Of a stretch of DNA of 64,000 nucleotides, positions 1-64,000 are shown piece after piece. The first letter of the stretch is position 1. Every line of letters begins with the position of its first letter. A program made the translations under genes and the position numbers. Under the pieces are notes generated by a model, which worked only from the letters and a program-made list of their open reading frames with translations, was not told the origin of the DNA and did no database searches. The stretch comes from Allacma fusca (lineage: Eukaryota > Arthropoda > Collembola > Symphypleona > Sminthuridae): assembly GCA_947179485.1 (NCBI GenBank), contig OX359247.1, positions 49,139,131-49,203,130 on the forward strand, written 5' to 3'.

Positions 1-2772
1 GTGGGGCTCCACAAACTAAAATCGCAATTATAAATTGCGAGTGACTTGTATTCGTGTTTATGCGAGCGTCCAACACACTTTTTTTGGCATTTATTTGGAC
101 GATGTTACCCTTTCGATCATCGTTCGATGGTACCCTTTCGGATATTTTTCAATGGTACCTTTTATTAGATTGTTCGACGGTACCCGATCGTTCGTCGATC
201 CTATTTATACGTTTGTCAGTTCTTTATGGATATCAACGTTTTAATGTAAATATTCGACAATTATTCGAAGTTAATTTCATTATCCACTTTTGTTTTTGTT
301 TCCTGGAGTCATTATTTCATCATTTGTGTTCCCGAATTATTTGTATTGTTAAACAATGGTTCTGTTACAGAAAAAGGTCAATTCAATTTTTTACTGATTT
401 GATTGTAAGCCGAAACAAATCCATTTAATCACTGAATCGAAAGATTAAAACGGTGCGTGCGTGCATTGGTACCTTGTTTTCCAGCTTGAATTACAGGTAA
501 CTTGTTATGCTGATTGAAGAGTCAAGCGAAATAGATTTAAGAAGTAGAAATTGAATGAGATGTCATGAAATCTTTAAATTCTAAAAGAAAACACCAGAAT
601 TGGATTTAGATTTCACTTTTAATTTCGATTTGCAATTTTAGCCTCACAATTTAGCATGCGGACTCTAAATGATTGTTAGATTTGGGAGTGTTTTGAGAAT
701 CAAAATAAGCTTTGACAGGTTTTCGTTTATTTTCCGGGAAGATTTTAATTGATATCCTTGCCACCAGGAAATCAATGAAATATTGGTGCGTAAGAAACCC
801 TTCCGCCATTTTAAATAATGTTCTTCCATTTTTTCTGTAATGCTGTGACCGAACAATACCATTGGGATCAATTCACATGCGAATTCTCAGCATAAAATAG
901 TTAAACCAAGTTCTAAAGAAATGGCAATCTGAATCCAAATTGATTACGAAATCTCAAACTCTACAAAAGCAGGCTAAATTTTGAATCTAATCGAATTGAA
1001 TTCTGAACTCTACAGGGGCCGCGGATTTGCTGAATTCTGAGGATATCAACAATTCTGAATCAGAAAAAAGATCTATACTCTAAATACAAATTCTCACATT
1101 GATTTTTACGGAAATATAAGTCCAAATCTGATTCGTCTGACTCTACAACCAGCATTAGGTCACGCAGCAGGGGAAGCTTTATAGGTTACGGATAGGGATA
1201 GGAGGTTTTTAACAGGTAGGGTATGGACATCTTTCAGCATAACGTCTAATTATCTGTATATCCCAGTGAAGTCCACCTGTAAAGTACGGTGCTTCGTATG
1301 TAAAGTAGGGTTGTATACAGCCAAAATTTAAGAAACTGATGATAGTTTTTGTTAAAGGGTACTCCGAGTGAAGCAACTTTCGACCATAGTATTTTATAGG
1401 TTCTTCTATTTAGGCATTTGAAGTCCGAAGGCCCAAAATCAGGATTGATGCCCCGCGTATCTCCTCAACTTATTAACCGTTTGATGGCATTTTGTGTGTA
1501 ACAATTTAAAGGATGTGTTTTCTAAAATTCCAAAATAAACCTACGTGCAATATATTTTGAAATTCAGGATTTTCACGATGATTTTACCAGTTTACCTTTA
1601 TTACCGCTCTTATTATTAAGAAACCTCAAGAGCTTGAAAAACAATAGTTTACAGCTTTGTTTTTCATATGTAAATTGTACTGTTTTTGCATTATGAAAAA
1701 GATGATGAAATACCTTGAAGAATTTACACACAAAAGTCCAATAAATCGGGTTATAAAAATAGTCAGAGATAGATACAGCGGGATCGTGAAAACCTGATTT
1801 CGACACCCCCTGTGGAACAAAAATTAGGGCGTTCAGGTCTGTGCAGGACATCCCTTACGTAGGAATTAGAAATTAAGACCCATGACTTTACCAGTTGTTA
1901 TTGGTCCACGTTGTTTACAGTAAATTGTAAATCGTGTAGATGAGATGTACAATGTGCTGTACCAAACACCGAAAGTTCAATGCAACGGGCTTTATAGCAT
2001 TAAACGCTAGAACTAGAAAACTTAAGTTGATTATTAACTGTTTCAAAGCCAGGAAGTTGAAAGTAAAGGGGTGCCTTGCGCATCTATAGGACCCGATACC
2101 CGATCTTGGATGAAAAGGTTCCTATACGTGCGCAGGGGTACCCCAGGACACGGTTAGGGAAATCTATAGACAGGTACAGTAACTGCTTAGTAAAAACCTA
2201 TTGACAGATACTGGGACCCTCAAGCAAACCATACTTATTGTTAGAGCCCCTCTGAAAAAGGTTAATTTTAACCAGGGACTACCTGGAGAGTACTGGGCTA
2301 CTAAATTTGCTTCATTTGGAGTACCCTAATAGAAAACGAAACCACGTTTTGGAAATCTTGTTGTCGAAACTTCTTATTCTATACGACTATACGAGTGTCA
2401 TTACATGCTCCGTAATATTTGAACAACCCCTTTTTTTATTCCGATTGTGCCATATTAAAGTGTTCTTCATCTGCCTAACTTGTAATCCTAAAATTTTATA
2501 CAAAGTATATGCCCGTAACTGCATAAAACTTATGTGTAACAAACCGTTAGAGATGAAACTGTTCATATAAATTAATTACTAAAAATACAATTTTAGGTGG
2601 TAAAATTCTTCGTACGTAAACAGACTACAAACTGGACTGTTGTTCTTATTTGACTACCTTTCATCTAATATTTTATCCAAATCCTTTTTTGGTAAAGAAA
2701 TTGGTTCAAACTTTCAGTCGCGTTAATAGTAACACCTTGAATAAGTCTTTCATACTTAATTCTATTTAATAG
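1..2772. other. Region upstream of the CMTR1-like exons, no gene recognised
   Basis: I see no exon with family resemblance here on either strand. The CMTR1-like gene that begins at 2773 should have upstream exons for the G-patch and the first half of the methyltransferase fold, but nothing resembling the SAM-binding Gly-rich motif or the helix before it is present. The stretch holds a short tandem repeat near its left end (separate entry), a few loosely similar words around 957, 1009 and 1141 that share ACTCTACA, and otherwise AT-rich sequence with scattered stops. It is either a long intron or intergenic DNA. Confidence 0.5.
98..201. repeat. 25-bp tandem repeat, four diverged units
   Basis: The words GTTACC, GGTACC, GGTACC and GGTACC begin at 104, 129, 154 and 179, an exact 25-bp spacing. 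The flanking positions agree partly: several units carry TTCGA just before the word and CCTTTT or CCCTTTC after it. The units have diverged in their right halves. This is a small minisatellite. Confidence 0.6.
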
Positions 2773-5700
2773 GTACATACTTTGGAAGAAACAATGGAAC
2801 GCTCGAGGATTTGGTTTTACCTCCAAGCAAACGGACTGGGATCTTCCCCTAAAACCTCATTACCACAAGGAATGTTTCGAGCCTATTTATGGTGAGTTTT
2901 TGTGATGCGTTACACAATTTTTTGATCAAGTTGTAGCTAGAATAACATTTTTTATGAACAACACGTTTGGATTTATTTGCGTAGGCTTCTATGAGATGAA
3001 GGGCAGCGGAGATATTCATAATCCGGATGAAGTGAATTGGTTTATCAAAAATGTCCGAAAGACAACTTTCAGAAAAGGCGTACATGTTGCTGTAGCTAAC
3101 GGGGTAAACTTATTTTCTATGTTCTTCATCAGATTTCTAGCTTGCTTTCAAATACGCGATAGCAGTTTATGGCAAATACGAGGCTATACTACTTCTGCTT
3201 TACAAAGATGTAGTTTTTATCATTGAGAAAGGTAAAAGATATAAGTAATTATAAGCTCTTGTCGACCTGCTATTGTCCTTTCTCCAACCGCTTGAGGCCT
3301 TTTAGAATTTTATTTATGTGTAGCATTACTGTATAGGTGGAATAAAATGCAAGATTTTAGAAGAAATTGCAAAATTTGGTTTGATTTTTACAGGGGGACA
3401 TATCTGAAGGGGATGAAGACAAGAAGGAATTACGATGCAAATACATGATGCTTGGCGAAGTTGTGATAGCGCTTTCTATAGTTCGTGACGGTAAGTATGA
3501 ATTTGAGTTTTGGCAGTAACTATGACTTGCTTATTCTTTAAGCTACTTAAGTTAGACTGTAACTATTTTCCGTGGATAAAATCAGTGATTTGAAGCAGTT
3601 TTTTGTTTTTCTTATGTTTGTTATGGATGAATAGGTGGTCATTTTGTCTTGAGAACGTACGACATGTTCACTCCATTTACTGTCGGGCTTATTTTCCTTC
3701 TGCATCAAATGTTTGATTCAATAACCATTCACAAACCGGAAACTTGTTTACCAGCAAGTTCGGAGCGTTATGTTATTTGCAAGTGGAGAAAAGTAAATCG
3801 GTTTACTCGAGAGGTTATCAACTACCTGATGGATTGTCAAAAGTTTTTCAAAAACACTCAGCGAATGTAAGAATACTATTCGGTAGTAATTTATAGAAAC
3901 TGTTAACACTACACATAAAAAATTGATGTTTTCCCGTCACTAATTCTGCCAAACATCCATTATGCTATTATCATCATAATTTGCAGGGTTCAAATATTTA
4001 ACTTAAATTATGTCTATAACCTGTCCGCATTGGTACATCCGTGGTTTTTATCGGCTTCAAAAAATATTTCAAGGAAAGGAGCTGTAGAATTCATTAGCTT
4101 TACTGCTTAATTGGAAAGCTAGGAGGGTTTTCATAAAATATTCAAAAGGGTAACTCCAGTTAAGTTTGTTATTCCCGCTAGGGCTAGGATCGTAATTATG
4201 TTTATGGTGAGGTTTTAGAACAATTAAGATTTTTAGAATTGAACCTAGCCTTGCTGAATTATAAATTAAGATAGTCATTTTGAATTTTTTAGTATTACGT
4301 TATCTTACTGGTGCAATTATAGTGCCAGAATGAATCTCAATATAAAGGTGCTTTTCACAAAGGTTTATTTCAATATGATTGCTGTGCACGCCATGTTTAA
4401 GTTATTCTGGAGGTATTGAATTATTTCGTAGATATAAAAACGCGGATCAACAAGTAGCAGATATCCAGGAACTAATACCGGTGAACAGGATTCGCAATAA
4501 CGAAAGGTTCATGTCGTTTATACTGGATGCAAACGAGTTGTAAGCTTTTAATATAATTGCCAGCGTATTTTTTATCTTACAAATGTATACTGTGACTGAA
4601 TGCTCAATTGCTGAAATGCTGATTAGATTACTGTGATGTCGAGAAAGATGTTAAGCTCTAGTTTGTAATCCTAGGAATGGAAGATGTCAGCTGGAAGAAA
4701 CTCGTAAAATAAATGACGAAATCAGAAGAAATGGAACTCAATCACTGATTCGACAGCACGTGTCAACAATAATCAGAAAAGCGACAACAATCTGGGGCAT
4801 TCCTAGAGGTTTTACTGTTGGGGCGAAGTACACTGAAGGAAGTTCTCCTGAAATCAGAGCTGCAAAGATGGTTGCTCCCTATCCTCCGGGTAAAATTTTA
4901 TGCTACAACGTCGTCAACATAAATGTTTCGCATTGTGACTGTGCTTTCTAGGTTCATATTATTTATTAATGGCTTCTTATATTCTTTGTTACAAATATTT
5001 AGACACATTTACTCGCATTGAGAGGGAGGGCGAGCAAGAGCTAAATTTCCAGACCATGGAAGACGATTTGCAAAATCCATCTGAGTGGCACGTATTTTTA
5101 GTTGGTAGAGATCGAGGATTTTTCTTGAGTAAGTTTAATCAGCTTTAATACTTTTGTGCTACTAGTGCATATAAAATAATCAATGTAGAAACTATTTGTA
5201 GTTGAATGAATTACACATACAACAAAGTTGACCACACTTTGCATTTTCTTGTAGGTTTGGGAGAAGATGAAGTTTATCGATTTTCTGGAGCAAAATGGGT
5301 TAAAACAATTGATAGATTTGAATTGGCTGCGAATACTTTAATCTACGCAGATGTTGTGGATGAAATTGCAATTTATGAGACCAGACAGGTAACCACAACT
5401 GGATTGCAAATCATGGATGCATTAGTGTTGGGGGGGAAAGATATCCGGAATCTTCCTCACGAGGAAAGGTACAAGAGTTTTTGAATAATTTGAGCCTTTG
5501 GTTCTGCGGCTTTTAGAGCTACACAAAGCGTGAAAATTTTTGGAAATAAACTTTTGTGGCCAATATAAATTCTCAACTCTGATTTTAGGTTAGAACTGTG
5601 CTTGAAATTTTCTCGTGCTATGGATCGACCCAACAGACAAGACATAGCAGCCGTCAGAGCAAAAACAGCGTATGAGTTAAACAAAATTGACGGGATTCTT

Positions 5701-6261
5701 CGTCGGTTAGTTTTTCAGTTTTAAAAAACGTATTTAGTGTTTCTTCACAAGAATCTTCAACCGGTACATCAGTCTATAATATATATCTTGTGTCTGTAGA
5801 AATACGGAGCAACGTTTAAAGGGTGGCGCTCATGGTCCGAAAAAGGAAGCAACTTACCCTATTGATGGGACCCAGTATAGTGACGAAGCAAAATTCGAGC
5901 TGTATTTCAAGCCTTCGGGAGCATTGTTGGTGAAAACTGCAAAACAAAACTCCATTCCCGGAGATTTCTTGTACGTAGTTATAAATGATTTCCTCACTAT
6001 GCATAAAATTATACTGGATATCTTTATCCACGAATTTTAGTAGATCATTGTAGTCATGTCAAAATATTTGTAACTTTGGAAGCAATGATGTATTTAATGT
6101 CAAACTGTTTTTATAGGTTCTCAATGCAAAACAGACTAATTTGGCGATGGAATGAAAATGTCAGCCTCGATTTAGTAAACTCAGAAGCTTTGGAAGATGC
6201 TAAAGAAAAGCATGGTCCTATCCACGCAGCAACTTTGCTTGATTTCTTGAAGCCACTGTAA
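2773..6261 (+). CDS. CMTR1-like cap-specific mRNA 2'-O-methyltransferase, 3' part of the gene (11 exons)
   Basis: The family (CMTR1/MTr1) methylates the 2'-O of the first transcribed nucleotide of capped mRNA in the nucleus. Exons: 2773-2891, 2985-3103, 3394-3490, 3635-3866, 4432-4539, 4675-4889, 5003-5128, 5255-5468, 5589-5705, 5800-5970, 6117-6261. All joins are GT-AG, all phases close, and they give 553 residues without a stop. Recognisable blocks are YILWKKQW early in the RrmJ-type fold, FRKGVHVAVANGG, ALSIVRDGGHFVLRTYDMF, PASSERYVICK, and a guanylyltransferase-like region with LGEDEVYRFSGAKWVK. Compared with active CMTR1, the catalytic Asp (ADGG motif) is Asn at 3098-3100 and the catalytic Lys (CKTFD motif) is Arg at 3652-3654. 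The segment where human CMTR1 has its WW domain is nearly absent near the C-terminus. The 5' exons (G-patch, first catalytic Lys, SAM loop) are not visible. The family call is firm; activity is doubtful. Confidence 0.9.
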
Positions 6262-6455
6262 CTGGTATTCCCCTTGGAAGTTTTCACTGTAGTATGAAAG
6301 ATTTTTATGATTAGACTGGAAATTATTCTTATTGTAGGTCAAATATGTGTGAGGATTGAGTATGAAAATTGTATAATTATGTTTACCTAAACGTACAATT
6401 TGTAATTGATCACTTTAAATTTAAATTAGAGTTACGAGGTAAGTAATAAGGAAAA

Positions 6456-6461
6456 AATAAA
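6456..6461 (+). other. Poly(A) signal AATAAA of the CMTR1-like gene
   Basis: A canonical AATAAA lies about 195 bp after the stop codon, on the same strand, with no competing canonical signal between. Confidence 0.55.
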
Positions 6462-7894
6462 ATCAGTTTTGTGTAATTATTATAACTTCACAGGTAAAAG
6501 ATGATTTGTAAAATGGCACCTTTCCTGAAATTCCTGACAAATTAATGGAAGCATTGACTGGTGTAAATTACAAACTCGTAATGTTGGAATTATCGATCTG
6601 GAATAATTGTATGCTGTGCCTGTAACTATGAAAGAGAGGCGTGGTATTACTAGGTTTATATGGTATCCATTATCATGGTAATCAGCCCTGTTTTTAATAT
6701 ATTTACAAGCCAATGGTTCAGCTTGTCACTCAAGCTTTTTAGGAATGTTAGTTACTTGATGAGAAATGTGTAAAGTGATACACTTTTTGTTTTTGCGAGT
6801 TGATTGTGTAACGTATGTGTGTGTAAAAATGACTTGAATATAATGTGTTTAGTGGTAGAATTTTTTTTCTTGCGGTTTACCATTTAAAAATGCTTTCTGG
6901 AAGACCTCGTGCAAAAATTTTATATGATCAATTTGTTATTTTTCGAGGATAAATTCATGTCACTTACCTTTCCCTATGTTACCAGATTTGTGTACCATTT
7001 ATTCATCATATTTTTCACATCTGGGTTATTTTTCACTTTAAACCGAAACTTCCTCTTTCTATGTTTTTTGTGAATTAGTAATGGCCGTGTTATCCTTCAT
7101 GATGCTAGACTAATGTTATACAATATTTTGTTCATAATAACTACTGCCGGATTTTCGGGTCGATTTTGTCATACGTATTTTTACAAATTCTAGTGTAGTC
7201 TAGTTTGTATTGATCCATTCATTGAAATATGGGATATATTAAATAAGGTTGTATGATTTTACCATCGACTTTATTTAACATTTTTTTACTTTGAAAACTG
7301 TGTGTGCAGTATTTTTACTGCTTTCCATTAAGGTTCGGATGATGCGAGCGATTTTGTCACAAAATGGTGACTGATGCTCCCTCCCATTAGGCATGTGCCG
7401 GAAAAGGAATTTTCACGCAGGAGTTTAATTACTTTTAGTTTGATAATTTTTTATCTTCAGTATGTAACAGCTTCCAGAAATTATCTATCGGCTACCTGCT
7501 CAGTTCTGCGGTTGACACTAATACGTGATAAATTTTTTTAAAAAGTTACCGCATTAGTGGTACCGTTTAATAAGGTAAAAATTGTACAATTCCTGAAAAA
7601 TGATTCCGGCTTACATAGCTTACATACTCACATAAAGCTTGTTGATTTCGTTACTGACAACCTACTGCCGTTAAGCCGCTACAGGAAGAAAATTTGTACC
7701 CTACTTTGTCAAAATTGGGAAACGATTTTCTTCTGCAAAGTTTGTTCGGTGCCACGGAAGGAAATTCTTACAGTTACGGACAAAACGAGTTTGATGTGAG
7801 TACACCCATACATGCGTATGTCTATTTTGTACGACAAAAGGATAAAAATAACGAAACATTCACATATTGATAATTGATTTTTCAATGGTAATGA

Positions 7895-7936
<42 letters not shown>

Positions 7937-9025
7937 CATATAAATACTATCCCACGTCACATTCAAGTTTCTAAAATTGTGCTGACGTTGCGAGAGAAGG
8001 GTGAAAGGATAAGGGGCCATGCCACGCTGCCTCAAGTTATAAAAACAAACTCATCTTTGTATAACGAAATGTCCATGAACGAAAAGTTTTCACAATGCAC
8101 TGGAAGCAGTCCAGCCGTGTAGCATGATCCCATATGCCATACATTTGCTTTATTTACTAGTAGCCTCCAATCTCATGGTTCAAGAACCAAGAAAATCCCT
8201 GTACGAATGAATGTACCAGTGTAACAACAGTAGTTTATCTAATGCACACCCCCACAGAACTACTCTAGTTTCTTCACATCTTCACATTAACAACCACTTG
8301 GGTTTACTGACACTTCGGTCAGCTGGCTTACCGTAGTCTATTTCGGTCTGCTTAAGCACTAAGTCCGAGACAGTGCTTGTCATAGGAACAGTGTGATATT
8401 CACAAGGGAACGGGTGAAAAGATACTTACCCGAAAATTTGGGGAACAGTGGGTATGATAACAACAGCAAAAGCAATAAGAATGACAGTTTCTGGTACATC
8501 TGTTTTTATGTAACTTTGAGGTTTAGACACAGGAACTATAAAATAAATGCTGAAAAGTTCATAGCCAGGCTATAGTAACGGTAAACTGCAACAAAATTTC
8601 TGATAATCGCTCGGATTATCCAAGAGCTTAAAATCAAATTATAATACCGTCCCATTTCAATTAATTTCAGAACCTGCCAAACCATGTCTGTAGACATGAA
8701 CTTTTTTCACACCGTTGTCATTTGAATTGAAACCAAAACCTCAGCTCTGCTGCGTAGATTCTTACATACATGACATTACGCACCGTACGCATCTGTGAAT
8801 GGACTTGCTACAGGGAAATTGAGAAGGTACATATGGAAGGAACGTAAATGTAATATTTTGTTGTTCAACCCTTTACGCATGAATCAGAGATATGTGATGC
8901 TGGGATGCGTTTGTAAATGTAGCAAGCTAAAGGCGCATTTCTAACCTCTCAGTTTGGTAGTGGAATTCGTGGAACTGAGACCTAAGAAACAAGTTAATTA
9001 TCGTTAATGACTTCACAGTATAGAA
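6462..9025. other. Intergenic region with an AT microsatellite
   Basis: About 2.5 kb between the CMTR1-like gene and the next plus-strand gene. It contains an (AT)n run at 7900-7933 and a few short chance reading frames, such as 7557-7799 and 8393-8575, with no start context, splice structure or resemblance to known proteins. I see no promoter element that can be tied to the gene at 9026. Confidence 0.5.
7900..7933. repeat. (AT)n microsatellite
   Basis: An uninterrupted alternating AT run of about 34 bp directly follows GTAC at 7897-7900. Confidence 0.9.
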
Positions 9026-10846
9026 ATGACACTTGACACGGATCTCTTCGATGGAACCATGCACACAGGTGACGAAGACAAAGACCGAGGGAAATGCATC
9101 CCTTGTTGTGACTTCCCTCTTCGGTGGTTTTCATTAGGTGTCGCCTTAACAGAACTAGTAAGTTAAAAGCTGATTTTATAGTATCTACATTTTTTATAAA
9201 CATAATAACGGTTCTTAAAAAAGTAACGCAAGAAGAATAATTATTTACGGAAAGAATGCGGATTACACATTTTTGCAGTTCGTTTCCTTGAGCAGTGCTA
9301 TCTACACGACGTACGGAATATTCCATTACGCAAATTACGATTCGGAAATTCTACTTCATGACGAGCTCTACGTTGAAGCGAGTGAGTGTGAGATTTAAGT
9401 ACATACATATACAGATATCGTCAATGCTTGTAATAATTCTTGATATTTCCTAAGTGCTGGATGTATTTACGTACACAATTAATTCTAATTACGTGAGAAA
9501 ATTCAGTTGCTGTAATATATGTTATTTAATGAGTGATTGTGAGCCTAACATGAGGTTTGCGTTTGGGTTTCCAGGAAAGCATTATGCAGGGAAGTTCTCA
9601 AACGTGCCGATGGGTTTTATTTACTGGGACTTGAGTCTCTTTATAGTTGAAAGTGCTCTGGCTGTTTACTTGCTTTATGGGCTGGCAAAGGTACAAGTTT
9701 GTTTTTCAAAGCATGGGTGATGTCTATGAATGTATTGTATAGGGAAGGGTAAGAACCGGGGAGTATATTTTTATTCCAAAAGTCCCATGGAATACATGTA
9801 TGTCTCTCCCTGTTACTATACTATTATTGTGGGACTAGGATTTACATATGTATATGTCAAGTCTCATTGTCCCCCTGCATTTTCCTTTCTTGCGGATTTT
9901 CTAAACCTCCTTTCATTCGTAATGTAAACTTACAGTCAGGTCCAGTTTTGGTCAAACTTTTTAATTGTGATTTGTATTAATTGAAGTGTTTGGGCATTTT
10001 TGACACCTTTTAAATGTGTAACAAAATTACTGTATTTAAATCAGAATGCTCACTCTTGTTTTTGTAAAATATCCATCAGTAAAAATCCAGAATCAGTACT
10101 CGCTTTGTTCAAATGTACATGTTATTATACATGTACATTTGTAAAAGCAATTTGTTAGCAATTATTTTTTAAAGCAGGTTAGGTTGAAAAAGATCGAAGA
10201 ATAAAAATTGACCTCTCCCTTTAGCCATTACTCATTAGAGCCTTAATTATTTGTTGATCTTTCCAAATTATGAAGAAGAGAAAATCCGCAAGGTGCAAGT
10301 GTTACTCTGCTTCTTCCTAAGAAGTTAAATGTTGAATTACTTTTACAACTTTTGGCAAGACAAATATTTTGACGGACGGTGCGGATTGCTGATTAAGAGT
10401 ATCAGCGAGAGGATTGTACCAGAAACAGAACGGGAGTAGAACTTATTACATAATACGAAATCAGGTGGTCAGCAGTGGTAAACAAACATTGGTTATTTTT
10501 TAAGGATAAAACGAGAAAAATTCACACATGGATGACGGCGATGGTAACTTACAACGTGATTCTGACTGGAATTTTCCTTGGCTTTATTATCGGGGGCATT
10601 AGCTCTAGCCGATTAAATATCATGGGGTTCTTACATGCCTTCTTCCGATTCTTTGAAATCGCAGTCGTGTACAGTCATTATGAGGATCTGTGTCACCGGA
10701 AAAAACTTGAACGGCTTCAACGGGATAATAACAACACCACATACATTGACTTATCTCAGTTGGTGAATATGACCCTCACTAATTACCGCACAGAGCCGAC
10801 ACAGCGTACAGCTGAAGAAGTTAGAGTTAGCATCCCTTCGTCGTAA
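9026..10846 (+). CDS. Four-pass membrane protein of unknown function (230 aa, 4 exons)
   Basis: Exons: 9026-9157, 9279-9381, 9575-9690, 10505-10846; phases 0, 1 and 0 close perfectly. The ATG at 9026 is chosen because it is in frame, has a stop just upstream and opens the longest product; an in-frame ATG at 9059 is the alternative. The last acceptor, TTTTTTAAG at 10504, is the one that fits the phase. The protein begins with an acidic, Cys-containing segment (GKCIPCCDFPLRW). Four hydrophobic segments follow, at about residues 34-60, 91-115, 123-150 and 157-176, with the loop between the first two holding HDELYVEARKHY. The charged tail of about 50 residues includes RKKLERLQRDNNNTTY. I do not recognise the family; a tetraspan or MARVEL-like topology is possible from the layout alone. 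Function unknown. Confidence 0.75.
10110..10141. repeat. Perfect 13-bp inverted repeat with a 6-nt loop
   Basis: The arms CAAATGTACATGT and ACATGTACATTTG flank TATTAT. It lies inside the third intron (9691-10504) of the four-pass membrane protein gene. It is probably one of the many TACATA/TGTACA-type palindromes in this DNA. Confidence 0.7.
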
Positions 10847-10958
10847 GTCGTGATTCTTCTCAACATTTTGTATTTGCCCGTGCAAGACTTTTGTATAGTA
10901 GTAAATAAGTTATGTAAATTGTAATTATTATTATATTATGTGAGCGTAAGGGAGAACT

Positions 10959-10964
10959 AATAAA
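10959..10964 (+). other. Poly(A) signal AATAAA of the four-pass membrane protein gene
   Basis: A canonical AATAAA about 112 bp after the stop codon on the same strand. Confidence 0.55.
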
Positions 10965-12325
10965 ATGAATGTGTCATGTCCTAACTGGGACTAACTCACG
11001 GCTGATTTTAATTCCATGGAAAAGTATTTCAGGAAAACGCAAATTTACGCAAAACAATTTTCTGTCTCATTTTTGATGATAGAAATAAGACTTGAGAAAG
11101 GACATATTATGTTCCAGGGCGTTCAGGAATGTTTGCTTACAGAAAATCCTTTGCATATACTGTCCCTGTGACAATTTACTATCCGGAACCAAAGGGATCT
11201 CTGTAACGAGATTCTTATCTTACCCATTCCTTAAGAAAAACGAAAACAGTGGTTGGTTTCAAAAGTAATACTCTTCGGCTATTCAATGCCATCATGGTGT
11301 ATGCACATAGCATATTAAGCACGTAATATCTGGCAGTCTGACATACTGTATTGGCTTTCCTTAAATCTAAAAGGGAAAACAAGTTATTAGAAATAATTTG
11401 AATATAACAGGAGAGTAATGGATGTTCGATTACCCGAACCTGGTGTTACCAGAAAAAGGTGTTAGACTCGCAGATAGTAATTACCTTTAATTATTGCAGT
11501 AATGTGTACAATAATTAGCCCGACGAGAGCGCCACATAGCGTTGCTCTCATTGTCAGTAATAGCTTAGTACACGCTCAAATTACTGACCTGATAAAAATT
11601 GTGCGCACTTGAGTGTAAAAGGGGAATTTTTAGTCGTGTAATTATATCTACCATTATTGACTTGGTAGGGCGTCATCTTTTATTACGTCATCAAAATTTT
11701 GATAAAATTGGACACACACCCTCCCCTACTTCCAAAAAGCAAAAAAAAAACATTTTATCTCTCGTATGAGGTCAGCAAGTGTATTTATATTTAGTATAAA
11801 GCAGGGACTTTTATTATCAATACATATTCCTTATTCAAATACAGCGAAGACTCTTTGCTCGCCAATATTGATGCCTGAAATACTGACTTACGAGACCGAA
11901 AAAATGAATTTTCTGAGCATTTATACATTTTTAAACGTTTTGCAAGATGACGTTGTTTTTTGGCGTATCTGCTGTAATGTAGGTAGATAGGATGAAAGAA
12001 GAAGAGCTTACTAAAATTAGGAGTAATGGACTTCATTGGAAATTTCTACGTTGAAATGTTATGTGAATAATCATCGGATACATACGTGCCATTCTGCTAT
12101 GCACAAGTATTCTAATTCATTACAGCATGAGTAAATATAAAATGATTGAAAAAATATTCCGCCCTCCCCCTCAACTTGATCGAAAATTTGAAGATTCTAC
12201 CGTGGAAAAATAAGGATTCAAATGATTGTTTTGGCTGAATGATTCGGACAAGAAAATTTTAATTTAATTATTTCTTGAAGGGTTTCATAAACCAATGGCC
12301 TTTTACAATTCGGTGTATTCGGACG
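10965..12325. other. Intergenic region before the SIFamide gene
   Basis: About 1.36 kb of AT-rich sequence between two plus-strand genes. No exon was recognised. Two overlapping open frames on opposite strands at 11766-12036 look like chance. Any upstream control sequence of the neuropeptide gene would lie here, but I cannot point to a specific site. Confidence 0.4.
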
Positions 12326-12333
12326 TATAAAAG
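12326..12333 (+). promoter_or_regulatory. TATA box of the SIFamide gene
   Basis: TATAAAAG lies 128 bp before the first base of the start codon. Transcription would begin near 12356, leaving a 5' untranslated leader of about 100 nt that contains no upstream ATG. Confidence 0.7.
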
Positions 12334-12460
12334 GACCCAGACTTGTAATGTTCTCTCATTCCAATTCTGTTGTTCAAGTCCTTTGAGTTCTCCAAAAACA
12401 TTCTTTGAATTCACTGATATTTTGAAATAATTTTTGAAAATTCCAATCTTCAAGAGCAAA

Positions 12461-13171
12461 ATGGCCAGATTCAACTTATTCCTAGTCGTTGTCGTAGTCG
12501 CAATGGGCTTGTTCATTGCTACTGAGCTGGCAGAGGGCGCTATGGATCCGTACAAGCAGCAACAGCCGCCATTCAATGGAGGGATCTTTGGCAAACGAAA
12601 CTCAGGTGATAATTAGTTGCACTAATAAAAATTATTAATTCATAATTTTAAACGGGATTTGTTGCACCTTGTGCCGGAACTAGTTGACATTTTTAGGGTA
12701 CTGTTGAGGTAGAACAGTTTACATGAAGTGTAAATACATTTTATTTAGTCGCTACTTCAGCTGTATCATAAACAAAATTAAAGTACAGCAGATAATTTCA
12801 TTGATTTCTTAGAATGGACGTAATTGCTGGAGTGTATTCAACTCTAGTATCAGTTTTCCGGACTTTTAATCCTACAAAAGCAATTTCGTACTTTCCGCCT
12901 TACATTAGTAGGAATAATATTCAAAACAAAAATCGTTACTGTGCAACACGGGAACAATAGCCGAGGAGAGACTAATGGAAATATTTTGTCAAACAATTTT
13001 CTATATATAATTTCTGTGGTTATCTGTTTGTGAAGTTCATGTGGCTAAACGAGTTGAAACCAAATTACAGGAGGGATTCTTGTTGATGGAGTAAAAGCTG
13101 TCCATTCTTGGAGGTCCGTATGTGATGTGGCCATTGAAACTTGCAGTTCTCTCTTTTTGGAATCCAGATGA
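12461..13171 (+). CDS. SIFa: SIFamide-type neuropeptide precursor (81 aa, 2 exons)
   Basis: SIFamides are arthropod neuropeptides, normally a C-terminally amidated RKPPFNGSIF released just after the signal peptide and acting through a GPCR. Exon 1 (12461-12605) encodes a hydrophobic signal peptide (MARFNLFLVVVVVAMGLF...), then MDPYKQQQPPFNGGIF, then GKR, the usual amidation glycine plus dibasic cleavage site, then NS as in known precursors. Exon 2 (13071-13171, phase 1 join AG|GA) supplies the family's two-cysteine tail, here SVCDVAIETCSSLF, matching the spacing C-x6-C of other precursors. Without splicing the frame stops 11 bases after the donor, so the intron is needed. Oddities: the core is QQPPFNGGIF-amide, so RK is QQ and Ser is Gly, and the N-terminus is longer than the usual 12 residues. 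Identity as the SIFamide gene is strong; the exact signal cleavage site is inferred. Confidence 0.9.
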
Positions 13172-13489
13172 ACTTCATCTCTACATTTCCAATTTCCTTT
13201 TTCATGTTATCTATCGTTAAATTTCCCTAAAAACCCTATGAAGTAATTCGACTATATGTTTATTATTATTGATGGGTTTTAGGAACTTTACTTTATTTAC
13301 ATACTCTTCTTATGTATTGCCCAATTGTATGAGAGATTTAATGTAAAATATGAACTATTAAATATAAAGCAAACAAAAAATTACGCTTCTTGTCTACTGC
13401 CAAAATTTTCATTTAGCAAGTCATACATACATACGTACTTACATATAATTTAATCCATGATTTCCTATTTGACGGACAACGTCTAAATC

Positions 13490-13789
13490 TTGTCCTGCAT
13501 TTACATACAAATATTATTCCAAGTACTAGGATGTGTAGATGAACAAGTCCCCTGGTTGAACTTGAGTCATGGATTCAGTTTATGGTCACTTGATTGGCAT
13601 AGCAAAAATTATGGTCTGCACTCAATGTCATCCCCAGAAGACGTACCAATAAACGTTAATGATTTATGTAATTTTTTAACATTTAATTCCATGAACAGCA
13701 CTGAGTTTACGCAGTCGCAAGATTTATTCATAATAAAATACAGGAAGCAGTATTTCAATCAATGGACAAAGGGTTCTGAGTATCTATAA
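13490..13789 (+). CDS. Uncertain open frame, possible terminal exon
   Basis: A 99-codon stop-free stretch reads like protein (for example VDEQVPWLNLSHGFSLWSLD and KYRKQYFNQWTKGSEYL) and ends in TAA at 13787-13789. It has no ATG near its start; the first ATG is internal, at about residue 45. A weak acceptor-like TTCCAAG stands just upstream at about 13517. I do not recognise a family and found no partner exon. It sits 0.3 kb after the SIFamide gene on the same strand but is out of that gene, which already has its stop. It may be a chance frame. Confidence 0.2.
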   Translation: MSCIYIQILFQVLGCVDEQVPWLNLSHGFSLWSLDWHSKNYGLHSMSSPEDVPINVNDLCNFLTFNSMNSTEFTQSQDLFIIKYRKQYFNQWTKGSEYL

Positions 13790-14560
13790 AAAAATTGCTT
13801 AGGCCCGTTGAAATGTTTGTGGTTCGTTTTGACGATTTCACAATTATTGTGTTACACATGTAGAGTGCGTTTCAAATATTTCAAAATTCATATTTTATTA
13901 TAACTAACTGCACGTGTACAAAGATAATGAATTATTGCTCGTCTCTGGACACTCGGACTCGAGACAATCGATTGGGGGGAAAGAGTTAATACAATAAAAT
14001 GTGTGGTCTTCTAGTATGGCTGCACACGCAGGGGGCAGTCTGAATTCCAGGTAAATGGTTTGCAAATATTCTGGTATGAGGTCTATGCATGTTTGTATGT
14101 AATTACATATGTAATATGTATCAAAATATGATTTGTTTCTCTAATTATTTTACAAGTTTGATCTTCTACGCTTTTTGCCCATTTTCTGATATAGTAAAGC
14201 ATCAAATGTAAATTGTACTTGCAAATGTTGGTGCACAAAATTGTTTAATCTTTTGTTATCCATGTGCAAACTTGACGTACTCTGACAAAAGTATCACAAT
14301 TATTTTCAGTTCACTGTGTAGCATGTAAGGAGTTATATGAAATGAATACATATGTAGCACCATTTTAATTCAAACCCCTGGAAGTATTCTTTAAATAATT
14401 TCAACACCTGCATGTAACTATAAATACTGATACATACAATTTTCTTATTATGTAATTCCTATGTAGGGTCAGTCATACCTTCACAAGGTAAGGTCACTGT
14501 AAATGGCTACACTTACAACACTACAGAAATTAGCACTCGCTTTGCTGGATCGCTGGAGGA
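13790..14560. other. Intergenic region between convergent genes
   Basis: About 770 bp of AT-rich sequence between the uncertain plus-strand frame and the 3' end of the minus-strand acyl-CoA-binding protein gene. No feature was recognised. Confidence 0.4.
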
Positions 14561-15340
14561 CTAATTACGTGGGTTGCAAGAGCAACAGGTGGACCCAGTT
14601 CCAGAATCAAGAGAAGCGAGACTTCCATTGAAAGTTGAAGGAAAGTGAGGGCCATACTTTTCTACTAAAACCTCTACCAACTGTATGTATCGTTCCATTG
14701 CCTCCAGTTTTGACATGCCCCGAAGAGCCAGTCGCGTTTGGGTTTTTGTTACATCAGTCATTACGAAAAATTTTGGATCATCTACATACATACAAAACCA
14801 AGCACCCATTGAACCCACTGATTGATGTAGGTGTAAGAAGTCAGAACCAGAATACTAGTAGTACGTAGGCACACTCAAAATGGTACCTAATGCAAAAATG
14901 AAGTTTAAAAAACCAATTTCCCACTTACTCAGTAGTTTCCAACAATTGCAGCCACCGACTGTTGCTTGCTCAAAAAACCAACTCAGTTCTGTTGTTTCTG
15001 ATTCCGTGAGCACCTTCCGTTTAACCATTTTCCTGGCCTTTGATGCAGCTTTGGAAAATTCCTAAAAAAATCAATGATTTATAATTCCAAAGGTAGTAAG
15101 TACTTGACTATATGTTTGATTTTAAGGTCAAATAATGTTCTTGCTATGTGCACAATAGTACATGAGCAGCAGTTAATATTCTTAACTTGATTATTGTAAG
15201 TGTGTTCTGTGACAGCAACCAAGAGCACAAAGAGTTAAAAACTAAAAAGACAAATAATTATATTATATTAGTAAAGTATTAGTACACACCTTTTCCAACT
15301 CCTGTTTGTTTAAAATGTTCCTCACTGCTTTGCCTTGCAT
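14561..15340 (-). CDS. Acyl-CoA-binding protein, divergent, with Cys-rich tail (134 aa, 3 exons)
   Basis: ACBPs bind long-chain acyl-CoA in the cytosol through a four-helix fold. Exons on the minus strand: 15340-15290, 15061-14929, 14781-14561; phases 0 and 1 close. Family landmarks are EFSKAASKARKM, a T-E-L-S-W-F-F-E-Q-A-T-V-G block (usual YKQATVGD), RGMSKLEAMERYI and VEKYG. Compared with bovine ACBP numbering, the ligand residues Tyr28 and Lys32 appear as Ser and Glu, and Trp55 and Trp58 as Thr and Arg; Lys54 and Tyr73 appear kept. After KYG, where small ACBPs end, there are 27 more residues ending in GSTCCSCNPRN, whose clustered cysteines could be lipidated (inference). The start ATG at 15340 gives a normal-length N-terminus. 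A minus-strand TATA box lies about 210 bp upstream. Fold assignment is firm; ligand binding is uncertain. Confidence 0.85.
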
Positions 15341-15548
15341 TTTCCCAGAGTCTTTCGTTTACAACAGAGTTGGAATGTTTTAGAGGTATAACAACTGTGT
15401 TGAAAAAATTGCTGAAATTATTCTTAACTTGTACGTACAATAGCTATTGTTAAACCCGATTATTCTTGCTGGTTGAGGAGATACAATATTTGAGCGTTAA
15501 ACGGGTAAAGGAGCCGGGAATACTGAAGGAATCTGGGTGCTTTGGGGG

Positions 15549-15555
15549 TTTTATA
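15549..15555 (-). promoter_or_regulatory. Possible TATA box of the acyl-CoA-binding protein gene
   Basis: TATAAAA on the minus strand lies about 210 bp upstream of the ACBP start codon. A start site about 30 bp downstream would leave a leader of about 180 nt. An open minus-strand frame that runs through it (15654-15460) is taken to be chance. Confidence 0.4.
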
Positions 15556-17275
15556 GCTTTTGTAATACCTACGTAGTCCCACACTGGAGGAGCGTTTGGA
15601 TGAAAGGGCGGCTTCAATCACGGAATCAACAGCTGACCTGAGCTTTCCCAACATCTTTCATCGTGCTAGCAACAGCATAATTGAGACCCGACAAGGGAAA
15701 TCACGAGTTGTTACTACATTACATAATAAGTGTGTTTTTGCGGGTGCGATAATCGATAAGTTGAGCATTGCGACTCGTCCATGATCATCCGTCCTTAGAG
15801 CAATGTCCGGAAAATCCGGAGTCTAGTGAAAATTATTGGATCCGTATCATACCAGAGTCTTGTTGTAGCACCTGTCAGATGAGTGCTTGTAAAGGACGGA
15901 GCATTCAAATGCGTCTATGGTTTTTCATCAGCAGGGAAGGGAACCAATTCTGCCAAAATGGCATTCCCTTCCATGGAGGAGCATTCAGGGAGGACTATAT
16001 AGAGAGCTATGCAGTCTTTAGAACACGTACTATACTATAAGCTGGACGTCCACTCAACTGTCCAGCGGATTTCCGCTCTCTCAATATCAGACCACGGCTA
16101 TGTAATTACGTGATTATCACCTTATTTAGGATATACAGGAAAAAGTGTGCTCGTGACTAGCAGCAGCGTGCATTGAGAACGTAATGTCACACGTCTGTAG
16201 CCCATGTCGATTTTGCTGTGTTTGCATGTTCAGCTCCAAATTCCAGATCATAAAACTCGAAGTCATTTTTTTAGCTCACAATCCTATACTGTAGTAGGAA
16301 GCTCTGCGTCTAATATTTTAGCAATCAGGAGCACTTGTGGAAGATTGAATCTCATGCATGGAGTAATATCGTGCTCTTGCACTTTTTCTTTCCACGTGTT
16401 TCTACATTTATGTATGTACATACGTAGAATCTACAGTATACCAAGAACACTACAAAAGGAATAACCTTATGTGTTCTTACAATTAGTGTCAAGTATAATG
16501 AAAATGATATTAATTAAGTATGAAAATAAAATACTACTCCTGGTTTGGGTTCTTGTAAAGGAAAGTGCAATTATTTCGTTAGGGGAAAGAGCTTAATAAA
16601 GTAAGATGTATGACTTAATTTTTCCTGCGTGTATTTTTATTTTATTTGATTTATACCGGTCATCCAGAAGTGAACGAGATAATAGAGGATTCAAAGAAAA
16701 ATATGAAAGCATTTGCCAATAAATAAACTTCCTATGAATATAGCATGGTTATGGTTCAGGTGCCAAATGTGTCACAAATACTTTTTAGGGATTTAAAAGA
16801 CAAAAAAATCTCCATTAGTTTTTCAAGAGAATGTCAACAGTACGGTAAGGAAATGATGGACCAAATAAATACCGTTGATGATACACTGAGACTGGAGTTA
16901 AATCAGACGATTATCAACTCCTTTCCCATTTTTTCCTCTTTACCACCACTGTTCGCATTGAAATGTGGTATTTCCGTTGCATTGTTCGGAATTATAGTAA
17001 CACGCCATGTAATTATAATTATTTGCCATGTTTTTAATACTAGATTTTGTGAATCAGCATATTTGCAAAAAGGAACCTGGACGTAAGCTTCACGTAATAG
17101 TAGTAAGTATAATTCTGAGGGAAAAGATAATAGAGTGATTTTTACTTTCACTATGTGACCTACAATTTTCAATACGTTGGCTGTTAATCTGTCTGTATTT
17201 ACCAGTTTAAATTAAAACAGCGTCTCGTGTGTTGGGATTTTATCTCCGGAGCATAAAACATTCCAGTGCTAAAAT
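15556..17275. other. Divergent intergenic region between the ACBP and first CD36-family genes
   Basis: About 1.7 kb between two genes transcribed away from each other, so it probably holds both promoters. Open frames at 16204-16464 and 16745-17086 on the plus strand have no recognisable homology or splice support. I see no clear TATA box at a fitting distance before 17276. Confidence 0.4.
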
Positions 17276-19572
17276 ATGGGTATGTTGACACCTAAGCTGT
17301 TGGGAATCATTTCCATCGTCAGCCTACTTGGGACCATTATCATAAGGTGGGGCATTGTGGATCCCATTGTGAACGCTGAACTATCAAAGGTAAGACCCAG
17401 TTTCTTAATTAATTTATTCAAAATTGGATCCCTCAAATTTGTTTTTGGGAATGACGAATTTCTGGTAACAACTGAATATTCTTTAAAATAATAACTATGA
17501 AATGACTAATAACTATGAACAATTACTTTTGTTTGAAGAGACTACGTTTAGAGCCTGGAACCCAAATTTGGGATATATGGACAAACGTTCCGATCCCAAT
17601 TTACATGAAATTTACTTTCTTCAATGTAACAAATCCGGAAGAAGTAATACGAGGAGCTAAACCTATCGTCGAAGAAATTGGCCCTTACGTTTATGAGTTA
17701 GTAATTACTATTATTATTTATATAAGAATTTACATTATCTTTTAACGTATATATTATATTTTATATTTATATATAAAAATACAGTATATACAGTATATTT
17801 TAAATTTTCAGGGAAAAAAGGAGGAAGATAGTGTTGAACGTGAATGATGAAACTGTGAAGTATCGTCCCAAAACTTATTACTATTTCCGCCATGATATGT
17901 CTTACGGGACCGAAGATGACAACATTACCATGCTCAATGTCCCGTACGTGGTACGAATTCCCTTTTGGTGCATTTTTTTCAGGAACGTTTATTTTAAGAT
18001 CATTTGTTGACATACATAGTTACTAACATACAGAAATTGACTATTGACCAATAGGGAATAGCTAGAATAGCCTGGCAAGTCTCTAAGCAACCTTTTGTAC
18101 TTGAAATGCTTGATGATATGCTGAGTGATAAAGGGGAACAGCTTTTCCACACTCATTCAGTACGAGATTTCCTCTTTGATGGAGTTTCCATCGAAAATTT
18201 CATGGCTCTCCTGTCTTTTCCTGGTGCTGATGCTTACGACATCAAAATACCCAAGAGATTACAGGATGGAGATTTTGGATTCCTAGACGATGTAAGTTTC
18301 TTACTACGTTCTTATGTTTCAAGGTGACTGTCCCAATGTGTTAAGCCTGGACGATTAAATAAAGTAATTAAATGAACATAGAAAAATGGAACTGCCGATG
18401 AAGTTTGGGTAGTGAAAACAGGGAAGGATAACAACGACAACTTCGGTAAAACTGTGTCTTGGAACGGAAAGCCTTCGCTGTCATTTTGGAAGGACAGTAA
18501 GTGCAACAAAGTGGACGGGACGGATGGTACCATTTTTCCTCCCTTTGCGACCAAGCATGATATCCTAACTGCATTTTCTCCAGATCTTTGCCGGTTGGGG
18601 ATTAAAACTCATTCACCTTTCGGAAATTCCTCAAAAGTTTAAAACTGACTGAATTTTTCTAAACATTTGACTTCTTTTAGAGTGGTTAAAATGGTGTATA
18701 ACCAACCGAGCGAGATGATGGGAATCCCAACGCTGAGGTTCGGTTTTTCTCCAGACTTGTTTGGCAGTGTGAAGGAGTACCCGGAGAACCAATGCTATTG
18801 CCAAGACACTTGGGAGTACTGTCAGAAGGGTGGTGTCGTTTCTTTAGCACCATGTATCGGTGGTAATTATTCATCAATCCTGTCATATCACTAATGCTCC
18901 TAAAGGTCAATACATTTTGAGTGCCAGTTTGTTCAACTTCCAATTAAATTCTGCAGGAGCCCCAGTTTTTGCCTCCCGACCTCATTTCATGGGAGCCCAT
19001 AAAGATTTCATTGACGGAGTTGTAGGAATGACTCCTCATGGGGATTACTCCAGTTACGCTGATATTGAGCCTGTAAGGTAGTCTTAGATACATTAGAACT
19101 AACAAAATATTTTTATTGAATGAGATGATTTGTTAATAAGCATTGGGAACATTTCAGCACATCGGCTTACCTATAAAAGCAACTCTAAGAATACAAATTA
19201 ATGTAGAACTGGAGCCATACGAGTCGATGCCAAGTTTCGCTAGCGTCCCCCACGTCATGTTTCCGCTTTTGTGGCTAGAGGAGGTAACTACAATTATTAT
19301 TAAATTAAATTATTGTATTTCAATATATTTAAACTATTCTCATACCTTGATGCTCAGGCATAGAATTAATTGGATTGGGATTTAATTACGTTTAGACTGT
19401 GTCCGCCACTGAGGAATTGTTGGCTCCAATCAAGTTACTAGTGATTGGGTTGAATATCTTGGATGTGGTAGCAGAAATCTCTATAGCCCTGGGTTGCTTG
19501 GGGATAATCTTTGCTGTTGCATGGCACGTCATGTCGAACAACTGGCATATGAAATTATCTGAGAGTTCATGA
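17276..19572 (+). CDS. CD36-family scavenger receptor class B, first copy (485 aa, 9 exons)
   Basis: CD36/SCARB proteins are two-pass membrane receptors that bind lipids or lipoproteins at the cell surface or in lysosomes. Exons: 17276-17389, 17539-17696, 17812-17950, 18055-18291, 18382-18593, 18681-18859, 18957-19072, 19158-19283, 19396-19572; all phases close. The N-terminal membrane segment is about residues 7-29, and the C-terminal one about 455-473 with a short tail. Family blocks are WTNVPIPIYMKF, GPYVYEEKRRK, LNVPYV, VDGTDGTIFPPF, GAPVFASRPHF and YADIEP. Six ectodomain cysteines (KCN, DLCR, QCYC, EYCQ, APC) match the three disulfides of CD36. The ATG at 17276 directly precedes the first membrane helix, so the N-terminal cytosolic part is only a few residues, much shorter than in the second copy at 48.6-59.0 kb. 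The ligand cannot be deduced. Confidence 0.93.
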
Positions 19573-20867
19573 TGTTCATTTTGAAAGGCTTTTTGTAGCT
19601 TAACCTATTGTAGGCATAGATATAGACTTCCTGTATGAATTCCAGTTGCACAGCTACGGCTTCATATATCTTCTATTTTGGATTCGAAGTAATAATTATG
19701 TTTAGATTAATATATTTAAATATTCTTACTATCATTAATTTATAATATAACCGGTTGGGACAACTTTCAAGAATTAGTAGCCACTGTGTGCTCCAATTAA
19801 CTGCCGTAAGGTCTGTTTTAATTTATTGTACATTGCACCTCTTCAAGTAAATTCCTCTGGAATACATTTATAATTTATTATACATTATACAGTATAATAA
19901 CTATTATTGTTGCTCAAAATCTAATGAATTTTTAAAACACAGAATCATTTCCGAATATGAAATTGGCAGTTTCTGAGGAGTTTTGAACTTTGAAAGGTTA
20001 TCCTATTATTTATGCCACTCATTGTCAGAGAGATTTGAAGCATTATAACTGTGACTTTCTGTAGTTTTTCCCTTCATGGTTTTACTTTGTATATACATAA
20101 TGATTAACTCTATTATGAAACATGAATATGACATTCATGAAAATAAACTAGAGTCTTAGAAACTTTAAAACACAAAAAAGCTCTATCTTCGGGAAAATGA
20201 AATAATATCGAAATTCCGTAAAAGTTTGTTCATTTATGTATAGGTACTACTGTTTGTAAGAGTGTACTTGATAGGCGGTAAACACGTTATGGAGGTCGGT
20301 TGGGGTAAGTTAAAACAAGTGTCGTTTATTCAGGAGGGGGCGCATACTAAACGTAATCATACTGTCTCATGTCCAGAAATTTAATCTCGTGGTCGAAGAA
20401 AATACAAATAAGCCACTCTTATTGCAAATAATTATACCTCGACTTAAATTTGTCGTGGTTTATCATCACCTTTGCATATGGCAAATAGATAAAAAAACTA
20501 AGAGTTTATACTCCGAATGTAATGCCTTAAAAGTATCTATCTGCATAAAATACGCTAGCGTGTCCATGTGCATGGTTCACTCAAAATTCTGCCAAATTAT
20601 TCATACCAACGAATAATTCAAAATATGCTGAATTTGAATAAGAACTCGTCTTCGAATGGATTTGGTTGGACCCTATGCAAGAATTAGACCTGATATCCCA
20701 ATCATTTTTAAGTAATTGCACTGACGACACTGTTGATTGTCAATTGTGACTGCCTCCTCTTGAAACGTACCCTCATCCTTCATATCACCCCTATAGAGAG
20801 CTACAGTGAAATAAAATAATTTTGAACTTTATTGACTGTTAATATCTAACTAATCAATAATTGAGTC
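19573..20867. other. 3' flank of the first CD36-family gene and intergenic DNA
   Basis: About 1.3 kb of AT-rich sequence. A canonical AATAAA at 20142-20147 is the likeliest poly(A) signal of the CD36-family gene, though it is 570 bp after the stop. An open frame at 20389-20616 begins with GTG and looks like chance. Confidence 0.4.
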
Positions 20868-21500
20868 ATGAAAACGCATTTGAAGAATATATTAGTATGC
20901 TTCGTTGCGGTGTCATTTGTTGCAAAACATGCGACAAGTATTCCGATCATGCACCAGCAAACCAACTCAGGTAGGAAATCCCTCGGAGTTAGAAAAATTG
21001 GATTTATAGAATTTTACAAATAATTATATTACAAATTTGGTTCTCCTTATTTCGCAGCTTTTCATCATCCTCCCTCCAAAATTCATGATTATGAATTTCT
21101 CACACCCCCGAAACTACATTCAGGAGGAGAGGTGCCCTCAGCTCCTGTGGGTGTAATGGGAAGGTCCGAAGATGATTTTAACAGGGATTACCACATGAAT
21201 GCCCGGAACGTCCCACCCAAGGGACCTCACTATCAGCCTCCGGTTAAAGCAAATAGTGGCAGAAGACTCAAAATCGTGCGTAATAACATCGAACAACAAT
21301 TATTTCAAGAGCCCTTTACACAACCGGAAGCGTACGTACCCGTTGCCCGTACCCGAAAAGAAAGCCTCCAACCATCTCGTGACAATAATAAACCAAAAAC
21401 ACTGAGTCCAAATTCCGAGTCCCAGCATTCTGCCCGAGGTGTAGCAGATCCCGAATCTGAGTTTCATAGTCATCCTAGTCATGGTCCGAATCGACAATAA
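20868..21500 (+). CDS. Secreted Pro-rich protein, form ending in the proximal last exon (181 aa)
   Basis: Exon 1 (20868-20970) encodes a signal peptide, MKTHLKNILVCFVAVSFVA, followed by a few mature residues (SIPIMHQQTNS), and ends phase 1 at TCAG|GTAGG. Exon 2 (21058-21500) joins as GCT and continues AFHHPPSKIHDYEF..., a hydrophilic chain rich in Pro, His, Ser and Asn with the block GPHYQPPVKANSGRR, ending in TAA. There is no membrane segment, and no cysteine apart from one in the signal peptide. A second phase-compatible acceptor lies inside exon 2, before GAGGAGAGG at 21123. I do not recognise the family. Dibasic stretches could be processing sites, but there is no repeated peptide. A distal alternative last exon follows (next entry). 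Confidence 0.6.
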
Positions 21501-21623
21501 TTTATTATTAATGCCAAATTTACTTTTACTTGCACATTTTAACAAAAAATGTATACTGTGTGTGGAACTTAAAAATGAAGAACGTTCTGCAAATTAATGT
21601 ACTTCCAATATTTTAAATTGCAG

Positions 21624-22168
21624 GAGGAGATCATATTTGTATCAGCGGAATATGTCGATCTCTCCCAGATCCATATTTTGAACAGGCATTACCCACAGAA
21701 AAGCAAGACTCACATTCAGAAAAAAGACGCAGACCTCCCAATGAGGAGAAACGAAGCCCGAACCACTTTGAAATGCCAATCATTAGACAAAAATCCAACA
21801 ATGGTCCGCCCTATCAGCCATCTCCCCTCAAAAGAGATACCCATCACATACAAAAGCCTTTAAACATTTATTCAATCCAGGACATTCCTCCAGAAGCTCA
21901 ACCGATGAGAATTTTGGAAAACAACTCTCAAAATCCAAATCCCCTCTATCGTGGGCACCAGCCTTTCAAGAAAGTATCAGACTCGGTTTTTATCTTCAAA
22001 CCAAGTTCAATGGAATCCAAACTAACAGATTTCGACAACATGAAACATTTTATTCAACCTGGTAGCAGCTCAAATACCGGCATTTTGCTTATTATGGATA
22101 TCAGTGAAGCTTACGATACTTATGAAACGAAACTGGAAACAGAGGAAGATAATTCCCTTTCACCTTGA
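21624..22168 (+). CDS. Alternative distal last exon of the secreted Pro-rich protein gene
   Basis: The acceptor TTTTAAATTGCAG is followed by GA, which completes a Gly codon if joined to the phase 1 donor at 20970. The frame then stays open for 180 codons to TGA at 22168. It begins GGDHICISGICRSLPDPYFE, has a basic stretch EKRRRPPNEEKRSPNHFE, and a block NNGPPYQPSPLKRD that resembles GPHYQPPVKANS of the proximal exon. It ends with an acidic segment (YETKLETEEDNSLSP). Joined to exon 1 it would give a secreted protein of about 215 residues. No donor in the proximal exon is obvious, so mutually exclusive use is the simplest reading, but no transcript evidence is available. A separate downstream gene lacking a visible start is the alternative. 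Confidence 0.55.
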
Positions 22169-22468
22169 AACTATCTATATGAGATGTGCAAAATTATTCT
22201 CATAAATTAGATGTTTTGAGGAACTCCCTACAAAGACTTGTTGCTACAATCACTTCAACCCCTTTTTTAATATTTGTTATTCAAATTATTTCCTAAAGCC
22301 TGTAGTGTAAGCAATGATAATTTATTACAAGTAGATTAACCAGAGTAATGTCTATTATTTTGTGAAGAGTAGTATAGTTAGGTAACTTTTTCCAACGATC
22401 GCTCAGCTAGTGAATTTATAATTTAAAAAGGTTTTGAATGTGGGAAATTTCAGCGTATTCAAGGAAGG

Positions 22469-22474
22469 AATAAA
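22469..22474 (+). other. Poly(A) signal AATAAA of the secreted Pro-rich protein gene
   Basis: A canonical AATAAA about 300 bp after the stop of the distal last exon. No canonical signal is seen between the proximal stop at 21500 and the distal exon. Confidence 0.45.
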
Positions 22475-25400
22475 TTTTCATACATATGCAACAATATATG
22501 CTTTTTTATATTCAATCTAAGTTCACCGCCATTGCTTAAGATAACATTAGTTTCGTCTGTTGTCTGAAAGGCGTTACAAAATTTAGTTTTTGTCGACTGA
22601 AATGTTGAGCCAGGTGCTCAGTAAATAATGTTCCTGGGGAAAAAAAATGTTTACACTGGTTTGGTCTAAATATGTACACAAGTTCGAAAAACTCTTCCAC
22701 AATGTTTTTCTTTGAACAGATAATTTTATTCATTTACATTTTTTACATACATCATTGCTTCAGAGCTTGCAAGAAGAATTCTAAATACTTCATTAAGGGA
22801 TTGGAAGTATGTCTCGTAATTGTTTTATTGCCATTTGCCATATAAATTGTAAAGGGATTTTGGTTTGTGTAGTCTCAATTATTGGGATTATGGTTAGATT
22901 CCAAGGAAGGATGAAATATTGAATGCTCTCAGAATACATTTTAATTTAATGATTAGTGGTAGTTTCGCTTGAAGGACTGTGGTGTCTGTAGCTGTCTCTG
23001 AAACTATACAACTGTAAATAATTCTGTTGAATCTGGAATAAATGCATGTGGTCACGGGTTGGTAACATTTTGGTATGGGTATTTAGAAGGGGAAAAAAAA
23101 GATGCCGTAAGGTATGCAGTGTCGTAGGAAGCAAAGTAGTTTTAAAAAAAAATTTTAAATAAATATGTAGACATGGAGCTTTCTTATATTTAAGTCCTTC
23201 CAGGGATGGAAGCTACATATGCTTTTGCATGCCTGCACGCAATTATGTAATTTTGTTTGTACTCCGGATACAGATATCTGTGTTGTGGTGTGACGGGTAC
23301 TCATTCTGTTAATGGTTTGTTAATGATAAAAAAATCGTGGGTATTTTTTGTTTCAGGGAGTGACAACTGTAGGTACTTACATTACAATAATTGAGAAGTA
23401 ATCATTTAAGTATAGTAGAAGTGAAGTTATATGACATAACACCTAACTCCTTCTTCACCTCTTGGGAATAAAGTTCCACAATGTACCACATGTACATACA
23501 TGCATAGAAGTCAGGTGGACAAGAACACACAGAGTGAGGACAACTCACACTAGAAGCTGCGGGCCAACTGTTGCAGACACAGTGCGCCAGATTTAATGAT
23601 CTTGGCCGTTAACATAAGCTCGGAGCAGTCGGAGGTTGGAGCTAGGCTGAAGCTGAAGTCAAATCCATGCTACGATTGTGGTTGCTAGTTGCTACTACGA
23701 GAACGAGGGAAATTATATACCAGACAGAAGGCCCGCTTCAATGCTCGTTGTGGTTTGCCTTAAGTTTGTTCCCTCAAAAACAGTTGTTACATTCTATGTA
23801 TGTACGTCCATCCTTCAGGCATGTTTTACTTTTCACGTCGTTCATTTTACTTTGAACGAAAATTGCATATTTGCACATTTGGCATTTTGCTTGTAATCAA
23901 AAACGCAGCTCTATTTATTTTCAGGGTAGCTAGCATTTTTTACGTTTTTAAATTCATGTTCATCATTTTGCTTATAATCTAAAGGGTATCTCGTCCATTT
24001 TGCCACGAACGATATTATGCTCTCGTTAGCAAGGATTTATAATAATTTTATTTAGAATTTATCTAATAAGAGTATTCCTGCTCTGAAGAGGCAAAATGGT
24101 CTACGTGCTGTACAAAAGTATGCGCTCGTAGAGCATTTTACCTCTTCAGCGTCGATTTCCTCCGTAGTAATAAAAATATCTGGACGAGTTGTCTTTACCC
24201 CAACTTTATTTTTTCGACGTTTAAACCATTCCAATAAAATAACGGCCTTTGATTACTTTCATTGTGCTCGTATAAACAGACTGCAAATGTCCGGCACAAT
24301 CCTAACGAACGATATCACAGAAAAAGATATAAATTCAGACCTCAATTTGCAAAAGAGTAAACAGTTTGAGGAAAACACTCCGCTCCAAAAAGAGCGGGGA
24401 ATTTTGAACCTGGCACAATGTTGGACACGAACATTGCTCAAAGGTACTTTTGGTAGACAATAGATAGAATACGTATGCCATATGTATATGTAGACCGTGA
24501 AGAGGTAAAGTAGATTAGATGGATTTTTGGTTCAAAACAAAATGGTTTGTATGCAGTTTGACTAAAAGTGAAATGGTCTAATTACTTGTAGACAAAAAAT
24601 ATTGCAAGTAGTTCATTTTGCTTTGAGGGGTAACTTCCTATTGGCCAGCATGCTTGTGGTCGACAATGTACCTAGAATATTTTGTCTCTTCACCCACGAC
24701 CAAGACATGTACTTACTTAGTGCAAATAATAGAGATTGCTGTTGCTCAAGTTTTGCTGAGGAGACGTCCGTCACTGTCCTTTAATTATTTCTTGTTGTCC
24801 GTCGTCGTCCTCCACTGCTTTAAAGCTACAGCTTTCCATTCTCTAAATGAGCTGATCTTTGATCTCGTCTACCCTAACTTTAATTATGTATATCTGACCA
24901 TTTCTATTCCCTCTGTTCCTCACCCCCAGTCCCAGTCATAACGTCAACAGCCTTTTCTCCTACCAAGTGGTAGTTTTTATTTTTGTTTACATTTTTACTT
25001 TTATTTAATTCCAACCTTTACAATTAAGAGTACAGTTGAGTCAGCATCCCTGGCCCCCGTAAGATATTTAAGTTTTGTGTCTTTTTGTGTATAATTTATC
25101 TGCCTATTATATAATGGGAAGGAAATTGAGTTAAGCTCATGTTCGAACATCCAGTGTGGTTAAATAAGAGGTGAACAATACTTTAAAATTTTTTAAGCAA
25201 TTTGAGAGAGTAAAGTAACTAATAAATAAATTATGTCTTTCATGTCTATAAATATTGAAAGAGCTTCCTGATCTTTGGGCTGACTCTGCTGACCTTTGCA
25301 GTTACGTAACTACAAGAGCATGTGTTATTTAATGGAATGAGCCCCCCCACAGTTTTTCAATTGCACAATATTTCTGGTTTTGACACAAGATTACAACATG

Positions 25401-25667
25401 ACTGTGTGAAGACGGAAGCCACTTTGGAGTTTAGTTTTGTTGTAATGTGTAATTTTGTCAGGGAATCAAATTAATTAAGGAGTAAAAAAAATTACTAGTC
25501 GTCAAATCTGTTGGGCTAAAGGAGAGTATAATTGGGAAGGATTTAATAAAAAGTAAGATTGTATTTGTGACACTTTTTAAATTTCAGGCTGACAAATGAG
25601 CGTAGCTGAAAAAATCTGGAGTAGTTGTAATACGATGTAAAGAGTCATTCACGGACCAAAATTTGGA
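22475..25667. other. Intergenic region with a field of hairpin-related repeats
   Basis: About 3.2 kb without a recognised gene. Between about 23820 and 24640 the words CATTTTGC, CATTTTAC or their complements recur at least eight times in both orientations, centred on a strong hairpin (separate entry). The open frames here (23667-23982, 24602-24941) are hydrophobic, low-complexity and probably chance. Confidence 0.45.
24083..24149. repeat. 67-bp near-perfect inverted repeat (hairpin)
   Basis: Two 26-bp arms, 24083-24108 and 24124-24149, are reverse complements with three mismatches and are separated by a 15-nt loop. The arms share CTGAAGAGG, AAAATG and TCTACG. Half-arm relatives occur at about 24497 (GTGAAGAGGTAAAG) and 54891 (GTGAAGAGGCAAAATG). 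It could be part of a short non-autonomous element or an RNA hairpin. Confidence 0.75.
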
Positions 25668-27466
25668 ATGACATCTCGATCACATCATGTCACCTTTGCT
25701 ATCGGCTGCACTATTGTTGTCGTAGTTACTCTTCTCTTTTTGCTCCAAAAAACCCACACTCAGCTTCAGGATGTACAAATTCGTCTTCTGCATTCAGAGT
25801 CAAAACATCGAAGCCTTTCTAGGCAATTTGATTGTAAGATTTGATTGAGGGGGGTTTGTATTTATAAAATTATTACATGTGAATGTTCTGAGTATGATTT
25901 ATGTAGATAATTGTTATTGTTAAATTATAAACGGGTTGATAACTATACTCATATGCTGCGGCTGTTGCTTTTTGTTGGTGGGTGAAGAATGTGTGTGGAA
26001 TATTGTTTAGATTTGTTAGCATATGTTATGAAATAATTGGTTAATTACACGACTCTGTTCTTCCATTCAGCATTGTACGAGTACAAAGAAAGACTGGAGA
26101 AATCGTTTATTAATTTAAAAAATGAGCGATCATCATTACTTGAAATCGACGATGCAGCCAAAGAAGACTTATCTCTGTCTAGAACGAACTGTGACAAGCA
26201 GCTGAAAAATCTTCAGGTTTGTTTATTTGTTTTATATAATTATATATAAATTACAAAGCAATCAGAATGTGAAAGGTGTGTGTAAGGATATTTGAAGTTC
26301 TCTGTTAAGGAAATGAAGGTTTAATAATAGTAATAATAATAAGTTTATTAGCCATTAAAATCATACACGCGACTAGCACCTTTACAAATGATATGATCAT
26401 TAGGTAGCTAGCGTGAAGATAGGAATGACATGCTATTGTAATATTACAGTATATTATTAGTAGTGTAAATTATGACAAAAAGTACTTACATAAATTAAGT
26501 TACAAATTTTCAAACAGTTCTAATTTATTTAGCTCCCTAGTCAGGCAAGGAATAGTTGAGTCAAATTAATATCGTATATTTTTACAATTTTTTTTTGACA
26601 AATAGACAATTTTTCCTGGTTGTTTAAATTTGAATCGCATTTGGCTTAAAAATATACCTGAATCTAGGGGATTTAAATAACGATTTTCCAAACTTTAAAC
26701 ATTGATTTTTCGTTTGAGTTAAAATTGGCTCCAGTTTTAATGACTGAATGGTGTGGCTATAGTTATACCTATTTACATATTTGTCAGTGAGTATGCTTAA
26801 GTATCGCTTCTCAAAACGAGTTATTCTATTTTTATCATTATTTTTCAGGCCAGAGTATCACACCGGAGAGCCATATTATGCAATGACTCTTATTTAAGCC
26901 TTATATACGATGATTAATTATTGCTGGTCAATGCAACGGTTTTAATTTCTTTAACATAAACAACCGTTTACTTGTTTTTTGAAGAGACAAATCAATATGA
27001 GTATTCCATTTGATATTTTTGGATATGTATACACAAAGTAGTTTATTAGCGTCACATTTCAGTATGATTGTAGAATTTTGTATTTCGACATAAGTCTAAA
27101 GTTAACTTAACACACTTTTTAATTTTTAATTTATATTTTCTCTAGGATGAGCTGAGTGCTTGTCGAGACAAGGAAGCAGTGACTTCCCTGAGGGAGGGTA
27201 ATTTCCCCCTAAAGCCTAAGACCACGCAGCCATTACTTGCTCCTCTTTCAGTTGCTAGAGAAAGTCATCAGCCTGCGCCAACAAATGCACGAATATTAAA
27301 GTTAAATCCCTCGCCAGCGTTTCCATTAAATAAACTAAATGTGGGGGATTTAAAAGAGCAAAAGGAAAATGAGGCTATTCAATCCCCTATCGGTCATGTC
27401 TCAGCCCATCCCGGCCAACCTTCTGGAGATCCGAATGAAGACACTGCTGGAAATGTTCTTATTTAA
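25668..27466 (+). CDS. GOLM1/GOLM2-like type II Golgi membrane protein (210 aa, 3 exons)
   Basis: Exons: 25668-25833, 26071-26216, 27146-27466; phases 1 and 0 close. The protein has a short cytosolic N-terminus (MTSRSHH), one signal-anchor helix at about residues 8-26, and then a heptad-like coiled coil to about residue 118 (QLQDVQIRLLHSESKHRSL, YKERLEKSFINLKNERSSLL, SRTNCDKQLKNLQDELSACR). A Pro/Ser-rich tail runs to the end. This order, and the paired cysteines in the distal coiled coil (NCDKQ, SACRD), resemble GOLM1 (GP73) and GOLM2 (CASC4), Golgi proteins involved in trafficking. It is shorter than the vertebrate proteins because the acidic tail is reduced. Sequence identity is low outside the topology, so the family call is moderate; an unrelated type II coiled-coil protein is possible. 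Confidence 0.65.
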
Positions 27467-30001
27467 TGAGCACTGCAGTTTTTATATATAACTGTAAGTT
27501 CTTCGGATAGTTTTGAAAGTATAGTCATGTATTTCGTTCTCTTATGCGGGTACATCATAACTTGCAAAAAGTTGAATTGGTCCAATCAAGTTTTATTAGA
27601 TTAATTTGCGTGTTGTATTTCACCAGTTGTAAAAACTGATTACATAACTTCGGCCAACCTTTAAGAACTACATTTGGATGGAACGTTGATATGAAAAGGT
27701 TTCACTTTGATCCTGATTTTTTTTGGAGTTAAACAACCAATCTGCTTCAGTTTAACATAGTGGGGTTAGAAAGTACTCCAGCCTGTCACGTTCTTTTAGC
27801 ACAGTGTAAGGTTACGGTTGAAAAAACTGCAGCTGGATTTAGTATAATACTTTTCTGAATTAAGGGCTTCTGCAAGTGCTGCTTCTTAAATGTCAGCCGA
27901 CATTACCATTTATACGACATAGTTGAGAGGCATGAGGCTCAATCAACATATGGTAGTTGGGTTTAGCTTAAACTTACAAGTTTTATATATAATTGTGAAA
28001 TAATAGAACGACATGACATTATGCATTTATCCATCCATTTATAGTTTTATTTTAATTTTCTTTTTTAAGAGTGCATCGGAACCTTACTTAGAACACATCA
28101 CACCTGGCCACAACTTGACAAGCAAGTATATATTTGTTGGAAGATTTCAACTTGACATCATACATCACTTGCTAGGTTTGAGACTATTTATTCGAAATTA
28201 TACAACGCAGGGACCATTACAGTATAAATGGAGTTTGGATACAATGATAAAACATGAAGATAAAAGAGGAGCATTACAAATAATTTTACTTATTTATGTA
28301 CTTCGTTTTACATTAACTTAGAGTGGAACAGGCAGAAATATTTTTTCCCTGACTGGTTTCTCTCTCTCTCACTATCAGGCATAAAAAATCTCTAATTTGC
28401 CAAAATGGAGAAATAAGAATTCTGTGACTGGCGAGTACAATGTATGCACGTTTTACTGACCGGAGTAAAAACGTATACCAGGTAGTCCAAGAGTTGAAAT
28501 GAGGTTTATTTTTTTACTGCTCGTTTTCACATTTCATTTTTGCATCTACTCAGCAGATTCTGCTGTCAGTGCTAGCTGAGAAGCTATACAAAGTTGTAGG
28601 AAATGAAGGTTAGCTTATTCAGTATTCTACTTCACCTCACACGGTGGTCATTAATTTTTATGAAACCACTAGTTTCCATTGTTGTGAGTTGTGATATAGC
28701 AAAGTAGCAGATTACAAATTCAAATGTGATGTCATAATTGTAAAAAAATTTGAAACCTATAAAATCCGAGGTGAAGACGGGAACGTGAATAGCTTTTTCC
28801 ATTAATGACAGAGGTCCAAGATCCAATGTCAGTGAGTTAAAGTTATCTAATCACGTTCAAAAACATCGAGTATAGAAATACACTAGTATAGATTTTTACA
28901 GAAGCTGTTAAATTATTTCGAAAATGATAATTAGTGTCTACGGATGAGCCATATCCATATAGAGTGTGTGATCATTCTAACATTTGAAGGAACGACACAC
29001 GTATGTACTTGACATAAAAATTGTATACCGAGAATCACAAAAATGGGAAATATTGGGGAGTATAAAAAATGTGTGCCGTGCTACCCGCTCCTTCAACTCT
29101 AGTTATTTACATATATGCCGACTTTTATGCCGAGGAGTGGTTTTTACTGACGAGAGAGATGAGATGGGGCAGGGAAACAATATTTCTGTTTGTTCCACTC
29201 TGCATTAACTGTAATTAATTAAGCAAGTATGAGATGATATTTAGTCAGGACTGTGCTGAAAAAGTATAGCTTTTGACGCAATTCGTTTAGAAGAAATAAT
29301 AATTATTACACATTTCTACGTCGTTCTCATTTGTATCTGCTTGTATACGTTCATGGAAACTTCGAATCCGATTTCTTCCATTGAACCACGAAATATTTGT
29401 AAAATGCGGACACATTTGTATGGACTTGAATAAATCGAGTAAATTTTGAATAATTCCAGGATTCCTCATTACAACATTTTAGAAATTACAGAATTCCTCT
29501 TTCACTAACCCGGTACATATTGGCTAACCTCCCTGCTTTGTTCTCGTCCACGTCATCTTATCAGTACAATGGGGAAAGACTGTTTTAAATGAATTATTGT
29601 TTCCGTTGTATGGTTAAAAGGGAATTGTATTACTGATATAATTATGTGCCGACATATGTATACTGCCCAGTCGGAAAAGCATTTGTTACAGTTAATTTAA
29701 TCTTGCTTGCCAGAATTGCGAGTAGCGAGTCACCAAATAGTGTAATTTTCTTTCAGTTGAAGTTTAAAGTAGGGCTTGCTTATACATACTTATATCTATC
29801 AGCATGATAAACATATTGTGACCAACTACTTATCCTTTGTTACTAAGGAATGAGGTTTCACAAAGTGTACTTTTTGTTCGCAATCCATCTGCGGATAAAA
29901 AATACTTTAGCGGACGGTATAAGTCTTGTCAGCATTTATTTATGGTCGTAGAGTAGGCGTGTAGGCATGCATTTATGTATAAATGGCCTAAGTTGCCCAA
30001 A
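27467..30001. other. Intergenic region, no gene recognised
   Basis: About 2.5 kb of AT-rich sequence. Open frames at 28013-28321 (+) and 28632-28826 (-) lack start context, splice partners or resemblance to known families. Confidence 0.4.
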
Positions 30002-30241
30002 TTAGAAGACGATTTCCGCTTGTTCTAAATCATATTCCAGGACTTCAATCTGTACCCTGGAGCCAGCTGTGCCAGTATACGTAATAATAAAGTCATTAAA
30101 TTCGCTGGGGTGTATTGTGCATTGGTACGGATTCTCCATTACATGTGTATCATGGGCATGAGAAAGAAAAAAAGAAACCGAAAAGTACATATTGGTAGAT
30201 ACATTTAATTTATTATTTGTATTCTCCTTCGTCATTTCCAA
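30002..30241 (-). CDS. Possible terminal exon with CUB-like segment
   Basis: On the minus strand the frame ends in a stop at 30002. Its last 45 or so codons read as YQCTIHPSEFNDFIITYTG followed by GSRVQIEVLEYDLEQAEIVF. The order C-x-W/I-I-x-P...Y...G-x-R-V-Q-I-x-V-x-x-Y-D-L-E resembles the first half of a CUB domain, an extracellular module. The first half of the frame (VSFFLSHAHDTH) could be a pyrimidine-rich intron end with an acceptor at GGAG before AATCC. No companion exon was found upstream on the minus strand. It may be a single leftover exon, a small secreted protein or chance. Confidence 0.3.
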   Translation of the reverse strand: MEMTKENTNNKLNVSTNMYFSVSFFLSHAHDTHVMENPYQCTIHPSEFNDFIITYTGTAGSRVQIEVLEYDLEQAEIVF

Positions 30242-30963
30242 CTACGTACATTACTTGGTTGGAGCCTATATAAAAGATATATTAACATTTTCTGATATCG
30301 CCTTAAGCGCTGAATGAATTAACGGAGAACTACTACACATTCCTTCCGCGACTGGAATACTGACTGACAGGATATTTAATCTGAGTATATATTTGTATTG
30401 GTTTCTGTGCTGCTAACAAAATCCACGGAAATACAATATTTGATTAAATATACTCCGTGCAAACTGAAATACTTTAAGCGGAAATCAAAATCTGAACTCT
30501 TAATAGGCAATGTGCGTTAATATGGAGGTTGAAAATATTTTTAAAAAAATATTGCCTTCGTAATTCCAAAAAGTATGGAGCACATTTGAGAGGATTGTAT
30601 GTATGTACATGTGCTTAAATAATTCGTTCAGCAATTTCCTCAAGGGCCTCATAGTTGAGAATTTTTACGATACGGGTAAAAATAAAATTTGTGTGACTGC
30701 AAGTCCAGCGCTTATCACGCACGAGTTACAATAACGCTTCCGGTCGGGTCAAAAATTTAATTTGTGGCAATGGGTTCGATCGTCCGTTCGGATCTTTACA
30801 TAATTACATGACAGAGGAAGGTTTCCCCCGCTTGTTTTGTTCCTCATCTCACATCTATATAGTTTTTTTCAGCAAAGTATAAATATTACGTATGTTGAAA
30901 CTTGTACATATGTACATGAGCTACCACAAAGGCAATTTTATTTTTTTTTCATTTAGTATTTAT

Positions 30964-30973
30964 TTTATTTATT
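30964..30973 (-). other. Poly(A) signals of the minus-strand four-pass gene
   Basis: Two overlapping AATAAA words on the minus strand lie about 180 bp past the stop at 31151. Confidence 0.45.
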
Positions 30974-31150
30974 GAATATACACACAACTAAACATATCAG
31001 CCGTAGATATCCGTAAAATATGTAAAAAGATGTTCGTACATATTTGAATGCATTACTTTGGAAAGGAATACAAATGTGCAGTACAAAGAATACGATGGTT
31101 AATTACATACATACAATGTCTGATATACATGAAATTGGCAATGTTGAGTA

Positions 31151-34100
31151 CTAGATCTCTGAAGAAGTTCTCTTTCGCTGTGCCTGAAGAATTTCCCGAA
31201 AATTTTGGGGCTCTTCTTTGCTAACTTCATCCAGTCTACTATACTGTAGTTGGGCTTTGGGGTCTTTGACTAAAAGGCGGCTAACGGCTTGCTGTAGATT
31301 GACTGTCGTGTAAAGTACTATTATCACTTGTTGTATATATATGTACGTACTGAAAAATGTTTTCACACTACAGCACATCTGAAGCTTCACGTTGTTTCGT
31401 ACTTTGATTTGAACAGGTGTAGTTGCCTTATTAGGAGAAGATTGTACGTTAGTGCTGCCATTATTGGAACGGAATGTGCGAATTCGACGAAGCAAAGAAT
31501 AAATATCATGGTGTAGTTGGTGAGACTGTCCTCGTCCATATGGATTCGTAAATACTTGTAAAAACTTTCGGCGATGAAGTAAATAGTAAGAGTATTGATA
31601 GCTAAGGAAAGACCGTTCACTCCCGCCAGGATTTTGGCATCGCAGCTCGTCACAACAAACACTGCAAACACAAAGAAATTCAAAGCCAGTTTAGTCCAAA
31701 CTATTTTCATTCACTGGAGAATAAGTTAGCATATTGGATTTTTTTTTCCTTTCGAAAAATTCCAACGAAACAAAAAACGGTAAGCGTAGCCAATTTCCTG
31801 GTAAATTATACAAGTAAATTTCTTTCTGCTCAACGCTTTTACTTAGATGGTTCCTTTTTCTCAGTAGTTCGTTCAGCTTCAAAGGTTTTAGGTTTCAAAA
31901 CAAAAACAGTGGAAGTTTAGATACGTCGAGGGCTTGATAAATTCGATGATTCATTGATCCAGGGATGTACAAATATCCCAAGCGTTACACATTTATACAT
32001 ATGCTATAAATTATGCTTGAAAGATGGTTGTTTACAAACACAAAAAGCATGCTTAGGGCTTACAGTAGAGTAGGACACACAATTTTTTACGTTGCATGCC
32101 AAATGTGCAACAAAAAACATAAAACATACTAGATTTTTTGGGTGTGGCAAGTATTTATTAGCATGGTATGAGCATACAGTAGCTCTGGTCTTAAATACGG
32201 GGGGAAAACTGGTAAACATGTGTTGTCATAATAAACAATTTTAAACATAAGAGCCTTAACTTTTAATATAAATAATTGCAAATTAAGCTCGTATATAGTT
32301 CCCCGCATACCAAAAATTCAACCACGGCATTTACTACTGTACAGCTCGATAGTGTTTATACCGTTCATCAAAAACTGCATACTGCGAAAAGAAAAGATTG
32401 ATTGCGAGTTTTAATAGTACGACAGGTGAGCTTAACATGTACATACTTGCTCGCGTGCCTATTCATTTAATTACAACTACAATGATTACATACACAGTAC
32501 ATAATGTGGTTAAACAATTCTGTGAATCAAGCTACTCCTGCTTCCTTTATGATTTAAAACACGGACAGAGTGAGGGAACTTGTTCCGTACACTGCACGGC
32601 TACAAACAATATGTGCGTGTGAGTGATCATTTCAATTGAAGGATTTGAGTTTTTGCACATATATGTAAAACCTCCCAAAAATATGCATGAGAGAATTGAC
32701 AACCGTAGACCTAATTTTACATCGCCTTTTCCGGACTGGTTATACATACATCTGACCAACAGGGTTAGCTTCTGTGTACAGGGTCAATCATGAATACCGG
32801 GTCAACTGAAAATCCTCAACTTTATTGCCCTGCCCAGCCGAAATTAATTTAAATAGGTATATCCTTACTACACAAATATCCCTGCGTGTATAGGGCACGA
32901 TAAAATAGTACTTTGGGTATTTTGCATTACGATTTTGTCAGACGACCAGAATTTCCATTTCAGGGAGTTCAATTTCTACAAGTGCTGATATTTTCAAAAA
33001 ATTGTACCACTTGGTTCCAAAACTGGGCTCTTATCAATTACCAATAATTTTGTTAATTTATTTGTAAATTAGGAAACTCTGGAAATGGTAGTCATTTACT
33101 TTTGTGACAACTGCAACAAATGAGTCTGATTCTGCACAATGAGTCCAGCGGAGGACTTACGAGAACCACACTATTGTCAAAAAGGCTTTCAGTATAAGTT
33201 CCTTTGTAATTAAATTCCGCCACATAAATATCATTGTACTAGGTACAGTCGTACAGTATATAGACCAAACACAACTTCCCACAAATTGTTTTACTGTCTG
33301 AAGTCCCTGTTCACAGATTTTTTCCCCAGTAGGCACTACAACCCACGAAATTGAATGGAAGTAATTTTTTGTGAGGAATGCCAGGATACAGTATAAATGA
33401 TTATAAGGTAAATAGGAACTATTACAAATTTCAGAGGCATTATACAAATGAACAAAACAAAAGTAATTATGTATATCTATTGCTCTTATTGTATATCTCT
33501 GCTCTCTATCTACTGTGCACTGAAAATGAAAGCATTATAATTAAATTTTCTTGTCGGGATCCGAAAAAGGCATGAAAGCATGCATTCCAGTGAAAAACCA
33601 AACACAAAGTTAGAACAAAAAACATGGATATATCTGTATACAAAAGGAATGATTCCCTTGTGTAGGGAATTAAATACTATCCCTCACCTTCCCAAACTTT
33701 TCGAGCAGCTCTTTCCGGTACAAAAGACAGTGAAAGTTGCAAATTGTCCCTAAAATGTTGTTATGCCCATAGCATTACTATACTGCACACTTGGCTTAAC
33801 ACTTACCTTTTGTATCCTTCACAATGCCGGCATGCCCGACAGTTCCAATACAAACTTTTGTTATTGGCATGAAGTTGCCCTGGAATGTGAGGGTAGGGGA
33901 ATTGAACAAAGCCACACACTGAGATGAAAGACAACATACAGCAGGGTAGTTGAAATTGCAGGGAAAGCAAGGGTGTCCTCAATAATTGCTGCTGGAGGAA
34001 TTGAAAGGATACGGATATCAATTTGCGGACATTTTTCACGCTGATGCATCCCTCTTCAATAAAATCCCCTGCCATAGGTACAGACATTCTAGCCCATTAT

Positions 34101-37100
34101 CCAATCGTCTTATTAAACAATATTCATGGCACAACAAAAGCGAAATTAAATAAATTACTTCATACATCCTTAGAAAGTAACTCATGAAGGAGTTATTCCA
34201 AGGGGGATTTGATTGATTGATCCTATAATTTCTATTTATACAGGGTACTGTGTCGGTATAAAGCCATGCTATGGAACTAAACGACCCTTGCATACTTTTT
34301 TATCACTATACAGGTCAAATTGAATAATTTTTAGGAGAGTTAAAATAACTTACTGGCTGAGAGGATAGCTGCAAATGCTCCACAAACTCCAAACCCCAAG
34401 CCGAATAATTTGCGTTCTTCAATGAGGGCGACGGAACTGGCGACCAAAAGAGTTAATCCTAAAACCACCTGGCACAAAATCAATTACCGTTATCGTCTTC
34501 ACTTATCCGTGTCTCACATTTGATGCTGTCTTAAAAGTTTCAGCTTCCCATCAAATCCTACTCAAATAAAGGCTTAGGCGTTATGCCACATTCAGCAAAT
34601 ACCGTAATGGATGTTTACTTTGGGCTTTTCAGCTAAAAGTGTCTGCATGTCAAGATGGCTGGAAAATTCAAGTTTAAGTTTGATTCAGCGGGATGTACAG
34701 AAAAAAAACTAAGTAGATATAGAATATATATAGATAGTTATATGTATACAGTATATTTCTGTCCCAATAGGTATGTATATACATGCATAAGAGTCAAGGG
34801 CTCCAAAACTGGATGGGTTCTTGTGTCTGTTGGAGAACAACATAACTTTCCGCCCGTCTCCCAACACCCCGCCATCAACTACTCTCCGAACACTCCCAAA
34901 CTCCTAAAACTCTCTAACAATAAGTCAATGTGGCTTAGATAAAGGCGCTTGGGAATTGTCAGTGTTTTAGTGTTAGCCTTTCCCCGCTCAACCTGCTTCC
35001 CTTACTCATTAAATTCCATATAGAACATGTTACTTTAAAACTCGTGGGAACTGAACCTGATAGAAAAGTTACTTCTTTTGTGTATCCTCCCAAAACCAAC
35101 TTTACCCCGCTGATGAGATTATCAGGGGAGTCAAGTAGTTTTTCCAGGAGCTCCAAAGTGACCTAGGCCGTTAATGACAGAGGACACTGGCGTTAGGGCT
35201 ATATAGCGCACTGAACCAGAGAATCCTCACGGAGTCAGACACATCTCTAAATATTTAATAAGGTTGGGTTACATTGTGGAAGGAGCGTCCCGAACTTCAT
35301 TTTGACAGCTTGTAAATTTGCAATATTCCAATGACGCAAGCATCTCTCCCTTCGTTAGCCTTGTTCCTCAGAATATTATTCTCCGTCTTTTATGCAGATA
35401 GAGAGTCAGTCCCCTGTCTCATGTCCTTTTCAAAATCCAACTTACTCTTCCATGAGGCCTTGGGACATTTTGAGCATGAAGCCCTTTTATTTGCTTTTAG
35501 GATCCCATTAGAAACGGGTGTCTCCCACTGATTGTGAGTAATACATATCTATGTATGTGAGTATCTACATGCATATCTATAGATAGATACACAGTTGCAT
35601 AATATTACTTATGCATGTCTGGAAATTTCTATGTGCCGGAGCTCATTTTATAATGTTTGCTTCATCAAATATGGATGAATAAGTAGGTCAATATTTGCAA
35701 TTACAAGTGAAAGAGACAGTTGGTTCGAGTTTGAAGTTCTGTTGTAATGTTTTTAAATTGGTTATTAGGAAGAGTAAATTTTGAGATGTCTAGGATAAAA
35801 TACGTATATTTTTCCACCGAGTTAGTCCTAATAGTCAATTAGTCTAATCCTTTCAGGCGAATTGTAAAAGGACGTGCATGAATTTAATAATTATTGTAGG
35901 ATATGTCAATTATATTAGAGAATTGGGAACGGTTGGGAAAAATTATTCACCAGAAATGTCCATACTTATAGTACATAAGAAGAGCACGAACTTGAGTTTG
36001 TAGAGGGGAAGTTCTCTAAATAGCGATAAGGCTGCGGTTGTTTAGGGTTAAACACTGTCGGATCTCTAGCTACTATGTTTTTTTCATATATTAAAAATCA
36101 TTAGAATAGAACTAGTATACATTCTCAAATAAATGGATAAATTTTCCATTAATTTCTTACGTTAGGGTAGAAAAATGCCTCCATTATTTCCCTCATGCCA
36201 AATATTAGCATGAGTTAAAGACGTGCTCCATTTCATTCAAATAGGGTGTGAGGAAATGAGCTAAAAATGTGTAGGCTAATCTGTAATATACGTACAATGT
36301 TTGCATAAAGGGAAGAAAGACGCTGGTTGGACGTGGACTATTTATTTCTGTCAGAGATTCATTATTTCGTTTGTTTTTTTTTCATTCGGCTGGAGATACA
36401 CAGTAGTGGGGATTTGGGCTCCGCCGGAATTGGAGCTTCATGAGAATCGTATGTGAAAATAAATGGTCCACTTGTCTATTATTACTCGACATAAATCTCC
36501 AATCATTGTCATGACAACCGGCTGATATATATTATGTATACATTTTTGTGGGGGGAAAAAACATCTTAATGTTCTCCGTCGCTCAAGGGACTGAGGTACC
36601 TGTTGGTGACTTTCGTCTACACGACAAATGCAGCCATATCCCTGTTCCATATGAGATTCCCCAGCGAGTGAGGGAAATGTTTTGAAATATTACTATACTA
36701 CTAGGAACAATCCACATCCTCCGACTGGCTGCGTATTAAACTTTCAGAAACTACTGTACATTGACTGTAGCTTTCGTCTCCGTGGGAAAAGAAAATTGGA
36801 GTCCTCAAAGTTGCCTAGAGAAAGTTTTCCGGGGACAAGTTAATACAGGGTCTCATTGTCAGTGATGAGTTTTTAAAGATGAATATAACCTTGGACGGGT
36901 CATAAAATACTTGCTCTCTCATGCCTCCGTGTTTATTTTGTGTGGGAAAACAAATGAAGTGAAGACCTGTTTACTCCTCTCTTCCTCTCAACGGGGGAAG
37001 ATGAAAGGAACCGTTGGGATGAAGAACATTTCTGAGTAAGAAACCTGAACAATGTGGAAGAGCTGCTGCAATTTCCCCTCGTGTCCTCTCTGATAATTAA

Positions 37101-38906
37101 TGAAGTCTGACTCGACTCCGACTACTGTACCCAAATCTAGAGTGTAGTTCAAATTACAACCTTAGTAGCCTGGATACCGGGAGTTGCTGGTGTATTCCCT
37201 TATCCCATATAACCTGATTAAGCTCTTTGATTTCCCAGAATATAATTTTTCGGTTAGCTGCTGAGGAGTAAAGATGCCATAGGGAATCATGCAAACCCGG
37301 GCTTTTCTGATGAGTGAGACAATAAAAGTAAAGCAAGGTATCCCCTCCCATACATTCTTGTTTACTCGTAGTCAGGACCTTTACATAACTATACTGACAA
37401 AGTAGGCACATAGTAGGCACGCATACCTTCCATATTATTTCAATACACATCAGGGATGAGACCCGAACTTCAGTGAGTTTCGGGTAGGTTTATTAGTTTT
37501 ATTTCTCCTGAGCTCCCCAAACATTTCATAGCCTCTACTAAGAATCAAGTAATTACAAATGAAACTGAAAGCAAAATTAATGCAAGTAAAATTGTGGTGG
37601 AGGGAAAGTTAGGAGGGAAAGAGTTAACACTGTCCAAAAGTTTCCAGGTTATAATCTTGGCTGTACATTTGCATTTGCTAGCACTCATCCACCTCCTACC
37701 TAAAACTGAATTACTTATGTATAGATATCTGTACATTCGTTTTTAAGCCTCTATACCTATCCGACATTCAATTTGAGAGGGAAATTGACGAAGTCGAGCG
37801 AGTCTAATAGGAAAAGAATGGTATTTATGAGCCATGCATTGCTGATCTACAAATCAAATTAATACAAATTAGCAGTGTTCAAATCCCTGCCTAATTGAAT
37901 TATTGCATTTTGATATCCGACAGGAGTAAGTAATTAGGGCGCAATTAGCACGTGATCCGTAATACGATACAGAGTTCGAAAGGGAGTCGTTCCGATCGTA
38001 AGGGAGTAAATCGATTCTGTCTCTCCAGAAGGATTCCGTGGAGATGAAGAAGTTTTGATTATTTTTTTCTTGACATTTCAATCAAGTTTATGTACTTCCA
38101 ATTTTGAGTCTGACGTAGGAATATACCTATTTTGATGGGAGTATGTAATTACAATACAACTACACGGAGCAACTACAATAAATAATCTTTCATCCGTAAA
38201 ATAGGATTTGCGAAATGGTTGAATAATATCCAAAGGTTTTTATGTAATCTTCATTCACTCACTGTTGTGAGTAATGAAGGGGGAGATGGTTTACCGCACT
38301 GACCGGTCCATTTGCCCCTCCCATTACCCCTCACTTCCCTATATACAATATGTCTATATCAAGGATTATAGAGAGCTAGTCTAGATATATGTACGTGTGA
38401 CTCTGCTCGAGTTTCCATTCCGGTAACTGGATCCTGTATAAATAAGTTAAGTGTCGGAGAGGTGGAGATGAAGATCTAGTTCACATATTAAGATAGTAAT
38501 GATATATCCGGGAGACACAAGGAATGGGACCTAATCACGCTAGCCAAACTGAGAGGCCAACAACTTGAAAGGTTAGAATCTGATATGTGAGGGGAGCATG
38601 TGAGGGTAAATACGTACATACTTGTATTTAGGGAAACAGGCTGACACTCGGCCTGCGATTTCATTATATTTGATGGCTTTGTGTGAGTTGGGATCCGGGG
38701 TATTTGTAGTGAGTACAGGAGAGATGGGAAGTGAGATGAAGGGTTGGAATACTTACCAGAAAAATCTGAATGCGAAGAAGCCTCCGATTTAATTGACGGT
38801 AGTCAGAGTCACGATTGCGGTGAAGCACGTCGTTGGAATTACTACGAACAACTTCACTCAAGAAACTTACTGAGGGCTTGGGAATGTTCCTGTCCCTCGT
38901 TGCCAT
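31151..38906 (-). CDS. Four-pass membrane protein of unknown function, minus strand (3 or 4 exons)
   Basis: Exon 1 is 38906-38757 (ATG, MATRDRNIPKPSVSFLSEVV..., 50 codons, phase 0). Exon 2 is 34468-34354 (phase 1). Exon 3 starts at 31661, where A|TG makes Met 89. The joins build continuous membrane helices: IQIFL|VVLGLTLLVASSVALI (about 46-66), FGLGFGVCGAFAAIL into MFVV (about 70-92), ILAGVNGLSLAINTLTIYF (about 99-119) and TMIFILCFVEFAHSVPIM (about 139-166). Exon 3 can run to its own stop at 31387 (179 residues). Alternatively it can use a phase 2 donor at 31402 or 31390 to reach a 3' exon ending at 31151 whose tail, LLVKDPKAQLQYSRLDEVSK and on, looks genuinely coding. Candidate acceptors leave the exon starting at 31280 or 31349. 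The N-terminal 45 residues are hydrophilic. I do not recognise the family. The first intron is 4.3 kb and the second 2.7 kb. Confidence 0.7.
31662..34353 (-). other. Second intron of the minus-strand four-pass gene
   Basis: Bounded by GTAAGT at 34353 and TTTGTGTTTGCAG at 31662 on the minus strand. A stretch at 33803-34087 is open in two minus-strand frames and has splice-like ends (an acceptor before CAGCAATT, a donor AAAG|GTAAGTG). It could be a cassette exon, but it brings a stop in the required phase, so I leave it out. Confidence 0.5.
34469..38756 (-). other. First intron of the minus-strand four-pass gene
   Basis: A 4.3 kb intron with a GTAAGT donor at 38756 and a TTTTGTGCCAG acceptor at 34469 on the minus strand. 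No nested gene was recognised; the open frames at 34655-34942 and 35331-35531 (+) lack family resemblance. Confidence 0.5.
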
Positions 38907-39418
38907 TCTTGAGAAAGCACTGCTTTTCACTCTACATGAAGAAGACACACAGCTACATATATGGGGAAGAGCCTTTACCCGAATGCCCCAAGATTTTTAG
39001 ATTTCACTCTTATTGTACTGTATAGTCCTGGATGGAAGACACTGGACCGGAGTTGAAAACTATCCCAGAAACAAAGGTCGCTACTGCTTGATTATGGCAT
39101 CATATTGATTTTTCTCCAGTTACTCACGTCGGCAAATAAAAAAGACCAATAAAGCTTGGATTGACAGGGGAAAGATGATTTTACAGAGTCGGTTTTTCTT
39201 ATGAGAAACTTTAATACGAGCCCTGCCAAAATTGAAAGCGTTCACGCTAGTCCAGAGCTGGAAGAGAAATGTTTCGGCTTCACGCGAAGCTCTAGATTTA
39301 ACTCTGCTTTCGAAGATATCCAGCTTCGGAGCTCTTTCCTGGAAGCGGGAGTCGCTCTACAAGAGTCTGTGAGAATGTCGGGGAGGTTGATATGGAGTCT
39401 TCTTCCTCCCTTCTTTCC

Positions 39419-39420
<2 letters not shown>

Positions 39421-39451
<31 letters not shown>

Positions 39452-39461
39452 CCTCTCTCTC
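39421..39461. repeat. (CT)n microsatellite
   Basis: About 40 bp of CT dinucleotides with two small interruptions (TTTC and CCC). Confidence 0.9.
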
Positions 39462-41180
39462 AACACTAATAACATACCAGTCCCGTATCAATTTTTCCTG
39501 AGATGTGACTTTCCTCCCGTTTTTTTTACACATTCTCTCAAACGACATTTTACATTATTACAACTCTCACAATTCACAATGGAAATAAAGTTTCCTTATT
39601 GAAAAATTCCTTGTTCCGGATCATCTGCCCAATTTCACATATTTTGTATTCTCTCGCTTGCTCTTTTGTATCTGTTTAATTTAAATGTCACATTTGTTGT
39701 ATCAGGAAGCACCCGCAGTGACTGGAATTGTGTGTCCCATCATGTGTCTCCTACAAACAACGCCCATATCAAGCAGATGTGACTTGAGTGCTTGTAGTAT
39801 CCTTAACTATAGATACCAACAAGTGCCCTCAGTTTTAGAGTAATTAATGGTAACCAGCAGGAAATCTTGGGATAGTGAGGAAAAGTGTCTTGTGATCCTC
39901 CTTGACTATTTGAACATTTACAAATAATATATAATTGCATGGCTTATTAGCAGCATCACACAAAATCAGATATTTTTCAAAATATATACTTTATAAAACT
40001 ACCCGTACATAATCGTACTTTCCTTCGCTCTTGACCAACATTCTGTATTTTAGCTGTAAAAGTTGAGCTCGGCTAAATTGCTAAATCCGACAGGAAATAC
40101 GCTGTAAAGGAGAGTGTTGTTGACCATAATTTAGGTGGCCGTATCTTACACAATTTGAAGATAAAGCTTGGGCTCATCTGCAGCTGCTGCACACACAATA
40201 ACACGGACCTCCACTAGTACTACCCCATGGAGCTACACATTTTTGGACAGCAGCTTGTTCATAGCCCCATAAAATGGGCTGGTAAAATTTCGGGAATAAA
40301 TTTCTTTAAGTACGTATAAAGCTTCCAAAACAAAATCCTGACTTGGGATTAATACAGTTTTGCTCACTGCGGGGGAAATGCTGACCTACGCCTTTAAATA
40401 CGGTGTATTTTTGAGCAGTCCACAAAAATGAGAGGGAGTGCAAGAATATGGATAACTTCAAATTTAGGTTTTTTGAGCCACATGATGAGGAAATATTTGT
40501 CTAGGGCTATACTTATAAAAGGATTTATATTATTAGAATTGTCATTGTCCATTGTAATTACAAGTGCATTGTCCATAAGAGGTGGAGGAAATGTGGGGTT
40601 AAAATCCTTGATGCGAAAGTGGATATCTACATGTATGGAATGAATAAGGCTTGAGCTTAATGAGAATAGTTGGTAACTTTGTGACCTTTGGGGTAACTCC
40701 AGTGGAGTTAACCTACGAATATATATACTCGGGCATTGAGCGAGAACGTGTGCTTTCCGGTTCGGTTCAAACCACTAAACCATGCAAACATGATTTCATT
40801 TTCATCTCACAACTTAACTTTATTTCACGGCCTTTCTCGAGTTATCAGCTGCATTACCTCGCTCCCTATCTCCCTCTCCCTCTCACTCTCTTTCCAGTTT
40901 TTCAGACGATCGTGGAAAACTAAAATCCAATCCTCCTTCCTATGTATGTATCTACCCCATTATGTGTAGACGGTATACGTGCAGGAAGGACGAGTACGTG
41001 TCAAAAAATGGGAAGCTTATAGTCAAGAGACCATCATCATTGGAGCGGATGACTACAGCAGAAAAAATCTTTTTAAAGAAATAGTTTGAAATCCAGGTTT
41101 TCCATCTCATCAACCTTTCATGTTCCCGTGCCAATATTTACAGCAACTCCGGCTTTGAAAGGGAATACTTCTAAATACGA

Positions 41181-41182
<2 letters not shown>

Positions 41183-41226
<44 letters not shown>
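41183..41226. repeat. (GA)n microsatellite
   Basis: An essentially uninterrupted GA run of about 43 bp. Confidence 0.9.
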
Positions 41227-41228
<2 letters not shown>

Positions 41229-44200
41229 TGTTGTTAGTCAATGGAGAAATATTATTTGTGTACACTAGTCTGATTATGCCATAACTATGTGAAAACTTCT
41301 GTGTGGATTCAGTTCTTCAAAGGAACTTCATACTCACCGTCAGGACCCGACTAGTGGCTCACAATCACTCCGGAAGAATTGATTCGGGTGAAAGGTCTGC
41401 TCACACATAAATAGAAGTATTTCACGTTCTCATGAGGACTCTCTTGTTGATACATAAATTGAAGCTGGAGCATTTCGCATCTGTATACTGTACTTTCGCC
41501 ATTGTAAAATAATTCTGAGCCTCCGAGAGTGCTGGGATTTTTCCCTTCAATTTGTTAGGATTGTTTCCTCTAAAGCAGGGGAATTAGAATTACTGAGAAT
41601 GATTCAAGGAATGATTTGGTTGGGTGTCGGGTTTAATTTCCTGATAATTAGATATTCCCTCTACTTTTGTGTATAGTAATGATTATTATTTGCACTTGAG
41701 TCTCCGTCCAATCTTATTGGATTAATTTGTGTACAGTGACTTTGCTGCGGTTTCCTTGCTCGAAATTTGGGTTAATTATTACCTCCTGTTTTTGGCAATT
41801 TAAATTGTACTTAATGGCTTCCAATAATTAAATAAAGCCCCCCCCCTCAAAACGCTTGTTACAAACCAGAAACTGTAACTAGAAATGCTATTGGACCAAC
41901 ATTGTAATCTCTTTTGGACAAGATACTTCAAAAAATAAACACAAGCCCTGGGATATTTTTATGCGTGTCATGTATACACAATAAATCATATTTGTGTAGC
42001 ATCTTTCTCAATCTGAAGTCTTTCGAACTCTTCTCACATTTTAGGAAACATCCTGTGAGTGAAGTGTCCCAATCAAACTCAATGCGTCAGTCACGTAGAT
42101 GCATACATAGGTGCATTTCCCGATCGACAAAATTTCCTCTGTGGAAAAATAGTTTTTGATAATATCTGTCACGTCTCTTCTCTTTTTTCTTCTCTCCCTC
42201 TCCCTATCGTTCCTGTTAAAACGATTAGGTACCGAGGGCACATAAGGAAAGAGCGTGTTCAACCTCTGGTTACTCCGCCACCGACAGTTTAACATTATTG
42301 GTTGGATGTGTGGGAGGAGTGAATTCACTCCGAGGAGATCTCAAGGATTACGGTCCCTCAATTGTCAGCATTAAATTCCCAATTCTTTTTCTTTCCTTAG
42401 GAAAAGGAACATCCCATAGACCATGATCAATACAAAAAGCAATCAGAATAGAAATGTCTCAACGAGTCGTCGTCTCAAAGGCCACAAAGAGGGCCTTTGA
42501 GGGGCAGGATAAATTGGGTAGTCATTTTGACATCGCCAGTGCTTAATACAAACTACTTTCAACTTTTTCTTAGGGATTTGCAAGCTCCTTTATCATTTTA
42601 TTCAAACCCCCATGATCTATTCATTTCTGATCCTGTTACGAAGTTCAATAAAAATGAAAGGGATGGTAAATGGAATAAGAAATTTAGAGTATATTGCCTT
42701 GAGTGAGACACCAACTAGTTTTTAGGCTTGTACACTTTGACGATACGGACACTATATGGCAGGTAAATGATAGTCTTTTTTTGAAAGCCCTTTCGCTTTT
42801 ATAACTTACGGCTCGGAAAATACATAGTTCAATATTATAATGCGTAAGCGACTCTTACTGCAAAATACACATTGCCAAACAGTTCCGAATGACGCATATA
42901 ACTGTATGTACCTATTTAATTTTTTTTACTTAGATACGTAATATTTTGAATGCTACATATGTAATTACCTGACTGTCGTAAAAGCAGATCTTCACGTTTT
43001 TCAGGAACTGTACTGCTCATTTCAACACAGGCCGTAACCTTAACAAGATACTCATACAAATGGACAAGGGTTCCACTCAAGTCCGAGTTTTACGCAAGAT
43101 TTTACGTGACCTACGTAGATAAGGGGAAATCAGGTTCTGGCCAAGGCTGACGCAAGTTGAGTCTCATTTAATACCTTGTTTGTTTTTGGGTGAAATGCAA
43201 GTGCAGCAGGCTGAGGAATTGAAAGTGGATTTGAAGGCTGGACTGCATAACATTAAGATTCAGCTGATTCAGATACTACTACAGTACTGTAAAATAAATG
43301 TCAAAATTTGTTTGCAAGTCAACTATGTATGTATAGGAGTACAAATGCAAATCAGCCTAGGTCCATTAGGCATTCAAACATAAACGGAAAACCTCTTAAA
43401 GCACTTGATATAACAATAGCAAAAGCTACAAATATTTTAAAATAATAGAGCAATAATATATGTGATTTGATCCTAAGGGTGCCAAAAATCCATGGCCTAT
43501 TAATGCTTCAGTATAGCAATAAAAAATGTGCTTTCTGGTGAAAAGCGGACTTTCAATGAGTTCGGTGGGAGCCGAACATACTTTTGCACTTATGTTAATT
43601 GCTCTTTTGTTCTGATTTTTGTGACCACTTACGCTAACCTTTGATCATTCGGATTTTATCAGTGGATGACCCCTTTGGAATATTTTATTATTATGAAAAA
43701 AATAAAATAAACGGACGTATACGCTCAACTATATACTCTTCATATAGGAATGCCATATACTAACTGAGCCAGTCTCCATTCTTTAATTTAATTATTACTG
43801 CACATATGTACGTATGTACAGCCCTATACACATCCATGCGTGTAGAATCTCTGAGCCTCGTCTTTAATAAGATTTGTGTTCCGCAGCGTCCCGAGTGTAT
43901 GATCCAGAGAATTGGAAGATGTAGATACATAGATATATGAGCGGTGCCGGGAAGTAGTGTTTACTTTTACTTACATATATCTATATGTACATCCCATACA
44001 TATTTGCTCTGGCTCGTTGACAAGTTCTCATCGGCGGAGTGGTCACGTGTCAATCAACAATAATTTTCTATCAGTGCAACAAACTCGGCGTATGATGCTG
44101 GAATTGAAGTTTAAAATTGAATTTGAGGAATCAATGCTACTGGGACACGGAGGTATCTTCTTATACAGATTGGATTAGGAGTTTCTCCTATCTTCCCATC

Positions 44201-45544
44201 CTCCATCTCGAGTGGTCTCTGTTCGCCTCCCCGGTTTACCAACGGAATCACGTCCGAGGAGTCTTTCACCAGAATGGAGCTCGGAGCACAATGTCACGAG
44301 CCAATTTGTGATGCCTGCAGAGAAATGTGTTTCTTTCAACCACTAATCTGGAGTCCGTTGCTCTCATGTACATTCATGTGGAAAGAAGTACTTTTCAATT
44401 ACCTACAGGTTGTCATTTTCAACTATCCTTTTCCCCATTTATAGGTCTCAAACGATATCTGACAAAAGCAGGGGCTTCTTTTATGGCTCTTCCGAAGCGT
44501 GTACAGATATAGTCTCCGGGTACTCTTCCCGTAATTCAATTACACTCATCAATAAAATGAAGGTAGCCGTGATGGAGACGGGAGCTGAATGGCAGGGGGA
44601 ATCCAGAACTAACTCACAAGTCTTCTCTCGGATGGACGTCATGCGGACAGGAGAACGTCATTTTTGACCAAAATGGCTGTAACAATAGTTTCCACTTAAC
44701 TTTGCTTATACTGACTTGTTGAACAACTTACGCTCCTATGCTAGCCCATCAAAATTTTATGAGACTAATATATTGTATGCAAACGAGTATACTTTCTGCT
44801 TCTACATCTTCAGCACCCAGTTACTTGCTAGGACCAGAATGCATGTTTCCCTTCCACCAATGCATTATAATGGCAGGCTTAGTAAATCCAAACTTAATTT
44901 CCTCACGTAGATATATATGTACCTGTATTTTGGGTTACTGGAGTTGCGTCAGTAATTTATCTCAGAAAAGACTTGACAATATTACTAAACATAATATTTT
45001 GATTTTATTACTGGAGCTCGAGGAGTTTTCATTATCCCCTGGTCTTTGTTCTGGGGTAAAAGGAAATCCTTCACGTTTTTAATCCCTCGCTGGAAGAGAA
45101 TGGATAAACTCGGAATTCCTTAATCTTATGTTATTCCAATTGGGAGAGTAGAGTATAAGGAAGGAAGATATTGTATGGATGATGGAGGAAGCTTAGAGTC
45201 TCCCGTATATTTCCTCCACTTAATTTAATCTAAGACGCCATATAGAATGGGATTCGGATCCTGGCAAGACCGGAGATTAAGGAACATAAAAAAATTGTGA
45301 CTCCTTTCGAAGCAATAGGATCTGTACGTATGGGATGTACAATTTCAGCAATAAAAGATAGGCGGGATAAAAAAATATACAGGCTGAATTATATCCATTC
45401 CCGGGGGCTCCCTGTTTTTTTAGTGTTATCAAACAAAAAGGGAAGCAAGGAACCTCGATATGTTCACTCTGCGTTTACAGAAAATAAAATGTAATTACCA
45501 AGTCCATTATTCCTACGATCGCCCAACGGCCTCCTCCTCCTTTT

Positions 45545-45561
45545 TCTCTCTCTCTCTCTCC
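45545..45561. repeat. Short (CT)n run
   Basis: Eight to nine CT units follow a T-rich stretch. Confidence 0.8.
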
Positions 45562-48500
45562 TGGCTACCCAAGAGCCAGTTTCCAGTTTCACTGTCAAGT
45601 CCAACAAATTACATTTATTTCCCATCCCTTTGAAAATTTCCTACTTTCTTGAAATCTGAGGTAAAAAGACTCACTGGTGTATTCTGTCTGGAACGAAGAT
45701 GTAGATCGCACAAAGCCGGATTTTCAATAGGCTAGTCCGGTGGTTATTGATTTTAATACAAAGGCATGGGGATAAAATCCATGTATGTACATACATATGT
45801 AGCTCTGCCTGTATACACAAGGTTTTAAAATAAAACCTGTGCTTTAACGTTGCATGTATGTATGTATCTACATTTTTGAAGGTGGGATCACGGACACACT
45901 ATGATTTCACCATCGATCAAGCATGTTAGCACATGTTACATCGCACTTGATTTTTCAATAAAAGCTTCAGATCAAGCGTATTATGTTGAGTTTGATGTAT
46001 TGACCCGTCTGCCATTATATGTATTATGACTGGATGATTTTACACAGGCATTTTTCTCACGTGAATCCAAAATTGTAAACAGACTTGAAGACACATGAAA
46101 GGGAAAATTAAAAAGCACACCTATCCATTTCGAAACAGCAAAGAACAAGAACAGCCAACTGTCAGCAAAACATTATTTTAATTAAAATGCATTAGACACA
46201 TTCCCTTATTTCTCAACCGTTGAAACAAAACTAAAGATATGCATAATTACATAATACATTATATAATAATTATTCTATACAAATAGAAGATGAATCATTC
46301 GCAATCACATTACTCCCGTATATTTAGACTTCAAAGTTCCGGCCACAAAAAATGCCATAAAGAGGATGCAAATAATTTGCATCTGTAGAGCAAATTTGTG
46401 AAGCACCACATTAAAGCTTTGTCCCGGAGTGTGAAGGATGTGAACTGTGAACATCACACTTCCATGTCATTATATAGAACTCAAATCAACTCCTGACTTC
46501 TATACTTGAATGCTTTCAATGAGGACCCTGCAATAATTATGTCAACGAGTGTGATATATTGCACCTTTCCGGTCTGTGAAAATAATTAATGGCAAATATT
46601 AGGTAAAAAACAGAATACAATCAATCCTGTACATACACATTAAGAAATATGTATATAGAGTTATGTATAGGTATATCTGTGTATGTGATGTTACAAAAGG
46701 AACGTGTGGTATACTTACAAGTATCACTTATTGTTACGTGGCAGTCTGACTGACACAGTTGACCATCTCCTTTGACACATTTACACCATAAAGCATCTCT
46801 TTCACTATTGTCCCATGGAAGCTATCATTTAAAGGTTCATTATTTGTTCCACAAAGTCAAAGAGTTCAAATCAACAAATTAGATTTAAACCACGGACAGG
46901 TATTTGATTTGAAAGTAGTACGTGCTCCATCGCTCATATTCACTGTGGTCAGGAAGATGTTTGTGCCAAAGGCAAATCAAGGTTCCCATGTGAACTTGAC
47001 TAACTGAAATATAAACTGAATGAGGATTTCAACGGAATCGCTCTTCGCTGAGGTCACTGTGTCAGTGGATGGAAGTATGAGGTTGTTTTACAGGAAGCAC
47101 ATCTCAGGAAGTAACGGACCTTCACTCTTTCTCAGTTTTTTCAAAGTACTTACTTCATCCACACCGTCCATCGTGGAGCCCTGGCATTGAGACAGCCCAA
47201 CATCAACATAATATGTACTGTGTACGTAACAGAGAACGGAAGAACATTTAATTACCTACTGCAGCCTACCCAACACCTCACCTGACACAAAAAAAAACAA
47301 GGAATCCCAGAACATGGAAAATCTCAATTCTAGAGGAAATGCAGTTGCAGAGACTCGTAAAATAGTCCAATGAATTCCCTTCATTCAATTTGACAGCTAT
47401 TAAAACTACAAGAAAAATCCTAGAGCTCACAATTAGCTAACAACCAAAGTGACATCCTCTCCATGACACGCTTAATTAAATTTCCTCACGCCCACAAATG
47501 GAATTGAAACATACTTTTATATAATAATTACATATCTATACATACATACTTAAAGACACGGATTCTTGTAGACACAATGTACTAGAGAAACCTTCGTAGT
47601 TGTTTTTTGGCTTTAATAAAACTGGGCCAAGTCCGAGGACAAAAGGGAAGTCCATGGAAATTTACGAATTCTCAGGTGAAATGTCAATAATTACTAGAAA
47701 TTGTTTGGATGCAAACTTGAAGCTCTGGAAACAAGAAGCTCATAGTAAGTTACCGGAAAGTAAAATATGAAACAATTATGAAGGAGTGTTCCTGGTAGCT
47801 CTGCTTCGGCCAGCTTTAAGACTACACACTAAATACGAAGTGGGAAAGGTAATTATTTGTGACTGGTTGGTGTTAATACAGCTGCGATTACCCCGTCTTC
47901 ATACTGTGATAAGCCGGCATTGACGGCATCCTCAGGATATGAGTGTGCTACTGAAGGTAGATACAGGTTCTTGTGAAACCTGTGCGACTTCGGAGGGTGC
48001 AGAGCTTTTTACACACTCCTAAATGCTCTGTCCACGGATTACATACGTGATGCAGAGGAATATGAGACGACGGTAGGGAAGGAGCAATAAGTATAGAGAC
48101 GAGGAACGTGTGGGATGACATTGAATTGAGTGTTGGTGGATTTCTCTCCTGAAGGACTCCTTCTTCCATTCATATGACAACTTGTTTAATAGCAACTTGC
48201 CAAAACAAACAACGGCTCATTCAGTCATAACTGGAAGCACTGGACAGTTCAACTTTCTACCTCCGAGCCAAGTGCACGCTCACAGACAGTATTGCCGAGC
48301 AATATATTACTCACATCAACATAGCCATAAATATACCTGATCAGTGAGACAACAACACGCATCATTCCCTTCCAGTAGTGCAATAGTAAGTCTATAATAA
48401 TAACAAGTGCACTCGGAACATTCCGTTGTCCTCCAGTAAAATTACATCCCAATGACGTTCCATTACGTGGAAAAGTGTGTAACGCTCTTGTTCCATTCAA

Positions 48501-48630
48501 CTTGTGTTTTCTAGTAAACCCCAGGACGGGAATGTGAAGCGGATTTTCTCCCAGAGTAGATATCTGTAATAATTTGTTCCCCTACAGTAAGTAATAATTT
48601 TTGCTATTGTGCAAGTTTAATTTTACGGAA

Positions 48631-51600
48631 ATGAAGATACCCAGCTCGTCGGAATGGAAGGAGGTGGAAGAGTACAAAATGAAGAGGGAGATGAGCGAGA
48701 AAGAGCAAGTGTCAAAAAAGGTGGTCGGGTATCGGTGGCCACTCACTCTCGTTCTTGTCAGCATCGGTGTCTCAATCAGCCTTGTGCTCTTCAAATGTGT
48801 TGCTTTGGATCTCATCCTAGAACAACAGGTTTACCAGGTGAGTAGTAATTATTTGTATTATAATTCCAAGCCCTGAGTACATACTAATTGGGCAGTTCTC
48901 CCCGATGAGTGTGTGATGATAAACAGGAAGCGGACATATGGTAGGAAATGAGGTGTAAAAAATTGGAAGACTGATAATAACTGGTAGAAGGGTATAAGTA
49001 CTAGAATATAAAATTGGAAAGGTGGGAATGGTAATAAGGCTGTGATTTTCGAAATTGCACACATGTACTAGTCTGTGACATTGCTAATTTCGTCTAAATA
49101 CAAACCAGAATATTGGAGGTTGATTTCAATGACGAATTCCCTAATGCTCACTTACGGTGATTGGAGTGCATACACAGTAGGGTCTGCATGCAATTAAATT
49201 CCACTCTGTTATGATAGATACTTCAATATTGGATTTGTAACAGGTATTACAGTATACGCATAGGACTAATTTGCCATTTTAATAGCTCGCTCATTTAACA
49301 GCCTGAAATCCCAGTGTAAATAAAGCAATCAAATGGAAACAACTTTTATTGACTGTATCCCAGGAGTATATAAATAATAATCAAAGTATAAAAAGTCATA
49401 ATCTTGTTTTTTTTACAAGCTACATGTTTATTTCGATGTGACAAAACTTTTAGTCCATTACATAGCCAATGTAAGCCTTGAACTTGGCACCTGGCACCTT
49501 ATGAAATAATTATGGACACGCTTGATAAAAAAGGATTCTAAAATTAATTCGAGGAAATCAAAGGAAATGTGAAATCGCAAGTTGTCACACCCCTGTAGAT
49601 ACACTCTTTAGTAGATTTATATGACATGCGATTTTCAAACAATTCATCTCACACAATGCTACAAAGGCCTTTCGACACTAAAACTGAATGGAGGGTGCAC
49701 ACAAGCCCTGTAAAAGTCATACATCGTCACTTGTTGTCATTATGATTGCTTCACGGCAAATTCCCTTATGAGGCTTATTGTCTCTCTTTATACATTGAAT
49801 ACATATTGGTACATATGTTTATCACTGTAGTTACTCCCAATGTGGAATATTCACACGAATATGGGATTTCATCACTATACCATGATCTTTGTGTAAGTAT
49901 CATATTCTTGAAAGAGTTTTTCCCTTTTGCTTCTTAGACACTTTTGGAATATCTCTGAAAAACTCTGAAAGGAAAAGTCTTTTATTGAAAACAATTTGAG
50001 CCTTACAAAATTCAATTTGTTTCCCATTTTCAAAAGCCACCTAATCCGCTAAATCTCTGTTGAGTGGACACATTGAAATATGACTAGAAATTATAAAAGA
50101 AAAGGGCTACAATAGATTACAAAGATGTCTTCGATACTAACTATTTTGTCCATATGTACTTTTGCTCTGACATACATATTCAATAGTGAATGTACATATG
50201 TATTCAGCCACTAATTTATCTGTTCACGACATACATATTCAAGCTTTCAAAAGTCCATGACGTGTGAAGGGAAAATTACTTATTATTTTCAGTTTTTAAG
50301 AGAATTGAAAGATATAAATAATGTAGAAAAGGCTTTTTATTTTCTAATAATTGTAAGCAAGTCAATACATTTCCCCCTCTCACAATTGCTTGCGATGAAA
50401 GTCCCCGGTGAATGGAATTTGTTCGCACATACAAACGTATCTGTAGGTAGTTATAGTAGTATTTTTACATACAAAATGTTTCTGTAATTAAAATTTAGTT
50501 GTCATTCTTTGAAGATACAATTGCATGCCATTTCACGGGTCTTCATTATGACGGCATATGTGCAGAGTGCAGACTCTCAATTATGTATCTGTGATTATCA
50601 ACTTGTAGTTGCTGTTCATAAAAAATGAATACAATGTTCAGGAAATAGTTTTCACAAATATATTTTGGAAGACAATAGCAGCTAATTGCTCGAACAAGAG
50701 TCTATGTTCCAGGAATTAATAGAATGTGCGAATCAAACTCAGACGCTCTGTCACAAGTCATATTTTCAAATACTCTGTGCACTATTGTCCAGTTAAGCAA
50801 AAAACTTATTTAAATACAATAGTAGCGTTCCAAGAATGAAATATACAATTAAGCCTTCCAGTGGTCAGTAGTCCTGGGAATAATAAAAATTAAAAAAAAA
50901 CACTGATTTTAGCTCATCCCAGAATTTTCCCTGTCACCATTTTAGCAGAGCTTGAGTTATTTAAATAATAATCGGAACGGATGCTGAATGGGACGTAGAA
51001 TTTGTAATGTCTGCCTAGCAGTGACTTTACTTCAGCAACTTGTTTTGTAATCCATCTGTGAATTCCCATTGGCTCAAGACAAGACCATACATAAAAATTT
51101 AGAGCCGTTACGACGGTCATTATTTTGAATCTTGTTTGCTCCCAACAGGCGTATTGCTTCGTGTCCACCTTTATTTTTAATTAATTATTTCTGCAGGGCA
51201 GGAAAGTCTTTTTTTTTGATAGAGGTTTTTGCTGACAAATGAGCTGCTTGCAGTGTGTGACGAAGGTCGGGTCTTTTGTCAAAGATGATGAAGTTTACCA
51301 TTATATTACCAAGACAGTCTGATTTATTAGCCCCGGTGACACTTTAGGTACGGTCCCCTCAGAATTAATACGACAATTGAGCTGAGACGAAGCACACAAG
51401 GTCGGGTCTTATTACTACACAAGGAATCCACTCCACTTCATTGGTAGGAGGAATGGCTTTAAAGTATGAAATTAAATAAAGAACGGATCAAGTTTATGCT
51501 GACGCGATTTGGTTGGTTCGTGTCAAAAATATCTACTAATAAAATATCCCTTGTTTACATTCCAATACATGCAAAATGTATCTGTATCTCCATATGTGAC

Positions 51601-54600
51601 TTATTGTGGGAAAATAATTATGTAATGGATTTTGAGCTGTTTTTTATCCTGGACTTCCCCAATGGTTCAAATACATGAGAAATGACTAGCATGAATGACT
51701 CTCCAATATACCCATATGATTTCTGTATAATTAGTCACAAGTCAGACTACAGTACCACGAGACGTGTTCAGACTTAAGGAGCCCTACGAATCCATACAAT
51801 TATTTACATATGACTTGATATTGCTTACATATTGCAGGTAATAAATCTCTGTTTGACATAGGACGTGTCTATATACGTGAAGTACATATATTATGAGGTA
51901 TGAACATGCAAGAGACTAATTTATGTACACACTAGGCCAGAACAGGGGTCCACAGTTTAAGGTGTAAGTATACTGAGACTGTGAGTGCAATTCTCCTCGT
52001 ACTTTTCTTTGGGAGCAAGACCTTGAGAATGAGGAAAATCTTCCTCTCATTGTTATTGTTGTGACGTATGGTCATACATATGTAAATTACAATTATTATG
52101 TAATTACGTGCGTGTGTTGTAAATGCATACTTGTGCTGGGGCAAGCACGTATGCTTGCAGTCTTTTAATTCCTCTATAAAGTTGCTAGGTGCGAGAAGAA
52201 ACCAGTTTATGGCTTTCGGAGTTTGTCTTTTAAAGAGTATAATTCAGCACTTGAAAGTATTTCAATTTTTCCTTTTTTGTCCAATGTACAAAAGCTTGTA
52301 TAAGTGTTTAGGCTGATGTGATCGCACATTCTACTACAATGCACATAAATCGTGGTATATGCAATGAGTCGTACCTACCCCAAGAGCATTGTACGCATAG
52401 ATATAACTTTGGAGGCATTTCATTACTGTTGACTGTGGTTATTTTGTATCCCGGAGGGGAAACGGTTACGACCTTTGGGAAGTGGTTCACCTGTATTAAT
52501 CAACTGTTAGGGCATTGATAAAAACATAATCACAGTAAAAAAAAAGGACACGAGTTCCTGAAATCTTGAAGCCACTCTCATTAAATACGGACAATTAAAT
52601 ACACTAATTAGGAACGGAAATTCGACCAGTTGTACACACATATATATCTACAGCACACGCACTTTGGCAACTCATTTGATAAGTTGTTTTGATGAGTTGA
52701 TAAATGTATATAAATACACTGTTGCATGACATAACTCTACATGAGTTGGTCTATGATTCCGTAATAAACTGAAATACTGGCCAGACTTGTTTGATTAGAA
52801 AAACAGGGAGGCCTGGGAATTAACTGGGATGAGTTGAAATTCTTCATTTATTTTATATTAAAAGGATACTAGCATTTGTAGATGTCAGTACTAATGCTGA
52901 AATATTATTGTCACTGGCTAATCTCTGCTTTCTGCTTTCGGGTTCCGACAACAATCAATCTAGAAAAATGTCAACAGGACTAGTTCCTGTACGTGGATAT
53001 TTAATAAAGCTAAAGGTGCTCAAGAAATTAAACACTAATAAATATTTAATTAAAAAGGGACAGATAATCCCCAAAAAATAATTTTGAAACAGGTTATGCA
53101 ATACAAACAAAATAATATCTGACCCTATAGCGCTTACAATGCACGTACATAAATAAGAAGATTTTGAATTGGCAAGGTCAATTATGGGGGGGGGAATGTC
53201 TAATAAATAATTAACACAACTAACATTTATATTGCTGCTACAATGCCGATACTAAAATGTAAAATTCGAACATAAGAATTTACAAGTTTTAACATTTTTC
53301 AGTTATTTCGTAAATTCTTGTAGTGCGTTCTTTGTAGGGTGCATATTATTTGAAAGTGAAAAATTTACTATACGAATGAATAAATCATTCTTTTAGGTGG
53401 TTTTACCACAATTATTATTCATTTGACTAAATCTTTAAAAACATTTTTAATATACATATATACATGATTTACAAATGAAGAATTTTTATATTTTCTTAAT
53501 TTTAATACCAAATGAATAGCACTCACGGTCGTCCAAAATTCAAACAAGTTTCATTAGCGGACATTATTCAGAGACCTTAAATATGCCAAAATCTTGTTTA
53601 TCAGGGTACTTGCACATGTGTGTGGAATTCCACAAAGGCCCAAAAATTAGGATGCTGAAGCAATACTAAACGATTTGGATTTTATATTCACTGTGAAGAG
53701 TGTCTGGGTTTCTTGATTAAATCAATGACAGAACTTCTACCTATAGTAATTCTGAATTTCTTTTAAAAAATACAGACTCAGAATGCTGAGGAATTTCCAA
53801 CTCATTATTTATCAATGTAGTATATTGTACAGTGTCAGTTCCCTCCTGTATCCTTTAGAACAAATTAAAATGTAAAATACGCAATTTGATAATTTTGTAG
53901 AAAAGTTTAGTTCGGATAGACAAAAATTCATTGAACCTGCTTTGTGCAAAGTTCAAGAGAGTGCGGCAAAGCCATGATGCTTTTTTTCAAGAAAACAAAA
54001 TTCAGTGTTGATGTTACAACCTCAGGTGGTTCACAATGAAATTTTGACCCTCAATTATAGCAATTACTTTTACCTTACTAAATGTGTATTTAAGACCAGT
54101 ACTACGATCTTACAATTAGTGCGAGCACGTCTACTCAAGCTTGGAAGGGGCATTGGGAGAAATGACAGACTATTTACATACATACGTACATAAAGGAAAA
54201 TACATCGATGAACGTATTATTTATTACAGCAAAAGGACGATAGAAGTTCATGCAAACTATGTAATTAAATATCTTAGTCATAAAAACGTTCAAAGTGCTT
54301 ACTTCTGTAGTTCGTAGCAAATTTGGTTTTCTTTTATTTCATAACCTTATCAATATTTCTGTTGGTAGTCAAATTGGCAAAAACAAAATTCCATTATATT
54401 TTAGTATTGATGAATGGAACTGTACATTCACCCTTCATTGATTTGATAAACAGACAAAGCTAGGGATCACTGGCTTCTATTCTTTGGTATTAATGACTCA
54501 AATACAAACATGTATGAAAAGGTCTACATTATATAATTTGCACAGAACTGCAAAAATTAACGTTCCTCATATTAAAATACCGGGAATACATGTGCATTCT

Positions 54601-57600
54601 TCACAAATTATAATAAATTATAATTAATCGTTCTTATATTCATATAATAAGCTTGTGATTATAAGCATAAATCAATCTAACAAAATACCCACGCTGTGAC
54701 TGCTACCTTTTGCACTGATTACAAATTGAAATAATTGATTGGAAGCGAAAGCCAAAATAATTATTAATATTACAGTAATACACTATGATTATCATTGATT
54801 ACGCAAAGAGAAAAGCTATAACAAGGTTTGATCAAGCGTGTGTTCCATTTAAGGCCTTCATCACGATATCCATAGTGAAGCATGTCATTGGTGAAGAGGC
54901 AAAATGAACTACATACACTTTCGATAAAAAGCAGAATGATCTGTCTTCACTCGGATTCACTAAAAAATGGTCGTCCAGATACACCACATATTTTATTTTT
55001 CATGTCATAATCTCGCATAATAATACTCATTTTAATTTCGTGAAAATGTATTTAAGACATTTTCCTTTTTATCTAAAATGTATCTAGTTCATTATTTATT
55101 TCGAGACTATATCTATCTAACTCGACAGGGTTTAAAAATGTGATATCTAATACATACATATGAATGCACATGTGGCGTTAGTGCAGGTAACTATAATTCG
55201 TATGCATACAACATATCATGTTAAATATATAGATGATATAAATTATACGAATAAGCAGAATTTTGTATCCCGTGAAGGTTATGTAGGTACTTATTCATTA
55301 AATAATATTTTTGTATGAATTTCAATTTGATATTGGTTCACCTTGTCAGAACACTCGAGTTATTTTACTAATGCTACTATAATTGGTCCAGTATTTTTAC
55401 GCCGATTTCCCTCCGAATGGTACAAGAGTGGAACATGGGACAGCAGAAGATTGAAATTACCTAGTTAATTGCAGTGAAACAAAAACTTTAAGTAGAGGAT
55501 TATAGAATGTCACATATTCTGTAAGGATCCTACCATGCCCCAGATATTACTTATTGTGAAAAATAATCTTCTTTGAGTACTTCCATCAAGGCTATGTTCT
55601 TGTCTATTTTAGGAAGTGAGGCTGGAGCAAGGATCGGACACATGGAAAAAGTGGGTTAATGTTCCTATCCCTGTATTTATCAAATTCCGATTCTTCAACA
55701 TCACCAACTACGACCAGTTTGAGCAGGGAGTAAAGCCTCGTGTGGAAGAAGTTGGACCATATACTTACGAGTTAGTCTCAAAATCTTTTTGCTTGCTTTC
55801 AATCTTTCAATTTGAATGTACTCCAAGAAAAATCAATGAATGTTTTACTATTTTTAGAGAAAAAAGAACAAAGCAGATTTTAGCAATTGACAAGGAACAA
55901 GATACAATACGATACCGGCAGCATATTCACTATTATTTCCGGGAAGATCTTTCCGCTGGGCGGGAAAGTGACCGTGTGATTCTCGTCAACGTTCCATTTG
56001 TGGTAAGATATACTCCATTCCCTCAAATCTGAAACTTACGCTTAGAAATTAATGAAATGAGATGTAAAAGTATTTGGAATTTGATTTGAAAGGATATTTA
56101 TACATTCATCCTTGCTGAATTGTATTTGAAGGAATTGTGATGAACTGACAGCTGACATTATTTATTTTCCATGCGACTGATTGCAGTCAGTGGCAAAAAT
56201 CTCTAGCCAGAGGACAAACTTTCAACTTGCTCATACCTTCACGGATCGTACCTTGAGGGATCGAGGAGAGCGACTCTTCAACCGATACACAATCCGCCAG
56301 AATCTTTTCGATGGCTTCTCTGTTCAGACCTACGTCAATTTCCTATCCAATCCCATGATTCAGCTCGTTGGCACTGTCAACATGCCTATATCATTTAATG
56401 GGTCTCGTTTTGGGTTTTATAAAGGAGTAAGCTTCAAAATAAATATTGCATTACTTTTTTTTAAAAAAACTTTCAAATCCTAAGACTTGCTTGTTACAGT
56501 CCCTGATGATGACAGCCTGTAAGATGTTGAAAGCTTGCATATAATTTAGCTTAAGTTTAATACAGTTTACCAAGCGTATGTAAGTCAAAGATATGGAATG
56601 CATTATTTCAATTCCTGTAACTAATTGTATGAATCTCCATGTAAATCCCTTCAGAGAAACGGATCTGATGATGGAGAGATGGTGGTTTCATCAGGGACAA
56701 GAGTACCTGAGGACTTTGGAAAAATATTAAGCTGGGAGGGAAAGACGAGACTGGACTTCTGGGAGGGGAATTGTAATCTAATCAACGGAACGGATGGTTC
56801 CATTTTCAGACCTTTCATTAAGAAAACTGACATTCTTAGATTTTATGCACCGGAACTCTGCAGGTTTGATGGGACAACCCTTTCATTAAGGCTGAAATGC
56901 CATTCATACATTTTCACTTACATATGTAATAATTATGTAATTACTCACATGTATGTTAAGGAAATAGTTTTGAGACATAATATTTATAAACTATATGTTG
57001 TCACACAGGTCCCTCCTGCTCGTCTATGTGAAGGAGGTGACAGTGAAGGGAATCAGCGGCTATCGATTTCAGCTCCCACATCCGAAGTACATCTTTGAGA
57101 GCAAGGACTTTTGTTTTTGCACTCCGAAGTCTAAGAGCTGCTTGAAGCAGGGCGTCTTTGACTTGTCTCCCTGTCGTGATGGTAAATTAATTAATTAGTT
57201 GAGTCTTGAGTTTATTGTTTCGTAAGTCCGTGGGGATTCCGTGAAGCGTGGGAATTAAATCAGACTGTACATAAATTCTTGTAAATGAATGAATGAATAG
57301 TACCTGACGGCCTGAAGGGAGTTGTAAAATGAGAGTTCTGATTTCCTTTGACATAGGGGCTCCAATTTCCTTCTCTGCTCCACATTTCTTCCAGTCTTGG
57401 GAGCCGTACTTAAATGGCGTGGATGGCTTGAGACCTTCCGAGGAAAAACATGACACATTCGTTGATATCGAGCCGGTAAGTGACTATAAATTAATTTTTC
57501 AAGTGGTGACTAATTTAAATTGTTTCTCAAATGTGACTGTCGGAATTGACGGTTTGGGCTGAGTCGATGGGCTGCTTCATACGGACTCGCTTACTATGTT

Positions 57601-59028
57601 TTTCCTTCTCAATGTACATAATAATACTATACAGTCATTAAAATTGTCAGGACCAAACGGAACTATACATATTACGGACTGAACGGTTTTGAGAGCTAGT
57701 CAAAATATACATACATCACCAATCACACCACACATGATGTAAACTACATTACAATAATTCGATTCCTGAACGCTTTCTCTTTTCCTTCAAATTGACTTGA
57801 ACAATCGTAATTCAAAATCAACTCATTCCAACCACATGAGTTGGAATTATACATTAAATTTTACTCTTTTGCTACTTATGTGTGCTCTAGCCCGAGTAGT
57901 GTCATTCAAACATTTCCATATACTGTAGGCACAGCTCAGCTGAATTTTCATTATGATTAAAAGGATCAGGTGACCTAATTGAATTTGCTTGCACGAACTC
58001 CAACTCGACTCGCCAATATTCAAACAATAAGTCTTGGGTTTTTTTTTCAAATTCCTTTTTAGAAACATGAGTCACATATAAGTTCTAGTCAAGTTGGAAC
58101 TATGCATTTCAACAGAGTCCTGTAGACGCTGTGGTCCCCCCTCAGTGTATTTGACAAAGTTGGAATAGATATGTGAGGTTGCAGGAACTTGATGTGACGG
58201 AAACGTGCGTTATTCCATGAAACAGAGAAAATGAAACTGAGACCAGAGTCGCGTGAACATGGCATTAAAACTTAAGGATTGGACTCTGCTTTCAAATTAA
58301 AGGAAACACGCACGCGTTCCAATCTCTCAATTTCTGAGAGTATTGCTCCAAAGATGCTGATTTCAATAAGTTGATTTAAAAAAGTTTTTTTTTTTTTGGG
58401 GGGGAATTTACAGACAACGGGTTTACTTCTACGTGCCATAAAGAGAGTTCAGTTCAATGTGGAAGTGGAGCCTAACCCAAGTATGCTAACTTTTCGCCGA
58501 GTGCCCAAAGTACTCCTACCATTCATGTGGGCTGAAGAGGTGATTAGTCATTTGGTTCATTACAGATTTCCACAAAAGAATGATAATACATTCTTAAATC
58601 CTATACTCGATAAATTAAATGTTAATACTTCCGACAATAAAATTGATTGTAAAATGTATCTAACTCAAACTTGCTCTCCACAGACTGCAGAGATTCCTGA
58701 CGATCTGGCAGAAGAGATCAAGGGAAAACTGTACGTGCCTCAGCAAATGGCGAATAAAACGATCATTGGAGGACTTATGGCTAGTACAATTTTGTTGGTA
58801 GTTGGAATTCTGGGATGCATTTATGTCCATTGTGAGAAAAGACAGGATAACTCTCTCGTTGATTCAGTCGACAGGGAAAGTCAAGCTTCAAGCTCAGGGA
58901 TTCACAGCATCATGACCTCTGCAAGCGGACCTCCGAGTGTGGTCAGCCAAGGCACAAATACAGATCAGAGTGATAAGGAGACAATGACTGATCAGCTCTT
59001 TAAGAGTGTTCCTCCTAAAGAGCCGTAA
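48631..59028 (+). CDS. CD36-family scavenger receptor class B, second copy (573 aa, 9 exons)
   Basis: Exons: 48631-48837, 55613-55770, 55858-56002, 56187-56426, 56655-56863, 57009-57181, 57357-57475, 58414-58539, 58684-59028; all phases close and match the first copy at 17.3 kb. Exon 2 (158 bp) and exon 8 (126 bp) are even equal in length. The N-terminal cytosolic part is long and charged (about 36 residues), then membrane helix 1 at about 37-59. Ectodomain blocks are WVNVPIPVFIKF, GPYTYEEKRTK, LVNVPFV, LINGTDGSIFRPF, GAPISFSAPHFF and FVDIEP. Six cysteines (GNC, ELCR, DFCFC, KSC, SPC) match the CD36 disulfides. Helix 2 is at about 485-508, followed by a Ser/Thr/Asp-rich cytosolic tail of about 65 residues, much longer than in the first copy. 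Exon 1 could instead end at 48828 (CAG|GTTTAC), also in phase; GTGAGT at 48838 is the better donor. The 6.8 kb first intron contrasts with compact later introns. Confidence 0.92.
48838..55612 (+). other. First intron of the second CD36-family gene
   Basis: 6.8 kb, GTGAGT to TCTATTTTAG. I see no nested gene that I can support. A minus-strand frame at 51168-50914 has an ATG and 84 protein-like codons but no recognisable family. A half-copy of the 24.1 kb hairpin arm lies at about 54891. Confidence 0.55.
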
Positions 59029-59139
59029 AATAACCAGCCCCTTGAAGTACCTCTCAAAGTCCCGTGGTCTTCCTCCCCTCTTTGCAAAATAATTATTTCA
59101 AGAAGAGCTAACAGGCCTCCAGCAATCCTAATAGCTTCA

Positions 59140-59145
59140 AATAAA
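59140..59145 (+). other. Poly(A) signal AATAAA of the second CD36-family gene
   Basis: A canonical AATAAA about 110 bp after the stop codon on the same strand. Confidence 0.55.
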
Positions 59146-62100
59146 ATATTCTTTCGTCAAACGTCACTGACAGGAGGAAATTTCAGTGAAATATTCAAGT
59201 AGTTGGAATGGGTATAGTTGCAACATCAAGGTTGACGTAGCAATGATAATTATTTATTTTCTACTCCCCTCAATATGTGACCACACGTCGACCTAACCAT
59301 ATAGTGAGCATTTGTGATGCCAAAAATGCAAAACAATGTCATTATGATTAGTTTTTATTGTAAATTATTTTGTATTTGATAGGTACAAAACAAGTATTAA
59401 TCCTTTCCTACCCTGACATGCAAGTTACGAAAGCATGATGGGGTTCAATGATAAAAGTCACAATCGTAGTTAATATTTTTTATCAGAGAAATATTTGTTT
59501 ATGCCAAAACTGGTAGTGCCAAGTGTGAGCATGCCATTGTAATAATTACATATCTACGGGTTCGGGGTTATAAGAGGAAATCAAATATAATTTTGGTTCG
59601 GTCGAGTTACTTACATACTTACATACACGGAAAAAATGTTAAATTAGATTTAAGTGTTGCAGCATTCCGCTGGAAATGTCAATGTGTCAAGATAAAAAAA
59701 ATGAAAAACTAAGAGTAATAATATATATATATCTTATTCTTGTAATGTACTGATAGAAACTTACAGAAAATTATTGTCTGTTGTGAATCGTTTCTGGTAT
59801 TTTAGTAGGACTTTCACCCTATATATTGGGTAGAATTTCCAATGTTGTTTATATTATAGTTGATGATGAAAAAGTGACTCAAAATAAATGATTATGACAA
59901 TTTTAAAGAGACCATGGAAGTTAATATTTTTTTGAAATTTGTTTACAACCATAACTTGTTGATTTCCGTTATTATTATTTATTATTGGACTCATAATTTG
60001 TACCTGTGGGTAGAAATAATGCACACGAGACATCACACAAGTACAAATAAATCTGTAATGGACAATGAGAACAGTTGGAGCTATATTGACGATACCAATA
60101 CAACAAGACTGACCACCTTGTCTGCAGTAGTCAACTGAAATTGAAGGAATTAACCGCAACCAAACTTTTTACTTGATTCCTACAAGTCTGAGTGACTTCT
60201 AATCGACTTCTTTTAAAAGAGGCTTTTGGTGGTGAGATTTTCACGACATTTTGTGGGAAAATAAAAGAAAGCCGATTGGCCATGATTCATGGATGAGGTA
60301 CATAATCTTTAATACCTGGTAAAATGAATTCTCTACAAAAATCATCACACACGAGATCATGAGCCGTTGCAAATACACATTACGCATTTACAATTCTGCA
60401 TTGGGAGCAATTTTATTAAGAAATCATAATGCTCCTTCATACTACATAACACATGTGGACTTGTACAGCTCTATGGCCAAAAAAAAATGAGAATTTTTGA
60501 TTGTGAAAGCCCAATTGTCAGGATAATTGTAGAGAACTGATTTGTTCAGCGCGCATTGGAGGACAAATGAAATTTGTATCAAGTATAGAGCATTTCATTA
60601 CACCCGATATATACACAACCTAGGCCGAAATGCACCTCTGATCAGTTTTGTTAACGGTTCACCTGAGGTTAGTTGAATGACTGCAAAATCTCATAAAACA
60701 TGCTTGAATTATTTTTGAATTTTCTATGTTTTAAGCGCTTTCACCTTGGATGCGCTTGCATTTTGTAATCATTCATTATGATAAAATTTTCTGCACGTAC
60801 TTATGTATACCTTCTACTCTGTGCAATTACACTGCAGACGTTTTATATTTAAAGCCTAATCAGTGGATGTTGAGCCTAGTACTGTGATACAGGGGACCAG
60901 CATGATAGAACCCGAGAACTCTTCTAATTTTCATGTTTTTTTTCACTACAGTTCGTGCACTAGACTCTAACATTTTAGCATGAGGAATGAAAATCAAGGC
61001 GTGCAGAAATAACCCATGTCATTTTGAATCAGAGCAATTTACTCTGAATGCTTTAATATAAAAAATTGTTCCATGAGATAACTGTTGTTGTGTTGGACAG
61101 GAAAAACCTTGCTAGAAATGAAATGCGTGCGAAATTGCGTGTTGCTGCTAAATTAAATGAAATCACTGTAAATATCTTTCTGTTATTTCTAGACATGCGT
61201 TATGAACGGTCCATTCCCAGGTTTTGGCTTTGGGAGCAGGGTTCGACCACAACCTGCTCTATACACAGGCTCATTTTACATTTCAGAGGATTATTTCAGC
61301 AACAATTTTGCCAGATTTAGACCCATAATTATCCATGCCATATGTATTTTTAATTCTTTAACTTCTATTCCTAAGGGGGGCAGCTTGAGGACCTATTTCA
61401 AGTAATTGTTACATAGTGCTTCTCCTTAAGCTAGGAAAACTTCGGTTGGTTATTTGCAGGGATTCCAAGTAAACAAAGATTAATGTGAGAAAGCTACATG
61501 TGCCGACAAGAAAGGCATCCCTTGAGTCTTCTCACGACGGTTACAATTGTCCTGAAAATTGTGGACAATATTTCGCATTTGTTATAAAAATTAAAGCACA
61601 CATATACACATACACACACACACACACACGCTGACAGGGAAATAAAAGAATTAATACAGTCTTTCACATAATAATTACTATCATATGAACGTTTCCTACA
61701 AAACCTCCCTCTTGCAAATACAGGAGGAAGAAAATCTCATTTCATGCGCTCCGGCTGTGTGGTCATTCAGCAGGATATTTTGCCACCTCTTTTATTACGA
61801 TATGGCTTTGTAATACCACGGCTCCTTACCGTGTTTTGTCATCCGCGGAAAGCACTTCAATTTAATACAATATCTGTCAGCACAACCAACACCTGACTTG
61901 GGGTAAAGTTTTTGCAGAGATTACGGAATTTGAGCTAACAAAATATAGAATTAAATATACAGTATCAGTAGTTACATGAAGCGAGTTCTGATACAGTATT
62001 TCTCCATCAAAAGAAAAGATGAGGAACAGGAATTGCAGGTTTGAATTTTCCAATAGCTTGGAAGTTAGCTGAAAATCAGACTGATGTGCTTAGCCTGATG

Positions 62101-64000
62101 TCAAATTGATGTTTCTGATCCTCGTGTATTTATGTACATGTACATTCGTGCTAGTTCCACGCAGAGATTATTTTAAGGTGTGCCGAATAATTGCTCATTT
62201 TTAATTATCATCAATTCAAGAGTGTATTTGCATCATATCTAGTCTATTCTAGTCTATGAAGGAAGAACCCACTTGCTCATTTTCCTTTCTTGTCTTGCTC
62301 AAAAATCTCTTGTTCATTTTCAACTTTACTTAGCACCAAAAGCCTATATAAAGGGTTCCGATCCAGTGCAGCTCATGCTGTATATATGTCAAAATTTTGG
62401 TCAATCAATAAGTTTCGAAGGACTTTGTGCCCACGTAAATTCCCATCATAATAATTGACGTTAGTCGTGGATCAAGTTAAGTCAGTGTGAAGATGTCCAC
62501 AGAGGCTATAATAAAATGTTAGGGTCAAATCAAACTGGGGTTCTCACAATGCAATAATTCAATAAAATGAGAATAATTGGGCAATGAAATGTCTACGACT
62601 ACCTGGTTCTAAAGAGAGCGATAATGAATATGTATTTTTAAAATCATTACAATTAGATAAATGACGGCTTCACCACTTACATATGTATGCATGCATACAA
62701 TTTTACGGTAATATTATGACATGACCTTTCACCAATAATTAGAAATGTTTGTAACGTACCTATTTACCCCAATGTAGAAATAATGCCACAGTAGAGTATT
62801 TTGTAGGGATTTGTGTCATGAACAGTTAACAGCTACTATACAGGAGATGAGGGAATTCTATAAAATTCTGCCCTTACAAATACATTTTATAAAAAGTAGA
62901 CAAATCTAGATTGTAGTCAAATGAAAGTATGTACTGCAAGTGAGATGGCTAAAGTATGAAAGTGTTTGAAATATAATTGATAAAGGTGCATCTTCATGCT
63001 GCACTAGACAAGTGAAAATATTGGGATCACAGGTAAATGATTTTGAGATGAAGCCACAAAATGAACTTTGGATGAATATAAAAGTTGAAAGAACATGGTT
63101 AAGATGGTACGAAAGGTCCACCGCCTAAAACAAGAATTTGTCTGCACCAATTAAAACCCACTACACCACTTTGATTTATTGGGCTGGGAGGCTGGGAAGT
63201 GTTGTGAAGCTTATAACAAATAATATGAGCTACCTCTCTGCATAAAAAAATTGGACCCTTTCAGCCTCAAAAATGGAATTGATCGGTAATATTGGCAATG
63301 AAATAGATGAGTCCGTGTTTAATTGGGAAGAAAGCGTTGAGAGAGTGTCAGGCAGAGCTGAACTCAAACACAACCACCCCCCATCAATATAAAGGGCCAT
63401 GCATCTACTTCAGTTGCTCATTCTCACTTTTACCATCAAAGGAAAAAAAGGTTACCTACAGCTACGCCAACTTTGTTCAGTGCCTTTAGACCCAAGTCCT
63501 CATACCTGGATTCAATCAAAATTTCTCGTGAGATTTTTCCAAAGTTGTGGCAACGGTTGTTACTCAAACTGAAATTCGTGTTCACTATGTTGGTGAATCT
63601 ACACTAAGGAAGTGAACTGTCTTAAAACTCCATAGTATTATTAAAATTCATTCAATTTACCGGCTTGAACCAACCTCTACAATGGCCCTTCAGGTGAGTG
63701 TCACATTTCAGTCCCATCTTCCAGTAATATAGCCTTACAGCCCTAATCCGAGTAATCATACTCATATTTCAGATATTTATCTTTAATTCTCAAAGAAACG
63801 TTTTATTTCTTATTTTAAAATCCAGCTCGCTCTCCCTATTTCTTTCTGAATCAATAATTTGAATAATATGAATACGCTGAATATTACAATAGTTTATATT
63901 CAATACATTAAATTTTTTCTTGCTAGTTCCTTCCATTTTTTCTCCTACTCTACAAATCATAATTTTGCGTTTACATATCAGAAAAAAGCAGTCGATCATT
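59146..64000. other. Right-hand region, no gene recognised
   Basis: About 4.9 kb of AT-rich sequence after the second CD36-family gene. It holds a CA microsatellite and short open frames on both strands (for example 61066-61320 and 62906-63121) without splice or family support. The end of the window may reach into the flank of another gene, but I cannot show one. Confidence 0.4.
61596..61629. repeat. (CA)n microsatellite, interrupted
   Basis: CACACA, ATA, CACA, TA and then a longer CA run, about 34 bp in all. Confidence 0.85.

Follow-up and report, generated by a model that had tools for sequence, protein, structure and literature searches.

Diverged SIFamide paralogs predicted to encode a GGIF-amide peptide in the springtail Allacma fusca

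The gene described here is very probably one of two diverged SIFamide paralogs of a springtail, Allacma fusca, that also carries two canonical SIFamide genes, with a peptide that appears to be selectively kept and to act as a putative second signal. The gene (GGIF1) lies in a 64,000-base stretch of DNA, the window, corresponding to C10:49139131-49203130; the one genome searched was that of this species (392,743,791 bases, 91 contigs). The other diverged paralog is named GGIF2, and the canonical genes SIFa and SIFb.

An earlier note, made from the window alone, had proposed a gene of the SIFamide type whose peptide is unusual, and this proposal is borne out both by the architecture of the gene and by its homology to SIFa and SIFb. 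Joining of exon 1 (translated as MARFNLFLVVVVVAMGLFIATELAEGAMDPYKQQQPPFNGGIFGKRNS) to exon 2 (GGILVDGVKAVHSWRSVCDVAIETCSSLFLESR and then the stop codon) results in an 81-residue precursor in which a signal peptide is followed by AMDPYKQQQPPFNGGIF, then GKR, then a tail with C-x6-C (Table 1). The landmarks that the note had listed (signal peptide, PPFNG, GKR and C-x6-C in a second exon) are present as described, and the second exon is backed by three sister genes. The signal peptide was recognised by hydropathy, and a single peptide copy follows it directly, with the PPFNG core, the amidation Gly and the dibasic KR. SIFamide precursors are secreted and cleaved at KR, the amide being derived from Gly; the -3/-1 rule is the basis for placing signal cleavage of GGIF1 after AEG. 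Candidates for the amidated peptides are AMDPYKQQQPPFNGGIF-amide and AVDPYGKQQPPFNGGIF-amide, besides forms shorter than these. PPFNG occurs only once in the six-frame translation of the window, PPFNGGIFGKR being coded at 12566-12598, and a degenerate DNA pattern for PPFNGxIFGKR gave one match in the window vs none in 100 dinucleotide shuffles.

The 12 kb downstream of exon 1 contain 656 AG dinucleotides, 19 of which would open a tail with C-x6-C; within this set of 19, C-[DE]-[VIL]-x4-C tails were obtained only from four in-frame acceptors of exon 2, with a pattern that was composed with this exon in view. Comparison of exon 2 with the fly SIFamide tail gave a score of 41.0, a value reached in 3 of 20,000 shuffles and tied by an unrelated frame at 20559, so that the choice of exon 2 rests on the sister genes. 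The exon was accepted because GGIF2 and both canonical genes are likewise joined in phase 1 at this place, and each carries a C-x6-C tail homologous to that of GGIF1. The donor is CAG/GTGATA at 12606 and the acceptor TTACAG, with its last base at 13070; since the frame would also be preserved from three further AG dinucleotides within exon 2, after which the exon would begin at 13074, 13092 or 13098, the exact acceptor is a predicted one. The TATA sequence TATAAAAG occurs six times on the plus strand of the window, and TATAAA is also found upstream of GGIF2, SIFa and SIFb. Judged by its sequence, GGIF1 is a real SIFamide-type gene.

Table 1. Coordinates of the GGIF1 features in the window (positions of the window) and of the SIFamide-receptor-type genes in the genome.
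Feature	Position	Strand	Remark
TATA box TATAAAAG, with an initiator-like TCATTC some 30 bases further downstream	12326..12333	+	consensus match only
Coding exon 1, ATG to phase-1 donor	12461..12605	+	homologous exon in GGIF2, SIFa and SIFb
Signal peptide MARFNLFLVVVVVAMGLFIATELAEG	12461..12538	+	hydropathy up to 3.15; predicted cleavage after AEG
Predicted mature peptide AMDPYKQQQPPFNGGIF-amide	12539..12589	+	QQPPFNGGIF kept in GGIF2
GKR, amidation and dibasic cleavage site	12590..12598	+	the same across the four genes
Intron, 465 bases, GT-AG, phase 1	12606..13070	+	place and phase shared with GGIF2, SIFa and SIFb
Coding exon 2, C-terminal tail and TGA stop	13071..13171	+	
C-x6-C element CDVAIETC, as in the tails of SIFamide precursors	13121..13144	+	
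Receptors R1-R3 (cluster)	C1:18.33-18.42 Mb		
Receptor R4	C1:30.98-31.00 Mb		
Receptor R7	C10:25.15 Mb		
Receptor R8	C5:2.00-2.03 Mb		one extra intron

No Pfam family matched the GGIF1 precursor, a PDB search with it returned only a chance match (E 1.2), and a scan of the genome_contigs and viral_contigs sets with the SIFamide pattern produced no match, which was to be expected of an animal gene. Within the window, neither Rfam, at its gathering threshold, nor ARAGORN detected anything. Elsewhere in the window, exons of two CD36-family genes were observed on the plus strand (18055-18639 and 55613-59028), one of the genes downstream of GGIF1, and an exon at 5206-5481 resembles cap-specific mRNA methyltransferase 1 (PDB 8p4e, E 2.2e-06). 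The CpG observed/expected ratio of the whole window was 0.72, and TpG and CpA were raised, a pattern suggestive of DNA methylation in the germline.

A search of the genome with YKQQQPPFNGGIFGKRNS revealed two matches, GGIF1 itself and C10:29675659-29675712 on the minus strand (GGIF2), the latter 89% identical to the GGIF1 query over 18 residues and located 19.5 Mb from GGIF1 on the same chromosome. The search with AYRKPPFNGSIFGKRNS gave four matches at E up to 10, namely the two GGIF exons and two canonical SIFamide exons on C9 (from 27956430 and 8602119), each 94% identical to the query; the peptide of both canonical genes is AYRKPPFNGSIF. The GGIF2 precursor reads ...AEGAVDPYGKQQPPFNGGIFGKRNS-GGIRFDAIKIENSWRSVCRDAMETCASVFTESS and that of SIFa ...AEAASGAYRKPPFNGSIFGKRSS-DVVAVGDGMKGMSSLGSLCEIAMETCSSLYLESR, SIFb being nearly identical. 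Common to all four genes are a phase-1 intron after GKR-[NS]S (240, 811 and 917 bases in the three besides GGIF1) and the C-x6-C tail, and in each of them a TATA sequence lies upstream. Protein identity to GGIF1 was 67% for GGIF2 and 53 and 52% for the canonical genes which, together with the shared intron phase, establishes their homology. The earlier note had anticipated that a canonical gene elsewhere would recast the window gene as a paralog, and the two genes on C9 do so: in place of the canonical RKPPFNGSIF-amide, GGIF1 encodes QQPPFNGGIF preceded by a two-residue insertion, and on these grounds it is a paralog and not the canonical SIFamide.

These canonical genes also bear on the suggestion that the changes in the peptide imply co-change of the SIFamide of the species and its receptor, with the window gene as the sole SIFamide and a receptor changed to match. 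The peptide does differ from the family core at several positions, but the assembly holds two canonical genes with intact frames and splice sites, which differ from each other by a pN of 0.050 vs a pS of 0.409. Since canonical SIFamide persists in the genome, receptor co-change is not required; the suggestion was dropped once both C9 exons had been found with AYRKPPFNGSIFGKRNS, and we now regard it as scarcely tenable, since it would require both C9 genes to be foreign or dead. The note's alternative of altered signalling may still apply in the form of a second peptide, in view of GGIF2, the conserved QQPPFNGGIFGKR and the multiplied receptor family described below.

Using blastn at E 1e-5, we compared the window with the surroundings (30 kb each) of GGIF2, SIFa and SIFb, and these with one another. 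The GGIF1 and GGIF2 loci gave a single match of 106 bp at 80%, the SIFa and SIFb loci matched in four pieces within about 2 kb (69-85%), and the four GGIF-SIF locus comparisons gave no DNA match at this threshold. Alleles, unpurged haplotypes or a haplotype artefact were discarded for the GGIF pair on the basis of that single short match and a pS of 0.633. Five matches were obtained with the SIFa tail: the four genes and C9:28095645-28095716, an inverted copy, 140 kb off, in which exon 2 of SIFa recurs along with its 3' flank at 97.4% over 533 bp; the 2.2 kb retrieved there contained no exon 1. This copy reads as a recent partial duplication. Because the canonical tail as a query recovered GGIF2 only at E 3.27, a further, more diverged paralog may have been missed. 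C10 is probably chromosome 3, and C9 is probably the sex chromosome X2, so that both canonical genes probably lie on X2 in a species whose group is described as having paternal genome elimination (PMC10427803).

In comparison with the canonical genes of the same genome, and with arthropod SIFamides in general, GGIF1 shows QQ for RK, two extra residues and GIF for SIF, whereas the signal peptide, the single peptide copy directly after it, PPFNG, GKR and the C-x6-C tail are shared. The replacements of RK and Ser pointed out in the earlier note hold, as does the N-terminal extension in the form of a two-residue insertion. Lys is retained upstream of the core in both GGIF genes (YKQQQ and YGKQQ), so the N-terminus is still partly charged.

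Over 81 codons, the GGIF pair showed a pN of 0.195 (0.184 in the signal and 0.252 in the faster-changing tail); with 67% protein identity and a pS of 0.63, the two genes are by these measures old copies. Within the 13 codons of QQPPFNGGIFGKR, 8.0 synonymous changes over 8.9 sites were counted vs 0 nonsynonymous changes over 30.1 sites, and the six codons directly upstream accumulated 4.7 nonsynonymous changes. Fisher tests gave 1.5e-7 for synonymous vs nonsynonymous changes in QQPPFNGGIFGKR (rounded site counts) and 7.6e-4 for nonsynonymous changes in the core vs the rest (rounded counts), for a segment that was picked after the alignment had been seen, although it corresponds to the end of the peptide and the cleavage site as predicted. 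The GGIF peptide end is thus shown to carry a pattern of purifying selection, having stayed unchanged through near-saturation of silent sites. Changes at positions otherwise conserved might point to a decaying pseudogene, but frame, splice sites and cleavage site are intact and QQPPFNGGIFGKR lacks any nonsynonymous change with respect to GGIF2, which makes decay most improbable. Given its conservation despite the old divergence of the pair, GGIF-amide looks like the paralog's own, selectively kept peptide, and because the peptide is so well kept between both copies the gene probably provides a functioning second signal rather than being in decay.

Paralogs of this kind have precedents. The C-x6-C element is reported as a feature of both SIFamide and IMFamide precursors, and lepidopteran IMFamide (NYKNAPMNGIMFamide) resembles GGIF1 in being encoded by a paralog beside canonical SIFamide, with a C-x6-C tail and alterations at the RK site and the C-terminus (PMC4926255). 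It differs in its residues and its lineage, as GGIF1 ends in GIF and not in IMF-amide and belongs to a springtail and not to Lepidoptera. SMYamide, described from cockroaches, termites, locusts and mantises, is likewise the product of a second SIFamide-like gene with an altered C-terminus (PMC4237046, PMC11874938), and the GGIF genes might be its springtail orthologs, derived from the same ancient duplication and acting on SIFaR-2. An old second receptor clade, sister to SIFaR, has been reported in arthropods (PMC10926455), and the springtail receptors too split into two identity groups. However, SMYamide ends in [SA]MY-amide and the GGIF genes are predicted to end in GIF, a separation drawn from the peptide ending, and we consider orthology with SMYamide improbable. 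Changes at the conserved C-terminus are also described for a dipluran SIFamide (NNVRKLPFNGSIYa) and for three SIYamide copies of an embiopteran, both of which differ from GGIF1 in keeping Ser and in being presented as the SIFamide of the species. According to Derst et al. 2016, '2-3 SIFa precursors' occur in at least a few of 24 species, nine springtails included (PMC4770511). The SIFamide paralogs IMFamide and SMYamide and multiple SIFa precursors in wingless hexapods were thus already known. The GGIF form (PPFNGGIF, GGIFamide) was not found as a neuropeptide among the papers listed in literature searches, although supplements such as Additional file 1 of PMC4770511 may already contain it; among the literature matches listed, FNGGIF and GIFamide-like strings came from other contexts (vaccine design; NGGIFA in soup text).

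The earlier note had also called for the SIFamide receptor to be sought in the same genome, and at least six candidate genes were found. An approximate query for TM1-TM4 of the fly SIFamide receptor gave at least 149 matches (150 of 243 candidates scored), from which we took up eight loci, each showing one or more exon matches of 54-78%. Two of these were set aside as other families: R5 (C1:27.9 Mb), allatotropin-receptor-like, and R6 (C10:62.19 Mb), with an ERY site lacking an exon break there, assignments that we presume from sequence motifs. A locus at C8:20.44 Mb was discarded as another GPCR. The at least six SIFamide-receptor-type genes (R1-R4, R7 and R8) each carry TM1-TM7 in open frames, and their exons are split ahead of TM3 and again within the DRF site (DKF in R7); the junctions inspected were GT-AG. 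The function of R2 is less sure, since KPILY replaces in TM7 the NPxLY of the others. The first coding exon of R4 is present twice, as identical 193-residue frames 7.7 kb apart (C1:30976431-30984716), through either tandem duplication or an assembly artefact. SIFamide-type receptors are reported to number two in diverse insects and more in some hemipterans (PMC10926455).

Identities were 63-78% among R1-R4, 58% between R7 and R8, and 47-56% between these groups. The top solved relative was NPFF receptor 2 for R8 (E 1.4e-60, 208.6 bits), R7 (4.3e-57, 197.1) and R4 (2.1e-54, 188.3), and NPY receptor 2 for R3, R1 and R2, where NPFF receptor 2 reached about 179, 174 and 172 bits. The vertebrate relatives of SIFaR are described as NPFF/GnIH-type receptors (GnIH receptor: PMC7047498), and with this kinship the ranking makes R7 and R8 look the most conserved, the R1-R3 cluster the most derived and R4 intermediate. 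Against this picture, the approximate fly query was about equally close to all six receptors (63-68%). Receptor trees were weakly resolved: a frame was obtained from three of six candidate outgroup loci, and in a tree with one very distant outgroup, the only supported fork was R7 with R8 (87/91, below the starred level of the tool), and a clade of R1-R4 had no support.

With at least six SIFamide-receptor-type genes in the same genome, a second ligand-receptor channel is plausible. The GGIF1 precursor would enter the secretory pathway and be cut after AEG and after KR, and the Gly of GKR would become the amide, yielding AMDPYKQQQPPFNGGIF-amide. This peptide may then act, as a candidate pairing, on one or more SIFamide-receptor-type GPCRs as a second peptide with a potency of its own, a release site of its own or both, in line with what has been put forward for SMYamide and IMFamide. 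Alternatively, GGIF-amide could be redundant with SIFamide, the product of extra copies acting on the same receptors, with Ser/Gly and the N-terminus neutral. Retention of PPFNG and IF-amide agrees with redundancy, the doubling of the canonical gene also fits a dosage story, and SIFamides are described as mostly of at least 12 residues, with substitutions in Polyneoptera mainly at the first two positions (PMC7179676). Nevertheless, QQ and the GGIF ending are fixed across two copies whose synonymous sites are close to saturation, a sign that these residues are specifically required, and Veenstra is on record as arguing that offshoots with altered C-termini persist to make a different peptide (PMC4237046). 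Redundancy is in our judgment possible but rather unlikely.

With ligand genes of two kinds, four in all and each intact, and at least six receptor-type genes, this genome offers a natural experiment on the divergence of peptide and receptor duplicates and on which SIFamide residues carry specificity. As a tentative extension, the second channel might even be insulated, with both GGIF genes paired with the derived R1-R3 (R4 being intermediate) and canonical SIFamide from C9 with the NPFF-receptor-like R7 and R8. If true, this would be a natural case of a duplicated ligand and a duplicated receptor diverging together.
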